From contig JAJQCT010000029.1 of NCBI GenBank assembly GCA_021202555.1, positions 1 through 64,000 on the forward strand: DNA of 64,000 bases, written 5' to 3'. The notes beneath the pieces are model-generated. The model did no database searches, was not told the origin of the DNA, and saw nothing but the letters and a program-made list of their open reading frames with translations. Below, one piece after another: positions 1-64,000 of the stretch (positions within the stretch are counted from its first letter, which is position 1; every line of letters starts with the position of its first letter). This DNA comes from Clostridiales bacterium. GTDB lineage: Bacteria > Bacillota > Clostridia > Oscillospirales > CAG-272. The translations under genes and the position numbers were made by a program.

Positions 1-568
1 TTACGAAATTCTCGCCGCGGCGCTCGGACTCGTGGTTGAACAGGATGCCGTTAACAGCGAACATACCGTAAGCCTCGCGGTATTCCTTCGTAATCCAGAA
101 CCCGTACTGCTTCGCTACAGCGTAAGGGCTGTAGGGGTGGAAGGGTGTAGTTTCCTTCTGCGGGATCTCCTCAACCTTGCCGTAAAGCTCAGACGTGGAT
201 GCCTGATACACCTTTGTTTTGTTCGTGAACTTCAGGATGCGTACCGCTTCCAGAATACGCAAAACGCCGAGAGCGTCCACGTCACCGGAATATTCCGGCA
301 CGTCAAAGGAAACCTGCACATGACTCTGCGCCGCAAGGTTGTAGATTTCGTCCGGCTGAACAATAGAGATGATGCGAATCAGGGATGACGAATCGGAAAG
401 GTCGCCGTCATGCAAGGTGATTTTGCCCATCAGATGGTCGATGCGACCTGTGTTCGAGATGGATGCACGGCGGGTGATTCCATGTACCTCATATCCCTTT
501 TCGAGCAGGAATTCTGCCAGATACGACCCATCCTGCCCTGTGATGCCTGTGATTAATGCTGTTTTCAT
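1..568 (-). CDS. gmd: GDP-mannose 4,6-dehydratase (N-terminal part, truncated by window edge)
   Basis: Reverse translation reads [46 protein letters not shown]...; GxxGxDGSYL Rossmann motif and YxxxK ([11 protein letters not shown]) typical of GMD. Confidence 0.93.
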
Positions 569-696
569 GTTTCCCCTCTTTGTCTTTATGTCTCAAATTC
601 AGTTGAATAAAAAACTACATCACGCAAATTCGCGAAAGCTCTGCTTTCAAATTCCACCTCCCGAATGCGGGATAGAATCAAAAAATCGCAATAAAA

Positions 697-722
697 AAGC
701 CCCTCGCTGGGAGGGGCGCACT
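697..722 (-). terminator. Intrinsic terminator of the recombinase operon
   Basis: On minus strand GCCCCTC-CCAGC-GAGGGGC followed by TTTTTT. Confidence 0.75.
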
Positions 723-773
723 GTCATCTTCATCGCAAAAAGCTTGCCGGCGGTGCAAAATTCACATATTCAG

Positions 774-2477
774 TTACAAAAAATTTTGCCCACCGCCTCT
801 GGCTGCCCCCCCCCTGCCACAGGAGACCGCGGGGCGGCAAAAAAAACCCCCATTTATTTTAAATCCCCAAAACCCCCCTATCCTATATACCCCCCCCCCC
901 GCAAATGCGTTTATAATCACATCATGCCACTGCCATGTAATTTCGATGTGACGTTTATCGTATACGGTCACCCGCTCAATGAAGCTCTCGGCGATGCGCC
1001 TCGTCAATCCCTTCTCATTTTCAAAAAGATTCACTCGTTTTGAAATCTCCATCGATTCAGATATAATGCCTGCGCTGCGAAGCTTTCCCAAGCACGCGGT
1101 GATTTCGTCTGACCTCGTTCTTATTTCACTTTGTTTTGCTGTCAGAGCCTCTTTCTGATTCAAAAATTCCTCCTTTCCGATTCGCCCCTCACTGTAAGCC
1201 CTGCAAAGCGCGCTCTTCCGTTTGCCGATTTCCTTCATTTCAATATCAGCCATATCCGCCCTCTCCCGCAGCAGCCGCAAATTGTCCCATCGCGTCTGCT
1301 CCGCATTTTCTGCGTCTCCCGAAATTATACGCACGAGCGAAACCCACATTCTTATTGCGAAAAAAATCGTCTCGCTCAATTCTTTTTCGTCAGTATATTT
1401 TCTCATACAGCCCGCGTCAATACCCGTCGCAGCACGATGCTCGCAGCGAAATCTGCCCCTGCCGTTATTTTTTGAATACCACATTGCATAGCCGCAGAAG
1501 CCGCAGAACAATAATCCCTTCAGCGGATAGTCGTTCGACCCGACGGGCACACGTCTTACAGTATTCATGCATTCCTGCGCCGCACGGAACACCTCCATAC
1601 TCACGATTGGGGGATGATGATTCAAAATGCGCAGCGGCGCGCCGGACGCTTCTGTTTTACGAAATCCGGGGACAATATTCGTCCTTTCCTGACCGATATA
1701 TGTTCCCGCGTAAGTCTCGTTTGATATAACATCCCTTACCTTTGCGCTGTCCCATCCCGCGTATTCTCCGATTTCCCCGAAGCTTTTCTCCTTGCCGTAA
1801 ACATGGTGTGAGCGGTTGTACGCCTCCCGCGTCAGTACGCCCTCCGCGTTAAGTCTCCTCGCTATCGCGCCCGGATTCATACCCCCGCACGCCAGCTCAA
1901 AAATATACCTTACAATCGCCGCCGCCTCCGTATCGATTATGACGGAGGAGGGATTTTCGGGGCAGCGAAGATACCCGAACGGTCTTGCCGCCGCCACATA
2001 TTCTCCGCTCTGCCGTTTCATATGAACGGTGGATTTGATTTTTCGCGAAAGATCGCGGCTGTAGAAGGTGTTCACGATATTCTTCACCGCAACCTCCATC
2101 CGGCGGTCACTTTTGTCTTGGCTGTCGTATGAATCGGCAACAGAAAGAAATCGCACGCCGAGAAGCGGGAACAAAAGCTCCAGATAATCCGCCGCCTCCA
2201 TATAATTTCTGCCAAATCGCGAAAAATCCTTGACAATAACGGTATTTACTTTGCGCCGCACAATAAGCTCCAGCATTCGCTGAAAAGCGGGTCTGCCAAA
2301 CGTCATACCGCTGTAGCCGTCGTCGATAAATTCCTCCGATTCCTCGTTTTTTAAATCAGAATGCTCCGATATGTAATCGTAAAGAAGCTTCCTCTGATTC
2401 TCCACACTGTAGCTCTGTGACTTATACTCTCCTATGTCCTCGTCAGACTGCGAAAGCCTTATATAAAGCGCTATCAT
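774..2477 (-). CDS. Large serine recombinase (resolvase + recombinase + zinc ribbon), copy C; C-terminal tail depends on a G11 tract
   Basis: MIALYIRLSQSDED..., KDFSRFGRNYMEAADYLE, zinc ribbon FCGFCGYAM...C; 4-bp overlap with upstream recombinase. Confidence 0.93.
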   Translation of the reverse strand: MIALYIRLSQSDEDIGEYKSQSYSVENQRKLLYDYISEHSDLKNEESEEFIDDGYSGMTFGRPAFQRMLELIVRRKVNTVIVKDFSRFGRNYMEAADYLELLFPLLGVRFLSVADSYDSQDKSDRRMEVAVKNIVNTFYSRDLSRKIKSTVHMKRQSGEYVAAARPFGYLRCPENPSSVIIDTEAAAIVRYIFELACGGMNPGAIARRLNAEGVLTREAYNRSHHVYGKEKSFGEIGEYAGWDSAKVRDVISNETYAGTYIGQERTNIVPGFRKTEASGAPLRILNHHPPIVSMEVFRAAQECMNTVRRVPVGSNDYPLKGLLFCGFCGYAMWYSKNNGRGRFRCEHRAATGIDAGCMRKYTDEKELSETIFFAIRMWVSLVRIISGDAENAEQTRWDNLRLLRERADMADIEMKEIGKRKSALCRAYSEGRIGKEEFLNQKEALTAKQSEIRTRSDEITACLGKLRSAGIISESMEISKRVNLFENEKGLTRRIAESFIERVTVYDKRHIEITWQWHDVIINAFAGGGVYRIGGFWGFKINGGFFCRPAVSCGRGGAARGGGQNFL

Positions 2478-4213
2478 TGATTTTCCTTCGCCTCCGTCAC
2501 ATACTCACGTATCAGCCGCTCCGCGTAATCCTCAAGCCCGAATGTAACCGACAGGTATCCGCTCACGCCATATTCCACGCGCTCCACCATCGCCTCCGCA
2601 AGCCCCCTCGTCAGTCCCGCGCAAAGCAGCCTCTCCGCTACATTTTCCTCATCTGACTCAATTATTTCAACCGATGAATACGGCGCGAGCATTACTGTCC
2701 CGCCTTCCTGCGGCGAGCCTCCCGCACCGTCAAAAAGCGTCAATTTAAGCGCGTCGCATGGGTCGGCGACAGTATCTTCCTCAATTTCGGCAAGCCTCTC
2801 CCTGACCTCGCGCAGTCTTTCAAGGTATGCTTCCCTCGCCTCCGCATAATCGTCCCCGACTGATTTTTTATCCGCGAAATCCTCGTAAAGCCGGTGCAGC
2901 CCGTTTTTTATGTTCGTCTCCTCCGCCAGCAGCAATTCCGTTTCCGCACGCCTATGCTTAATTGCCTCACACGCAGCAGATTTTATCACGCCGTCATCAG
3001 CCTCAACTAAAATTCGGCATCTTATAAGGTCGAGCAAAATTTTTCTGACCGTGCGGTCGGAAACGCTGCGAGCCTTAGCGCAGCAGGAGGGCGCATCCGC
3101 GTCGCCGCGCCTGTAATTATAGTAATTTCCGCAAATATAAGACCGACGCCGAACATCCCCGCGTCTTGACACACGCGAATAAAGCATCGCGTGTCCGCAT
3201 TCCGCACAAAAAATCAGCCCGTTCAGTACGTCGGGATTTTTCTCCCTTATCTCCGCCTTGCCGTCAACGGCTTCTTTTCTCCTGCGGGAGTTATAATCGC
3301 GTATCTCACGCACAGCCTCGAAGGTCTCTTTGTCCGTCAGCGCGTCGTGAGTGTCGGGAAAGGTCATAATCTCCCCTTTTCCGTAGACGTTATATACGGT
3401 TTCCCCTATGTACGTGCGGTTTTTCAGCAGATTTCCCACCGTGTAATTGCTCCATTTTCCCGTTGTCTTTCTTTCACGCTTATATCCGAGCTGCCTTTTT
3501 CTTTCAAGGGGCGTCGGCGCGCCGAGAGCTTCCAGCCTGCGCACAGTCTCCGTCACGCCAACTCCCGCTGCCGTCCATTTGAACATCAATCGCACAAAAT
3601 CCGCGGTCTCGGGATCGGGAATCAGCCTGTAACTGCAATCCGGCATTTTAAGATACCCGTATGGCGCAAGATTGATACCCGCCACTCCCCTCATATGATT
3701 CAATCTTATCGTGTTTGTTATCTTCTGACGAATGTCTATAATGTACATTTCGTTTACCATGTTTTTTATCGGTACCATGATGCTGTTCATCCCGTCGTCG
3801 TCAATGCTGTCATATCCGTCGTTGACGGAAATAAAGCGAATGCCCTTTTTCGGGAAGAGCTTTTCAATGTAATATCCCGCGTCAACATGATTTCTCCCGA
3901 ACCGCGAAAGATCCTTGACGGCGATACAGTTGATTTTGCCCGCATCCACATCGTCCATCAGCCGTTTGAATTCGGGACGGTCAAAGCTCATCCCCGACCG
4001 CCCGTTATCCACGTAGCATCCGACAAACCGAAGCTCCGGTCGTCGCTCTATATATTCCTTCACATACCGCACCTGATTTTGAAGCGAGCGCGAATCGTCA
4101 AGACCGCTGTTTTCATGTGAAAGCCGCGCATAGACGGCTGTATTCCACACTTTTTTTCTCGTCCGTTCAATATACCGCTCTGTTGATTTCGGTATTCTGT
4201 CACGTCTCCCCAT
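2474..4213 (-). CDS. Large serine recombinase, copy B
   Basis: NTAVYARLSHENSG, KDLSRFGRNHVDAGYYIEKLFP, zinc ribbon FCAECGHAML...CGNYY...CC. Confidence 0.94.
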   Translation of the reverse strand: MGRRDRIPKSTERYIERTRKKVWNTAVYARLSHENSGLDDSRSLQNQVRYVKEYIERRPELRFVGCYVDNGRSGMSFDRPEFKRLMDDVDAGKINCIAVKDLSRFGRNHVDAGYYIEKLFPKKGIRFISVNDGYDSIDDDGMNSIMVPIKNMVNEMYIIDIRQKITNTIRLNHMRGVAGINLAPYGYLKMPDCSYRLIPDPETADFVRLMFKWTAAGVGVTETVRRLEALGAPTPLERKRQLGYKRERKTTGKWSNYTVGNLLKNRTYIGETVYNVYGKGEIMTFPDTHDALTDKETFEAVREIRDYNSRRRKEAVDGKAEIREKNPDVLNGLIFCAECGHAMLYSRVSRRGDVRRRSYICGNYYNYRRGDADAPSCCAKARSVSDRTVRKILLDLIRCRILVEADDGVIKSAACEAIKHRRAETELLLAEETNIKNGLHRLYEDFADKKSVGDDYAEAREAYLERLREVRERLAEIEEDTVADPCDALKLTLFDGAGGSPQEGGTVMLAPYSSVEIIESDEENVAERLLCAGLTRGLAEAMVERVEYGVSGYLSVTFGLEDYAERLIREYVTEAKENQ

Positions 4214-4780
4214 TTATCCCCTCTCCTCTCCGTTTTGCGGCGTCAGAGCGCACATATCGCTCGATTTTTCGTTCTCCTGACCATTATACGCACGGCGCAT
4301 CAGAAAGCTGCGATATTCAGAGCGCCTTTGCTTAAAATATCTCCCCTCCGCCGCACTCGCCGCATCCGCATAACTGACATTTCCCGTATCAAAGCCTGTC
4401 TGCACATCCGCAAACCGAATCCCGCAGGGAATAAAAAACTCATTGACCGCGCTTTGCAGCGCATAGACCGTGGGCGCCACAGTGCCTGCGGCATAGATAA
4501 CGACAGCCTCAATCGCACCCGTCTCCGCGTCGTCAAGCAGTCGTTTCCACGCCTCATTATTCTCGGCAATCCACGCATTTCTCTCCCTGATGTCGGGAAC
4601 CCTTCTCACCGCCGCCCGCGTATCGCGGTAAATTCGGGTCAGGCGCAGCGTTTCGTCCGCCCTCACGTAATCTCTGCAAGCCGCCTCCGCATAGTTTATA
4701 TCCACAAAATCTCCCCATACGCTCGGTGCAATATAAAGCGCTGTCCTTTTCTTCTCATCAGCCCTCGTCATGCCCGTCAT
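4214..4780 (-). CDS. Diverged serine-recombinase-like protein lacking the catalytic Arg motif
   Basis: TALYIAPSVWGD aligns with TAVYARLSHENSG; WKRLLDDAETGAIEAVVIYAAGTVAPTVYALQSAVNEFFIPCGIRFADVQTGFDT aligns with FKRLMDDVDAGKINCIAVKDLSRFGRNHVDAGYYIEKLFPKKGIRFISVNDGYDS but the SRFGRN segment is lost; within the recombinase operon. Confidence 0.75.
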   Translation of the reverse strand: MTGMTRADEKKRTALYIAPSVWGDFVDINYAEAACRDYVRADETLRLTRIYRDTRAAVRRVPDIRERNAWIAENNEAWKRLLDDAETGAIEAVVIYAAGTVAPTVYALQSAVNEFFIPCGIRFADVQTGFDTGNVSYADAASAAEGRYFKQRRSEYRSFLMRRAYNGQENEKSSDMCALTPQNGEERG

Positions 4781-6413
4781 CTTCCCCTCCGTTCATAATC
4801 GTATCATAAATCGCGTCAGTGTCCCTGAACGCTATTTCCGCGCGTCCGTCACCATATATGAAAATCTTATCAAAAAGCTCCGCTATTATGGGACGGTCGA
4901 GCGAAATTATGCTTCCGTTTTCACGAAAACTCCGAATCCACTCAGCCTCACGATAAGCGTCAAGCTCTCGCCTGCGATCCTCGGTCACACGCTCAAAAGC
5001 CGCCGCGGCGCTTTCGATTTTTCGACCGTACATCGCTGAATATTCGGAATATTCCTCCTCCGTCAGAATACCTGAAGCACTGCTCTCGTAAAGTCCGGAT
5101 TTAAGCTTTGTGTATCGCTCGATTTCCTCACGTATCCGCAAAAGCTGCTCATCCAGACGGACAACCCGCATTCCGCGTTCGGGAAGGCGACCGGCTTCGT
5201 CGAGCAGCCGCTCCTTTTTCACAAAAAGAGCAATTTGCGCGCAAACAGCGTCCAAAACGGATTTGTATGCCCTCTCCTCCGCGATGCGTCCGCCACGCCT
5301 CTCCGTGCCCCTGCAGTCGGGACAGCAGTAATATTTGTACCTTTTATCCTTGTAGCGGGATGCCCGGATTACAAGCTGCCTGCCGCATTCGCCGCAAAAA
5401 AGAAAGCCGGAGAAGAGTTCAGCGCGTTCCCTGCCTTCGGCTAACCTTGTATCTCTTTTCATAAGTTCCCGCACCGTGAAAAATACCTCAGCGTCAACTA
5501 TTGCCTCGTGCGTTCCCTCCGTCCTCGTCCATTCGTCGGGCGGCAGATACACATTTTCACGTGACCTGTAATCGATCTTTTTCCATTTTCCCTGAACGAG
5601 CGTGCCGATATAGCACTCATTATGAAGGATTCGATAGACGATTCCCTTTGACCACATTGCTTTGTCCCCGCGCTTGAAATAGCCCGAAATCTTCTCCCCG
5701 TTTGAAGTCCTCTGCTCGTATGGCGACAGCACTCCCTGACTGTTCAGCTTATCGGCAATTGATTTATAGCTGTATCCTTCAAGCTTCCAGAGAAATATCT
5801 GCCTTACGTGCGGAGCCGTAGTTTCATCCGGAACGAGCCTTCCCCTGTCGCGCTTGTCCCTGCAATATCCGTAGGGCGTGAAATTCGCCACGCACTCGCC
5901 GCGCCTGCGCTTCGCTTCAAGTTGTGTCTTGATTTTCACGGAAATATCCCGACAGTAGATGTCGTTTATGAGGTTTTTCATAGGCAAAATGAGTGCGTCC
6001 GATTCCGAGCGTCTGCAAAGACTGTCGTAGCAGTCGTTCACGGCTATCATCCTCACGCCCATAAGCGGAAAAATGCGCTCAAGATACCGTCCGACCTCAA
6101 TGTAGTTTCTACCGAAGCGCGAAAGATCCTTTACGATAACGCAGTTCACCGCGCCGCATTCAATGTCATCGTACATTTGCCTGAATGCGGGTCTGTCAAA
6201 ATTCGAGCCGCTCCAGCCGTCGTCTACATACTCCTCCACCACACAAAATTCGCTCTTCCCGCTGACAAAATCCTCGATAAGCCTGCGCTGATTCACAATC
6301 GAGTCGCTCTCCTGCTTGTCCCCGTCATCCTTTGAAAGGCGCAGATAGACTGCCGTGCGGTAAACGGTGACTCCCCGACGCGCGGCGCCTTCAAAATCAT
6401 TTTTTGCTGCCAT
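4758..6413 (-). CDS. Large serine recombinase, copy A
   Basis: RTAVYLRLSKDDGD, KDLSRFGRNYIEVGRYLERIFP, zinc ribbon FCGECGRQLV...CCPDC. Confidence 0.94.
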   Translation of the reverse strand: MAAKNDFEGAARRGVTVYRTAVYLRLSKDDGDKQESDSIVNQRRLIEDFVSGKSEFCVVEEYVDDGWSGSNFDRPAFRQMYDDIECGAVNCVIVKDLSRFGRNYIEVGRYLERIFPLMGVRMIAVNDCYDSLCRRSESDALILPMKNLINDIYCRDISVKIKTQLEAKRRRGECVANFTPYGYCRDKRDRGRLVPDETTAPHVRQIFLWKLEGYSYKSIADKLNSQGVLSPYEQRTSNGEKISGYFKRGDKAMWSKGIVYRILHNECYIGTLVQGKWKKIDYRSRENVYLPPDEWTRTEGTHEAIVDAEVFFTVRELMKRDTRLAEGRERAELFSGFLFCGECGRQLVIRASRYKDKRYKYYCCPDCRGTERRGGRIAEERAYKSVLDAVCAQIALFVKKERLLDEAGRLPERGMRVVRLDEQLLRIREEIERYTKLKSGLYESSASGILTEEEYSEYSAMYGRKIESAAAAFERVTEDRRRELDAYREAEWIRSFRENGSIISLDRPIIAELFDKIFIYGDGRAEIAFRDTDAIYDTIMNGGEDDGHDEG

Positions 6414-6443
6414 AAATTTACTCTCTCCTTTCCAAACATCAGC

Positions 6444-6734
6444 TCATCCGCACACGGTGCGAATGTAATGACAGAGTGAATCCTCCATGCTGCGCCTCCC
6501 CGCGAAGCTCACCTTAACGACTATACCGCCATCCAGATAACAGTACGGGTTTTTAATCTGGCGGATAAAGTCAAGAACCCGCTCCAAGGGCGGCAAAGAC
6601 GTGTCGATTTTGACCTCGGCAATATCAACAAGCGTCGATACGTCAACCGTCCGCACATCCACCCTCTTCATTTCCTCCAGCCGTGCCAGAAGCTCGGCTG
6701 CCTCTTCCTTTGTCAGTCTCCTGTTCTCGCTCAT
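6444..6734 (-). CDS. DUF6870-like small protein, first gene of the recombinase operon
   Basis: VDVRTVDVSTLVDIAEVKIDTSLPPLERVLDFIRQIKNPYCYLDGGIVVKVSFAG...; RBS GGAGGAG. Confidence 0.7.
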   Translation of the reverse strand: MSENRRLTKEEAAELLARLEEMKRVDVRTVDVSTLVDIAEVKIDTSLPPLERVLDFIRQIKNPYCYLDGGIVVKVSFAGRRSMEDSLCHYIRTVCG

Positions 6735-6739
6735 GCGAT

Positions 6740-6780
6740 CTCCTCCATTTGAAAAATTTAGGAGGGGCTTTCGTCCCTCC
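6740..6780 (-). promoter_or_regulatory. Possible RBS-sequestering hairpin switch upstream of the DUF6870-like gene
   Basis: Minus-strand GGAGGG-ACGAAAGC-CCCTCC-N14-GGAGGAG-N5-ATG; CCCTCC can pair with either GGAGG block. Confidence 0.35.
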
Positions 6781-6893
6781 GGAATAACATTTTAATTCGG
6801 TTATAAAATATGCACATTATGTACGTTCCTCTCGGTTTCGTCAAGGCTACCCCGACCTATTTAACAAATTTTCCTTTTGGGAACAGTGTATTC

Positions 6894-6922
6894 AGTATAT
6901 ATTATTGCCCGAAGCTTGTCAA
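6894..6922 (-). promoter_or_regulatory. Sigma-A-type promoter for the recombinase operon
   Basis: Minus-strand TTGACA-17 nt-TATACT. Confidence 0.65.
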
Positions 6923-7055
6923 GCGCCATTTAATAAATTGTGTTACTTTACCAATAAACAGCTACTCAAAGTCATATTTTTGGCGAAAGCTGCATGGAAA
7001 TCAGTCGAGGCGACCACTTTTTTCCGAAAATAACGTAATGTTCACAAATTTGCTA

Positions 7056-7084
7056 TTGACAAATCGTCGATTTTGTGGTATAAT
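7056..7084 (+). promoter_or_regulatory. Consensus sigma-A promoter for the TerB/BrxD/BrxHI-like operon
   Basis: TTGACA-17 nt-TATAAT, 41 nt upstream of the ATG at 7125. Confidence 0.85.
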
Positions 7085-7124
7085 AGCACGATACGAACGG
7101 ATGTTCATGAGGGGAGGCGGTTCA

Positions 7125-9014
7125 ATGTCAAAAATCGAAAACAGTGAGGACGATTTTTGGAATCTGTCCCCGTTTTTGCCCAAAAGAGACGCGGACGACC
7201 GCGCGGTGCGCTCAAAATCTGATGCTGTCGCGCGTGACACCTCGGCGGTTGACATTGAAATTCCCGTTGACGTAAAAACAGATGTTAATATTACCGGCGA
7301 CGGCGGCGCAAAGCCATCAATAAGCAGGCTCGCGCTGCGCTTCCGAGAGGTCGAGGTCAAAGGTACCGCCGCAAGACAGAATACCGAGCCGAAAAAAAGC
7401 GCTTACAAAGACGAAGCTTTGCGTGAGGCGCGTCCAAAGCAGGTATCGATTCCGAAGCTGAATCCGAAGCCGCTTCCGACGACTGAGGGCAAAGCGAAAT
7501 CCGAGCGGGAAAGCGTCAGCCCGGGCTTCTTTTACGGACGGCGCGGCGAGACGGAGGCGCCCGAATACGAGTACGAACTGACAAACTGCCTTATCACAAA
7601 GGCTTCCGTATTCAAGATACGCTCAACGCACGATTTTTACTCGGGTTTTCGTTCGGACGCAAAGCGCTATTTCGGCGTTGTCGGAAAAAAGGCGGAATTT
7701 GCGCCGTATTTCTCGTATACGCCGCAGTACCGTCAGATGAGCACCGCTCAGCTTGCGTACTATTTCTGGTGGCGCGAAAACGTCCGCGCATCCATATATC
7801 CCGACACGGACTACACCTATATTCTCCTTTACATTTTCGAGATAATCAATCTTCCCGACCTTATTCCTCCGAGCAAGGGGCTTGACGCTTTGTGCAGCAT
7901 TTGGCTCGCATACAGGGAAAAATACAACGCGATTGACAAAAACCTTGAGATTTGGGTCATGGACTATTGCCTTTTGTATAAGCTTCCCTGCCCGACCGAC
8001 AAGCTGAAGCCGATACTCGGTGAAATAGTCTCAAAAAAGAATATGCGGTACTTTTACGTGACATATAAGGACGGCAAAATCGACGCAAAAGCGCTCATTG
8101 AAATTTTCTCGGATTATATGTGGAAAGACAGTGTATTCGACAAAGAACCCGAGTCAGGCGAGAAAAGCCGCAGGGATCCCGATTTTTACAGCCGCCTTAT
8201 CATCGGAGCCCTTGAATATGTCATAAACGAAAAGCAGCTTCTGAGGATTGAAAAATCGGATTTCAAGCCTTCATGGGCGCTGCACTATCTTTACTGCGGA
8301 GCGCTCGTATCAGACAGCGTAAACCGCCATATAAGGCTTGAATACCTGAAGTTCAATCGCGAAAGCGAGCTTCGCACGCCGATTACGGCAGCTGTAAAAT
8401 ATTCAGAAAATAAGGTGCGCGCATATCTCGGAATCCGTTCAAGACTACAGGCAAAGGGGCTGCCTCCGAAAATCGCGGAGGCAATCGACGAGTATTTTGA
8501 AATAAAGCTGCCTATGCCTCAGGCAGTGAAGAAAAAGCCGCAGGACGACGAGGAGGAGGAATACGCCGCCGAATATGAGCCCGAATCTGACGTGCTTGAC
8601 ATCACCTCGGCAAGGGATATTGAGAATAAATCGTGGGAAATCACCGAAAAGCTCACGGAAAGCATGGCGGCGGAATCCGAGCCGGAGGCGACATCGGCAG
8701 ATGCGGAAAAAGCAGAGCACGAAACCGTGACATATGTCGAAATTTGTGCAAGCGACGACGAGAAGGGCGATGCGAGCGAAACGCTTCGCGGTGCGCTTGA
8801 CGATACCCTGCTGCGGTTTCTCGATACGGCGCTTTCGGGCGACGGTGCGGCTCAAAGTGAGCTTTGCCGAAAATCGGGAATATACGCCGACAGCGCCGCC
8901 GCAAAAATAAACGAAACCGCCGTCGATATAATCGGCGACATTGTGCTTACGCCGTCAGAAGACGGGAAATATTACGTAATAATTGAGGATTACAGAGAGG
9001 AGGCGTCAGTGTGA
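7125..9014 (+). CDS. TerB_N / TerB_C domain protein
   Basis: FAPYFSYTPQYRQMSTAQLAYYFWWRENVRASIYPDTDYTYILLYIFEIINL is TerB_N-like; C-terminal IGDIVLTPSEDGKYYVIIEDYREE is TerB_C-like; start chosen at the RBS-preceded ATG rather than at 6810. Confidence 0.8.
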   Translation: MSKIENSEDDFWNLSPFLPKRDADDRAVRSKSDAVARDTSAVDIEIPVDVKTDVNITGDGGAKPSISRLALRFREVEVKGTAARQNTEPKKSAYKDEALREARPKQVSIPKLNPKPLPTTEGKAKSERESVSPGFFYGRRGETEAPEYEYELTNCLITKASVFKIRSTHDFYSGFRSDAKRYFGVVGKKAEFAPYFSYTPQYRQMSTAQLAYYFWWRENVRASIYPDTDYTYILLYIFEIINLPDLIPPSKGLDALCSIWLAYREKYNAIDKNLEIWVMDYCLLYKLPCPTDKLKPILGEIVSKKNMRYFYVTYKDGKIDAKALIEIFSDYMWKDSVFDKEPESGEKSRRDPDFYSRLIIGALEYVINEKQLLRIEKSDFKPSWALHYLYCGALVSDSVNRHIRLEYLKFNRESELRTPITAAVKYSENKVRAYLGIRSRLQAKGLPPKIAEAIDEYFEIKLPMPQAVKKKPQDDEEEEYAAEYEPESDVLDITSARDIENKSWEITEKLTESMAAESEPEATSADAEKAEHETVTYVEICASDDEKGDASETLRGALDDTLLRFLDTALSGDGAAQSELCRKSGIYADSAAAKINETAVDIIGDIVLTPSEDGKYYVIIEDYREEASV

Positions 9015-10441
9015 CTGTCAATAACAAAGAAAAAAACGCAGATGTCAAGGACAACAAGCGAGTGCCGAAGCGCATACTTTCGGGGCTTATGAATTCCCTT
9101 TCAGCCGGTGTCGTGCCGCGTTCCGGCGCGCCATATATCGCAATCGGACGCACGGACGAAATATCGGCGCTTCTCTCCGACCTTGACCGCACAGCAGGCG
9201 GCGAGGCGGCGATGAAGTTTTTGATAGGGCGATACGGCTCGGGCAAAAGCTTTCTGATACAGCTCATGAGGGGATACGCGCTTGAGCGCGGATTCGTCAC
9301 AGCCGACTGCGACCTTTCGATAGAAAGGCGCCTTGCGGGGTCAAACGGGGGAGGTCTTGCGACTTACCGCGAGCTTATCAGGAATCTGGCGACAAAGGCA
9401 TCTCCCGACGGCGGCGCGCTGACAGGCATTTTGTCGTCGTGGATATCCGACATCAAGTCAAGGCTTGTCATGTCGGGGCTTGAGGTAGGCTCGGATGAAT
9501 TCAACAAGCGCGTAAAGGCGGAAATTTTTTCCGTGCTTCACAAAATCGAAAACGATGTCGGCGGATTTGAAACCTCATACGTCATATCGACGTATTTTAC
9601 CGCGTGCGAATGCGGCGACGAGGAGACAAAAAGCGCCTGCGTCAAATATCTTCGCGGCGAATTTTCATCAAGGCGCGACGCAAGAGCGTACCTGCCCGGC
9701 GTAAGCTCAATAATAACCGACGAAAACTGGTACGACAGAATAAGGCTTCTCGCGGGTCTTTTCGCCGAAATAGGCTACAGCGGATTTGTCGTATTTATCG
9801 ACGAGTGCGTGAACCTTTACAAAATCCCGAACAAGATAAGCCGCGAAAACAATTACGAGCGCATTCTCACAATGTACAACAATACTCTTGAGGGCGGCGC
9901 CGCGCATCTCATGATTGTGATGGCGGGAACGCCTCAGTTTCTCGAGGACAGGCGGCGAGGACTTTTCAGCTATGAGGCGCTTCACAGCCGTCTTTCGGAC
10001 GGCAAATTCGACACGGGCGAATACGTCAACATGATGGGTCCCGTCATAAGGCTGAAGCGGCTGTCAAAAAGCGAGCTTCTTGCGCTTGTTCTGCGCGTGA
10101 CCGCGCTTCATTCGCAGTACTATAATTGGACGCCGAGAATTGCCGAGGACGATCCGGAGAAATTTGTCGCCGCGTGTCTTTCAATGGCGGGCGCGGAAAT
10201 AATGGTGACGCCGCGGGAAATAATACGCGACTATATTCACGTTCTTAATATACTTTACCAGAATCCGACCGCAGAATTTTCGGATATTGTAAAATCAAGC
10301 GTCACGCTCACTCCGGCGGGCGAGGACGACGAAAATATCGAGGCGGAGGCGGATGATGACAATGACGGCGGCACGGATGCCGCTCCCGAGGCGCGGCGCG
10401 ACACGGGTCGCAATTTTAACCCCGAGGACATCATTCTCTGA
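9011..10441 (+). CDS. BrxD-like P-loop ATPase (BREX system ATP-binding protein family, DUF2791-like)
   Basis: FLIGRYGSGKSFLIQLMRGYALERGFVTADCDLS (Walker A), GFVVFIDECVNLYK (Walker B); GTG start overlapping the TGA of the TerB gene. Confidence 0.8.
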   Translation: MTVNNKEKNADVKDNKRVPKRILSGLMNSLSAGVVPRSGAPYIAIGRTDEISALLSDLDRTAGGEAAMKFLIGRYGSGKSFLIQLMRGYALERGFVTADCDLSIERRLAGSNGGGLATYRELIRNLATKASPDGGALTGILSSWISDIKSRLVMSGLEVGSDEFNKRVKAEIFSVLHKIENDVGGFETSYVISTYFTACECGDEETKSACVKYLRGEFSSRRDARAYLPGVSSIITDENWYDRIRLLAGLFAEIGYSGFVVFIDECVNLYKIPNKISRENNYERILTMYNNTLEGGAAHLMIVMAGTPQFLEDRRRGLFSYEALHSRLSDGKFDTGEYVNMMGPVIRLKRLSKSELLALVLRVTALHSQYYNWTPRIAEDDPEKFVAACLSMAGAEIMVTPREIIRDYIHVLNILYQNPTAEFSDIVKSSVTLTPAGEDDENIEAEADDDNDGGTDAAPEARRDTGRNFNPEDIIL

Positions 10442-10443
10442 CA

Positions 10444-12717
10444 ATGGGCGGCTCGGAGGAATACACGGCGAACGAGGTATTTGAGCTTTTCTCGCCGTTC
10501 ATACAGGATTTTATATACAGTCACGGCTGGAGCGAGCTGCGCGAAATGCAGATTTCAGCCGCAAAGACGATTTTCCGCACGGACAATGACCTGCTTTTGA
10601 CATCGGGCACGGCATCTGGCAAGACGGAGGCGGCGCTTTTCCCCATTCTCTCGCAGTTTTACGAGGACCCGCCCACATCTGTCGGCGCGCTCTATATAGC
10701 GCCTCTCAAAAGCCTTATAAACGACCAATATCAGCGTGTCGGTGAGCTATTGTCCATGACGGGAATAAACGTCACGTACTGGCACGGCGACGTGGCACAG
10801 TCGCATAAAGCAAAGCTTTTGAAAAAACCGTCGGGAATACTTCAGATTACGCCCGAATCGCTTGAGGCAATGCTCATGAGGCGCTCGGCGGATCTGGTGC
10901 GCCTTTTCTGCGATCTGCGCTATATCATAATCGATGAAATCCACACGCTCACAGGCACAGACAGGGGAAATCAGGTCATATGTCAGATTACACGCCTTTC
11001 GCGCATGATAGGACACAGCCCGCGCAGAATCGGGCTTTCTGCTACTGTCGGCAACGCTGTACTTGCGGCGGATTGGCTCACGGGAGGCGACGACAGAGAG
11101 TGTGACATTCCGACTGAAGCAAAGCGCCCCGTAAAATGGCGGCTCGGCGTTGAGCATTTTTATATTGCGAGTGAAAAAACGCTTCCTTCAGGCGTTCACG
11201 AGGTGAGAAAATCCCCTTCCCTCGGAGATATGGAGCCTGACGCCTCACAGCTTCCCGCATCAATCGACCCCGGATACGAATATATCTACGACTGCACAAA
11301 GGATATGCGCGCGCTCGTCTTTTCAAATTCGCGCGAGGAAACCGAATACGTCTGCGCGACGCTTCGACAAATAGCGAAAAACCGGCGTGAGGACGATGTT
11401 TTTTACATTCATCACGGCAATCTTTCGGCGTCAATCCGCGAGGAGGCGGAGGCAGTTCTGAAGGATGAGGAAAGGCGCGCCGTTTTGTGCGCGACGACAA
11501 CAATGGAGCTTGGAATCGACATCAGCAGGCTCGAACGAATCGTGCAGAACGGCTCGCCTATTTCGGTATCGAGCTTTTTGCAGCGTCTCGGGCGCTCGGG
11601 GCGCCGCGGTGAGCCGCCCGAAATGATGGTGGTGCTTCGCGAGGACAACCCGCCGCCGAATACCCCGCTGCCGCAGCTTATCCCGTGGGAGCTTCTGCGC
11701 GCAATAGCAATAATACAGCTTTATATCGAGGAGCGCTTCATCGAGCCGCCGCCGGTGCGCAAAATGCCATTTTCGCTTCTCTTTCAGCAAACCCTTTCGA
11801 TGCTTTATTCATCAGGCGAGCTGACGCCAAAGGAGCTTGCCGACCGCATTCTGTCACTGCCGCCGTTTGAATTTATCGGGCGCGAGGACTACAGAACGCT
11901 TCTTATCTCGATGATAAAGAACGATTTTATCGAAATGACGGACGAGGGGGGTCTTATCGTCGGAATAAAGGGCGAGAGACTTACGGCGGGATTCCGCTTT
12001 TATGCCGTATTCAAGGACGCGGAGGACTTCACCGTCAGATGCGAATCGGGCGAGGTCGGCACAATAACAAAAGCGCCGCCGATTGGCGAACGCTTTGCCC
12101 TTGCGGGAAGAGTATGGGAGGTAGAGGAGCTTGACATTCCGCATAAGCTCATTTACGTGAAGCCCGTCGGCGGAAAAATGGAAATCGCGTGGCCGGGCGA
12201 GCTTGGCGAAATTCACACGAAAATACTCGCGCGTATGTACCGCGTTTTAGCGGAGGATACGGTTTATCCCTACCTGAAGGATGGCGCCGCGGCGCGGCTC
12301 GATGCCGCGCGAAGCACGGCGAGAGCTACGGGAATGCTCGATTTTCCGCTCATTTCGCTCGGAGGTATGTCATACTGCTTTTTCCCGTGGCTCGGCACAC
12401 GCTCATTCCGCACGCTGCGCCGATATATCTCGAAAAAGTCGGGTGAATACAAAATCTCGGGAATTGAGTACGAGGGAAGCTGCTATATCACATTCAGAAT
12501 GGAACGCGGCTCCGCTGAGGCGCTTTACCGCAACATAAAGACGGATTTCATCCGCGGCGTGGATCCCGCAGACCTTGTGGGGCAGAATGAAACGCCCGCG
12601 TTTGACAAATACGACGATTACGTCCCCTCGGAGCTTCTGCGAAAGGCTTATATCGCGGAAAAGCTCCGAACGGACGAAATTAAAGAACGCGCCGAAAACG
12701 ATTTTAAGATCATTTAG
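10444..12717 (+). CDS. SF2 DEAD/DEAH helicase, BrxHI/Lhr-like
   Basis: LLTSGTASGKTEAALFPIL, YIIIDEIHTLTGTDRG, GLSATVGN, QRLGRSGRRGEPPEMMVV. Confidence 0.85.
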   Translation: MGGSEEYTANEVFELFSPFIQDFIYSHGWSELREMQISAAKTIFRTDNDLLLTSGTASGKTEAALFPILSQFYEDPPTSVGALYIAPLKSLINDQYQRVGELLSMTGINVTYWHGDVAQSHKAKLLKKPSGILQITPESLEAMLMRRSADLVRLFCDLRYIIIDEIHTLTGTDRGNQVICQITRLSRMIGHSPRRIGLSATVGNAVLAADWLTGGDDRECDIPTEAKRPVKWRLGVEHFYIASEKTLPSGVHEVRKSPSLGDMEPDASQLPASIDPGYEYIYDCTKDMRALVFSNSREETEYVCATLRQIAKNRREDDVFYIHHGNLSASIREEAEAVLKDEERRAVLCATTTMELGIDISRLERIVQNGSPISVSSFLQRLGRSGRRGEPPEMMVVLREDNPPPNTPLPQLIPWELLRAIAIIQLYIEERFIEPPPVRKMPFSLLFQQTLSMLYSSGELTPKELADRILSLPPFEFIGREDYRTLLISMIKNDFIEMTDEGGLIVGIKGERLTAGFRFYAVFKDAEDFTVRCESGEVGTITKAPPIGERFALAGRVWEVEELDIPHKLIYVKPVGGKMEIAWPGELGEIHTKILARMYRVLAEDTVYPYLKDGAAARLDAARSTARATGMLDFPLISLGGMSYCFFPWLGTRSFRTLRRYISKKSGEYKISGIEYEGSCYITFRMERGSAEALYRNIKTDFIRGVDPADLVGQNETPAFDKYDDYVPSELLRKAYIAEKLRTDEIKERAENDFKII

Positions 12718-14230
12718 CAGAGAGGGATTTTACGGCAAGAGCAATATTTTTCACGGTGTCCCCCGAGGTCATGCCTATATCACCGACCTCATCCGACGCC
12801 ATCTCTCCCGCGACCCCGCAGACATACGCGGCTGCGGCGACAGTTTTCGGCGTCATTTCACAGTATGACATAAGCCCCGCGAGCGCGCCCGAAAGCACGT
12901 CCCCGCTGCCAGCCGTCGCCATGCCTGCCGAGCCGCGATTGACAATGTAAGTCTCCTTGCCGTCGGTTACAACAGTTCCCGTCCCCTTAAGGAGAACGAT
13001 TACGCCTGTCTGTTTCGCAAATTCGACGGCACAGCCTACAGGATTTTCAAGCACACCCTTGACGGGGATTCCCGAAAGGCGCGAAAACTCTGCCGGATGA
13101 GGCGTTATTGTTACTTTATTTCTTCTGAAGGAGAAAATTTCAAGACCGTAATCTGCGACAGCGTTCAGCCCGTCGGCATCGATTATAACCTGAAGCGACC
13201 GCGTTCCGAGCGTGTGAATGAGGATTTTGAAGTTGTCTTTTCCCTGCCCCCATCCCATTCCGAGGGCAACCGAGGACGCCTTTGAAAGCGCCGCGTCGAA
13301 CAGAGGCGGGCTGTATACCATATGTCCGTCCCTGTCGGGAATGGGGAAAAGCGTGCTTTCGAGCAGATACGGCGACACGGAGTTGACAATCGATTCGGGA
13401 ACGCACAGTCTCGATATTCCACAGCCCATGCGCAGCGCGGAGGAGGAGAGATTCGCGAGCTTTGCCGCGCCCGAATATTCGCGGCAGCCGCCGATTATAA
13501 CGGATGTGCCGTATGTTCCCTTATGGGAATTATGGGGACGCTTTGCGAATATGTCGTGAAAATCATCCTCATCGGGAGCGCAAACGCACGCGCCGTCGGG
13601 AGATATTCCAATATCGGCAAGCGTCAGCTCACCTATAAGGTCGCGAGCGCCGCCGAGAAAATGACCGTACTTATAAATTCCCACAGCGACTGTAATATCA
13701 GACCTCACTGCCGACATATATTCGCCGGAATCCGATTCAAGCCCGCTGTTGATGTCGGCGCTTATGACAAAAGCGCCCGATTCGTTTATCCTGTCGATAG
13801 CGACAGCGGCATACGACTGCGGCAAGCCATGAAATCCCACGCCGAATATGCAGTCGAATATTATGCCGAAGCCCCGCAAATCGGTGTTCTCGTCAACCTT
13901 CGTAAATTCGGCGCCCGCCGACCTTGCGCGTTCAAAATAATATTCTCCGTCGGCGCTCTTTTTATCAGTCGTCGTAAATACGCGGCACGGCGTGCCGCCC
14001 TTTGCGAGAAGCTCCGCGACGGCGTACCCGTCGCCTCCGTTTCCGCCGCCGCCAGCAACTACGGCTACGGCGTCGGATTTGCTTTTGCCTGTGCGTTCGA
14101 GCACCGACAAATACGTCTCGTAAAGCGCCGCACCCGCGCGTCCCATAAGCGTCTGAGTTCCGCCCTCAATCCTGTTTGCCGCTGAAGTATCGCATTTTCT
14201 CATTTCATCCGCGGACACAAGTGTTTTCAT
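12710..14230 (-). CDS. nnr: Bifunctional NAD(P)H-hydrate epimerase / ADP-dependent NAD(P)H-hydrate dehydratase
   Basis: VVAGGGGNGGDGYAVAELL and VTITPHPAEFSRL...GTGTVVTDG...GSAGMATAGSGDVLSGALAGL. Confidence 0.92.
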   Translation of the reverse strand: MKTLVSADEMRKCDTSAANRIEGGTQTLMGRAGAALYETYLSVLERTGKSKSDAVAVVAGGGGNGGDGYAVAELLAKGGTPCRVFTTTDKKSADGEYYFERARSAGAEFTKVDENTDLRGFGIIFDCIFGVGFHGLPQSYAAVAIDRINESGAFVISADINSGLESDSGEYMSAVRSDITVAVGIYKYGHFLGGARDLIGELTLADIGISPDGACVCAPDEDDFHDIFAKRPHNSHKGTYGTSVIIGGCREYSGAAKLANLSSSALRMGCGISRLCVPESIVNSVSPYLLESTLFPIPDRDGHMVYSPPLFDAALSKASSVALGMGWGQGKDNFKILIHTLGTRSLQVIIDADGLNAVADYGLEIFSFRRNKVTITPHPAEFSRLSGIPVKGVLENPVGCAVEFAKQTGVIVLLKGTGTVVTDGKETYIVNRGSAGMATAGSGDVLSGALAGLMSYCEMTPKTVAAAAYVCGVAGEMASDEVGDIGMTSGDTVKNIALAVKSLSAK

Positions 14231-14330
14231 ATGATGTCTCCTTTAACAAAATTTTTGAAATCAGCTTATTAAAGCCTGAAAGTTTATCTTCACTATACAA
14301 TAGCGCGCTAAAATATAATGTGTCACCTAT

Positions 14331-14426
14331 TGAGCGCTGTACCGTGAATATTGCGCTGCGCGCAATATTCATCTAACTTGAACGACAAGGCTGTGCCTTG
14401 TTGTTCAATGTTATTATATCATAAAA
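14331..14426. repeat. Double-hairpin intergenic repeat, copy A
   Basis: tgagcgctgtaccg + 11-bp stem (14346-14370) + stem 2 (14378-14408) + aatgttattatatcataaaa. Confidence 0.75.
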
Positions 14427-14427
14427 A

Positions 14428-14536
14428 TGAGCGCTGTACCGCAAATATTCGATACGAATCTATGATTCGTATCGAATATTTGACAGACTTGATAAATGGG
14501 CTATGCCCATTTATCAATGTCTTATTATATCATAAA
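14428..14536. repeat. Double-hairpin intergenic repeat, copy B
   Basis: tgagcgctgtaccg + perfect 19-bp stem (14442-14482) + acagac + perfect 13-bp stem (14489-14517) + tgtcttattatatcataaaa. Confidence 0.8.
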
Positions 14537-14575
14537 ATGCGTCCGGGTTCAAATCCGGAATAATATGCGAAAGGT

Positions 14576-15190
14576 ATGCCGTCAATGAAAAAATACACGA
14601 AGGTCACCTCAAAATCAAAGCTTATCGCACTCGTTCCCGCAGAGCGAGAGAGCGATATTCCCGAGGCGGGTACAAAGGTTCCCGCCGACGGCTTTGTCAT
14701 GTCAGACGATATTCCGCGAAGCTGGGCGGTGTGCGGCGAGGATTCCCTCTGCGTCGCCTTCGCGAGGGTTGAGGTATCGAAAAGCGACCGTCGCGATGTC
14801 ACTGTCGAATACACTATTTACGACGGATACGAGGGGTGCGGGTATGCCGCGGATATTCTCTCGACCTTATCGGAAATTATCTTTTCGGAGAGCGGAAAAT
14901 ACACGATTTACTCCCCGGTCGACGCGGAAAACGAGGCGTCTGTAATCGCGCATGAGTCATGCGGATTTTACGCGAAGGAGGGGGAGGAACACGACGGCGT
15001 GATTTTATACGTTCGCGAGCGTCCCGCATCAGCTTATACGCCGACACTGATGTGCCTCGGAATAGCCGTCGGAATGGCTGCGGGGCTTGCGGTCGGTCAT
15101 ATGTCTTACGGAATGTGCGTCGGCATGATTCTGGGCGCCGTCGGCGGCGTCATACTTGACGGACGTGAGCGAAAGAGACGGAAGAAATAA
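14576..15190 (+). CDS. GNAT-like domain with C-terminal Gly-rich membrane hairpin
   Basis: CVAFARVEVSKSDRRDVTVEYTIYDGYEGCGYAADILSTLSE...VIAHESCGFY is GNAT-like; C-terminus LGIAVGMAAGLAVGHMSYGMCVGMILGAVGGVI is hydrophobic. Confidence 0.55.
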   Translation: MPSMKKYTKVTSKSKLIALVPAERESDIPEAGTKVPADGFVMSDDIPRSWAVCGEDSLCVAFARVEVSKSDRRDVTVEYTIYDGYEGCGYAADILSTLSEIIFSESGKYTIYSPVDAENEASVIAHESCGFYAKEGEEHDGVILYVRERPASAYTPTLMCLGIAVGMAAGLAVGHMSYGMCVGMILGAVGGVILDGRERKRRKK

Positions 15191-15211
15191 CTTTTTTGAA
15201 GGGAGCGGACA

Positions 15212-17671
15212 ATGACGCCCGAGTTTACTTTTAATAATGACGCCGTGAATATCACGGTGCGCTCGCTCGTCGATTTTTTGTGCCGCTCGGGCGACATCGG
15301 CGGGGTCTCCTTCGGCGTGACGCCGAGGGAGGGGGAGCTTGCGCACAAGCGCCGTGAGGACGATTCCGGGCGCGCGCTGACGGAATACCCGCTTTCGCTT
15401 GACCTGACCGTCGGCAGCACGCCGTTTCATCTGACGGGTCGCGCAGACGTAATCATCCCCTCCGAAAGTGAAGGCGAGCCTGATATAATCGAGGAAATCA
15501 AGACGGTTTCCTCATCGTTTTACGGAGGCACCGCGGATATCCCCGCAGGGCATATAGCGCAGGCGGTAATTTACGCCTATATGTGGTGCGCCGAAAAGGG
15601 AAAAAAACGAGCGGTCGTCCGCATATCGTATGTGCCGAAATCAATCGGTCGGGAGCGCAGGTTTGAGTGCCTTTTTTCATACGGCGAGCTTCGCGCCGAG
15701 TCCGTCGGGATTTTACAGGATTTTTTGCCTTGGGTTTCATATTTTCGTGAAAGAGAACTGCTTTCGGAGCGCATAAAAAAGCTTCGGTTTCCCTACGGTC
15801 GCGCGAGGGAGGGGCAGGTTGATTTCATGGAAGCCGTAATGCGCGCCGCGCGCAGAAGGTCGCGCGTCATGATTGAGGCGCCGACGGGAATAGGCAAGAC
15901 CATGGCGGCGCTTTTCCCCGCCGTCAAAAGCGTCGGGGCGGGATATACCGACAGAATATTTTATCTGACCGCAAAGGGCTCAAACGCCTATACGGCGGAG
16001 GGTGCATCGGCGGAGCTTATATCGCGGGCAGACGGACTTCTGGGAATTACGCTCGTATCGCGCGACAAGCTTTGCATTATGTCAAAGGACATTCGGCTCG
16101 AGGGTGTCACAGGATGTCCCGGAGCCGAGGTCTGCGCCCGCGCAAAGGGGCATTATGAGCGCGTGAACGCAGCTCTCATGTCACTTGTTTTCGGGCAGCA
16201 CGCGCACATTACGCCCGAGGTAATAAAGGACGCGGCAAAAAAGCACAGCGTCTGCCCATACGAGCTTGCGCTTGAGGTTTCGGATTTCGCGGACATCATT
16301 ATCTGCGATTACAATTACGTATTTGACGCGACATCATCGCTTAGGCGATTTTTCGCGCAGGGCGATGAAAACACGCACAAGGGCGAGCGATATATGCTTC
16401 TTTGCGACGAGGCTCACAATCTCGCGTCGCGCGCACGGGATATGTTTTCGGCGTCGCTCACCTCGCCGAAAATAAAGGCGCTTTTATCGCTGACCGACAA
16501 AGACGGTGAGCTTTACGACGATGAGCTTCATGAAAAGCTTGATTTCCTTTTGAACAAGATGTCGGATATAAAAGTACTCTGCTCCGATAACGCCCGTCTC
16601 GCAGACGGGGGCGTTCGTCACGGATATTATAAGTCGGGCGAGCCCTTTTTGGACGCGGCGGCGGCGGCAGCAAATGCGGCTGCCTCGGCAAGAACGCTTC
16701 TTTACCGTTCGAGGACTGCAAACGCCAAATTCCGCGCCGCACTGTCGGAATTTGTATTTTCGGCAGGCGATTTTTCGGACAGTTCCGAACGGTTTGACAG
16801 GCGTTATGTTGCGTTTGCGGAGCTTCGCGGCGAGGAGATAAAGCTCTCGCACATCTGCCTTGACGCATCAATCGCGCTGTCAGAGACATTTTCGCGATTT
16901 TCATCGTCCGTTCTCTTTTCGGCAACGCTTGAACCGCCCGATTATTTCGCTCGCGTGCTTGGTTTAGGCAGCGAATGCGATACGCTCAAGCTTCCCTCTC
17001 CGTATGATGAGGAAAATCTCGAAATTATCATCGCCGACAAGGTAAGCACACGATTTGCCGACAGAAACGCGAGCGCAGATACAATCGCAGAGCTTGTATT
17101 CGCGGTCGCCGAGGCTCACACGGGAAATTATATATGCTATTTGCCGTCATATAAGTATCTTTCGCTTCTGCGCGACAAATTTGGAAAGCTTTACGGCGGC
17201 AAGGAGATCGATGTGACTGCTGAGGAGCGGACGGCTGGCGGATTTGACAGAAAATCGTTTCTTTCGGGATTTGTGCCGTCTCCCGAGCGCTCGCACGTCG
17301 GATTCTGCGTTCTCGGCGGCGTTTTTTCGGAGGGAGTTGACCTTTCGGGAGACAGGCTTTCCGGCGTTATCATCGTCGGCGTCGGTCTGCCCGGTATTTC
17401 ATCGGAGCTTAATCTTTTGTCGGATTATTACGACGGGATATGCGAGAGAGGTCATGAATTTGCCTACATTTTCCCCGGGATGAACCGCGTGCTTCAGGCG
17501 GCGGGGCGCGTAATCCGCAGCGAAAATGACAGGGGAATTGTACTGCTCATTGACGACAGATTCGCGTCGCCGCAGTATATATCGATGCTGCCGCCGCGAA
17601 AAAAAAGACCGTATCTCATCGGCAATACGTCGGGTCTATACCGTGTTCTGCATGATTTTTGGGAAAAATAA
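15212..17671 (+). CDS. DinG/XPD-type SF2 helicase with N-terminal PD-(D/E)XK-like nuclease domain
   Basis: GRADVI...DIIEEIKT (nuclease D...ExK), MIEAPTGIGKTMAALFP, four Cys around GCPGAEVCARAKGHY...SVCPYELA (Fe-S), LLCDEAHNL, QAAGRVIRSENDRG. Confidence 0.85.
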   Translation: MTPEFTFNNDAVNITVRSLVDFLCRSGDIGGVSFGVTPREGELAHKRREDDSGRALTEYPLSLDLTVGSTPFHLTGRADVIIPSESEGEPDIIEEIKTVSSSFYGGTADIPAGHIAQAVIYAYMWCAEKGKKRAVVRISYVPKSIGRERRFECLFSYGELRAESVGILQDFLPWVSYFRERELLSERIKKLRFPYGRAREGQVDFMEAVMRAARRRSRVMIEAPTGIGKTMAALFPAVKSVGAGYTDRIFYLTAKGSNAYTAEGASAELISRADGLLGITLVSRDKLCIMSKDIRLEGVTGCPGAEVCARAKGHYERVNAALMSLVFGQHAHITPEVIKDAAKKHSVCPYELALEVSDFADIIICDYNYVFDATSSLRRFFAQGDENTHKGERYMLLCDEAHNLASRARDMFSASLTSPKIKALLSLTDKDGELYDDELHEKLDFLLNKMSDIKVLCSDNARLADGGVRHGYYKSGEPFLDAAAAAANAAASARTLLYRSRTANAKFRAALSEFVFSAGDFSDSSERFDRRYVAFAELRGEEIKLSHICLDASIALSETFSRFSSSVLFSATLEPPDYFARVLGLGSECDTLKLPSPYDEENLEIIIADKVSTRFADRNASADTIAELVFAVAEAHTGNYICYLPSYKYLSLLRDKFGKLYGGKEIDVTAEERTAGGFDRKSFLSGFVPSPERSHVGFCVLGGVFSEGVDLSGDRLSGVIIVGVGLPGISSELNLLSDYYDGICERGHEFAYIFPGMNRVLQAAGRVIRSENDRGIVLLIDDRFASPQYISMLPPRKKRPYLIGNTSGLYRVLHDFWEK

Positions 17672-17698
17672 AATCCCCGAATATGAGTTCGGGGATTT
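17671..17698. terminator. Bidirectional hairpin terminator between convergent genes
   Basis: AAATCCCCGAA-TATGAG-TTCGGGGATTT. Confidence 0.7.
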
Positions 17699-17724
17699 GT
17701 TCTATTCGGGCTTCAAAAGGGCAT

Positions 17725-17937
17725 TCATATTTTTGCCCGTTCCTCCATCGCTTCCTCAAGTGTTATATCGTCGGAAATGCAGCCGAAAAGCGATTTCATT
17801 GCTTCGACGCGATCCTGATTGTTGTTTACAAGCTTGACGCTTACCTTTCCGTTTTGGGAAATAAATATATCTTCCGTTTCCGCAAGAACAAGGTATTTGC
17901 CCAAATTCATCTTTAATTCGGCAGCTGTAACGGTCAT
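17725..17937 (-). CDS. Phd/YefM-like antitoxin, no adjacent toxin seen
   Basis: MTVTAAELKMNLGKYLVLAETEDIFISQNGKVSVKLV resembles Phd N-terminal fold. Confidence 0.7.
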   Translation of the reverse strand: MTVTAAELKMNLGKYLVLAETEDIFISQNGKVSVKLVNNNQDRVEAMKSLFGCISDDITLEEAMEERAKI

Positions 17938-18036
17938 ATAATCACTACCTTACATCGTTATGATAATATTATACCCGAATCAAGCAAAATTGTCAACCGG
18001 CACAAACAAAATATACAGTCGCGGCAAATCCGAGCA

Positions 18037-19566
18037 TTACGGGAGCGGATACCTTTCCGCCAAAATATAGTCGGCGTCGTCGCGGCGGCGCTCGAAAAGC
18101 GCCTCTATATCGAAATCCGACTCCTCGCCGTCATATATATTGTCGCGCAACAGCCCGTATGTCGCCGAATCGATTGACAGCGAATCATATCCGAGCGAGA
18201 ACGAGAAATCGTAAAACACGGAATCGTATATTATCTCAATCATGTCAAGGGAGGATTCGGAGCGGACGGTGGAGTACATATGATACTGCACGTATGAATC
18301 GCGAAGATAGCCGTATGACGCGGCGGCAAGCGCACGGATGAGATACGACGTACCCGTATAATCCGTGATGTTCGCGGGTGCCGCGAGCACGGCGCCATCC
18401 GATATGAGCGAGAAGTAGCCGCTCTGCGATTCCGAACCCTTCGGAATCGGGACGACCGTCCATTCTATTCCCGTCAGGGCGAGCGCGTTCATGTCGCCGA
18501 GCTCACCCACGTAAAATACCGCGTCCTCGGATAAAAACGGGTCAATCGACGCAAGGCTATCGGCATACGATTTTGTGACTGTATATATCATGTCAGCCGC
18601 CTCGGACGCGCCCGACGGCAGACAGACTGTCGGCACGGTCTTTTCCTCATTCGACACAAAATGAAGCCCGAAGGAGGACGTTATGAGGTCGGCTACATCG
18701 TCTGTCGTGCCAACGCGCCATGTAATACTTCCGACCGAAAGCATTTTGTCCCACGTCCATTCCCCCGATTTAACGAGGGATTCGGCTGTCTTTTCCGAAT
18801 ATTCAGAAAACAGCTTTGAATTGACAAACACGCACGGTATTTCGTCCGGGTCTACCGTCGCATAGCTCACAACGCCGTAAAGACTGTAAGCCGCAGAGAG
18901 CTGTAACGTCGCGTCAGTCAGAATGAAATCATCCTCCACGTCGAAAAACGGGAGAGAGTAGAGATTTGAAAGATACCCCGCGACGGCAAAGACTTCAAGC
19001 TCATCCTGTTCAAGCATGAGAAGATTCGCGTAATAATCCTCGCCCGCAATTGCCGACGCAAGCTCCGTTTCCATTTCCTCGGCTGTAAGTACAGAGTAGT
19101 AAAGCTTACACGAAAGCTTTTCCTCAACCATTAACGTGCGCTCGTAAAGCGCCTCGGAATACGAATCGCTCCCGTCGCCGTCGTCTGTCGCCGTCACGAA
19201 AATGAGATTTTTTGCATCCTCACTCGTGCATTTGATGAAAAGGGATTCGCCGTCGAAGCTGTATTCGCCAAGCCCCTCAAGATACTCGGTCGCATCGGAA
19301 AGCCCCGTATACTCATATATTCTGAAGGTTTCCGCAGATGTGTCGGTCACATCGGTGTCGCTCTCGGTCTCTTCCTCGGAGCCTGCCTCCGATACGTCCG
19401 AAAGCGTTTCCGCAGGGAAAATATTGTCAAGATTTATCTGAAATCCCGAGCAGGCTGTAATGAAAAATAAAAGCGAGAGGGAGAGCATTATAATAAACGC
19501 AAGCCTCACAGTCCCGCAAACCGCATCACCGAGGACGCATTTGCCTTTGTTTTTGCCGTTATTCAT
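18037..19566 (-). CDS. Extracellular solute-binding-like lipoprotein
   Basis: Start at MNNGKNKGK..., lipobox LLFFITACSG; substrate-binding-like body; overlaps VanY gene by 8 bp. Confidence 0.65.
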   Translation of the reverse strand: MNNGKNKGKCVLGDAVCGTVRLAFIIMLSLSLLFFITACSGFQINLDNIFPAETLSDVSEAGSEEETESDTDVTDTSAETFRIYEYTGLSDATEYLEGLGEYSFDGESLFIKCTSEDAKNLIFVTATDDGDGSDSYSEALYERTLMVEEKLSCKLYYSVLTAEEMETELASAIAGEDYYANLLMLEQDELEVFAVAGYLSNLYSLPFFDVEDDFILTDATLQLSAAYSLYGVVSYATVDPDEIPCVFVNSKLFSEYSEKTAESLVKSGEWTWDKMLSVGSITWRVGTTDDVADLITSSFGLHFVSNEEKTVPTVCLPSGASEAADMIYTVTKSYADSLASIDPFLSEDAVFYVGELGDMNALALTGIEWTVVPIPKGSESQSGYFSLISDGAVLAAPANITDYTGTSYLIRALAAASYGYLRDSYVQYHMYSTVRSESSLDMIEIIYDSVFYDFSFSLGYDSLSIDSATYGLLRDNIYDGEESDFDIEALFERRRDDADYILAERYPLP

Positions 19567-20644
19567 TTGTTTCACTTTCCTCGTATCCCGCCGCCGCGGT
19601 GTCCGCAACATCCGAATTTTCCGTATCGCTGCCGTATGAAACGGTGACGACAAAGCCGTCAACATTATTTCCCTCGATTTTATATTCGAGCGCGTCTGAC
19701 GGTATGGGAATTTCCGTCGTCTCCTCCGTATTCTCCGAGGACGCGGCGACAAAGTAAAGCACGTAAACCGTTCCGTCCGCGCTCGACGTAAATTCATAAG
19801 GAGACTCGTATGTGTAATCGCGCAGCATATCGACATATTCCTCGTGGCAGAGATTTGTCGTCATCATAATCTCCGCGTGAGGCGCGCCGACGTAGCGGTA
19901 ATGCCAATATTCGTATGAAATCTGCGTTATCGCTTCCTTGCCCGCCTGATAGCGCTGAACAAAGCCGTATCGCCAGCAGTTTTCGATGAGCCAGAGCGAA
20001 TCGTAATTCTCGCCGATTGAGGCAATATCGAAGGCGTAGCCCGTGTGATGCTCGCTGTAGCCGGGAACGGCGACATACGCATTCGCGTAATCCTCGCCGT
20101 AAAGCTCGGTGTATTCCTCCATTATCGAGACCTGCTCCTCGTATGTTCGCGCGGCGCTGTTTATTATCGCGCCGTCGTCTCCCGTCGCCTCGGCGTAGGC
20201 GTCGAGAAATTCGTTTAAGTATTCAAGCACCGACGCGGCGCAGGAAATCGAGGAGGAGGCGAGCGAATAGCTGTCTGATTTGTCCTCGTTATGATAAAGC
20301 GATACGGTCGCCTCGGCGTAATCGAAATTGAAGGCGTATTGATAATTGACGAGAACCATGTAGCCCGAGTAAATTTCGCTGTTTGAAACAGAGACGGATA
20401 TATATTCCTCCCCCTCGGGATCTGTCTCGGCGCTGCTGCCGGTCGTGCCGTTATCCGCCGCAGAATCGGTCGAGCCGGCGCTTGTCAGCTCGTCGGTTTC
20501 CGTTCCCTCGGACGGAGAATATTCGATATTACATATAAAGTACACCGTCAGAAGTATCGCCGCCGCAGCGAATATTATAAGCACAATCATTCCCGACGTA
20601 AGCTCGGGTCCCGAATTTCTGACGTTGCGTCGTCTGTCAGACAT
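19559..20644 (-). CDS. VanY-type D-alanyl-D-alanine carboxypeptidase
   Basis: YVAVPGYSEHHTGYAFDIA...WRYGFVQRY...YEYWHYRYVG motifs. Confidence 0.88.
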   Translation of the reverse strand: MSDRRRNVRNSGPELTSGMIVLIIFAAAAILLTVYFICNIEYSPSEGTETDELTSAGSTDSAADNGTTGSSAETDPEGEEYISVSVSNSEIYSGYMVLVNYQYAFNFDYAEATVSLYHNEDKSDSYSLASSSISCAASVLEYLNEFLDAYAEATGDDGAIINSAARTYEEQVSIMEEYTELYGEDYANAYVAVPGYSEHHTGYAFDIASIGENYDSLWLIENCWRYGFVQRYQAGKEAITQISYEYWHYRYVGAPHAEIMMTTNLCHEEYVDMLRDYTYESPYEFTSSADGTVYVLYFVAASSENTEETTEIPIPSDALEYKIEGNNVDGFVVTVSYGSDTENSDVADTAAAGYEESETNE

Positions 20645-20680
20645 GAGCGCCTTCCTCCTTGATTTTTGTGGATTAAACGC

Positions 20681-20710
20681 GCCGCCGCAAAATATTCATT
20701 TTGCGGCGGC
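20681..20710 (-). terminator. Hairpin downstream of pnp
   Basis: GCCGCCGCAAAA-TATTCA-TTTTGCGGCGGC; T-run on minus strand is weak. Confidence 0.4.
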
Positions 20711-20740
20711 GAGGTTTCACTTTATTTTTGTGTCTTTTTT

Positions 20741-20794
20741 GCGATTACTCGCAGCGATGATTACTCGCGGCGATTATTCGCGGCGATTACTCGC
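20741..20794. repeat. 13-bp tandem repeat overlapping the pnp stop codon (about 4 units)
   Basis: Minus: GCGAGTAATCGCC / GCGAATAATCGCC / GCGAGTAATCATCGCT / GCGAGTAATCGCA. Confidence 0.85.
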
Positions 20795-22880
20795 GTTCAA
20801 GGCAAGCCTTGCGCGAGAGGTTGAGACGACCTCTTTCATCGTTTCCGAGGCATTTTACCGTCATCATGTCGCCTACCTGACAAACGTCCTCCACCTTTTC
20901 GGTGCGCTTGTATTCAAGGTCCTTGATGTGTACCATTCCCTCGGTGCCGGGAGCGATTTCAACGAATGCTCCTATCGGTATTATGCGCGTTACACGTCCC
21001 GTATAGACAGCGCCGACCTCCGGCTCGAATATGATTCCCTCGATAATCTTCTTCGCCTCGTAAGCGGCGTCGCGGTTGACGGCTGAAATATAAACGGAGC
21101 CGTCCTCCTCGATGTCGATTTTGGCGCCCGTATCGGCAACTATCTTCTGAACAACCTTGCCGCCCGTGCCGATTACATCGCGAATCTTTTCAACGGGGAT
21201 ATGAACCGTTATCATCTTCGGCGCATACTCGGAGACTTCCTCTCTCGGAGCGGGGATAGCCTTGAGGAGTACCTCATCTATGATGTAATCCCTGCCCTTA
21301 TGCGTTACTTCAAGCGCTTCCTTTATAATCTCGGGAGTAAGACCGTCGATTTTAAGGTCCATCTGGATTGACGTGATTCCCTTGTGCGTTCCCGCAACCT
21401 TGAAGTCCATATCGCCGTAGAAGTCCTCAACGCCCTGAATGTCTATCATCGTCATCCAGCGGTCGCCCTCGGTGATAAGTCCGCAGGAAATTCCCGCGAC
21501 GGGAGCTTTAATCGGAACGCCGGCGTCCATAAGCGCAAGCGTGGAGCCGCAGACGGATCCCTGCGACGTAGAACCGTTCGAGGAAACGACCTCGGAAACG
21601 ACGCGAATCGCATACGGAAATTCGTCAACAGACGGCAGTACGGGTATGAGCGAGCGCTCCGCAAGCGCGCCGTGACCTATTTCACGGCGACCGGGCGTGC
21701 GCGTCGATTTTGCCTCTCCCGTCGAATAGCCGGGCATATTGTAGTGGTGCATATAGCGCTTTTCGGTCTGGTCATCGATTCCGTCAAGCTCCTGCGCCAT
21801 ATCGATAGACGCGAGTGTGCAGATTGAAAGAACCTGTGTCTGACCGCGTGTGAAAAGTCCGGAGCCGTGAACGCGCGGAATTACGCCGACCTCAGACGCG
21901 AGCGGGCGGATTTCGTCAAGCCTGCGTCCGTCAACGCGCTTTCCGTCCTCAAGGAGCCAGCGGCGGACAATGCGCTTCTGAATCTTGTATACAAGCTCGT
22001 CCATCTGCGCTTCGACATCGGGGTATTTTTCAGAAAATTTCTCGATTATCGCGTCCTTTACGGGTACCATTCTCGCATCGCGGACGTTCTTGTCGTTCGT
22101 ATCAAGCGCGAACATAACGTCATTCTCGCAGAACGCGAAAATTTCCTCGACCATATCGTGATCAAGCTCGCCCGACGGGAAGTCGAATTTGGGCTTGCCG
22201 ACCTCGGCGATTATGCCGTTTATAAATTTAAGAAGCTCGCCGTTCGCCTCATGTCCCATCATTATCGCGGTAAACATATTGGCATCGGTAACCTCGTTGG
22301 CGCCAGCCTCAATCATGACGACCTTCTTTTCGCTTGACGCGACTGTGAGGTCAAGCGTGCTTACCTCGCGCTGCGCCTTTGTCGGGTTGATTACGGGAAC
22401 GCCGTCAACGATTCCGACCTTGACGCCCGAAATAGGTCCGTTCCACGGAATATCCGATATGGAAAGGGCGATTGACGCGCCTATCATTCCGGTGATTTCA
22501 TGCGAGCAGTCGGGGTCTACCGACATAACCGTGAGCGTGAGCGCCACATCGTTGCGCAAATCCTTCGGGAAAAGGGGGCGAATCGGGCGGTCGATGACGC
22601 GCGCCGTCAGCACAGCCTTTTCGGACGGTCTACCCTCGCGGCGAAGATACGCTCCCGGGATTTTGCCCGCGGAATAAAGACGCTCCTCAAAATCGACCGA
22701 CAGCGGGAGAAAATCTATTCCCTCACGCGGCTTTTCGGACGCCGTGGCGCAGGCAAGCACAGTCGTCTCGCCGTATTTTACAAGGCAGGAGCCGTTTGCA
22801 AGCCCCGCAACCTTTCCAACCTCGACGGTAAGCGGGCGACCCGCAAGCTCCGTCTCGAATTTTCTGTAGTTTTCAAACAT
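20787..22880 (-). CDS. pnp: Polyribonucleotide nucleotidyltransferase
   Basis: 697 aa with full PNPase architecture, C-terminal KH (GTGGKVVQKIVADTGAKIDIEEDG) and S1. Confidence 0.98.
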   Translation of the reverse strand: MFENYRKFETELAGRPLTVEVGKVAGLANGSCLVKYGETTVLACATASEKPREGIDFLPLSVDFEERLYSAGKIPGAYLRREGRPSEKAVLTARVIDRPIRPLFPKDLRNDVALTLTVMSVDPDCSHEITGMIGASIALSISDIPWNGPISGVKVGIVDGVPVINPTKAQREVSTLDLTVASSEKKVVMIEAGANEVTDANMFTAIMMGHEANGELLKFINGIIAEVGKPKFDFPSGELDHDMVEEIFAFCENDVMFALDTNDKNVRDARMVPVKDAIIEKFSEKYPDVEAQMDELVYKIQKRIVRRWLLEDGKRVDGRRLDEIRPLASEVGVIPRVHGSGLFTRGQTQVLSICTLASIDMAQELDGIDDQTEKRYMHHYNMPGYSTGEAKSTRTPGRREIGHGALAERSLIPVLPSVDEFPYAIRVVSEVVSSNGSTSQGSVCGSTLALMDAGVPIKAPVAGISCGLITEGDRWMTMIDIQGVEDFYGDMDFKVAGTHKGITSIQMDLKIDGLTPEIIKEALEVTHKGRDYIIDEVLLKAIPAPREEVSEYAPKMITVHIPVEKIRDVIGTGGKVVQKIVADTGAKIDIEEDGSVYISAVNRDAAYEAKKIIEGIIFEPEVGAVYTGRVTRIIPIGAFVEIAPGTEGMVHIKDLEYKRTEKVEDVCQVGDMMTVKCLGNDERGRLNLSRKACLERE

Positions 22881-22911
22881 TCTGGAATTCCTCCGTTAAA
22901 ATATATTCTGA

Positions 22912-22995
22912 ACGAAGGTCTGCTTCGGATTAACACTTAAATAAACGCGCACTTGTGTGCGTTTGTCTAAATGCTGATCCACAGCACACCTTCGT
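22912..22995 (-). promoter_or_regulatory. Long structured hairpin in the pnp leader
   Basis: Nested stems ACGAAGGT/ACCTTCGT, GGATTAACACTTA/TAAATGCTGATCC, AAACGCGCAC/GTGTGCGTTT. Confidence 0.6.
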
Positions 22996-23006
22996 ATCAT
23001 TCGATT

Positions 23007-23051
23007 AAAAAAGGTTCGGCACACAGCCGAAGCTGCGCCGCGGCTGTGTGC
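23007..23051 (-). terminator. Terminator/attenuator-like hairpin between rpsO and pnp
   Basis: Minus: GCACACAGCCG-loop-CGGCTGTGTGC then CGAACC and T6. Confidence 0.5.
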
Positions 23052-23074
23052 ATATGCTTCCCTTTTCGCAGATA

Positions 23075-23119
23075 CAGAAGTTGCTTTCTTAGAAACTGCT
23101 TTCTTAGAAATTACTTTCT
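23075..23119. repeat. 15-bp tandem repeat (x3) overlapping the rpsO stop codon
   Basis: Minus: AGAAAGTAATTTCTA / AGAAAGCAGTTTCTA / AGAAAGCAACTTCTG. Confidence 0.85.
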
Positions 23120-23380
23120 GATTCCGAGCTCTCTGACTATCGTGCGGTAGCGCTCGATGTCAACCTTCTGGAGATAAGCGAGCAGACTTCTTCTGTGTCC
23201 GACCATCTTGAGAAGTCCTCTGCGGCTGTGGTGATCCTTCTTGTTCACCTTGAGATGCTCCGTCAAGGAGTTGATTCTCGACGTAAGGACTGCGATCTGC
23301 ACCTCGGGGCTTCCTGTGTCGCCCTCGTGAATCGCGTACTTTTCGATGATTGCCTGCTTTTCTTCCTTTGTGAGTGCCAT
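23111..23380 (-). CDS. rpsO: 30S ribosomal protein S15
   Basis: [40 protein letters not shown]. Confidence 0.98.
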
Positions 23381-23549
23381 AACCCTTCACCTCATTCATT
23401 AAATTGCGTATCGGCTCAGGGGGCGGAGGGTGAATGCTTTATCCGCCGACCGGGCGCGACCGCTTCAAAACGGGTTTATTATATCACAAAAAAAGCGATT
23501 TGTAAACCGCAAAAGCAGATTTTTTTCGTTTCTTAAAAAATTAACAATT

Positions 23550-23918
23550 TCACCTCCCGCCGCGAAAGCTTCGGACAAGAGAAAAAATTCCCGAAGCGGC
23601 GAAAAAAGCGCCCATTATATATCGGATAAGCCCTCGGGAGAAATTCAGCGAGAGCGAGGTGCCGATGAGAGCGCCGACGGCGCCTCCAATCGAAAGGGCG
23701 GCGATAACGGCAAAATTCAGGCGTCTGTACATTATATGAAGCGGGAGTGAGGCGGAGGAGGCGGCAATAAAGAATATCAGGTTATAAAGCTGCGCCTCGC
23801 TCTGCGGGATGTCTGAGGCAAAGGTGAGATATATGATGAAAAGTCCGCCGCCTCCAAGTCCCATTCCCGAAAGCGCCGCTGAGACGAACGCTGCGGCGGC
23901 AAAAAGAAGGCGCGTCAA
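23550..23918 (-). CDS. TSUP (TauE/SafE) family half-size permease
   Basis: LSGMGLGGGGLFIIYL and multiple TM helices; 4-bp overlap with upstream paralog. Confidence 0.75.
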   Translation of the reverse strand: MTRLLFAAAAFVSAALSGMGLGGGGLFIIYLTFASDIPQSEAQLYNLIFFIAASSASLPLHIMYRRLNFAVIAALSIGGAVGALIGTSLSLNFSRGLIRYIMGAFFAASGIFSLVRSFRGGR

Positions 23919-24331
23919 AAAAGTCCCGCCTCACGCAAAATCATTGAGACGCCAGCCCAGACGGTGAGGCATGAAAAAAGGCGCGTAAGCCAAAGAGAGC
24001 TTACTTTATCGAGAAAAAAAGCTCCGAGCGCGCCGCCCGCGACGGCGGGAACGACAAATTCGGCAATATCATCTCCGTCAAAGAGGCTCTCGCCCGCTGC
24101 AAAGGCGCGCAGAACGACTGATACAATCGTCATCGGAAGCACAGACGCGACAGCGGTCGCGAATACATCGTGCGGCTCGTCCGAAATCGCCGTTCCGTGA
24201 AAATTTTCCCGTATCGCACCAACGGCGTAAACTATGACGACACCGCCGCCGACACCGATAAGCCCGTTCAGAATCCCCGCTATAGTTCCGCAGAGAAGGA
24301 GCGCCGCCGTCCCGATTTTGCTTTTTGTCAA
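23915..24331 (-). CDS. TSUP (TauE/SafE) family half-size permease
   Basis: GILNGLIGVGGGVVIVYAVG and multiple TM helices. Confidence 0.78.
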   Translation of the reverse strand: MTKSKIGTAALLLCGTIAGILNGLIGVGGGVVIVYAVGAIRENFHGTAISDEPHDVFATAVASVLPMTIVSVVLRAFAAGESLFDGDDIAEFVVPAVAGGALGAFFLDKVSSLWLTRLFSCLTVWAGVSMILREAGLF

Positions 24332-24561
24332 AATAATTCGCCTCCCCTCTCCCTTATCAAAGAAATATCATCTTAAAGGTTCATTTTTTGCGCATGAGAA
24401 TTAACATTCGCGCACTTGTATTTTTGCTCAAAGCATGATACAATATGCATATCGAAAACTTTCGCTTCGCGAATTTTTCGGACGGTTGACATTTTGTTTT
24501 ATCGGAAAAGCAGAATCAGCAATATTACAAGCATATAATCGGAAGGAGCGGCAGCAAAGGG

Positions 24562-27291
24562 ATGTCCGAGAAGAAAAGCGCGGCGACAGGGACAAGAGCG
24601 CTTACAAAATCGACAAAATCAAAGAGCGGCGCGCAAAAAAGCACGGGCAGCGCAAAAAGATACAAAGCAAAACCGGCAGCGTCTCAGGAAGAGCGCTCAC
24701 ACTCGATTATAAATCAGATACTTCCGTTTATTTTTCTCGTGTGCGCGCTCATTCTTGTGATAATTCTCGCGTTTGACGAAAGTGCATTTGTTACATCGTT
24801 CATCAAATCGCTTCTTTTCGGGCTTTTCTCATACGCATCGTACCTGATTCCCGCGCTGCTTGTCATTCTTGCGGCGTTCTGGCAGTCAGATGTGATTTCA
24901 AAGCGAACGACTTGGAAGCTCTGGTGCGCGCTCGCGGTTCTCCTTTTCACCTCGACCCTCTTTCATCTGATTTTATCGGGAGCCGCGGCAGAGTTCAATC
25001 CGATTACGCTTTACGAAACGGGCGAGAGCACGTCGGGAGGCGTTTTCGGGGGTATTCTCGCGTCAATTCTCATCTCATGCTTCGGCAAGGTGATTTCGTA
25101 TATTATCGTCATCGCGGCGCTCTTTATACTTGTTCCCGTGATATTCGGAATGACGCCTGTCATGATTTACCGCTTTTTCAGGCGTCGAGCGGTGCATAAA
25201 ATCGAGAATGTGCGCGAACGGCGCGAGCTTGAGCGCCTGTCTCCCGTTCCAAGGGAAGCTGTAAGCCGCGCGGAGGACGCCGCCGGCGGCGCGTATTCCG
25301 ACAAGACAAGGATGCGCGGAAAAAGGCGGAAATTCGATCCCGACGTGGACGTTCCCGAGGACAAGAAAACAGAGAAAAAATCAAAGCGCGAGAACGACGA
25401 GGCTCCGGAGGAGCGCGAGGCGAGGCTTGCCGCCGAGGTGATGAAGCGCTCAAACGAGAAATTCGGCGAGCAAAAGCTTCCCGACGAGAAAATCGACGCC
25501 ACTGAGAATTGTGAAATCGAAAGCAACGGCGACGGCGAAAACGTAAATGAAAGCGGAAATGAAGGCGAGGACGCAATTTATCCCGCATACCGCAGTGAGG
25601 AGGCGGACGAAGGCATTCTCATAGACCTTGAGAAAATTTTCACAAACCCCGACAAGCTGCGCTCATTCGGAGAGGAAAAGCGCACGGCGGAGCCGATAAA
25701 GGCGGAGCGCAGTGCGGTAGTCGCCGAGGCTGACGCGGGCGAGAAAAGGATTGCCGAGGACACCAAGGCGGGGGATGCGGCGGACAGCACGGTTCCCGTA
25801 TATGAATTTCCGCCGCTCGAGCTTCTGACAATGCCGCCGGAGGCTACTGCTGCAAGCCGCGAGGAAATCGAGACAAAGGCAAAAAAGCTTGTAGACACGC
25901 TTTCGAGCTTCAATGTACATGTCAGGATTTCGGACGTTTCGCGGGGTCCTACAATCACAAGATACGAGCTGACGCCCGAATCGGGGACGAGGGTGCGCGC
26001 GATTTCAAACCTTGTCGAGGATATTTCGCTCAATCTGGCGTCTCCCGGCGTGAGAATCGAAGCACCGATTCCGGGAAAATCCGCTGTCGGCGTCGAGGTG
26101 CCGAACAGCAAGCGCGAAAACGTCTATCTGCGCGCGCTCATTTCGACGGAAAAATTCAAAAACGCGAAAAGCAGGCTGACGGCTGCGCTCGGCGAGGACG
26201 TGGCAGGCGATCCGGTTTACTGCGATATAGCGAAAATGCCTCATCTTCTCATATCCGGAGCTACCGGAATGGGAAAATCGGTATGTCTCAACGCGATTAT
26301 CGTGAGCCTTCTTTACAAGGCGGAGCCGACCGAGCTGCGGCTTATAATGATAGACCCGAAAAAGGTCGAGCTTAATTTGTATAACGGGATTCCTCATCTT
26401 CACGTTCCCGTCGTGTCAGACCCGAAAAAGGCTGCGGGCACGCTCTCATGGGCTGTCACGGAGATGGATAAGCGCTACGCCGCTATCGAGGACGTTGGAA
26501 TGCGCAATATCGAGGGGTACAACGAAATAACGAAAAACGATCCCGAAAAGGAATTTATGCCGCAGATGATAATCATAATCGACGAGCTTGCCGATCTCAT
26601 GATGACTGCTCCCGACGACGTTGAGACGTCAATCTGCCGAATAGCGCAGATGGGACGTGCGGCGGGACTTCATCTTATAATCGGCACGCAGCGTCCGTCC
26701 GTTGACGTAATAACGGGGCTTATCAAGGCGAATATTCCCTCGAGAATCGCGTTCAAAATGTCGTCTCAGGTTGACAGCAGAACCGTCATCGACATCGGAG
26801 GCGCCGAAAAGCTTCTCGGATTCGGCGATATGCTTTACGCGCCTGTGGGTGTCATGAAGCCGGTGAGAATTCAGGGCGCTTTCGTTACCGAGGAAGAGGT
26901 TGAGGCTGTCACGGACTTCCTTCGCGGAATCTGCCCGACGCCAAACTACGACAGCGGCGCCATCGAGGGAATCGACGAGGCGGCGGCAAGATGCGGTCAG
27001 AAGCGCTCCAAGGGTGCGGCGGCGGCAGCAGCCGACGATGGAGGCATGGATTCAGACCCCATGCTCATGCAGGCGCTCGAGCTTGCGGTTGAATCGGGCA
27101 AAATTTCGACCTCTCTCATTCAAAGGCGTCTGTCGCTCGGATATGGGCGAGCGGCGAAGCTCATCGACAGGCTTGAGGCTATGGGATATGTTAGCCCGCC
27201 CGACGGTCAGCGTCCGAGAGACGTTCTGATAACGCGGGATATGTACCGCGAGCTTATGATGAGGGGCGACATCACGGAAGACGACGGTTAA
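24562..27291 (+). CDS. ftsK: FtsK/SpoIIIE DNA translocase
   Basis: 4 TM helices; HLLISGATGMGKSVCLNAIIVSLLY; LMMTAPDDVETSICRIAQMGRAAGLHLIIGTQRPSVDVITGLIKANIPSRIAF; gamma domain. Confidence 0.96.
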   Translation: MSEKKSAATGTRALTKSTKSKSGAQKSTGSAKRYKAKPAASQEERSHSIINQILPFIFLVCALILVIILAFDESAFVTSFIKSLLFGLFSYASYLIPALLVILAAFWQSDVISKRTTWKLWCALAVLLFTSTLFHLILSGAAAEFNPITLYETGESTSGGVFGGILASILISCFGKVISYIIVIAALFILVPVIFGMTPVMIYRFFRRRAVHKIENVRERRELERLSPVPREAVSRAEDAAGGAYSDKTRMRGKRRKFDPDVDVPEDKKTEKKSKRENDEAPEEREARLAAEVMKRSNEKFGEQKLPDEKIDATENCEIESNGDGENVNESGNEGEDAIYPAYRSEEADEGILIDLEKIFTNPDKLRSFGEEKRTAEPIKAERSAVVAEADAGEKRIAEDTKAGDAADSTVPVYEFPPLELLTMPPEATAASREEIETKAKKLVDTLSSFNVHVRISDVSRGPTITRYELTPESGTRVRAISNLVEDISLNLASPGVRIEAPIPGKSAVGVEVPNSKRENVYLRALISTEKFKNAKSRLTAALGEDVAGDPVYCDIAKMPHLLISGATGMGKSVCLNAIIVSLLYKAEPTELRLIMIDPKKVELNLYNGIPHLHVPVVSDPKKAAGTLSWAVTEMDKRYAAIEDVGMRNIEGYNEITKNDPEKEFMPQMIIIIDELADLMMTAPDDVETSICRIAQMGRAAGLHLIIGTQRPSVDVITGLIKANIPSRIAFKMSSQVDSRTVIDIGGAEKLLGFGDMLYAPVGVMKPVRIQGAFVTEEEVEAVTDFLRGICPTPNYDSGAIEGIDEAAARCGQKRSKGAAAAAADDGGMDSDPMLMQALELAVESGKISTSLIQRRLSLGYGRAAKLIDRLEAMGYVSPPDGQRPRDVLITRDMYRELMMRGDITEDDG

Positions 27292-27353
27292 ACCGCAGTT
27301 AAACCGCGGTTCAACCGTGAATGAAACGCGAATGAAACGCGGATAAAGTGCGG
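27286..27353. repeat. 11-bp degenerate tandem repeat starting at the ftsK stop codon
   Basis: GGTTAAACCGC / AGTTAAACCGC / GGTTCAACCGTG / AATGAAACGCG / AATGAAACGCGG / ATAAAGTGCGG. Confidence 0.75.
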
Positions 27354-27396
27354 ATTTCTCATGTGAAAAATATCAGATTGAAAGTGAGGACGAACG

Positions 27397-27768
27397 ATGG
27401 CTGACGGAAATGACTATAAAATCTGCCCCGTTTGCGGGACGTACAACACAAAGGAATGCAAAACCTGCGAATGCGGTTACGTTTACGGCAGGAGCGACAC
27501 GGGCATAACGGAAAAGGAATTAAAATCAAAGGAACGGATGAAGTCCTTGAGAAAGCTTCTGCTCGGATTTATCATGGCGGCGATTCTCTTCTTTTTGTTC
27601 GTTCTCACAGCAAGGTACGGCACGATTGTCTTGTTTTATGTTGTCGGGATTGCGGGAGGTCTCGCAGTTCTGCTGCTTTTAGCGTCGGTGGTGATGGGTA
27701 AAATTTCGAGGCGAAACGAGAGAAAGAACACGGGCGGCAGCGACCCCGGTGTCGGAAAAGGAGAATAA
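27397..27768 (+). CDS. Small zinc-ribbon membrane protein
   Basis: ICPVCGTYNTKECKTCECGYVYG zinc ribbon followed by 2 TM helices. Confidence 0.7.
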   Translation: MADGNDYKICPVCGTYNTKECKTCECGYVYGRSDTGITEKELKSKERMKSLRKLLLGFIMAAILFFLFVLTARYGTIVLFYVVGIAGGLAVLLLLASVVMGKISRRNERKNTGGSDPGVGKGE

Positions 27769-28427
27769 TGGGACGGCTTATTGTCATTGAGGGAGTCGAC
27801 GGCGCGGGGAAAAGGACGCAAAGCGAACTTTTGCGTGACTATTTTATCTCGCGCGGCGTTCGCGTCCGCGAGCTTGACTTCCCTGTTTACGATTCTGAAA
27901 GCTCCCTTTTCGTGAGAATGTATTTGTCGGGGGAGCTTGGCGGCTCGCCCGACGACACAAATGCATACGCGGCGTCGATGCTTTTCGCTGCCGACAGGTA
28001 TATATCGTACAGGCGCGACTGGAAAGCTGACGCTGACGATGAGAACACGGTTATTATCGCGAACAGGTACACGACATCGAACGCGATTCATCAGCTCTCA
28101 AAGCTGCCTCGCGAGGCATGGGACGATTTTCTCGCATGGCTCTTTGATTTTGAATTTTCAAAGCTTTCGCTTCCCTCACCCGACGAGGTGATTTACCTTT
28201 CCGTTTCGGCTGAAATCTCAATGGAAAGTGTGCTTTCACGCTCAGAGCAAACGGGTCAGAAGCGCGACATTCACGAGCTTGACGCGGATTATATGCGCCG
28301 CTCGTGCGAGGCGGGGCTTTACGCGGCAAATTCACTCGGGTGGAAAATTATCGAATGCGGGAGAGACGGAAAGCTTCGCGGGCGCGATGAAATATTCAAG
28401 GATATTCTGACGGCGCTCGGAATCTGA
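27768..28427 (+). CDS. tmk: dTMP kinase
   Basis: MGRLIVIEGVDGAGKRTQSELL; ANRYTTSNAIHQ. Confidence 0.9.
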   Translation: MGRLIVIEGVDGAGKRTQSELLRDYFISRGVRVRELDFPVYDSESSLFVRMYLSGELGGSPDDTNAYAASMLFAADRYISYRRDWKADADDENTVIIANRYTTSNAIHQLSKLPREAWDDFLAWLFDFEFSKLSLPSPDEVIYLSVSAEISMESVLSRSEQTGQKRDIHELDADYMRRSCEAGLYAANSLGWKIIECGRDGKLRGRDEIFKDILTALGI

Positions 28428-28458
28428 AATTTTATTTTTGAAAGGCGGAAACTTCAAA

Positions 28459-29013
28459 ATGATTATAATGTTTTTGGCTGACGGATTTGAGGAGGGCGAG
28501 GCTATTGTCCCGCTCGACATTCTGCGGCGCGCGGGCGCCGATATAAAAACCGTCGGGGTCGGCAGACAGAGGGATTCAAAAGCTCCCGTGAGGGGCTCGC
28601 ACGGAATAGACGTGACACCCGACCTCTGCGAGGACGAAATTCCCGACGGGATGACAGAGATGGTGATTTTGCCCGGCGGAAAGGTCGGCTCCGACAATCT
28701 TTACGCATCTGCTGTCGTAAGGGATACGCTTTTGGCGGTGAATGAAAGCGGAGGATGTCTTGCGGCGATTTGCGCGGCTCCGTACATTCTCGGCGAGTAC
28801 GGCTATCTTGAGGGCAAGCGCGCCGTTTGCTATCCCGGATTTGAGTCAAGGCTGAAGGGAGCCGTCATATCGGACGCACAGGTCGTCACGGACGGAAACG
28901 TCATAACCGCCGAGGGTATGGGTGCGGCGCATGAGTTCGGGCTTGCGCTTGTCGCAAAGCTTTACGGAAAGGAGCGGGCGGACAAAATCGCCTCGGAAAT
29001 AAGATACAGATGA
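28459..29013 (+). CDS. DJ-1/PfpI family protein
   Basis: MIIMFLADGFEEGEAIVPLDILRRAG...AAICAAPYILGE. Confidence 0.88.
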   Translation: MIIMFLADGFEEGEAIVPLDILRRAGADIKTVGVGRQRDSKAPVRGSHGIDVTPDLCEDEIPDGMTEMVILPGGKVGSDNLYASAVVRDTLLAVNESGGCLAAICAAPYILGEYGYLEGKRAVCYPGFESRLKGAVISDAQVVTDGNVITAEGMGAAHEFGLALVAKLYGKERADKIASEIRYR

Positions 29014-29606
29014 ACACGATGAAACTTCAAAAGGCTGCAATGCGCGAAAAATACAAAAATGAGCGAAAGCTCATCGGAGATGATGAGCGCCGCGCGATGA
29101 GCGATGAAATCTGCCGACGCGCGACGGCGCTTTCAAGCTTCAGGCTGGCGCAGACGGTGCTTTTATACGCGCCGAAATCACATGAGGTGGACGTTTATCC
29201 TATCGCGAAGGAGGCGCTCGCTCGTGGAAAGCGCGTAGCCTTTCCGCGCTGCGGCAAAAAGGAGGACGGCACGATTTTGATGACGTTTCATACCGTAAGC
29301 TCTCTCTCGGAGCTTCATCCGGGAAGCTTTGGAATAATGGAGCCTGAAGATGACGCGCCGCTTTACGAAATAGACGCTGACAAAAGAAGCTCGATTGCAT
29401 TCGCTCCCGGAATCACGTTTGACCGTCACGGCTACAGAATCGGCTACGGCGGCGGATATTACGACAGGTATTTCAGCTCCTACACGGGAACCATTGTCGG
29501 CGTGGTGTTCTCGCAGCTTCTGACGGATGAGATTCCGCATGGCAAATACGACATCAAAGCGGGACTTATAATTACCGAAAAGGGAGTGACGGCAACTGAA
29601 GGCTAA
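29010..29606 (+). CDS. 5-formyltetrahydrofolate cyclo-ligase
   Basis: FAPGITFDRHGYRIGYGGGYYDRYF signature. Confidence 0.92.
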   Translation: MNTMKLQKAAMREKYKNERKLIGDDERRAMSDEICRRATALSSFRLAQTVLLYAPKSHEVDVYPIAKEALARGKRVAFPRCGKKEDGTILMTFHTVSSLSELHPGSFGIMEPEDDAPLYEIDADKRSSIAFAPGITFDRHGYRIGYGGGYYDRYFSSYTGTIVGVVFSQLLTDEIPHGKYDIKAGLIITEKGVTATEG

Positions 29607-29646
29607 GGGACTTAACGCCGCCCCGACGCTGGCGGCGGTAATATTC

Positions 29647-30504
29647 GTGCTTTTGATTTTATCGGGGTATCTCGGCGGCGACGCGCTCGGGGATAATCCG
29701 TATCTTTCCGTAATCGTAATACAGCTTCTGATATTTGTCCTGCCCGCGCTTTTCTTTTGCAGGCTGCGCGGCAAGGATTACGGCAGAAAAATCCGCATAT
29801 CATTTTTTGAGCTTGGCACGATTCCGTTTATCATTATCGCGTGCGTCTCGCTCATGCTCGCGTCATGCGCCGTCAAATTCGGAATTTATTCGCTTTTAGA
29901 CTACACCGTCAGCTCGTCGGATATTTACGGATACGCGGTTGAAGGCGAAATTTCGGCAGGCGACGGCGGCGCAGAAGCTGTCGCGGCGATTTTCGCGTTC
30001 GCGATATTTCCGGCTGTCACCGAGGAGCTTGTGTTCCGCGGAATAATGATTGCGGAATATGAGGAATGCGGCGTTATCGGAGCTGCGCTGATGAGCTCGC
30101 TGCTTTTCGCTATGCTGCATCTCGAGCCTGTGCTTTTCCCCGTATATTTTGTAAGCGGGCTGATTCTTGCGCTGTCTGTTTACGTCACGCGGTCGATTCT
30201 CGCGCCTATTTTAATCCACACGGTGAACAATATTTTTTCGCTTTTTTTAGAGGATTATCTTTGGGAGCGGATTTTGCAGCCGAGAAATCTCGTGGTGTTC
30301 GCGTTTTTAATTGTTTCGCTCACGCTGCTCGCATTCACTCTGATGTTCGGCGAGGCGTGCAGAATATACCGCTCATACGGAAAGGACGGCGTGCCGAGCG
30401 AATACGTGATACCGAAAAAAAAGCGCACTCCGACTGTTTACGCTGTTATGACGATACCGTTTGCAATATGTCTTGTGATTTTCATATTCGCGGCGGTGAT
30501 TTAG
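29647..30504 (+). CDS. CPBP family intramembrane metalloprotease
   Basis: VTEELVFRGIMIAEYEECG, SSLLFAMLHLEPVLF, HTVNNIF; GTG start uncertain. Confidence 0.85.
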   Translation: MLLILSGYLGGDALGDNPYLSVIVIQLLIFVLPALFFCRLRGKDYGRKIRISFFELGTIPFIIIACVSLMLASCAVKFGIYSLLDYTVSSSDIYGYAVEGEISAGDGGAEAVAAIFAFAIFPAVTEELVFRGIMIAEYEECGVIGAALMSSLLFAMLHLEPVLFPVYFVSGLILALSVYVTRSILAPILIHTVNNIFSLFLEDYLWERILQPRNLVVFAFLIVSLTLLAFTLMFGEACRIYRSYGKDGVPSEYVIPKKKRTPTVYAVMTIPFAICLVIFIFAAVI

Positions 30505-30544
30505 CGGGGAGCGGCTTGAATATCGAAAAAAAGGGGGTGATATT

Positions 30545-31969
30545 ATGAACGGCTCTGACAATTTGAGTTCGGGAAAAATAAATAGCGGCGCAAATGACAT
30601 CGGCGGCGTTTCCGATGAGGAAAGCAAAACGCAGCTTCGCGGCGCAGTTTCAGATTCGGGGGAGAGCGACGCGCCCCCGTCGCAGCCGAAAGTCAATCCA
30701 AAGGACAAGCCTAAGGACAGTGAGATCATGCACGGCTCTTATCATGAAAAGAGGGCGGCAGCCGTCGAAAAAAGTGCTGGCGAGGAGGGCGGCAAAATGA
30801 GGCAAAAAAGCAGGAAAAGCGATTCTGCCGGCAAGACGCTTTCGGGACTTTTGCGCGGCGTAATTTATATTTTGTTCGTCTCAATCACGGGAATAAGTAT
30901 TGCTGTTTTCGCCGTCATCCCGATAGCAAACGATATGTTCGCGTTTGTAAAGGACGAGGAAATTGTGGATATAACGATTCCCGAGCTTGCAACCATAAAC
31001 GATGTGGCGGAAATACTTTATGAGAACGGACTTATCGAGTATCCCGAGATTTTTAAGATATATGCGAATTTTCAAGGCGACGACGGCGAGTTTGTCGCGG
31101 GGGAATATTCCCTTTCGACGACGCTGAATTACGGTCAGCTTCTCGATTCCTTCAAATCGACGGAAACGACGGAAATCATATCGATTACAATACCCGAGGG
31201 ATACACTACGGATGAGATTATCGCGCTTTTCGTGGAAAACGGAATTGGCACCTACGACGGATTTGTCGAGGCGATAAACGAATACGACTGGTCGCTTGAG
31301 TACAGCTACTGGTTTATCGACGAGCTTGAGGAAAACGGCTATTCGGACTCGCGGCATTATCGGCTCGATGGGTACCTTTTCCCCGACACCTATTATTTTT
31401 ACACGACAGCGTCGGAGGTTTCCGTCATAGCGAAGCTGCTTGACAATTTCGAGACGAAATTCCCCGACACATACCGTGCGCGCGCCGAGGTTCTCGGAAT
31501 GACCGTCGATGAAATCGTGACGCTCGCGTCAATGATTCAGTCGGAGGCGAAATATCTCTCGGAATACGCGCTCGTATCCTCAGTATTTCACAACAGGCTC
31601 GACAACAGTGATTCATACCCGTATCTCGAATCAGTCGCAACGATTATATACGCGATTTATCACGACACGGGCGAGCGTCCGACGACGCTTGAAAGCGTCT
31701 CGTACAATTCGGATTACAACACTTACACTCACACGGGACTTCCGCCCGGAGCTATATGCAACCCCGGCTATAACGCTCTGACATACGCGCTTTATTCGAC
31801 AGAATCGGATTACTTCTACTTCGTGACCAACACGGACGGATATTCCGTATTCTCGACGACATACGCCGAGCATCTTGCCGCGATTGAAGCGGTTGAAAAC
31901 GGCACGGCAATCTCCACGGTAATTCAAAATGCGTATTCGGAATACGATGATGAGGGGGATGATGAATAA
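30545..31969 (+). CDS. mltG: Endolytic transglycosylase MltG
   Basis: ITIPEGYTTDEI..., LEGYLFPDTY-like LDGYLFPDTYYFY, ASMIQSEAKYLSEYALVSSVFHNRL, THTGLPPGAICNPG. Confidence 0.95.
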   Translation: MNGSDNLSSGKINSGANDIGGVSDEESKTQLRGAVSDSGESDAPPSQPKVNPKDKPKDSEIMHGSYHEKRAAAVEKSAGEEGGKMRQKSRKSDSAGKTLSGLLRGVIYILFVSITGISIAVFAVIPIANDMFAFVKDEEIVDITIPELATINDVAEILYENGLIEYPEIFKIYANFQGDDGEFVAGEYSLSTTLNYGQLLDSFKSTETTEIISITIPEGYTTDEIIALFVENGIGTYDGFVEAINEYDWSLEYSYWFIDELEENGYSDSRHYRLDGYLFPDTYYFYTTASEVSVIAKLLDNFETKFPDTYRARAEVLGMTVDEIVTLASMIQSEAKYLSEYALVSSVFHNRLDNSDSYPYLESVATIIYAIYHDTGERPTTLESVSYNSDYNTYTHTGLPPGAICNPGYNALTYALYSTESDYFYFVTNTDGYSVFSTTYAEHLAAIEAVENGTAISTVIQNAYSEYDDEGDDE

Positions 31970-32255
31970 AAACACTCACCGAGAACAGGACGTGCGTTTG
32001 CGCTCTAATCATTTCCATGTATGACACTGCGGTTATTTTGGAATTATAAGTTTGAAAGACAAATCATTCAAATTCTTCGTTATTCCGCTTGAAATGAATT
32101 GCCGAAGCGATTCGGTCAGGTGCGCCCGCAGGATAGAGGCGGCGCGGAATCGCGGGCTTCAAGGCAAACCGCATTACAGAAAGGAAAGGAAGCTTTCGGG
32201 GCTTTTATTTACCGCGTTGGGAAACGAAAGCCGCCCGAGAGCTGTGAGACAAGAG

Positions 32256-32450
32256 ATGGAAAACAGTACGGCAGACAGACTTCCCGAAGGGCTTGTCATG
32301 GCGTTCGCGCATGATACAGATGCGCTTGTGAGATTTACACGAATGTCAAACGAGGCGCAGGATGAAATCATCAGGCGCGCGGCGAATGTGAAAACGGAGC
32401 GCGATATGAAGCGCCTCCTTAAAAGTATTCCGTATAATACAGTAGAATAA
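32256..32450 (+). CDS. Conserved small hypothetical protein
   Basis: MENSTADRLPEGLVMAFAHDTDALVRFTRMSNEAQDEIIRRAANVKTERDMKRLLKSI; start chosen by similarity to small Firmicutes LPEGL... proteins. Confidence 0.5.
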   Translation: MENSTADRLPEGLVMAFAHDTDALVRFTRMSNEAQDEIIRRAANVKTERDMKRLLKSIPYNTVE

Positions 32451-32453
32451 AAC

Positions 32454-32488
32454 ATTAAAAAAGCAGCGGATTCCGCTGCTTTTTTAAT
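32454..32488. terminator. Bidirectional intrinsic terminator
   Basis: ATTAAAAAAGCAGCGG-ATT-CCGCTGCTTTTTTAAT. Confidence 0.85.
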
Positions 32489-32521
32489 GTCTTCACTCAA
32501 GTTAGGCGCTGCTCGATAAGA

Positions 32522-32893
32522 TTATAATTCACCTTCGCCGTGGGTTTCGTGCTTGCGCGATTCATGCTTTTCGTAGTAGCCGATGAGATTTCCGGCTTTG
32601 TCCCTCAGCGCGACGATATAAACATCGCTGTCAGCCCCGTCCCATGTTTTGCTGTATGTATACACGCGGTCAAGAGCGGGATTTTCGCGGAAGCTTTCGA
32701 TGACGGACAATATTATTTCCCTTGAACGCGGATTATGGCAGTCGAAAATCGATTTTTCCACAAGCTCCGCTCCGCCGCGCTTTTCGTATCTTTTCACGGC
32801 GGTGGGGTTCATGTATACGATGATATGCTCCGCGCTGCAAATGACAATCGGTTCCCTGTCCGCGTCAATCAGCGCCTTGAAATAATCGTTCAT
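32522..32893 (-). CDS. PAS-domain protein
   Basis: DADREPIVICSAEHIIVYMNPTAVKRYEKRGG...ALRDKAGNLIGYYEKHE. Confidence 0.75.
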   Translation of the reverse strand: MNDYFKALIDADREPIVICSAEHIIVYMNPTAVKRYEKRGGAELVEKSIFDCHNPRSREIILSVIESFRENPALDRVYTYSKTWDGADSDVYIVALRDKAGNLIGYYEKHESRKHETHGEGEL

Positions 32894-32941
32894 TTTCGTT
32901 CTCTCCAGTCTTTTTTTCGGAAAATTGCGTACCTTCGCCGC

Positions 32942-33655
32942 TTACACCGCAGCATAAAGAATGTCTTCCGCACCATATGGGACACGGTCGGCAATTTTTC
33001 CGTTTTCAAATAAGAATGCGCCGCCGACAGCATCGGGATTTTCCGAAATCGAATTGACAAGAAGCGCTTTTTTTGCGGCGAGATTTGACCTCTCGGCGTA
33101 CTCCTCCTCACAGCTTTTCCACTCGGCGGCGGAGAATGTAACGTAAATCGACCAAAGCAAAATACCGTCCGTCCTGAAGCGTTCGGGGCATTCCCACATA
33201 TCGCCGCAGAGAGCGATTCTGAATTTTTGTCCCTTGTAGATAAAATCCTCGCTTATTTTTCCCTCACGGTAATGCTCATCCGCAAGAGCGGTGTCCTTCC
33301 AGCCCGACGATATACGGCGATAATTATGAAGTATCGCGCCGTCGGCTATGACGGCGCATGAGGAATAAAGGTCATTGCCGTCGCATTCAACGTATCCGAG
33401 ACATAAATCGACGCCATATCTGCGCGTCATGGCACATATTTTGCGGAAAATGTCATCGTCACGCGCGATGCCGACATTAAGGTCGTGCGGATAATTGAAA
33501 TTCAGAGCGTCGAAGCCCTGCAAAAACGTCTCACCAAAGCAGACAATGTCAGCCCACCCGTGCGCGGCTTGCAAAGCCCGCTCAATCTGTGAAATATTGA
33601 ACGCGGTATCGCCGTTGACAAAGCGATATGCCGCAAGTGCGATTGTTAGGGGCAT
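32942..33655 (-). CDS. Carbon-nitrogen hydrolase family protein
   Basis: HGWADIVCFGETFLQGFDAL (Glu), ALCGDMWECPERF, NSISENPDAVGGAFLFENG. Confidence 0.8.
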   Translation of the reverse strand: MPLTIALAAYRFVNGDTAFNISQIERALQAAHGWADIVCFGETFLQGFDALNFNYPHDLNVGIARDDDIFRKICAMTRRYGVDLCLGYVECDGNDLYSSCAVIADGAILHNYRRISSGWKDTALADEHYREGKISEDFIYKGQKFRIALCGDMWECPERFRTDGILLWSIYVTFSAAEWKSCEEEYAERSNLAAKKALLVNSISENPDAVGGAFLFENGKIADRVPYGAEDILYAAV

Positions 33656-33668
33656 GAGGTTATTCCCA
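33554..33668. repeat. 115-bp direct repeat, left copy (island boundary)
   Basis: Identical by eye to 37780-37894. Confidence 0.95.
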
Positions 33669-33990
33669 TTCGATTCTCACAAGCGCGCACTAAACAAATT
33701 TGCTTTTGTAATTTAGCTGTGAGTTTCTGTTTTATTTGTATTATCGGAAAGACGCAAACTATCCGATTTTTGTTGTCATTCTGTTGCCACGGTTATATAT
33801 TTTTTCACCCAAAGCTGGTGGTGTGTTTATCTCGGTATCGCAAATAATTCCATTTGTTTCAATAATAATCGCTGAATTTCTCAAAATTTCTATGAAACAA
33901 TCCGAAACCGAAGTTGATGAGCTATTATAATTTGCCGCCGCTGTTTCACTATATGCGTTATACTGTAGTTGTTGTATCACCAGATTCATT

Positions 33991-35010
33991 CTACCGTTCG
34001 GTATTAATTGAATCAAATTCGTGTTTCCAACCTTCAAATGCTCTATCATCGTTAATTCGTTGTTGCTGTCCGGCAGGAGTTTGTATTGTTTGCATTACAA
34101 TTATTCCTTGCGAAATGAAAGAATAACTTCCTCCTGGCAAACTTTCAAGTAACCCCCCCCCCTTTTTTTTTGATAGTATATTCACCATTATGTTTTTTTT
34201 CATAGCACGAGGGGCAAATGTTTCGCCAAATCCAAGTTCAGCACTTATACATCATATATAGCTTTGATAACACCATATAAGTTTTCATCAGGCTTGATTA
34301 TATTCAGCCCTAAAGTGTTTTTTGCTTTCCAACGATTAATAGTATAATCATGACTGCCAAATTCACTACAAAGGAACGAAATAATCTGTTTTATCTTATT
34401 AGGATCGGTAATTTAATTAATCAATAGCTTTCCAGCAAACATCTTGATTTGTGCTCTTGAACGGTATACATTGCCAAGAACAAGTGGATGAACACTATCG
34501 GACAGCTTTATAAGAATATTAGCAGGAGCAAGGTCTTCCTTTATTGACAGTTCTTCCTTAGCAAATTCTAAATATCCCTTAACAGCTTTACGCTTACTGG
34601 CATAGTTGCTGTTGGATTATTTGGGATTTGCGGATTTAAGGGAATATTTATGCTGGGATCAATCGGTCCTAGAGTAGCTTGCTTGGTCATAATTATTGAA
34701 TTAGCACCAATACATATCAAAGTTCCTGCACTATACGCTTTATGTAGAATAATAACTTGTAGCTCATCGCAATACTGCCGCAAAAGATTGATGATATTCC
34801 ACGCTGCCGCAGTATCCCCTCCACGAGTGTATAAATACAACAAAATTTTAGGTATAACGCCAATTTTATCTAAGTGATTAATAAATAAGTCTATCACATC
34901 CTGTACAATTTGTGTTTCAAATCCCTTTCGATCACTGGTACATATGTAATAACTTTAGCGTTCAAGGAATTTTCTAACTCTTTATATAAATCCAATCTGT
35001 TTGTGTACAT
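33991..35010 (-). pseudogene. Decayed SDH-type (serine dehydrogenase proteinase, ClpP/SppA-like) protease
   Basis: Conceptual joined translation: MYTNRLDLYKELENSLNAKVITYV/TSDRKGFETQIVQDVIDLFINHLDKIGVIPKILLYLYTRGGDTAAAWNIINLLRQYCDELQVIILHKAYSAGTLICIGANSIIMTKQATLGPIDPSIN...; frameshifts near 34935 and 34597, nonsense TAA at 34414-34416, further frame change near 34250. Confidence 0.7.
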
Positions 35011-35019
35011 TAATTTTCC

Positions 35020-35730
35020 TCACTTCAAATGCTCATGCAAAATTCGCTTTATGGTTTCTTGTGCTGTTTCTTCGCCAGCTAAGCTAACCAGCCTATTATA
35101 ATCCTCTATTTCACCGCCAGTAAATATGATGGATATAACTTTCTCCACTCGTCCTGCAACATGATCATAGTCCTCGGGATGTGCCCAAAAACAACGCAAA
35201 CAAAAATCTCTATCTTTTTTCTCCCAATTTGTACAATGCTCACATGTCCATGACTTAGCTCTGTTTGCAGAAGGGCTAAGAAGCATAAAATAATCAATAT
35301 CTTTTTCATCATGTTCGCCCCCGATTTCGTAGGGGACTCTGTGATCAACCTGCAAGATAGTGTCATCCATTTTTTCAAGATAGATAAAACATTTTGCGCC
35401 GTATTTCTCAATCAAAGCTTGCATTAATGCCTTGGAGAGAACAGTTCGACCAGATGCTTTGGAAAGAGCGTTTTTGGCGTCATCGGGATTGCCAAATTTA
35501 TATGCCGCAATACTTCTACCATCTGCACCTTGTACTCTATATGTCACGAGGGGAATACCATATTCTCTCACATCTCGAACGGCTCTTGGTGGATGATTAT
35601 ACCCATAAACATCCTTTAATTCTTGAGATGTAACATAACCATTTTTTAGAATATGCTGAATAACTGTGCGTGGTCTCTTGGCGGTTACCGACTCCAATAA
35701 CGCCAGGAATTCCTTAGAATATTCACTCAT
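35020..35730 (-). CDS. HNH restriction endonuclease-like protein
   Basis: QVDHRVPYEIGGEHDEKDIDYFMLLSPSANRAKSWTCEHCTNW...DFCLRC: HNH core with Cys pairs; adjacent to the methylase. Confidence 0.75.
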   Translation of the reverse strand: MSEYSKEFLALLESVTAKRPRTVIQHILKNGYVTSQELKDVYGYNHPPRAVRDVREYGIPLVTYRVQGADGRSIAAYKFGNPDDAKNALSKASGRTVLSKALMQALIEKYGAKCFIYLEKMDDTILQVDHRVPYEIGGEHDEKDIDYFMLLSPSANRAKSWTCEHCTNWEKKDRDFCLRCFWAHPEDYDHVAGRVEKVISIIFTGGEIEDYNRLVSLAGEETAQETIKRILHEHLK

Positions 35731-35756
35731 GCCATTGCCTCCAATAAAGATAGTTG

Positions 35757-36635
35757 TTAGGGAACACTGTTAAAAATAGGCAACAGTGCCTCGCTAATGT
35801 ATAATGCTTCAAAAGTTGTTGATTTTTTCCCCAACAACAATGCTTGGCTGGAAAGACCGGCATTTAGCATGAATTTCTGGCAATGCAAGCTGGAAGGAAG
35901 TTCCTCTCCGTACTCTTTTCCGCCACATTCACCATCATAGCTAATTAAGTAGTCAATGCCTTTTCTTTCAAGTATTTTAATGGATTCCGCAAATTCATCA
36001 AAGGGGACACCGGCAAAATATCTGTTATCTCTTACATTGCTAACACCTTGATATGGTGGATCCATATAAACCAAATCGCCTTGCTGTGCCATTTCTAAAA
36101 CCTCATGGTAATCAAGAAATGAAAAAGTAGCCTTTCCATTCATAAGTCGTGAAATTGCATAAACATTTGGTGCCAGTGTTTTAGGACTTGTTCCGTGTCT
36201 GCGTTTATCGGGCGATTGGTTAAAGTTACCGTTTTTGCCATATCTCACGGCTCCTTTAACACAGCGTGCAAGCAAATAGAGCATATTTTCTGGAGTTTCT
36301 TCTCCGTTATTAAATTTCTCTCTTATAACAAAAAAATGTTGAACATGATCATCTCCATACAAAAACTGTTCTTCCCATATTTTTGCGTAAGCATCAATCA
36401 ATTCTTGAGGGTGTTCAATAGCAAATTGAAGCATTTTCACTAACGGAGCATTCAAATCATTTATATGAAAACTACTTGTTCTATTCTCATACGCAACTGC
36501 AACACTTACTGCTGCCATACCGGCGAAAGGCTCAATCAACCGATTAAACTTATTTGGCATAAACTGAAGAATTTGTGGTGCCAATACTCTTTTTGAACCT
36601 TGATACTGTACAATATGAGGTATTTTCCCGTTCAT
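35757..36635 (-). CDS. D12-class DNA adenine N6-methyltransferase
   Basis: YQGSKRVLAPQI, LIEPFAGMAAVSVA, DLVYMDPPYQGVS. Confidence 0.92.
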   Translation of the reverse strand: MNGKIPHIVQYQGSKRVLAPQILQFMPNKFNRLIEPFAGMAAVSVAVAYENRTSSFHINDLNAPLVKMLQFAIEHPQELIDAYAKIWEEQFLYGDDHVQHFFVIREKFNNGEETPENMLYLLARCVKGAVRYGKNGNFNQSPDKRRHGTSPKTLAPNVYAISRLMNGKATFSFLDYHEVLEMAQQGDLVYMDPPYQGVSNVRDNRYFAGVPFDEFAESIKILERKGIDYLISYDGECGGKEYGEELPSSLHCQKFMLNAGLSSQALLLGKKSTTFEALYISEALLPIFNSVP

Positions 36636-36846
36636 TTCTGTACCTCCGTTTTTCTAATTCAACTATCTCTCCTAAAACACAGTCTAAAGTAATACATATT
36701 TTGCACAATATTTCCACGGAAACATATTCATTTCGTCCCATTTTAGCTATAATATTAAAGCTTACACCAGATGCATCTTTTAATTCAGTACGATTCATTT
36801 TTCGATCTGTAAGCATTTTCCAAAGTTTATCATATGAAACAGGCAT
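36550..36846 (-). CDS. XRE-family regulator (putative controller protein of the RM system)
   Basis: MPVSYDKLWKMLTDRKMNRTELKDASGVSFNIIAKMGRNEYVSVEILCKICITLDCVLGEIVE; overlaps methylase start. Confidence 0.8.
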   Translation of the reverse strand: MPVSYDKLWKMLTDRKMNRTELKDASGVSFNIIAKMGRNEYVSVEILCKICITLDCVLGEIVELEKRRYRNERENTSYCTVSRFKKSIGTTNSSVYAK

Positions 36847-36971
36847 TATATCGCTCCATTCTGCTTGTTTGGACATATTGTAACACAAAATGCACGAAGT
36901 TTCAAGATGTTCTCACAAAAACATGAGTCCGAATTGTAAAAAAGCCCGAAGGATTGCTCCCACAGGCGGCG

Positions 36972-37200
36972 GTACGGTCAATTCTCAAAGGGCTTATACA
37001 CGGTCACGGCTTTTAGATACTTTACTGGATCGCCGTTCAGTATCAAATCCGCAATTCCAGCGGAGCATTATAAACAGGGTAGTACAGCTCTGACCGTTCA
37101 TACATATTGTCTGCAACCTCAATTTCCACAGCGGTACAATCAATGGAGATCAGCGTTCCGTCCTCCAGCCGTAGCTCCACAGCAGAAGCCGCATTTTCAA
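36972..37200 (-). pseudogene. Frameshifted DUF6061-like remnant
   Basis: Minus reads NAASAVELRLEDGTLISIDCTAVEIEVADNMYERSELYYPVYNAPLELR then, in another frame, DLILNGDPVKYLKAVTVYKPFEN*. Confidence 0.55.
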
Positions 37201-37201
37201 A

Positions 37202-37732
37202 TCAGTTCTGACATAATATTTTCACCCATTCCTCTTTCAAAAGACCATAGAAATAGAGGTCTGCCCAATTTCCGTTGTTGTCTTTTGTTTGACTTCTTTG
37301 TACGCCCTCTGATTTCATGCCGAGCTTCCGCATAAGCCCAACCGATTTGACACTGTCAATAGTTTCCGCAAAAACCTTATGGGCATCAAGCTCATAAAAC
37401 GCATAATCAATCACGGCTTTGCAGGCTTCGTATGCGTAGCCCTGCCGCCAATAGCTGCGATTAATAAACCAACCCATTTCATAAACGCTCGGTCGGGTTT
37501 CACTTAAAAGAATATAGCCAATCACTTTTTTCGACTGCTTGTGAACTGCCGCAGCCGCGCCGTTTTTGCCAATGCAAAAGCTATGCAAAAACTCTTTTGT
37601 TTTCCGGAAGTCATAGGCAGACTCACAATTTTTCATTGTTTCGGAGTCGCCTAAAATTTCGTAAAGGTCATCGGCATCATCCGGGGTGAAATTGCGGATG
37701 ATAAGTCTTGTGGTTTCAATATGTTTTGTCAT
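37202..37732 (-). CDS. GNAT family N-acetyltransferase (RimJ/RimL-like)
   Basis: IETTRLIIRNFTPDDADDLYEIL...GWFINRSYWRQGYAYEACKAVIDYAF. Confidence 0.88.
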   Translation of the reverse strand: MTKHIETTRLIIRNFTPDDADDLYEILGDSETMKNCESAYDFRKTKEFLHSFCIGKNGAAAAVHKQSKKVIGYILLSETRPSVYEMGWFINRSYWRQGYAYEACKAVIDYAFYELDAHKVFAETIDSVKSVGLMRKLGMKSEGVQRSQTKDNNGNWADLYFYGLLKEEWVKILCQN

Positions 37733-37779
37733 TATGGAATATTGCAATATATGCATTTTGCTTCGGTCAAAGTCGTATG

Positions 37780-37894
37780 CCACCCGTGCGCGGCTTGCAA
37801 AGCCCGCTCAATCTGTGAAATATTGAACGCGGTATCGCCGTTGACAAAGCGATATGCCGCAAGTGCGATTGTTAGGGGCATGAGGTTATTCCCA
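37780..37894. repeat. 115-bp direct repeat, right copy; spans the guaA stop and a duplicated C-N hydrolase 5' end
   Basis: Identical by eye to 33554-33668. Confidence 0.95.
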
Positions 37895-39427
37895 CTCAAT
37901 AGTTGCCGGTGGCTTTGATGTAATATCATACACAACGCGGTTGACGCCGGAGACCTCGTTCACAATGCGCGTTGACGTCGCGTCAAGCACGTCGTAGGGG
38001 ATTCGCGTCCAGTCCGCCGTCATGAAATCCGACGTTGTGACGGAGCGCAGGGCGACCGTGCAGTCGTAGGTTCTCCCGTCTCCCATTACGCCGACGGAGC
38101 GCATATTCGTGAGTACGGCGAAGTACTGATTCATCGTGCCCTCAAGCCCGGCAGCGGCAACCTCCTCGCGGAAAATCGCGTCCGCCTCGCGCAGAAGATC
38201 GGCGCGCTCCTTCGTCACCTCGCCTATTATACGTATGCCAAGCCCCGGTCCCGGGAACGGCTGACGCATGACAAGATATTCGGGCAGTCCCAGCTCACGC
38301 CCGAGAGCGCGCACCTCGTCCTTGAAAAGCAGGCGAAGCGGCTCGATTATTTCCTTGAAATCGACGTAATCGGGCAGCCCGCCGACGTTGTGATGGCTCT
38401 TTATGACTGCCGCATCTCCCGTCCCCGATTCGATAACGTCGGGGTATATCGTCCCCTGCGCGAGATAATCGACCGCGCCTATTTTTTTGCTTTCCTCCTC
38501 AAATACGCGGATAAATTCCTCGCCGATGATTTTGCGCTTTTGTTCGGGTTCCGTCACGCCCGAAAGGCGTGAGAGAAATCTCGCCTCCGCGTTCACACGG
38601 ACAAAATTGATATTCCACTTTGAAAATGCGGCTTCGACCTCGTCGCCCTCGTTTTTGCGCATAAGACCGTGATCCACAAAAACGCACGTAAGCTGCTCGC
38701 CGACCGCCTCTGCGAGAAGAGCCGCCGCCACCGACGAATCAACACCGCCTGAAAGCCCGAGAAGCACGCGCCCGCCGCCGATTTCACCGCGAAGCGAGGC
38801 GACGGCGCTTTTGCAGAAATCTCCCATCGTCCAGTCGCCGTGCGCGCCGCACACCTCGTAAAGGAAATTGCGTATCATCTCCTTGCCGTTTTCGGTGTGA
38901 TTCACCTCGGGGTGAAACTGCACGCCGTAAAATCCGCGTCCGACATCCGCAATTGCCGCAGTCGGACACATTTCCGTGTGCGCCGCCGTCACAAATCCGT
39001 CGGGCACCCTCTCCATGTAATCCCCGTGGCTCATCCACGCGACGCCCTCCGCCGGAAGTCCCTTGAATATCGGGAATGAGGTATCGTAATGCGCCTCTGT
39101 TTTGCCGTACTCGCGCGCTGTGTCTGAGGTCGCCTCGACAACCAAACCGCCGAGCATATGCGCCATGAGCTGACAGCCGTAGCAAATTCCCAGAATCGGC
39201 ACTCCCCACTCGAAAATCTCCGCGCTCACCTTTGGCGAGGAGTCGAGATAGACGGAATTCGGTCCCCCCGTGAAGATTATCCCTATCGGGGACATTTCCT
39301 TTATTTTTGAAATCGGCGTTGTGTAAGGCTTTACCTCGCAGTATACGCCGCATTCGCGCACCCTGCGGGCTATAAGCTGATTGTACTGCCCGCCGAAATC
39401 AAGCACGATTACGGTTTCATGAGCCAT
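37886..39427 (-). CDS. guaA: GMP synthase (glutamine-hydrolysing)
   Basis: [31 protein letters not shown]-terminus PPATIEWE. Confidence 0.98.
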
Positions 39428-39457
39428 AAAAATCACCCCTGTTTGTTTTATGAAAGT

Positions 39458-40735
39458 TTATCTGTAGATTATATCGTCCCTTGACGGACCGTTTGACACC
39501 ATTTTAATCGGAATGCCTATATGCTCCTCGGCAAATTCTACGTAGCGGCGCGCGTTTTCGGGAAGCGCCGAATATTCCTTTATACCGCGGATGTCGCACT
39601 TCCAGCCGGGAAGCCTTTCAAGTATCGGCTTGCAGCGCTTGAGCTTCGATGTCGGCGGGAAATAATCGATTCTCTCGCCGTCAAGCTCGTAAGCGACGCA
39701 TACGGGGATTTCGTCAAGATATGAAAGCGCATCAAGGACAGTAAACGCGACCGATGTCGCCGACTGCACAAGGCAGCCGTAGCGCGATGCAGGAAGATCA
39801 AGCCATCCCATTCTGCGCGGACGGTGCGTCGTCGCGCCGTATTCGCCCCCGTCGCCTCCGCGGCAGCGAAGCTCGTCCGCTTCGTCTCCGAATATCTCAG
39901 ACACAAATTCTCCCGCGCCGACAGCGCTCGAGTACGCCTTTACCGTCGCGATAATTTCCTTGATTTCGTAAGGCGGCACGCCGGCACCGACGGCGCCGTA
40001 GCCCGCAATCGTGTTCGATGAGGTAACCATCGGGTAAATTCCGAAATCAGTGTCCTTGAGCGAGCCAAGCTGCCCCTCAAGCAAAATTGTCTTGCCCTCG
40101 CGCACCGCGTTATGAACGAACGTGAGCGTATCTGCCGCGTATGGAGCGAGCGCCTCCTTATATTCCATGAGCTTATCGTAAATATCGGAGGCTGAAAGCG
40201 GTTCACGACCGTAAAGATTGACATAAAGGCAGTTTTTAACGGCGAGCATCTGCTCGATGTGAGCCATTATGCTTTCCTTGTCGTCGTAAAGCTCGCTCAC
40301 CTGAAAGCCGATTTTCGCAAATTTATCAGAGTAAAACGGCGCGATTCCGGATTTGGTCGAGCCGAATGAGCGCGAGGAAAGGCGCTCCTCCTCCATCGTA
40401 TCAAGCTCGACGTGATATGGCATAACGAGCTGACAGCGGTCGGATATGAGGATTTTCGGTGTCGGAACGCTGCGCGATCTGAGGCTTTCAAGCTCGCCCA
40501 AAAATTTTTCGACCGAAAGAGCGACGCCGTTGCCGATTATGTTCGTAATGTTTTCGTGAAATACTCCGCTCGGGAGCTGATGAAGCACAAACTTCCCGCG
40601 GTCGTTTATTATCGTGTGTCCTGCGTTGCTGCCGCCCTGAAAGCGAATCACGACGTCAGACTGTCCTGCCAGAACGTCCGTTATTTTGCCCTTGCCCTCG
40701 TCGCCCCAGCAGGCGCCCACTATTGCTTTAACCAT
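39458..40735 (-). CDS. purA: Adenylosuccinate synthase
   Basis: GACWGDEGKGKITD, RFQGGSNAGHTI. Confidence 0.97.
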   Translation of the reverse strand: MVKAIVGACWGDEGKGKITDVLAGQSDVVIRFQGGSNAGHTIINDRGKFVLHQLPSGVFHENITNIIGNGVALSVEKFLGELESLRSRSVPTPKILISDRCQLVMPYHVELDTMEEERLSSRSFGSTKSGIAPFYSDKFAKIGFQVSELYDDKESIMAHIEQMLAVKNCLYVNLYGREPLSASDIYDKLMEYKEALAPYAADTLTFVHNAVREGKTILLEGQLGSLKDTDFGIYPMVTSSNTIAGYGAVGAGVPPYEIKEIIATVKAYSSAVGAGEFVSEIFGDEADELRCRGGDGGEYGATTHRPRRMGWLDLPASRYGCLVQSATSVAFTVLDALSYLDEIPVCVAYELDGERIDYFPPTSKLKRCKPILERLPGWKCDIRGIKEYSALPENARRYVEFAEEHIGIPIKMVSNGPSRDDIIYR

Positions 40736-40765
40736 GCTCTGTATCTCCTGTAAAGATAATAAAAT

Positions 40766-42199
40766 TTATACGTTTATCGAAACGGCTTTTATGTCCTCAC
40801 CCTCATACTCTGCGAGTACGGGCGCGACCTCATCCGAAAGAAATGCCTCGGTCTGCTCGGGTGCGCATCCCACGTAGCGTGACGGCTCGAGTATTTTATC
40901 AAGCTCACCGCGCGTCACGGAAAAGGCGGGGTCGGCGGCAATTCTGTCGAGCAGATCGCACTCGGCGCCCTCCTCTTTGATTCGCCTCGACGCCTCCATT
41001 GAGTGAACGCGGATTTTTTCATGAAGCTCCTGACGGTTTCCGCCGCGCATAACGGCGTCCATCATGATATTTTCAGTCGCCATGAACGGAAGCTCCGCTA
41101 AAAGGTGCTTTTCTATCACCTTAGGATAGACTATAAGACCGTCTGACACGTTCACGTAAAGGTTCAGTATCGCGTCAGTCGCGAGAAACGCTTCCGGCAC
41201 CGATATTCGCTTGTTAGCCGAATCATCAAGCGTGCGCTCAAACCACTGCGTCGCCGCCGTGAGCGCCGGATTCTGCAAATCCGAGATTACATAGCGCGAA
41301 AGCGACGCTATGCGCTCCGAGCGCATCGGATTGCGCTTGTACGCCATCGCCGAGGAACCTATCTGTCCCTTTTCAAACGGCTCCTCGATTTCCTTCAGGT
41401 GCTGAAGAAGCCTTATGTCGTTTGAAAATTTCGCGGCGCTCTCGGCAATCCCCGCAAGCACGGCGAGAACGTCGAAATCAACCTTGCGCGAATACGTCTG
41501 CCCCGAAACGGCGTAAACGTCGGAAAATCCCATCTTTTCGGCAATTTTGCGGTCAAGCTCGCGCACCTTTCCGACGTCTCCCCCGAAAAGCTCAAGGAAG
41601 CTCGCCTGCGTCCCCGTCGTCCCCTTTGATCCGAGAAGCTTCAGTCTCGATTTGCGGAATTTCACGTTTTCAAGGTCGGAGAGAAGGTCTGAAATCCAAA
41701 GCGTCGCGCGCTTCCCGACTGTCGTCGGCTGCGCCGGCTGAAAATGCGTAAACGCGAGCGTCGGCTGGGACTTATATTTCTCCGCGAAATCGGCAAGCAC
41801 GCGAATCACCGCGACAAGCTTTTTCTCGATTACGCAAAGCGCCTCTCTCATTATGATAAGGTCGGTGTTGTCCCCGACGTAGCAGGACGTTGCGCCGAGG
41901 TGAATTATTCCCGCCGCCGACGGACACTGCTGTCCGTAAGCGTAAACGTGGCTCATCACATCGTGGCGCACGATTTTTTCGCGCACCTCGGCGACCTCGT
42001 AGTTGATGTCGTCGGCGTGTGCCTTCATCTCGTCGATTTGCTCCTGTGTCACGGGAAGTCCAAGCTCATGCTCCGCCTCGGCGAGCGCAATCCAAAGCCG
42101 TCTCCATGTGGAAAATTTGAAATCGGGCGAGAAAAGACGCTTCATCTCCTCGTCTGCATACCGCTCCGAAAGTGGCGATACATATGTATTTTTCTCCAT
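40766..42199 (-). CDS. purB: Adenylosuccinate lyase
   Basis: Signature GSSAMAYKRNPMRSERI. Confidence 0.97.
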   Translation of the reverse strand: MEKNTYVSPLSERYADEEMKRLFSPDFKFSTWRRLWIALAEAEHELGLPVTQEQIDEMKAHADDINYEVAEVREKIVRHDVMSHVYAYGQQCPSAAGIIHLGATSCYVGDNTDLIIMREALCVIEKKLVAVIRVLADFAEKYKSQPTLAFTHFQPAQPTTVGKRATLWISDLLSDLENVKFRKSRLKLLGSKGTTGTQASFLELFGGDVGKVRELDRKIAEKMGFSDVYAVSGQTYSRKVDFDVLAVLAGIAESAAKFSNDIRLLQHLKEIEEPFEKGQIGSSAMAYKRNPMRSERIASLSRYVISDLQNPALTAATQWFERTLDDSANKRISVPEAFLATDAILNLYVNVSDGLIVYPKVIEKHLLAELPFMATENIMMDAVMRGGNRQELHEKIRVHSMEASRRIKEEGAECDLLDRIAADPAFSVTRGELDKILEPSRYVGCAPEQTEAFLSDEVAPVLAEYEGEDIKAVSINV

Positions 42200-42241
42200 A
42201 TTAAGTAACCATTCCTTTTCCGAAAATTGTACGTTCCGCGT

Positions 42242-43459
42242 TTACCTTCCGTATTTATCGACAATACGTGACAGCGCGCGTTTTGTGTTTTCGCGCGAGC
42301 CGAACGAGGTAAGCCTGAAATAGCCCTCGCCCTCCGCTCCGAATCCTGCCCCGGGGGTGCCGACGACGGCGCATCCTTCAAGCAGCGCGTCGAAAAATTC
42401 CCATGAGCCGACCCCGTCGGGGGTTTTCATCCAGACATAGGGCGAATTTACTCCGCCGTAAGCCTCAAATCCCGCGGAAAGAAGTCCCTCGCGTATGATT
42501 CTCGCATTTTCAAGATAATATTCGACGTGAGCCTTAACCTCACGCTGTCCCGCCTCGGAATAAACAGCCTCGGCGGCGCGCTGCGTCACATAGGAAACGC
42601 CGTTCATTTTCGTCGACTGCCGTCTTGACCACATTTTATGAAGGCTCACGCCGCCGCGGACAAGTGATTTCGGAATCACCGTATAGGCGCATCTCACACC
42701 TGTAAATCCCGCAGTCTTTGAAAAACTGCGAAATTCTATGGCACACGTTTCGGCTCCCTTTATCTCGAATATCGAATGAACAGTGTCGTCCTCGGTGATA
42801 AACGATTCGTAAGCAGAATCATAGAGAATGACCGCTCCCGTGTCGTTCGCAAAATCGACCCATTTCTGAAGCTCGCGCTTCGGTATGCTCACGCCGAGGG
42901 GATTGTTCGGGAAGCAAAGGTATATCATATCGACGTGAACGGCAGGAAGTTCGGGAAGAAAGCCGTTTTCGCGGCGGCAGGGCATATAGACGATGCGCGA
43001 CCATTTGCCCCCCTCGTAGTCTCCCGCGCGTCCGGCAATCGCGTTTGAATCGACGTACACGGGATAAACGGGGTCGCATACGGCAAGCACGGCATCATCC
43101 GAGAAAAGCTCCCCTATCGATGATGAATCGCTCTTGGCGCCGTCCGAGACGAATATCTCATCCGCTTCGATTTGCACGCCGCGCGCCTCGTAATCGTGCT
43201 TTTTTATCGCCTCACGCAGAAAATCGTATCCGTAATCGGGCGGATACCCGCGAAACGTCTCGGCGCGCCCCATCTCGTCGGCGGCTTTTTTCATTGCCTC
43301 AACGCAAGCCGCGGGAAGCGGGAGCGTCACATCCCCGATTCCGAGACGTATAACATCCGCCGAAGGATTGTTTTTTTCGTATTCACTGACGCGCCGCCCT
43401 ATTTCCGCGAAAAGATACGACGCGGGCATTTTCACAAAGTTTTCGTTGATTTTAGCCAC
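42242..43459 (-). CDS. dapL: LL-diaminopimelate aminotransferase
   Basis: AKINENFVKMPASYLFAEIGRRV, IRLGIGDVTLPLP, SFSKTAGFTGVRCAYTVIPK; GTG start after GGGGGA RBS. Confidence 0.94.
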   Translation of the reverse strand: MAKINENFVKMPASYLFAEIGRRVSEYEKNNPSADVIRLGIGDVTLPLPAACVEAMKKAADEMGRAETFRGYPPDYGYDFLREAIKKHDYEARGVQIEADEIFVSDGAKSDSSSIGELFSDDAVLAVCDPVYPVYVDSNAIAGRAGDYEGGKWSRIVYMPCRRENGFLPELPAVHVDMIYLCFPNNPLGVSIPKRELQKWVDFANDTGAVILYDSAYESFITEDDTVHSIFEIKGAETCAIEFRSFSKTAGFTGVRCAYTVIPKSLVRGGVSLHKMWSRRQSTKMNGVSYVTQRAAEAVYSEAGQREVKAHVEYYLENARIIREGLLSAGFEAYGGVNSPYVWMKTPDGVGSWEFFDALLEGCAVVGTPGAGFGAEGEGYFRLTSFGSRENTKRALSRIVDKYGR

Positions 43460-43479
43460 GCTTATTTTTCCCCCAAAAA

Positions 43480-44322
43480 TCATATTTCAATCGTGCCGTC
43501 ATACACAAGCTCGGCGGCACCAGTCATAAATACGCTGTCATCGTCCTCGATTTTTATTTTCAGATCCCCGCCGCGAAGATGTACAGTCGCCTCACTGTCA
43601 GTGTACCCGCATATGTAAGCGGCGGCGGCTGACGCGCAGGCACCCGTACCGCAGGCGAACGTCTCGCCCGAGCCGCGCTCCCATACGCGCATAATTAGCT
43701 CGCGTCTGTTTTTTATTTTAACAAATTCGACGTTCGCGCGCTCGGGAAACATCGGGTGATTTTCAATTTTCGCGCCGAGCGTCAGAACGGGAAAGCTCTC
43801 GGCATCCCCATCGAGGAAAATCACGCAGTGCGGATTTCCCATAGAAACGCACGTCACGATAAATTCCATGCCGTCAACCGAAAGCGGAGCATTTACCGTT
43901 TTCGGGAGAAGCGTCGGAATATCGTCCTTGTACGTTGAGAATTTCCCCATATCGACGCACACCTCAGAAACGCGCCCGTCAGCTCCCGTATCGAGGTAAA
44001 GCGTCTTGATTCCGCTTCGCGTCTCGACTGTGAGAGTTCGCTTTTGCACGATTTTTCTGTCGTAAACATATTTCCCGACGCAGCGTATTCCGTTGCCGCA
44101 CATCATGGCAAGTGAGCCGTCTGCGTTGTAAATTTCCATTTTGCAGTCCGCTCGCTCGGAGGGAGCGATTAAAATTATGCCGTCCGCGCCCACGCTGTAG
44201 CGTCGGCGGGAAAGTCGGCGCGAAAGCTCGGGCAGGTCGATGCCGCTTATGTCCTCGCGAAAGCAGTCTATGTAAATATAATCGTTCGCAAGCCCATGCA
44301 TTTTGGTAAAGTGAAGCGTCAT
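43480..44322 (-). CDS. dapF: Diaminopimelate epimerase
   Basis: HFTKMHGLANDYIYIDC, MCGNGIRCVGKYVYD, ERGSGETFACGTGACA. Confidence 0.96.
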   Translation of the reverse strand: MTLHFTKMHGLANDYIYIDCFREDISGIDLPELSRRLSRRRYSVGADGIILIAPSERADCKMEIYNADGSLAMMCGNGIRCVGKYVYDRKIVQKRTLTVETRSGIKTLYLDTGADGRVSEVCVDMGKFSTYKDDIPTLLPKTVNAPLSVDGMEFIVTCVSMGNPHCVIFLDGDAESFPVLTLGAKIENHPMFPERANVEFVKIKNRRELIMRVWERGSGETFACGTGACASAAAAYICGYTDSEATVHLRGGDLKIKIEDDDSVFMTGAAELVYDGTIEI

Positions 44323-44368
44323 AAATGCATCCTTTCCAAGTTGTTTTAATTTGTTTTGCTTTGTTTTT

Positions 44369-44410
44369 CCCCCCCCCCGCATATCGGGTCATATCGGGTT
44401 ATATCGGGCG
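44369..44410. repeat. C10 homopolymer followed by 3x atatcgggt(c/t) 10-bp repeat
   Basis: Direct reading. Confidence 0.85.
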
Positions 44411-44448
44411 CCGCGGATTATTTGCGGCATTACAAAGAAAAAACACAC

Positions 44449-44484
44449 TCCATCGGATATATGCCTCACCGATGGGGTGTGTGA
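44449..44484 (-). terminator. Intrinsic terminator downstream of tRNA-Gln
   Basis: Minus: CACACCCCATCGG-loop-CCGATGGAGTGTG then TTTTTT. Confidence 0.75.
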
Positions 44485-44485
44485 C

Positions 44486-44555
44486 TGCGGAAGAAGGATT
44501 TGAACCCTCACAAACAGAGTCAGAGTCTGTCGTGCTGCCATTACACAATTCCGCA
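44486..44555 (-). tRNA. tRNA-Gln (anticodon CTG)
   Basis: TGCGGAATTGTGTAATGGCAGCACGACAGACTCTGACTCTGTTTGTGAGGGTTCAAATCCTTCTTCCGCA folds as cloverleaf; anticodon loop CTCTGAC. Confidence 0.88.
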
Positions 44556-44740
44556 TTATTCGCTTGTTCCGCGCCGAAGCACAGCCTGCTCCCCCGCCGC
44601 GTATGTAATTATAGCACGCTGATTTTCGTTTGTCAAGCGTTTTTTCAAAAAAATTTGGACTTGCGGCGATTTTTTTCGGGCTTTCCGGGTCATATCCTTT
44701 TGTGACAGGGAGCATAAGCAAAAAAATTTTCAAAAAGCAC

Positions 44741-44769
44741 TTGACGAATGCGCTGTTTTATGCTATAAT
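44741..44769 (+). promoter_or_regulatory. Promoter of tRNA-Ser
   Basis: TTGACG-17 nt-TATAAT. Confidence 0.8.
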
Positions 44770-44783
44770 CTTGCTTGCGCCGT

Positions 44784-44869
44784 GGAGAGGTATCGAAGCG
44801 GTCATAACGAGGCGGTCTTGAAAACCGTTTGGGCGCAAGCCCACATGGGTTCGAATCCCATCCTCTCCG
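44784..44869 (+). tRNA. tRNA-Ser (anticodon TGA)
   Basis: GGAGAGG...CGGTCTTGAAAACCG, long variable arm GGGCGCAAGCCC, GGGTTCGAATCCC, CCTCTCCG. Confidence 0.95.
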
Positions 44870-44877
44870 AATAAAAA

Positions 44878-44913
44878 GCACGGGGAAAGCATTTGCTTTC
44901 CCCGTGTTTTTTT
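44878..44913 (+). terminator. Terminator of tRNA-Ser
   Basis: CACGGGGAAAGC-ATTT-GCTTTCCCCGTG then T8. Confidence 0.85.
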
Positions 44914-45593
44914 TATTTTACGGAATAAACCGAAAGCTCCGAATATTCGCCTATCATCGGCGCGAGCTGGCGAAATCCGATTTTGCCGCCGCCGAGCAAA
45001 GCTCCGTAGGTTTTCCCGTCGTCGTCAAATGTGAAAATCAGAAGCTCGTTCACGTAAAACTCAACGCGGGCGCCGTGCTTTACGACGCCGATTTTATATG
45101 GCTCCTTTGCGTCCTCGACATTCGGAATCGGGTCGCCGCCCTGCGCGGTGAGATAAAATCCGTAGCTTTTGCGCAGATTGCAGGTGTGAAACGCGCGCTC
45201 GTCGGGTTCCTTTCGCCTGAAATATGAGATATGAAAGGCGTTGATGTCACCGTGATGATACTGCGGATATTCTCCCGTGCGCGGGGAGAGCGCCGGCGAG
45301 AACAGATCCTCGCCGCCTCTGCCCGACGCGGCAAAAAACATCATCGCAAGTCCCGGCTCTCGCAGCGGGCGGAAATTCCATTCGATTACAACGTCGGACG
45401 GGAAGGTTTCGGGACACCAGAGAACGTAATTCGCGCGCTGCCCCTCGCTTTGCGGCATGGCATTTTCAAGACGCATTTTCCCGTCGGGAAAGGATATGTC
45501 GGCGCTGCCCTCAAGCACGAAGCCTTCGATGTCCCGCTCGCACGAAAGCACATTTTCGTAAATAAGCTCGGCGTCAAGTCCGTATTTTTTCAT
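44913..45593 (-). CDS. DUF1961 family protein (concanavalin-like fold)
   Basis: GDINAFHISYFRRKEPDERAFHTCNLRKSYGFYLTAQGGDPIP. Confidence 0.75.
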   Translation of the reverse strand: MKKYGLDAELIYENVLSCERDIEGFVLEGSADISFPDGKMRLENAMPQSEGQRANYVLWCPETFPSDVVIEWNFRPLREPGLAMMFFAASGRGGEDLFSPALSPRTGEYPQYHHGDINAFHISYFRRKEPDERAFHTCNLRKSYGFYLTAQGGDPIPNVEDAKEPYKIGVVKHGARVEFYVNELLIFTFDDDGKTYGALLGGGKIGFRQLAPMIGEYSELSVYSVK

Positions 45594-47824
45594 ATAAGCT
45601 CCTCACTTTCACACGGTATAATGTTTATTCGGGCGTCTCCGTGAATTTTGCCGTCCCTCGTCCTCGCGCGGCACATAACCTCGCCGCAAATCCCGTCCTT
45701 CGAGCGCACCATGAACGCGGCGTGACCGCCTTCAAGCGCAATAGCTCTCTCGCCTATAAATTCGGCATTTTCCGAAACCTCGATTTCGATTTTGTCGTCC
45801 GCACCTTTCAGTACCGTGCCGTTTTCATCGACAAGCTCAATCCACACATTTGTCAGATCCGCCCCGTCGTCGACAAGCGTCAAGTATTCCGGCGTAAGCC
45901 TTAAAGAGGACGGGGTGCCGGGCGTTTTTCTGACACAGCGTGAGACCTCTGCCCCATTCCTGTACCCGACGGCTGAAAGCTCGCCTGCCTCACACGCTAT
46001 GCCGTGAAACAGAAACGCGGGATGCGGAAGATTCATGTACAAATTCGGGCGCATACGTCCCGCCGATTTGCCGTTCATGAAAAGCTCGACCTCACTGCAG
46101 TTGCCGAGAACGAGTATATCTCTCATATTCCGCCCGCCGTCCGGACTGCAAACGATATACAAAACCTCCTCGTCCGCGGGGTCCTTCTGCGAGCGGTAAA
46201 GATACGAAACAGGCTTCGGATAGCGGAATATATCGTAAAGCCCGCTATAAAAAACGTGACCCGTTTTCGTGTAGTTGACCTCATTATTGTAATCGAACAT
46301 ACTCCAGCCGAATCCGCCGGCGCAGAAATTGTTTCCGAGGTAATAATCCATCGCCCCGGCAAAGGAATCAATGAATTTTCGCGCCCCATCGTCGTCGGCG
46401 CCCGGAAAGCCGTCACCAGACCACCAGTCCATCGAATGCTCCGTTATTATAAACGGAGTGAATCTCGGACGCTCGGGATACGTGTAATTTACGGCAAAAA
46501 CGTCCTCCTGAAATTCGCTGTCCATGTACGATTCGAGCCGCCTCACGCCGTGCGTCGGGCGCGTCGGGTCGAGGCGCTTTGAAAGCGCGTTCGATTTTTC
46601 GTAAAGCTCACGGCTGTCGAAGGATTCGTTGACGCGCACGCCCCACGAGATAATCGAGGGGTGATTTCTGTCGCGGACTATCATCTCGGAAATGCTGAAA
46701 AGATATTCCTTCTGCCACTGCTCATCTCCGACGTGCTGCCATCCGGGCGCTTCTTCAAGCACAAGCAGCCCTATTTCGTCGCAGCGCGACAAAAACGCGG
46801 GGCTTTGTGGATAATGCGAGCATCGCACGGCGTTGAATCCGCATGATTTAATCAAATCCGCGTCGGCACGCTGAAGCTTGTCGCACACAGCGCGTCCGAT
46901 CCACGCCCACATCTCGTGTCGGTTTATACCGACAAGCTTGATTTTCCGTCCGTTGAGATAAAACGCAGACTCGCTCTCGCCGCTCGTAAACATAGAGCTT
47001 CTCACGCCGAAGCGTTCGAGGCGAAAATCGCGTATTTTGCCGCATTCGAGGTATACGTTCGCCTCATAAAGGTGCGGAGAATCGATGTCCCACAGCCTCA
47101 CATCTTCCGAAATATTTGTCGAAAGCGGCGCGGTGACCGTGCTGTCGGGCGCGATTTCAAGCGTTTTTTCAACATTTTCGGATGATTTTGCGCCGCAGTA
47201 CGATATAAATGCGGAAAGCTTCACCGCTGCGGCGCGCCCCGTCATGTTTTTAATCTCTGCGTTTACCGTGACGCTTCCGTTGACATCCGATGTCACAAAA
47301 ACGTCACTTATGTAGACCTCGGGCGTGATTTTAAGCCTCACATCGCGGACAATTCCGCCAAAAAGGCAGTAATCGACCTCGCCGCCCTCCGGCGGTATGT
47401 CGGCGTGACGGCGCGAATCGACGCGCACGGCGATGAGATTCACGCCTGTGTGAGCCTTATCCGTTATATCGACGGAAAAGCCCGTATATGCGCCCCTGTG
47501 CGCTCCTGCGAAAATCCCGTTCACGTAAACCTCGGCGACGGTGGCAGCACCGTCAAATTCGAGAAACAAGCGCCCCGCTGTCATTTCCTCTGTCAGCGTG
47601 AGGCTTCGGAACCAGCATGACACAAAGCGGTACGAGTTGATCGAGTCCATGAAATCAACTCCCGCATCGGGGTCACTTTTGTGATTTTCGAGAAGTACAT
47701 TCTCATGCGGCAATGTTACGTCCGCAAGCTCACGCGATGCGGGAAGCTCTGTCATTCCCGAAAGCTCCGCGTCATCTGCGAGATATTTCCATCTGCGATT
47801 CAGGTTATAGGTTTTGGATGTCAT
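45590..47824 (-). CDS. Glycoside hydrolase family 2 (beta-galactosidase-like)
   Basis: FYLNGRKIKLVGINRHE, FNAVRCSHYPQSPAFLSRCDEIGLLVLEEAPGWQ, RDRNHPSIISWGVRVNES. Confidence 0.9.
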   Translation of the reverse strand: MTSKTYNLNRRWKYLADDAELSGMTELPASRELADVTLPHENVLLENHKSDPDAGVDFMDSINSYRFVSCWFRSLTLTEEMTAGRLFLEFDGAATVAEVYVNGIFAGAHRGAYTGFSVDITDKAHTGVNLIAVRVDSRRHADIPPEGGEVDYCLFGGIVRDVRLKITPEVYISDVFVTSDVNGSVTVNAEIKNMTGRAAAVKLSAFISYCGAKSSENVEKTLEIAPDSTVTAPLSTNISEDVRLWDIDSPHLYEANVYLECGKIRDFRLERFGVRSSMFTSGESESAFYLNGRKIKLVGINRHEMWAWIGRAVCDKLQRADADLIKSCGFNAVRCSHYPQSPAFLSRCDEIGLLVLEEAPGWQHVGDEQWQKEYLFSISEMIVRDRNHPSIISWGVRVNESFDSRELYEKSNALSKRLDPTRPTHGVRRLESYMDSEFQEDVFAVNYTYPERPRFTPFIITEHSMDWWSGDGFPGADDDGARKFIDSFAGAMDYYLGNNFCAGGFGWSMFDYNNEVNYTKTGHVFYSGLYDIFRYPKPVSYLYRSQKDPADEEVLYIVCSPDGGRNMRDILVLGNCSEVELFMNGKSAGRMRPNLYMNLPHPAFLFHGIACEAGELSAVGYRNGAEVSRCVRKTPGTPSSLRLTPEYLTLVDDGADLTNVWIELVDENGTVLKGADDKIEIEVSENAEFIGERAIALEGGHAAFMVRSKDGICGEVMCRARTRDGKIHGDARINIIPCESEELI

Positions 47825-47915
47825 ATACGCTCCACTGAAAAGTATTTTTCATTGACAGGCGAGCAAATTATTCGCCCGCAGTGACCGAAACGCCCCCGAA
47901 AATGGGGGGCGTTTT

Positions 47916-50753
47916 TCATTCCGCTTCGATTTCAACCATGTGGAAGCATTCAAACACGTCGTGTTCCTTTATGTCGGAGAAGCGCTCAAGCCCGACACCG
48001 CATTCATAGCCCTGCATGATTTCGCGTCTGTCCTCCTTGAAGTGGCGCAGGGACGCGATTTTATCCTCGAAGATAACTACGCCGTCGCGCACGATTCTCA
48101 CGTCGCTCCCGCGCAGAAGCTTGCCGTCCTGCACGTATGAGCCGGCTATCATTCCGACGTTCGGCACGTGTATCGTCTGTCTGACCTCGGCATGACCGAG
48201 AATCTCCTCCTTGAATTTCGGCGCGAGCATACCCTTCATCGCCGCCGTCATTTCCTCAACGCACTCGTAAATTATCCTGTATGTGCGGATTTCGACGTTA
48301 AGCCTTGCCGCCATGTCAATTGAAGCCTTATTCGGTCTGACGTTGAAGCCGACGATTATGGCGTTGGACGCAGCAGCGAGCTGAACGTCGCTTTCGATTA
48401 TGCCGCCGACGGCGGAGTGAATGATGACGATTTTCACCTCGTCGTTTGAAATCTTCTCAAGCGACTGCTTCACCGCCTCTGCGCTTCCCTTCACATCCGC
48501 TTTTACGATGATATTGAAATCCTTGATTCCCGACTCTATCTGTGCAAACATATCGTTGAGGCTCGCTCTCGCATTTGCGCGGAAAATCTCCTCTTTTTCG
48601 CGCGAACGGCGCTGCTCTGCAAGCTCGCGCGCCATTTTCTCATCCTCAACGGCGTTAAATTCGTCGCCTGCTGCGGGAACCTCCGAAAGTCCCGTTATCT
48701 CGACGGGAACTGACGGACCCGCTGTTTTAAGCGCGCGTCCCGTTTCATCCGTCATCGAACGAACGTGTCCGACGGACGTTCCGGCGATTACAATATCGCC
48801 TGATTTCAGCGTACCGTTCTGCACGAGAACAGTCGCGACAGGTCCGCGTCCCTTGTCAAGCTTCGCTTCAATTACAAGTCCCTGTGCACGCCTTGCGGGA
48901 TTTGCCTTATAATCCTCAACCTCCGCGATGAGAAGAATATCCTCAAGCAGAGTGTCGATTCCCTGCTTAGTCACGGCGGACACGGGCACGCACATTACGT
49001 CTCCGCCCCATTCCTCAGGAACGACGTCGTATTTCGTCAGCTCCTGCATTATCGAATCGGGATGCGCGCCTGGCTTATCCATCTTGTTGATTGCGACTAT
49101 TATCTGTACTCCCGCAGCCTTCGCATGGTTAATCGCCTCAATCGTCTGCGGCATGATTCCGTCGTCGGCAGCGACAACTATAATCGCTATATCTGTCGCC
49201 ATCGCGCCGCGAAGTCTCATCGCCGTGAACGCCTCGTGACCCGGGGTATCAAGGAAGGTGATATATTTGCCGCCGACGCTTACGCGGTAAGCGCCTATAT
49301 GCTGCGTGATTCCGCCCGCCTCGCCTGCGGTGACGTTTGTGTGTCTGATTGCGTCGAGAAGGGACGTTTTGCCGTGGTCAACGTGACCCATGACGCACAC
49401 GACGGGGCTGCGTTCGACAAGGCTTTCCTCCGCGTCGTCCGTTGTGTCGAAGAGCTGCTCCTCGATTGTGACGACGACCTCGCGCTCGGCTGCGACGCCA
49501 AGCTCCTCCGTGATGAGATACGCCGTGTCAAAATCAATCGTCTGATTGACGGTTGCCATCACGCCGTTCGCGATAAGCTTTTTGATTACCTCGGGCGCGG
49601 AAATTTTAAGCCTTCCCGCAAGCTCGCCGACTGTTATCTCGTCGGGAATCGTAATTTTCAGGCTGCTGCGGCGCTGACGCTCGATTTCCTCCTTGCGCAG
49701 CTTATCAGTCTTTCTGCGGTCCTTGTCGCGCCTTTTGCCGCCGACAGCACGGCTGCCCTGCCTTGCGTTTCTTTGCTTCGTATATACGCTGTCGTCTCTG
49801 TCGGAAACGTAGCTTGTCAGATGCTCGTTGAATTTTTCAAGGTCAACCGAGCCTGATTTCGTATCGACGATTCGCGTATTGCCCGTGCGGTGTCTCGCCT
49901 CTCCCTGAACGACCTTCTTTTTCTGCTTCTGCTCTCCCGAAAGACCGTCGGCAGGCTGCCACGGTCCGCGGTTTTTCTTGGGCGCTTCAACCTGACCGCG
50001 CCCCGTTATAACCTCGCCTGTCTGGGACTGCGGCTGCTGTTGCTGCTGCTGCGGCTGCTGACGGCGCTGACCGTTCGTCCGCTCGCCCGCGCGCTCGCCG
50101 ACCGCCTGCTTCTGACGTGAGAGATTTTCTTTATTGTCCCTGCTTTCCCTGCCGTCTCTGCCGTCTCTTGCGCGGCGCTCTGCGGGCTGCGGCTGCTGTC
50201 TTTCCTCATTTCTTTGCCTTCCTTCCGGGCGGCGCTGCGGCTGTTGCTGTTGCTGCGGCTGCTGACGCTTCCTTTCGGATTCGTTTTCCTTTGCGCGCTT
50301 CTGCTCGCCGCCGGATGTCTCGGGCTTCGGCTTTGATTCGGCGCCGCTTTTGATTTCGCGCTTTTCTTTTTCGATTTCCTTTTCTTTTTCCTTTGGCTTT
50401 TCCCGATTCGCCGTCTCTTTTTTGGGTGCCTCCTGCTTTTCATCCTTCGCGGGCGTCACCGGCACCTCGACCTGCTTCTCCGCCGCGGGAGTTTCATCCG
50501 CCGCCTTTTTCTTTTCCGCGACAGCCTTTCTCGGTATATATGTTTTGCCGCTCACATAGCTGTCAAGGTCGTCGAGCTGATTTTCAAACGTGATAACCTC
50601 AAGGAAGAGATTAAACTCCGACGGCTCAAGCACCGCCATATGCGTCTTTCCCTCAATTCCGTATTTGCCGAGCAAATCAAGAATATCCTTGCTCTTTACA
50701 TTGAAATCCTTTGCCAAACGATTGATTCTGTAATTTGTATTTTGCTGTGCCAT
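47916..50753 (-). CDS. infB: Translation initiation factor IF-2
   Basis: [38 protein letters not shown]; start [19 protein letters not shown]. Confidence 0.97.
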
Positions 50754-50814
50754 GAAAATCCTCCCACACCGTAATTTCAGCGGATCGATTGGAAAATCCC
50801 GTCCCGATCCCTTT

Positions 50815-51177
50815 TTATTTCGGCAAAATCTCCTCGGATTTGCCGTCCGACAGAGCGTTCGCCGCGGCAAGCGCCGCATCCGAAAGCCCCTTATTTTTTA
50901 TATATACCGCCGCCGTCATTCCTGTCCTGCCGACCGACGCGGAAATTTCGGCTCCCGTGACGCCGCACATAACAAGCTCGGCTCCGTAAAACGCGCATTT
51001 GTCCGAAAGCTTCTTTTTCGTTGCCTCCGAAATGTCAGACGCCGCGAATACGGGGAAATCTCCGCCGCACCGCAGAGCCTCGCACACGTTCGGCACGCCG
51101 ACCGAAAGAAGTCCGCCCCGCTTGGCAATCCCGAAATACGAAAGCAAACGGTTCAGCTCTCGTTTGTTTCCGCACAT
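50815..51177 (-). CDS. L7Ae-family ribosomal protein-like (YlxQ)
   Basis: [24 protein letters not shown]; position between ylxR and infB. Confidence 0.85.
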
Positions 51178-51440
51178 TTTTCGATTTCCTCCGTCAAGCC
51201 CTCCGCAAGCCCGGGAGGTATCTCACACGCAAGACTTCTCGCGAGCCTGCCAGACTTTGCGGCTCGCCCGAGGCATTCGCGTTTTTTGCATATATACGCG
51301 CCGCGCCCCGATTTTTTGCCCGTCGGGTCAATCGAAACCTCGCCGTCGGGTGAGCGCACTATGCGTATAAGCTCGCGCTTCGGCTTGCGTTCCCCGCAGC
51401 CTATGCACTGACGTTCGGGCAGCCGACGTTCCTTCGTCAT
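51153..51440 (-). CDS. ylxR: YlxR/DUF448 RNA-binding protein
   Basis: PERQCIGCGERKPKRELIRIVRSPDGEVSIDPTGKKSGRGAYICKK. Confidence 0.95.
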   Translation of the reverse strand: MTKERRLPERQCIGCGERKPKRELIRIVRSPDGEVSIDPTGKKSGRGAYICKKRECLGRAAKSGRLARSLACEIPPGLAEGLTEEIEKCAETNES

Positions 51441-51443
51441 CGC

Positions 51444-52502
51444 TTAAGTACCCTTTATATCTATCTTATAGCCCGTCAGACGCGCGGCAAGACGCGCGTT
51501 CTGCCCCTCCTTGCCTATCGCAAGCGAGAGCTGCTCGGAATCAACGTAAACCTTCGCCGAGCGTTCCTCCTCCATATAGACCTCGTTTACGGTCGCGGGC
51601 GCGAGCGCAGCGCTTATATATTCCGCGGGGTCCTCGCTGTATTTCACAATATCGATTTTCTCCCCGCGAAGCTCGTCAAGAATCGCCGAAATTCTCGAGC
51701 CTCTGCTGCCTATGCACGAGCCGACCGCGTCTACGTTTTCATCGGTTGACATGACGGCAATTTTCGTGCGCGACCCCGCCTCGCGGCAGATTCCCTTGAT
51801 GACTACCGTTCCGTCGGCGATTTCGGGAATTTCAAGCTCAAAAAGCCGCTTTACAAGGCTCGGATGCGTGCGCGAGAGTATTACGATGGGTCCCCTGCTT
51901 TCGCTTCTGACCTCGGAGATATAAACCTTGATTCTGTCTCCGACCTCGAACGTCTCGCCGGGTATCTGCTCATCCTTTATAAGCACCGCCTCGCTCGTCC
52001 CCGTATCGACGACGACGGAGCCGTCAGAATCATCGACCTTGACGACCTGCGCCGTGACGATTTCCTCGCGCTTCGTCTCGTATTCGCTGCGGACGTGCTT
52101 GCGCTCCTCCTCACGAATTCCTTGGATTATCACCTGCTTTGCCGCCTGAGCCGACAGACGCCTGAAATTTTTCGGCTTCAGCTCTACCTCGACCGTATCG
52201 CCGAGCACATATTTTTTCGAGCGCTTCTTCGCGTCCTCGAGGGAAATCTCGATTACCGGATCGGTAACCTCCTCCACAACCGTGAACTGCTGATAAACGT
52301 GAATTTCACTCTTTTCCTCGGAGATTTCAACGCGCACGTTCGCGTTTCCGTTTTCATGCTTATAAGCCGATACGAGAGCAGCCTCTATGCGCTCAAGCAT
52401 ATATTCCTTTGAAATGTGCTTTTCCCGCTCAAGATCCTCAAGCGCGAGAAAAAGATCGGGCATTTTTTCGGCAGATGCCCTGTCATGCGATGCTTTGCTC
52501 AT
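51444..52502 (-). CDS. nusA: Transcription termination factor NusA
   Basis: S1 and KH motifs; KRLFELEIPEIADGTVVIKGICREAGSRTKIAVMSTDENVDAVGSCIGSRGSRI. Confidence 0.96.
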   Translation of the reverse strand: MSKASHDRASAEKMPDLFLALEDLEREKHISKEYMLERIEAALVSAYKHENGNANVRVEISEEKSEIHVYQQFTVVEEVTDPVIEISLEDAKKRSKKYVLGDTVEVELKPKNFRRLSAQAAKQVIIQGIREEERKHVRSEYETKREEIVTAQVVKVDDSDGSVVVDTGTSEAVLIKDEQIPGETFEVGDRIKVYISEVRSESRGPIVILSRTHPSLVKRLFELEIPEIADGTVVIKGICREAGSRTKIAVMSTDENVDAVGSCIGSRGSRISAILDELRGEKIDIVKYSEDPAEYISAALAPATVNEVYMEEERSAKVYVDSEQLSLAIGKEGQNARLAARLTGYKIDIKGT

Positions 52503-52561
52503 GCAAAATCCGTTCCTTTCAATAAAAAATGAATAATATAGCCGGATAAATACGGTTATTC

Positions 52562-53047
52562 TCAATTAAATTCGCCGAAATCGAAAAGCGTTTTGATTTT
52601 GGCGCATTCGCTACGCGGAATATTAAGCGTTCCGCTCTCGGTCAGAAGCGACAGCACGTCGTCCTTTTCGTTATATTCGGCAATTTCGCCGCGAAGCTTC
52701 TTTTTTCCGTCACGCGGCGCATAAAGACTTATTTCAACCTCCGTACCGCTGCCCGCATATGCCTCGATGTGACGCGGCTTTTTCAGCTCGCGCTCGACTC
52801 CCGCCGACGAAACCTCAAGCCGATACGATTCCTCGGTTGGCGGGTCCTCGTCGAGTATCGGGTCAAGCAAATCGCTCACGCGGGTGCAGTCGTCGAGCGA
52901 TATTCCCGCCTCCGAGTCGATTTCGACGCGGAAATAAAGCTCCGTTCCCTCTTTTTCAAACGAAATGTTCCATACCTCGTAGCCAAGCCCGCAAATCAGG
53001 GGCGTTATCCGCTCCTCAAGCCTGCTCACCGCGTTCGATTTTGCCAT
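52562..53047 (-). CDS. rimP: Ribosome maturation factor RimP
   Basis: LGYEVWNISFEKEGTELYFRVEIDSEAGISLDDCTRVSDLLDPILDE; start MAKSNAVSRLEER. Confidence 0.92.
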   Translation of the reverse strand: MAKSNAVSRLEERITPLICGLGYEVWNISFEKEGTELYFRVEIDSEAGISLDDCTRVSDLLDPILDEDPPTEESYRLEVSSAGVERELKKPRHIEAYAGSGTEVEISLYAPRDGKKKLRGEIAEYNEKDDVLSLLTESGTLNIPRSECAKIKTLFDFGEFN

Positions 53048-53310
53048 ATATCTGCCTCTCACTTTCATTTTGCGGGTATTCAATGCGCAAATCAGACGCC
53101 AAAGGGGGTTCAAACCGTTTGACAGCAGACGCGCATTCGAGGATAAAATCTCAAAAACAAAGAGCGAGCTGCACACTGTCACCCCACTCTTCACCATCAC
53201 CTATCATATTATAACACAGATAAGCGCACTTTGCAACAATATTTTCAAAAAAACTTTTCGAGGCGCGGTACAGCGTTAAAATCTCCCGACGGGCAATTGT
53301 CATGTTCACC

Positions 53311-53339
53311 TTGACAAGCCGTTCAAGTCCGGATATAAT
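53311..53339 (+). promoter_or_regulatory. Consensus promoter upstream of ROK-like gene
   Basis: TTGACA-17 nt-TATAAT, 35 nt before ATG. Confidence 0.8.
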
Positions 53340-53374
53340 AAGACATGACGATATATCATTGAAGGAGCATTCAC

Positions 53375-54763
53375 ATGAATCGATGTGGAATTAAGGTAGA
53401 CATCAAAAACGTGCCGCTGCTGGACGAGGAATTTATACCGATTCTGAAATTCAACCGCGCGTTTCTCAAAACCGCGAAAAAGCCCGTTTCAATCGCCGTT
53501 GAGCGGGCGGACGGGCAGACAGCGGTATACCGCACATTTATACACGGCACGTCCGATATGAAATCAGCCGACCGCTACTACATCAACCGACTCGTTAAGA
53601 CAATGCTCTGGATGAAGGGCGGATTCCGCGTTTTTGTTTCGGGCGACGAGGACACGTATGAATATCTGAAGGGCGCTTTTTCTCCCGGCGGCGAGCAGGA
53701 CTTTGACAGGGATTTCATGTCGGGCATATTCGAGCATCAATTCGAGGTGCTTTATACTGACAAAATCCCCGAGGCAAAGGACTTGCCGAAGCGCATGGGA
53801 GGACATCTTGACGGCTGTCGGATAGGGTTTGACGCCGGCGGGAGCGACCGCAAGGTCAGCGCCGTCATAGACGGGGAAAGCGTATTTTCCGAGGAGGTCG
53901 TATGGTTTCCGAAAACAAGCTCCGATCCGAGCTATCACTACGACGGGATTGTATCGGCGCTCAAATCCGCAGTGGCGCATCTTCCGCGCGTCGATGCCGT
54001 TGGAATCAGCTCCGCCGGAATCTATATCGGAAACCGCACAATGAGCGCCTCCCTCTTTCTGAGTGTGCCGAAGGAAAAATTTGATGCCGAGGTCAAGGAC
54101 ATCTACATACGCGCAGTAAATGACACGTTCGGCGACATTCCCTTTGAGGTCGTCAACGACGGCGATGTAACCGCTCTTTCGGGAATGATGAGCCTTGCCG
54201 ACACAAACGTACTCGGAATCGCTATGGGCACAAGCGAGGCTGGCGGTTTTGTTGACAGCGAGGGGCGCATAACAGGATGGCTCAATGAGCTTGCGTTTGT
54301 GCCCGTGGACTGCAGTCCCGACGCCGAAAAGGACGAATGGAGCGGAGATATAGGCTGCGGGGTCAAATATTTCTCTCAGGATGCGGTAATCAGACTGGCG
54401 CCCCGCGCGGGCATTCGGCTTGAGGAGAGCTTATCCCCCGCGGAAAAGCTCAAAGCGGTGCAGGCGCTCGTGGAGGCGAGAGATTCTGCGGCGGAGGCGA
54501 TTTATTCCTCGATAGGAACGTATCTCGGTCACACGCTCGCTTATTATTACGACCTCTACCGCTGCCGTCACGTGCTGCTTCTCGGTCGCGTAATGAGCGG
54601 AAGAGGCGGCGACATTATACTTGACGAATGCAAAAGAGTGCTTCGCGACGAGTATCCGGAAACCGACGGCAAGCTTTTCCCCTCGCTTCCCGACGAGAAA
54701 TTCAGGCGTGTCGGTCAGTCGGCAGCAGCGGCAAGTCTGCCGCAGCAAGCCTGCCGGAGATAA
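53375..54763 (+). CDS. ROK/hexokinase-like (ASKHA) family protein
   Basis: IGFDAGGSDRKVSAVIDG, VDAVGISSAGIY, EVVNDGDVTALSG, GIAMGTSEAGGFVD. Confidence 0.8.
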   Translation: MNRCGIKVDIKNVPLLDEEFIPILKFNRAFLKTAKKPVSIAVERADGQTAVYRTFIHGTSDMKSADRYYINRLVKTMLWMKGGFRVFVSGDEDTYEYLKGAFSPGGEQDFDRDFMSGIFEHQFEVLYTDKIPEAKDLPKRMGGHLDGCRIGFDAGGSDRKVSAVIDGESVFSEEVVWFPKTSSDPSYHYDGIVSALKSAVAHLPRVDAVGISSAGIYIGNRTMSASLFLSVPKEKFDAEVKDIYIRAVNDTFGDIPFEVVNDGDVTALSGMMSLADTNVLGIAMGTSEAGGFVDSEGRITGWLNELAFVPVDCSPDAEKDEWSGDIGCGVKYFSQDAVIRLAPRAGIRLEESLSPAEKLKAVQALVEARDSAAEAIYSSIGTYLGHTLAYYYDLYRCRHVLLLGRVMSGRGGDIILDECKRVLRDEYPETDGKLFPSLPDEKFRRVGQSAAAASLPQQACRR

Positions 54764-54801
54764 AGCGGCAGCAAATCTGACGTTTCATATTCGAGGCGAG
54801 C

Positions 54802-54834
54802 AAAAAAGCTCCGGGGTTTTCCTCGGAGCTTTTT
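54802..54834. terminator. Bidirectional terminator
   Basis: AAAAAAGCTCCG...CGGAGCTTTTT. Confidence 0.75.
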
Positions 54835-54849
54835 CGCGGTCAATTAAGA

Positions 54850-55029
54850 TTATTCGTCCTCTGCCGGCGCTTCTACGGGGCAAGCACCCGCGCATGAGCC
54901 GCAGCTGATGCAGGTATCGGGGTCGATTACGTACTTGCCGTCCTCGTCCTCGGAAATTGCCTCAACAGGGCATTCCGCAGCGCAAGCGCCGCATCCCAGA
55001 CACTTTTCTTTGTCGATCTTGTAAGCCAT
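54850..55029 (-). CDS. 2[4Fe-4S] ferredoxin (59 aa, not in the ORF list)
   Basis: MAYKIDKEKCLGCGACAAECPVEAISEDEDGKYVIDPDTCISCGSCAGACPVEAPAEDE*. Confidence 0.95.
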   Translation of the reverse strand: MAYKIDKEKCLGCGACAAECPVEAISEDEDGKYVIDPDTCISCGSCAGACPVEAPAEDE

Positions 55030-55155
55030 GACCTATATCCTCCATTCCTTTCCGAAGCAAGCTTCGGATAAAATCACACCTGCTTATTGTAGCACATTTT
55101 CGGAAATGTGCAAGCGCTTTTTTTAAAATTAACAATTTGTTTTCAGTGAGCCGCC

Positions 55156-56484
55156 TCAATCCTCGGGCGGCAGCTCGACGTTTTCATCGCCCTCGGCAGC
55201 CTTCGGCTGCTCCTTCGCCTTTTTATCCGCGCTTTTGCCCTTCGCGGCAAGCACCGTCACGTCGTCGCGCATAAATTCCCTTATGGGCGCGTCGTCGTTC
55301 GCACCTACCTTCACCTTAATTTTTCCGGTGAGCGGCTGCGATTCGGTGACCGTTCCGACGCCGTCGGGCGTTTTCACGACATTTCCGACGCGCGGCGTGC
55401 GCTTTATTTCCTCGGCGTATGAATCAGCCTCATACCTCAGGCAGCACATGAGCCTCCCACAAGCGCCCGAAATCTTTGCCGTGTTGAGCGAAAGTCCCTG
55501 CTCCTTTGCCATCTCAATTGAAACCTTGTTGAAATCGTAAAGGAAGGTCGAGCAGCAGAACGGGCGACCGCAAATTCCGATTCCGCCGAGCATTTTCGCC
55601 TCGTCGCGTATTCCTATCTGGCGAAGCTCTATTCTCGTGTGGAATACCGATGCAAGGTCCTTCACAAGCTCGCGGAAATCAACTCTACCCTCAGCGCTGA
55701 AATAAAATGTAAGCTTGCTGCCGTCAAAGGCATACTCGGCGTCGATAAGCTTCATGTCAAGCCCGTGCTTCGCAATCCTTGCGGCGCACACAACCATCGC
55801 CTCACTTGCGAACGAAACTCCCGATTTGTGCCTTTCCGTGTCCGCTTCCGTCGCGATTCTCACGACGGGGCGAAGCGGCGCCACAAGCGAGCTTTTCGGC
55901 TCTGATTTGTTTGCAATCGCGACGTAGCCGTACTCAATTCCGCGCGCCGTCTCGACAATTACCCTCGTTCCGACGGGGCATTTATATCCCATCGGCGCAA
56001 AATAGTATACCTTGCTGCCGTCCTCATCCTTGAATCTCACCCCGACAATATCGACACGTTCGACAGGCTCCTGCGATGAGGCGGAAGCCACCGCGTCGTT
56101 TTCGTCCTCAAACCAGTAATCTGACATGACGCGGTATCTGTTTTTATCCTCTGCCGCATTTTCTGGAGGCGCCGCGATTATCGCTTCCTCCTCCGGCTCC
56201 TCGAGCTTTGCGCCAGAGCCGCGTATCTGCTTATAAAGCGGTATTGGCTGCTCCTTTTTAGCCGTGTCGGCGCCCTGCCTGCCGCCCTGATTTGATGCCT
56301 TCTGATTCTGCCGCCGTCCGTTCTTCTGCGAATATTGACGGCGTGTCGGTGCGTCTGCCGCGTCGTCGCTCGCCGCGCCCTCATCAAGCTCCGCCGACAC
56401 CTCGGACATAATATTTTTCGCGCCGCCGCGCTGCTTGCCGCCGCGCCTGTAATTTCTCCCGCCGCGATTCTGATAAGAGTTCAT
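55156..56484 (-). CDS. ricT: PSP1-domain protein RicT/YaaT
   Basis: FSAEGRVDFRELVKDLASVFHTRIELRQIGIRDEAKMLGGIGICGRPFCCSTFL. Confidence 0.9.
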   Translation of the reverse strand: MNSYQNRGGRNYRRGGKQRGGAKNIMSEVSAELDEGAASDDAADAPTRRQYSQKNGRRQNQKASNQGGRQGADTAKKEQPIPLYKQIRGSGAKLEEPEEEAIIAAPPENAAEDKNRYRVMSDYWFEDENDAVASASSQEPVERVDIVGVRFKDEDGSKVYYFAPMGYKCPVGTRVIVETARGIEYGYVAIANKSEPKSSLVAPLRPVVRIATEADTERHKSGVSFASEAMVVCAARIAKHGLDMKLIDAEYAFDGSKLTFYFSAEGRVDFRELVKDLASVFHTRIELRQIGIRDEAKMLGGIGICGRPFCCSTFLYDFNKVSIEMAKEQGLSLNTAKISGACGRLMCCLRYEADSYAEEIKRTPRVGNVVKTPDGVGTVTESQPLTGKIKVKVGANDDAPIREFMRDDVTVLAAKGKSADKKAKEQPKAAEGDENVELPPED

Positions 56485-56563
56485 TTTTTATAACCATGAC
56501 TTTCGCATGACGAAAGTCCCCCTTTCTGTTTTCTTTCGTATTTTCAAATATACACGCCAAAGA

Positions 56564-57586
56564 TTATTTTTTTGAATAAACGGAATTTTTGATTCCGACC
56601 GCAAGCGCCATCATCGCCGCCGTCGGGGATACGTTAGATTTTATCATTTCCTCAGCGTCCGTCACACAGTCAAGCGACCTCATAAGCCCTGCGGCGCTGT
56701 AATTCCCTCCGGCAGAAAGCGCCTCACTTCGGCTCTTGTAAAAAACATTTTCCGCACTTGCCGAACGCTTCGCCGCTATCATGTCGCGCAGGGCGCATTT
56801 CATGTCAGACAAGAGCGTCATCGCCGCGTCCGATTTCATCCTGCCGAGCCGATAAACTCCCGTATACGCGCTGCCTCCGCCTGACAGCATTGCTGCCAGA
56901 AGCTCGCGCGCCTTTGATTTTTCGGCAAGGCGCGCCGCGAGCTTTTTTTCGTTTTTCACGTACTCAGCGGCAAGCCTCGGGCTTCCGCCCGACAATAGAT
57001 AAATCTCCCCCCAGTCACCGCCGCCGAATTTGCTGCCGCACGTTCGCTTTACAAAATCGAGTGTTTCGTCCTTTGTCGGCGCGCGCATATGAATCGCCGA
57101 CGCGCGCGACCTGACCGTCGGCAAAAGCGACGAAATATCCGTCGTCAGAAGCAGATAAAGCACATATGAGGGCGGTTCCTCAAGCGACAAAAGAAGAGCA
57201 TTTTCGGCGGATGCTGTCATTTTTTCGGCATCTCGGACGATATATATTTTGCGTTCCGATTCCGAGGGAATTATCGCGGCATCCTCCCGCATCATGCGCG
57301 ATTTGTCAACGCCGACGCTTGCACGCTCGCCCCTCTCGATTATCTTCACGTCCGGGTGAGAGCCCGCCTCAAGCTTAACGCATGACGGACATCTCCCGCA
57401 GGGAATCATCCCCTCTCCCGTGCAAAGCACGGCAGCCGCAAAATCAAGCGCGAAATCATATACCGAATCCGCGTCGTTGCCGTCGATTATATACGCATGA
57501 CCGATACGGTCGTTTTTTATGTCGTTTACGGTGCGGTCGATAAGCTCTCCGCAGCCGCAAATATCGGAAAAACCTGCGCCCGGCAT
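56564..57586 (-). CDS. holB: DNA polymerase III delta-prime subunit
   Basis: IGHAYIIDG, CGRCPSCVKLEAGSHPDVKII, ENALLLSLEEPPSYVLYLLLTTDISSLLPTVRSRA. Confidence 0.9.
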   Translation of the reverse strand: MPGAGFSDICGCGELIDRTVNDIKNDRIGHAYIIDGNDADSVYDFALDFAAAVLCTGEGMIPCGRCPSCVKLEAGSHPDVKIIERGERASVGVDKSRMMREDAAIIPSESERKIYIVRDAEKMTASAENALLLSLEEPPSYVLYLLLTTDISSLLPTVRSRASAIHMRAPTKDETLDFVKRTCGSKFGGGDWGEIYLLSGGSPRLAAEYVKNEKKLAARLAEKSKARELLAAMLSGGGSAYTGVYRLGRMKSDAAMTLLSDMKCALRDMIAAKRSASAENVFYKSRSEALSAGGNYSAAGLMRSLDCVTDAEEMIKSNVSPTAAMMALAVGIKNSVYSKK

Positions 57587-57662
57587 ATCATCCTCAAATC
57601 AAAGCAGTTCATTTTACATAGTAATTGTATCACGCGGCGAAAAGAAAGTCAAGAGGCAAACT

Positions 57663-58370
57663 TTACGTTCTCACAAGCGTCGGGCAAAATCCGAGATAAT
57701 CCGCCGAAACAAGGTGAAATCTCACCCCGCGATACTCCGTGACGGCGGGCACCCCGTACCCGCCGTGAATGTGACCGTAATAAACCTCAGTGACGCCGTG
57801 CGAGCAAATCACGTCAAATATCGGCTCGTTGACGGCTCCCATATAGTAAACGGGATAATGCAGAAAGACTATGGCGCGCCCGCAGTCCGATTTTTCATTT
57901 GCCGCTGTCAGCGCCGTATCGAGCCGTGTCGCCTCGCGCTTTGAAAGTCGAAGAAAATCCGTCTCGCTCTCCCCCTCGCTCGGGAATTTGCCGCAGGTCA
58001 TGGCGACGGCGGCGTTTTCAACCATCTCCATGCCGCCGCGCAGAAATCGTATGCTCCCGCATTCCCACTCCGCCAGAGCCGCATTCATTTTGGAAAGAGA
58101 CGTCCACCAGAAATCATGATTTCCCTTGCCGATTATCTTTTTTCCGGGCAGAGAATTTATGAAAACAAAATCGTTCCTCGCCTCATCGAGCGTGAGCGCC
58201 CACGAAATATCGCCGGGCAGAATCACAGTATCGTCATCAGAAACAACGCGCTTCCAGTTATTTTTGATTTTTTCGCGGTGAGAGCGCCAGCGCTCGCCGA
58301 AAATATCCATGGATTTTTCGCTTTTTCCGCTCGCGGGAAGATGTATATCCGAAATTGAAAAAATCGACAT
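57663..58370 (-). CDS. Calcineurin-like metallophosphoesterase
   Basis: MSIFSISDIHLP, ILPGDISWAL, GKGNHDFWW, YGHIHGG. Confidence 0.9.
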   Translation of the reverse strand: MSIFSISDIHLPASGKSEKSMDIFGERWRSHREKIKNNWKRVVSDDDTVILPGDISWALTLDEARNDFVFINSLPGKKIIGKGNHDFWWTSLSKMNAALAEWECGSIRFLRGGMEMVENAAVAMTCGKFPSEGESETDFLRLSKREATRLDTALTAANEKSDCGRAIVFLHYPVYYMGAVNEPIFDVICSHGVTEVYYGHIHGGYGVPAVTEYRGVRFHLVSADYLGFCPTLVRT

Positions 58371-58463
58371 TGCGTCTCCTTACTTTATTTGGCTGAATAA
58401 AAAGCGAAAATATATCCGAAAATAATCTTGTACACGATACCTATAATATTTTGGAGGATTACC

Positions 58464-58679
58464 ATGCCTGTATACGGCGGAAACGAATATATCAATGTAA
58501 ACACAGACGAAAAGGGCGGTCGCCCGCAGCACATACGCGGTGTCGTCTGCGATGTGAAAAACTGCGTCTATCACGACGGGGACAGCTTCTGCACAGCGTC
58601 GCGAATCGCGGTGGGGCCTACCTACGCCACAAATTCGCGCGACACTGTATGCGCTACGTTCCGTGAGCGAACACTCTGA
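58464..58679 (+). CDS. DUF1540 Cys-rich small protein
   Basis: GVVCDVKNCVYHDGDSFCTASRIAVG...TVCATF. Confidence 0.85.
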   Translation: MPVYGGNEYINVNTDEKGGRPQHIRGVVCDVKNCVYHDGDSFCTASRIAVGPTYATNSRDTVCATFRERTL

Positions 58680-58680
58680 C

Positions 58681-60168
58681 TTAAAGTGAGAATATGCTCT
58701 CCATTTCATCGGGGCAAACGGAGCGCTCGAATCTGACCTTCGCGGAAAGCGTTCTTTGGAGCGGCATGGGAATTTCACGTCCCGTCAGCTCCGAGAGCAT
58801 ACCAAGAGCCGATATTGAATCGGGCTTTTCGCAGCCTGTTATCGAGGAATAAACGTCGGCGGCGAATTTGAAGGGACTTGCCGTGCCGCACACGAGCATG
58901 GGAACCTCCACGCCGCGTTCCCCGATGAAGCTTTGAGCGGCGTGAAGCGCGACTGCCGTATGCGGATCGGAAAGAAAGCCGTACTCATGATAAAATTGCC
59001 TTATCGTTTCGGCGGTCACGCTCTCATTTGCGAAATATCCGACAAAATCGCGTCTTATCGCGCCGTATGTTTCGCTCGATACCGTATACTCGCCCGTCCC
59101 TGCGAGCTGACTCATATACCCGCACGTCTCGTCCGCTCCCGCGATAAAATAAAGCAGACGTTCGAGATTCGAGGAAATCAGAATATCCATCGACGGGGAC
59201 ATTGTGAGATAAAATTCGCGGTTTTTGCTGTATTTTCCCGTCGCCAGAAAATCTGTCAGCACATGATTCTGATTTGACGCGCATATGAGGCTTCCTATGG
59301 GAAGCCCCATTTTTTTTGCGATAAAGCAGGCGAGGATATTGCCGAAATTCCCCGTCGGAACTGTTACGTTCAGGGTATCGCCGTATTTTATGACACCTCT
59401 CCCGCAAAGCGTGCAGTATGCGGAGATATAATATACAATCTGAGGCGCAAGCCGCCCCCAGTTTATCGAATTTGCGCTTGAAAGGAACACGCCCGCATCG
59501 GCAAGGCGCCTGTTTATCGCGCTGTCGGCGAAAATGCGCTTTACACCGCTTTGCGCATCGTCAAAATTACCGCCCCTGACAGCGACGACATCGACGTTTT
59601 CGCCCGCCTGCGTCGTCATCTGAAGCTTCTGAATGTCGGAAACTCCGTTTTCGGGGTAGAATACGGTGATTTTCACGCCCGGAACACCGCGGTAGCCCTC
59701 AAGCGCCGCTTTTCCGGTATCGCCCGACGTGGCGACGAGTATGTGCGCAGTCTTTGTCTCGCCGATTTTTTTCAAAGCAGCTGAAAAAAGCCTCGGCATG
59801 AGCTGAAGCGCCATATCCTTGAAGGCGCACGTCGGTCCGTGCCATAGCTCAAGCACAAAAACGCCGTCCTTTATCGTCGTCGTCACCTCCGCGCCGTCGG
59901 GAAAATTCTCCTCGGAATATGCCTCCCGGCAGAGCGTCAGAAGCTCCTCTTCTGAAAAATCGTCGAGAAACATTGAAAGCACATACGCCGCGCGACCTAC
60001 GTAGTCGAGCGCCGAAATATGCCGAAAATTCTCTTCATCAAGCGTCGGTATCGTTTCGGGAACGTAAAGCCCGCCGTCGGGCGCAAGTCCGCGGCAAATC
60101 GCCTCGGAGGGTGTCACGTATGTTTTGTTTTTCTTTGTATCTCTCGTGCTTACGTATCTCATAAGCAA
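58681..60168 (-). CDS. thrC: Threonine synthase
   Basis: YVSTRDTKKNKTYVTPSEAICRGLAPDGGLYVPE, WHGPTCAFKDMALQL, ATSGDTGKAAL. Confidence 0.96.
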   Translation of the reverse strand: MLMRYVSTRDTKKNKTYVTPSEAICRGLAPDGGLYVPETIPTLDEENFRHISALDYVGRAAYVLSMFLDDFSEEELLTLCREAYSEENFPDGAEVTTTIKDGVFVLELWHGPTCAFKDMALQLMPRLFSAALKKIGETKTAHILVATSGDTGKAALEGYRGVPGVKITVFYPENGVSDIQKLQMTTQAGENVDVVAVRGGNFDDAQSGVKRIFADSAINRRLADAGVFLSSANSINWGRLAPQIVYYISAYCTLCGRGVIKYGDTLNVTVPTGNFGNILACFIAKKMGLPIGSLICASNQNHVLTDFLATGKYSKNREFYLTMSPSMDILISSNLERLLYFIAGADETCGYMSQLAGTGEYTVSSETYGAIRRDFVGYFANESVTAETIRQFYHEYGFLSDPHTAVALHAAQSFIGERGVEVPMLVCGTASPFKFAADVYSSITGCEKPDSISALGMLSELTGREIPMPLQRTLSAKVRFERSVCPDEMESIFSL

Positions 60169-60178
60169 GCTCTCCTTT

Positions 60179-60586
60179 TCATGAAATCACAGCATTTTTA
60201 ATGTGTCTGACGCGCGGCGCGCCGTCGGTCAGATAAACCTCGATAACGTCAATTCTTACGCGCCTTTCCGCGCACTCGCGCGGATGCTTTTTAATATATC
60301 CGTCCGCCGCGTATTTTAAGTTTTTCCGCTTTGTATATCCGACGGCGGACGCGGGTCGCCCATATCTTTCGGCAACGCCCGCATCCCGCGTTTTGACCTC
60401 GCAGAACACTACAGTCTCGCCCGCAGGGTCGACTGCGATTATGTCAATTTCGCAGTGTCCCGAATAATAATTTCTCGCAATTACAGTATAGCCGTGGTAT
60501 TCGAGAAATTCGACGGTGGTGTCCTCGCCCGCATCTCCCCGACGGCGCATTTCCGCGCCGTTTATCTCACATCCGTTCGTCATCAT
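60179..60586 (-). CDS. YraN/UPF0102 family nuclease-like protein
   Basis: GEDTTVEFLEYHGYTVIARNYYSGHCEIDIIAVDPAGETVVFCEVKTRD. Confidence 0.92.
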   Translation of the reverse strand: MMTNGCEINGAEMRRRGDAGEDTTVEFLEYHGYTVIARNYYSGHCEIDIIAVDPAGETVVFCEVKTRDAGVAERYGRPASAVGYTKRKNLKYAADGYIKKHPRECAERRVRIDVIEVYLTDGAPRVRHIKNAVIS

Positions 60587-61187
60587 TCAAAAACGAAAGA
60601 AACGTCCTTCTGTGGCACTCGGTGGGACCGAGGCGTTGCAGCGCCTCCATATGCTCCTTTGTGCCATACGATTTATTCTTTGCGAACCCATAGCCCGGAT
60701 ATTCGCGGTCAAGCCCGACGAGAAGCCTGTCTCGGTATACCTTCGCTAAAATCGACGCCGCCGCGATTGAGGGCGATATTCCGTCGCCGTGAATTACCGT
60801 GCGCGCCGCTATCCCGTCAAATTCCGGCGATTTGTTCCCGTCAACAAGCACAATTGAAGGCACGACGGAAAGCTTTGAGACGGCGCGTCTCATCGCGAGC
60901 ATGGCGGCGTTCAGTATGTTCATCTCATCGATTTCCGAAACGGATGCCTCGGCGATTCCGTAAGCCACGGCGGACGAAACAATAATATCGTAAAGCGTCT
61001 CGCGACGCTTCGCGGACAGCTTTTTGGAATCGTTCAGTCCCTTTATCATAAGCCCGTCGGGCAAAATACAGGCGGCGGCGACGACAGGTCCCGCAAGGCA
61101 CCCTCTCCCCGCCTCATCGCACCCCGCGATAACGCCATAGCCCATGGCGCGGCATTCGTTCTCTATCGTGTATTCAAGCTCAGTCAC
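60567..61187 (-). CDS. rnhB: Ribonuclease HII
   Basis: IAGCDEAGRGCLAGPVVAAACIL. Confidence 0.96.
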   Translation of the reverse strand: MTELEYTIENECRAMGYGVIAGCDEAGRGCLAGPVVAAACILPDGLMIKGLNDSKKLSAKRRETLYDIIVSSAVAYGIAEASVSEIDEMNILNAAMLAMRRAVSKLSVVPSIVLVDGNKSPEFDGIAARTVIHGDGISPSIAAASILAKVYRDRLLVGLDREYPGYGFAKNKSYGTKEHMEALQRLGPTECHRRTFLSFLNDDERM

Positions 61188-62076
61188 AGAGCGTCCCCCT
61201 CGCGGTCGAGACAGGCGTCTCGAGCGTTATTCTTCCGATTTTTGCCGCGCGGAACTCGTCGAGCAGCATATTTGCCGTGCGCTCCGTTGAAACCTCGCCG
61301 CCCGACACAAGAAATCCGCGCTTTTTGCCTATTAAATTCATAAGCTCAAAGTCGGAAAGCTCGTCCCTTGACGGGATTTGCTCAAGCTTATATCTTTCGC
61401 GCAAAAGCTCGGGATAAGTCTCGCGCAGCCGCCCGAGAAGCGCCGCCGCGAGCGTTTCCGTATCGAGTATCGCGTCCTTTATTGCGCCCGTGAAGGCGAG
61501 ATTTTCGCCTACGCGGCGTTCGTCGAATTTGTGCCACAAAACGCCCGGGGTATCAAGCAGATCAAGCCCCGTCTTTGTCGCTATCCACTGCTGCCTTTGC
61601 GTAACGCCGGGACGATTTTCCGCCTTTGCGCGGCGCTCGCCGGCGAGCCTGTTTATGAGCGTCGATTTTCCGACGTTCGGTATTCCGACAATCATCACTC
61701 TGATGTGCCGTCCCGTCATTCCCTTCGCCTCGCGGCGCTTTATCTTTTCAGACAGCATTTCCGTTATCGTCGGCGTTATTTTGGAGATTCCCGCCCCCGT
61801 CACGCAGTCAATGGGAAGCGGAACGGTTTGTCCGCGATTTTTGAAATAAGAAACCCATGCGTCGGTTTTTGATGTATCGGCAAGTCCGCTTTTATTCAGT
61901 ACAGTAAGCGTCGGTTTCCCCGAAAGCAGCTTTGTAATTTCGGGATTGCGCGACGAATATGGGATTCGCGCGTCGAGTATCTCGATTACGGCGTCAACAA
62001 GAGCAAGGCTTTCCTTTATCTGCCGGCGCGTCCTTGCCATATGACCGGGAAACCACTGAATTTCCGTTCCGGGCAT
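61180..62076 (-). CDS. Ribosome biogenesis GTPase YlqF/RbgA
   Basis: WFPGHMARTRRQIKESLALVDAVIEILDARIPYSSRNP, GIPNVGKSTLINRLAG. Confidence 0.95.
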   Translation of the reverse strand: MPGTEIQWFPGHMARTRRQIKESLALVDAVIEILDARIPYSSRNPEITKLLSGKPTLTVLNKSGLADTSKTDAWVSYFKNRGQTVPLPIDCVTGAGISKITPTITEMLSEKIKRREAKGMTGRHIRVMIVGIPNVGKSTLINRLAGERRAKAENRPGVTQRQQWIATKTGLDLLDTPGVLWHKFDERRVGENLAFTGAIKDAILDTETLAAALLGRLRETYPELLRERYKLEQIPSRDELSDFELMNLIGKKRGFLVSGGEVSTERTANMLLDEFRAAKIGRITLETPVSTARGTLCD

Positions 62077-62813
62077 TATGAAAACCTCTTAAAATGAGTG
62101 AAGCTTGAAATATCAAACACCACCCGCCCGAATATCTGCCGCTCGTCAATCACTCCGAGCAGAATATTCCGGCTGTCCGTCGAATGGTTGCGGTTATCGC
62201 CCATAACGAAAACGCATCCTTCGGGCACCGTATAGGGGAATGTGATTCCCGTCGCCGTCACCGTTCTGTCTGAGGCGAGATAACGGTATTCCGACTCGTC
62301 AAGCACTACCCCGTCAACCGTCACAGTCCATGTTTCAAAATCGATGTCTATCGTCTGCCCTCCCGTGGCGATTACGCGCTTTACAAGCGCCGTGTCGCCC
62401 CAGTAATCGCTGTCGGTTTTCTGAAAAACCACAATGTCGCCGTACTGCGGCGAATAAAGAATATCAGAGACGATGAGCGTATCCCCGTCGTAAAGCGTGT
62501 TGTTCATTGAATTTCCGTCAACGACTGCGAGCCTTACAAAAAACGTAAAGACTATGATTATGACAGACGTTGAAATCGCAAGCGTCTCCGTCAGGTCAAA
62601 CAGCATTGAGAGCGGCGAGACCTTTTCCTCGCCCGACTTATCGTCTTTTTTCGGAGGTTCCCCTCCGCCGCCATCCGCTTTCCTTGGAATTTCCTCTTTT
62701 TTGCCCGCGTTCATGTTAAAATCTTCCGCGTCAACATCGATTCCCTTCAGATTGAAAAAATCTCCGTCCTGACCGTTTCCCATGCTGCCGTTCATATTGT
62801 TCTCGTTCATCAA
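62076..62813 (-). CDS. lepB: Signal peptidase I
   Basis: VDGNSMNNTLYDGDTLIV, VKRVIATGGQTI, VFVMGDNRNHSTDSR. Confidence 0.95.
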   Translation of the reverse strand: MMNENNMNGSMGNGQDGDFFNLKGIDVDAEDFNMNAGKKEEIPRKADGGGGEPPKKDDKSGEEKVSPLSMLFDLTETLAISTSVIIIVFTFFVRLAVVDGNSMNNTLYDGDTLIVSDILYSPQYGDIVVFQKTDSDYWGDTALVKRVIATGGQTIDIDFETWTVTVDGVVLDESEYRYLASDRTVTATGITFPYTVPEGCVFVMGDNRNHSTDSRNILLGVIDERQIFGRVVFDISSFTHFKRFS

Positions 62814-62864
62814 TTCACCTCACTAAGGTCTCTGACCGTTTCTAAACGTCTTATTCGATAATAT

Positions 62865-62976
62865 CGAGCGCTAAACCGCAAATATTCGATTCAAATCTAT
62901 GATTTTAATCGAATATTTGACAGACTTGAATAATGAATCTGCGATTTATTATTCAATGTCTTATTATACCATATAA
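62865..62976. repeat. Double-hairpin intergenic repeat, copy C
   Basis: cgagcgctaaaccg + 19-bp stem (62879-62919) + acagac + 14-bp stem (62926-62956) + tgtcttattataccata. Confidence 0.8.
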
Positions 62977-63000
62977 AGCGCCAAACCGCAAATGTTTTTT
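62977..63000. repeat. Truncated start of a further copy of the same repeat
   Basis: agcgccaaaccgcaaatgttttt. Confidence 0.5.
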
Positions 63001-63108
63001 GAATCCTGACATGGACGGCAAAGTTGTGCGCATTTTTCGCGCTGAAAAAAATTTTTTTGAAAAATCGCGTTTTTAGGTGAGTACTTTTTCGTTTTTTTAC
63101 GACTATAC

Positions 63109-63192
63109 AGTATAAAGGTCATGTGACCATGACCTTTATACTAACAAATATTTCGCTTGCGAAATATTGCTATTTCGCCTGCGAAATATTTG
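63109..63192. repeat. Cluster of palindromes
   Basis: AGTATAAAGGTCATG-TGAC-CATGACCTTTATACT; AATATTTCGC-TT-GCGAAATATT; TATTTCGC-CT-GCGAAATA; outer CAAATATTTCGC/GCGAAATATTTG. Confidence 0.85.
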
Positions 63193-63223
63193 CCGGTGAA
63201 ATTATTTTGAAGGAGGGTTTATC

Positions 63224-63262
63224 ATGAAAAATGCTCATTTTCGGCGTTTGCGCACGCCTTGA
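63224..63262 (+). CDS. Possible 12-aa micro-ORF MKNAHFRRLRTP*
   Basis: GAAGGAGGG RBS 6 nt upstream of ATG; stop overlaps an 11-bp stem. Confidence 0.3.
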   Translation: MKNAHFRRLRTP

Positions 63263-63328
63263 TTTGACGTTTTGCAAAAAATCTTTTGTCAAATCAAGCA
63301 TTTTGCAAAGGATTTTTTCAAGAAATGA

Positions 63329-63357
63329 TTGACAGACGCAAAAAGATGTGGTACAAT
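63329..63357 (+). promoter_or_regulatory. Promoter of the lipoprotein gene
   Basis: TTGACA-17 nt-TACAAT. Confidence 0.75.
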
Positions 63358-63420
63358 TTATATTGAAAAGGGCTTTGCGCCCGACATCATGTATTTTATT
63401 TTTCAAAGGAGGATTATGCC

Positions 63421-64000
63421 ATGAAGAAAATTTTGATTCTCATTCTCGCGCTTGCGATGTGCTTTTCGGTCGCATCATGCGCAGACAATGTGGATGCTGA
63501 CGAGATAAAATCGGCAGACACCGACACGACCGCAATGGAGACGGAGAACGAGACTGACACAACCGACACGACCGAATCGGAGACTGAAAGCAATACCAAA
63601 TCACAAAAGATGAAACGGAAGAAGCGACGGAGAAGGAGACGATAACCGAAACGGAAGAAACTGCGGAGACAGTGAGCAATACAGAAGAACAAACCATAAC
63701 TTCCGACGACGATGGAGAGCTAAGCATTTTTCCATATGCCTGGCGCAGCATGAACGCGATGATTGTGACATGGGGCGAGATTGACGAACTATCATGGTCA
63801 ATCGACTATAAGAGCGTTGGCGTTGAAAATGTCGAGATTCTTTCCGCAACGATGAGTGAAAGTATTCTTCATGACAATTATCTCGTTGAATATTCATACG
63901 AAGAAGTTGTTTCGGACATCGATTATTTGCTGATTTCCGACGAATATTTGGATGATATTGTCGAGGGTGAAACAGCGTTGGTTTTCACACACAATTCAGT
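63421..64000 (+). pseudogene. Lipoprotein with Thr/Glu-rich linker and an apparent frameshift at about 63600; continues past window edge
   Basis: Lipobox CFSVASCAD; acidic Thr/Glu reading moves from the 63421 frame into the frame starting at 63603 and stays open to the window end. Confidence 0.6.

Follow-up and report, generated by a model that had tools for sequence, protein, structure and literature searches.

Introduction

Serine integrases arranged as tandem triplets have been described in the integrative and conjugative elements (ICEs) of streptococci. According to the accessible part of the study of Ambroset et al. (2016; PMC4701971), the integrases of these triplets group by their position in the array, as external, middle and internal copies. 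The gin element, found in Bacillus cereus, has the genes girA, girB and girC; the available part of the report places girC apart from the girAB operon, and excision needs only GirC and a directionality factor of 42 amino acids (aa), GirX (PMC5595907). No functional study of a tandem serine integrase triplet was found in the open-licence literature searched. The locus described here, from a Clostridiales bacterium of the gut, has three such integrases and a fourth gene lodged between two of them.

Organization of the locus

The window analysed is a stretch of 64,000 nucleotides at the beginning of a 165-kb contig (JAJQCT010000029.1) of a metagenome-assembled genome (MAG), here called G000 (1.97 Mb in 40 contigs, 97.8% complete). 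A first, sequence-only reading had called a minus-strand operon of five genes with overlapping or abutting junctions, and all five open reading frames proved to be real. The module begins with a DUF6870 protein of 96 aa (6444-6734; PF21757, E = 7e-29). No paper on DUF6870 was found in the open-licence literature searched. There follow a large serine recombinase (LSR), LSR-A, the internal copy (4758-6413, 551 aa); the short gene X, or ORF188 (4214-4780, 188 aa); LSR-B, the middle copy (2474-4213, 579 aa); and LSR-C, the external copy (774-2477, 567 aa). The names A, B, C and X were coined in this analysis. A, B and C are neighbours in one orientation, and each has intact catalytic residues and the Pfam Resolvase, Recombinase and Zn-ribbon domains. 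X has no Pfam match and was characterized by an AF2 model, Foldseek, an active-site alignment and its orthologs in loci L228, L203 and L293. A and X overlap by 23 nt, X and B abut (0 nt), and B and C overlap by 4 nt. The predicted promoter of the operon, TTGACA-17-TATACT, is present as read, at 6922-6894 on the minus strand, with 11/12 matches to the consensus.

Positions 1-718 hold a partial gmd gene (GDP-mannose 4,6-dehydratase) with its upstream DNA, a chromosomal flank that is 93% identical to positions 1-732 of another contig of G000, C9; the 718-bp stretch recurs there at the contig start, next to a second gmd copy. The hairpin that had been taken for the terminator of the operon is indeed present (717-699, minus strand), but since it lies within this repeat it is probably a part of the DNA flanking gmd rather than of the recombinase element. 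The last ~45 aa of LSR-C (about 774-905) are an unconserved read-through across poly-G tracts; the usual C proteins terminate near residue 520. The duplicated gmd, the poly-G tracts and the contig edge make the left boundary of the block uncertain, and the left flank may be misassembled. These same features would fit a junction between LSR-C and gmd that is an assembly join at the repeat, with an artefactual block boundary. The C9 homology, however, ends before it reaches the stop codon of C, 55 bp outside it, and the order A-X-B-C is reproduced in other genomes, so that the doubt is limited to the boundary; we regard such a join as unlikely, though to be reckoned with.

Neighbouring genes and mobility

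Divergent from the recombinases is a plus-strand operon (7125-12717) whose best PADLOC matches are SngA, with TerB-N/TerB-C (7125-9014; PDLC03958, E = 2.4e-45), the ATPase SngB (9011-10441; PDLC03959, E = 1.4e-151) and the helicase SngC (10444-12717; PDLC03960, E = 1.1e-235). By these matches it is a Shango defence system (SngABC). A perfect promoter, TTGACA-17-TATAAT, lies at 7056-7084, and SngA probably starts behind it at 7125; a start at 6810 was set aside in its favour.

It had been suggested that the recombinases may serve this defence operon; they might, for instance, move or switch it. The two units are adjacent with divergent promoters, and in another locus (L105) an LSR also lies beside SngC. 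On the other side, SngC is present in 11/11 genomes of the genus, and synteny of SngABC or SngC with DinG was seen wherever the contig extended far enough, including relatives without the recombinase block. Shango is therefore resident, and the block is not its helper. In the order-wide search for relatives of A, the congener G116 had none, and a further 12 Shango loci (L066-L077), flanking DNA included, gave no LSR matches. Service to Shango can hardly be entertained on this evidence; as far as these data go, the block stands beside Shango by chance. A 12-kb element comprising the recombinases and Shango was likewise rejected, Shango being resident with DinG.

A search for a PF03432 (MobA/VirD2-type) relaxase found none in the whole of G000. 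None was found in genome G558, and in G557 a PF03432 relaxase is present, but on contigs separate from that with the module. The genes to the right of the module in the window are chromosomal. With no relaxase of this type and a resident Shango, the module sits alone, and it is a stand-alone or left-over recombination module. Two related loci (L224 and L244) adjoin a relaxase, and L224 also has MobC, as expected at the end of an ICE; in both of these the X gene is of full length (see below). No such neighbour was found for the modules with the short X, which are what is left of ICEs or else small independent modules. An element with a streptococcal-type triplet would be expected to have direct repeats of 2-8 bp at its ends and to disrupt its target gene. 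A search for att sites or direct repeats between 540 and 14300 gave only short, chance-like pairs. An empty site was not obtained, since the marker, an HSP20 gene upstream of SngA, was found in just 3/11 genomes and is absent from G000. NnrD orthologs were located in two congeners, and their neighbourhood differs.

The integrase triplet

Relatives of A were found in 116 of the 295 genomes of the order that were searched, many of them in tandem triplets, and an additional scan of named genomes gave 80 loci. The 77 clusters with at least three LSRs have the order A-B-C, usually with the DUF6870 gene in front; this gene precedes A in most of the other triplets and in many of the arrays that also contain X, here called quartets. 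When 79 representative proteins were placed in a tree, there was a single clade for each of A, B, C and X, with support of 99-100 (99 for A, B and C). R8, S10, R68 and R71 (resolvase numbering) are kept in A, B and C, in 71-73 of 73 sequences where the columns aligned.

The likeness to streptococcal ICE triplets that the sequence-only reading had pointed to was supported by the triplet of the snf2 element of Streptococcus agalactiae. Its A fragment was placed in the A clade (100/99) and its C protein in the C clade (100/100). Its B protein grouped with B and X together (97/89), and with B alone at only 68/21. From these phylogenetic placements, A, B and C are a serine integrase triplet of the known ICE type, and the Clostridia repeat the positional clades of streptococci. 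Some other triplets (L096, L195 and L307) have a fourth LSR after C. It is a different gene from X, and a simple A-B-C-D array of four LSRs was rejected as a description of the locus.

The fourth gene

X always lies at the junction of A and B, at the same position in every quartet. Its full-length form, 498-517 aa in most cases, was found in 14 contigs, some of them nearly identical: F. prausnitzii APC923/61-1 (L082, the same as L224), genome G537 (L194), Candidatus Merdenecus merdavium (L211), L223, L244 and nine metagenome-derived contigs (L296-L304). An intermediate form of 326 aa is present in L234. The short form (157-188 aa) was found in four loci, namely the window, two Oscillospiraceae MAGs (L228 and L203) and genome G827 (L293). 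The sequence-only reading had regarded a four-member arrangement as an unusual addition to the triplet and had proposed a search for the same gene order elsewhere. Both the addition and its recurrence are now documented, since A-X-B-C is present in three other genomes with a short X and in the 14 contigs with the full-length X, and the arrangement is not peculiar to one assembly. X is nevertheless rare, occurring in 2/394 genomes of the order and in 2/379 genomes of the F. prausnitzii family, and none of the other A-B gaps among the 77 clusters could conceal a gene of this kind. ORF188 is too divergent to serve as a lone query, which in 196 genomes of the family matched only itself; the search by way of LSR-A succeeded where it had failed. 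A scan of viral contigs for close relatives gave no match with LSR-A or with a short-X profile; the full-length X profile picked out eight contigs. A conserved dead fourth recombinase in such triplets was not found in the open-licence literature searched.

The AF2 model of ORF188 (pLDDT 81.6) has a long, alpha-E-like C-terminal helix at residues 137-176. The top Foldseek matches of this model were all serine recombinases, the best being the catalytic domain (NTD) of the TP901-1 integrase (E = 2.6e-6); the underlying alignment held A and B rows, which possibly aided the predicted fold. As modelled, then, short X has the fold of a serine recombinase catalytic domain with a long alpha-E-like helix, and a DNA-binding domain is not recognisable in it. 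The model of full-length X matches complete serine integrases from end to end. This form matches PF07508 and, in most cases, also PF00239, though weakly. It lacks the Zn ribbon but retains the Recombinase domain, together with a helical region that resembles a coiled coil.

The active site has been altered in both forms. In the short X of the window R8 is replaced by A, R68 by T and R71 by P. R8, R68 and R71 are lost in all short forms, L228 and L203 have Ala in place of Ser10, and the short X of L293 reads YIAPA. In full-length X the insertion of one residue displaces Ser10 and the DRP arginine is lost (5/5 in each case), and R71 is lost in 3/5. The alignment thus makes X very probably catalytically dead; since most full-length forms keep R8 and the Ser moved by one residue, they may have some residual catalysis.

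Loss of these residues and, in the short form, of a recognisable DNA-binding domain is what would be seen in a decaying, functionless duplicate. The open frames of the short-X loci, however, overlap or abut their neighbours, the position of X is identical in every quartet, and new motifs, Y[IL]AP, RIYRD and FIPC, are invariant among the short forms. Comparisons among L296, L297, L298 and L300 gave a dN/dS of 0.06-0.08 for full-length X, and L228 vs L203 gave 0.26 for short X (95% interval 0.12-0.52); the values for A, B and C are 0.08-0.13. The short forms are 46-47% identical to that of the window, where A, B and C are 46-58% identical; between the window and G827 the values are 57.8% for A, 45.8% for short X, 45.6% for B and 48.8% for C. 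These rates and motifs suggest that X has been kept by selection as a working partner rather than as debris, and the pseudogene reading is largely refuted, with very little probability left to it. The earlier description of the fourth gene as degenerate holds for its catalysis but not in the sense of decay: the gene has been conserved, and purifying selection acts on it. By gene order and sequence conservation, the locus carries a quartet version of the triplet.

X is apparently derived from a copy of B: in a careful tree that included S. agalactiae, B and X grouped with support of 97/89. In an N-terminal tree short X and X formed one clade (97), and B, X and short X another (95). Short X and X also have in common the motif F.P.G, which is found in 0/73 of the A, B and C proteins, where FP..G stands instead. 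It is not certain from these comparisons that short X descends from full-length X. In hhalign the short-X trio scored better against the B profile (E = 4e-9) than against the X profile (E = 3.5e-7), and the AU test did not reject an alternative clade of short X with B (p-AU 0.25), so that a separate origin of short X is possible; in addition, A of the window type does not group with the A that accompanies full-length X. Two origins of a dead gene at the same spot would have to be reconciled with the single clade and its motif, with the common position of the two forms, and with the X of L234, which is between them in length and is without R71 like the short form. An independent derivation of short X from B thus seems doubtful, if well worth keeping in mind.

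Discussion

We favour, at a probability of about 0.6, the reading that the locus is a module with an ICE-type triplet and a non-catalytic X at the A-B junction, that X came from a copy of B and has been shortened here, that it acts as a non-cutting subunit, and that the module stands by itself. A copy of B would have lost catalysis to become X, and in the lineage of the window X would have been cut down to the catalytic-like domain and the long C-terminal helix. Through this helix and its dimer surface X would bind one of the three active recombinases, of which its parent B is the likeliest. Cleavage and rejoining of DNA, at sites beyond C, would fall to A, B and C, and X as a non-cutting subunit would set the pairing of att sites or the timing of excision, that is, synapsis or direction. 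The short form, in which a DNA-binding domain is not recognisable, would act by protein contact.

X is probably, we infer, a non-catalytic subunit or a directionality control, and a heteromeric recombinase complex is plausible. A more specific version is put forward tentatively, at somewhat less than even odds: the copied recombinase would now serve as an obligate subunit without catalysis, a directionality or assembly factor that enables or orients a heteromeric synaptic complex of A, B and C, with or without X itself, and its smallest form is only the dimerisation or catalytic-like domain. Pairwise-distance correlations calculated for the partner of X were all high and pointed to no single one. 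The gene overlaps would permit translational coupling, and X could conceivably have its role elsewhere than in the recombination complex, perhaps as a transcriptional or translational regulator of the operon. Its fold and helix are, in the predicted models, those of recombinase dimers, and the full-length form keeps the Recombinase domain and the coiled-coil-like helical region; we consider such a regulatory role improbable.

If X is needed for recombination or sets its direction, the triplet would be one heteromeric machine and not three independent integrases; the conserved dead X makes the question of why there are three testable. X would then also represent a naturally occurring control subunit derived from a recombinase, which might be put to use in steering serine integrases.

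Comparison with known systems

The closest likeness is to the triplets of streptococcal ICEs (PMC4701971), including those of S. salivarius (PMC7563491), which are, in the accessible parts of these reports, tandem serine integrases in the same orientation with positional clades, as here. They are described there as triplets only, whereas in the present locus a dead X stands between the internal and middle copies, and the module of the window has no conjugation genes beside it. CcrA, CcrB and CcrC of SCCmec are also LSRs, with more than one per element, and their profiles match the recombinases of the window weakly. With NCBIfam Ccr profiles the scores were 43-86 bits vs curated cut-offs of 700-900, which leaves these recombinases outside the Ccr families. 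SCCmec has the CcrAB pair, in contrast to the three recombinases and the dead one found here. The gin element is likewise a non-phage element with three serine recombinases; in the available part of its description a dead recombinase is not mentioned, unlike the quartet (PMC5595907).

A potential parallel to X itself is offered by the directionality factors of serine integrases, such as phiC31 gp3 and GirX, in which a small partner sets the direction of recombination. To our knowledge, the recombination directionality factors known for serine integrases are unrelated to recombinases, and X differs from them in being a recombinase relative. Triplets were already known; what appears to be new is the conserved, dead fourth member.

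At the left edge of the window, a partial copy of gmd, the gene for GDP-mannose 4,6-dehydratase, and its upstream DNA (1–718) have a second copy at 1–732 of another contig of the same genome, G000:C9 (93% at the nucleotide and 99% at the amino acid level). The congener G472 likewise carries gmd in two copies. Locus L151, also on G000:C9, contains two G10 tracts, at 942–951 and 1095–1104, the second followed immediately by TGCAAGTGTTGACATATGTCAGATAGTGTGGTATAATAGG and the first by a similar stretch. Together, these tracts and the stretches after them are possibly phase-variable promoters acting through poly-G slippage. The C-terminal tail of LSR-C, the third large serine recombinase (LSR) of the integrase triplet A-B-C, crosses homopolymer tracts C9 and C11 (poly-G) at 774–905 of the window, where slippage or a misjoin is possible. 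Elsewhere in the window, G+C falls to 0.37–0.41 at 33000–38000, compared to mostly 0.49–0.56 in the remainder; this stretch, which includes a D12-class adenine methyltransferase gene (35757–36635), is probably an island.

With respect to the Shango defence operon, SngC and its neighbour DinG are still adjacent at L158 and L159 (genomes G473 and G159), and SngA and SngB were not found beside them at these loci. SngC may persist without the other Shango genes.

In other triplets a fourth LSR follows C; at three loci (L096, 12840–14725; L195, 10789–12695; L307, 13950–15835) it is divided into two frames of ~111–131 and ~465–498 amino acids, which could reflect a frameshift, decay or a split recombinase. 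L223 has tandem modules, an A-B-C triplet and then an A-X-B-C quartet, X being the fourth recombinase-like gene, with a disrupted active site. At L194 (6839–8825) the quartet B gene is shortened and adjoins an opposite-strand gene for another LSR, as if interrupted by an insertion. Three short records (4.9–7.5 kb) labelled ‘Bacteriophage sp.’, L304, L305 and L306 (MT837953.1, MT838759.1 and MT837168.1), consist mostly of such recombinase genes and are probably ICE fragments entered as phage.
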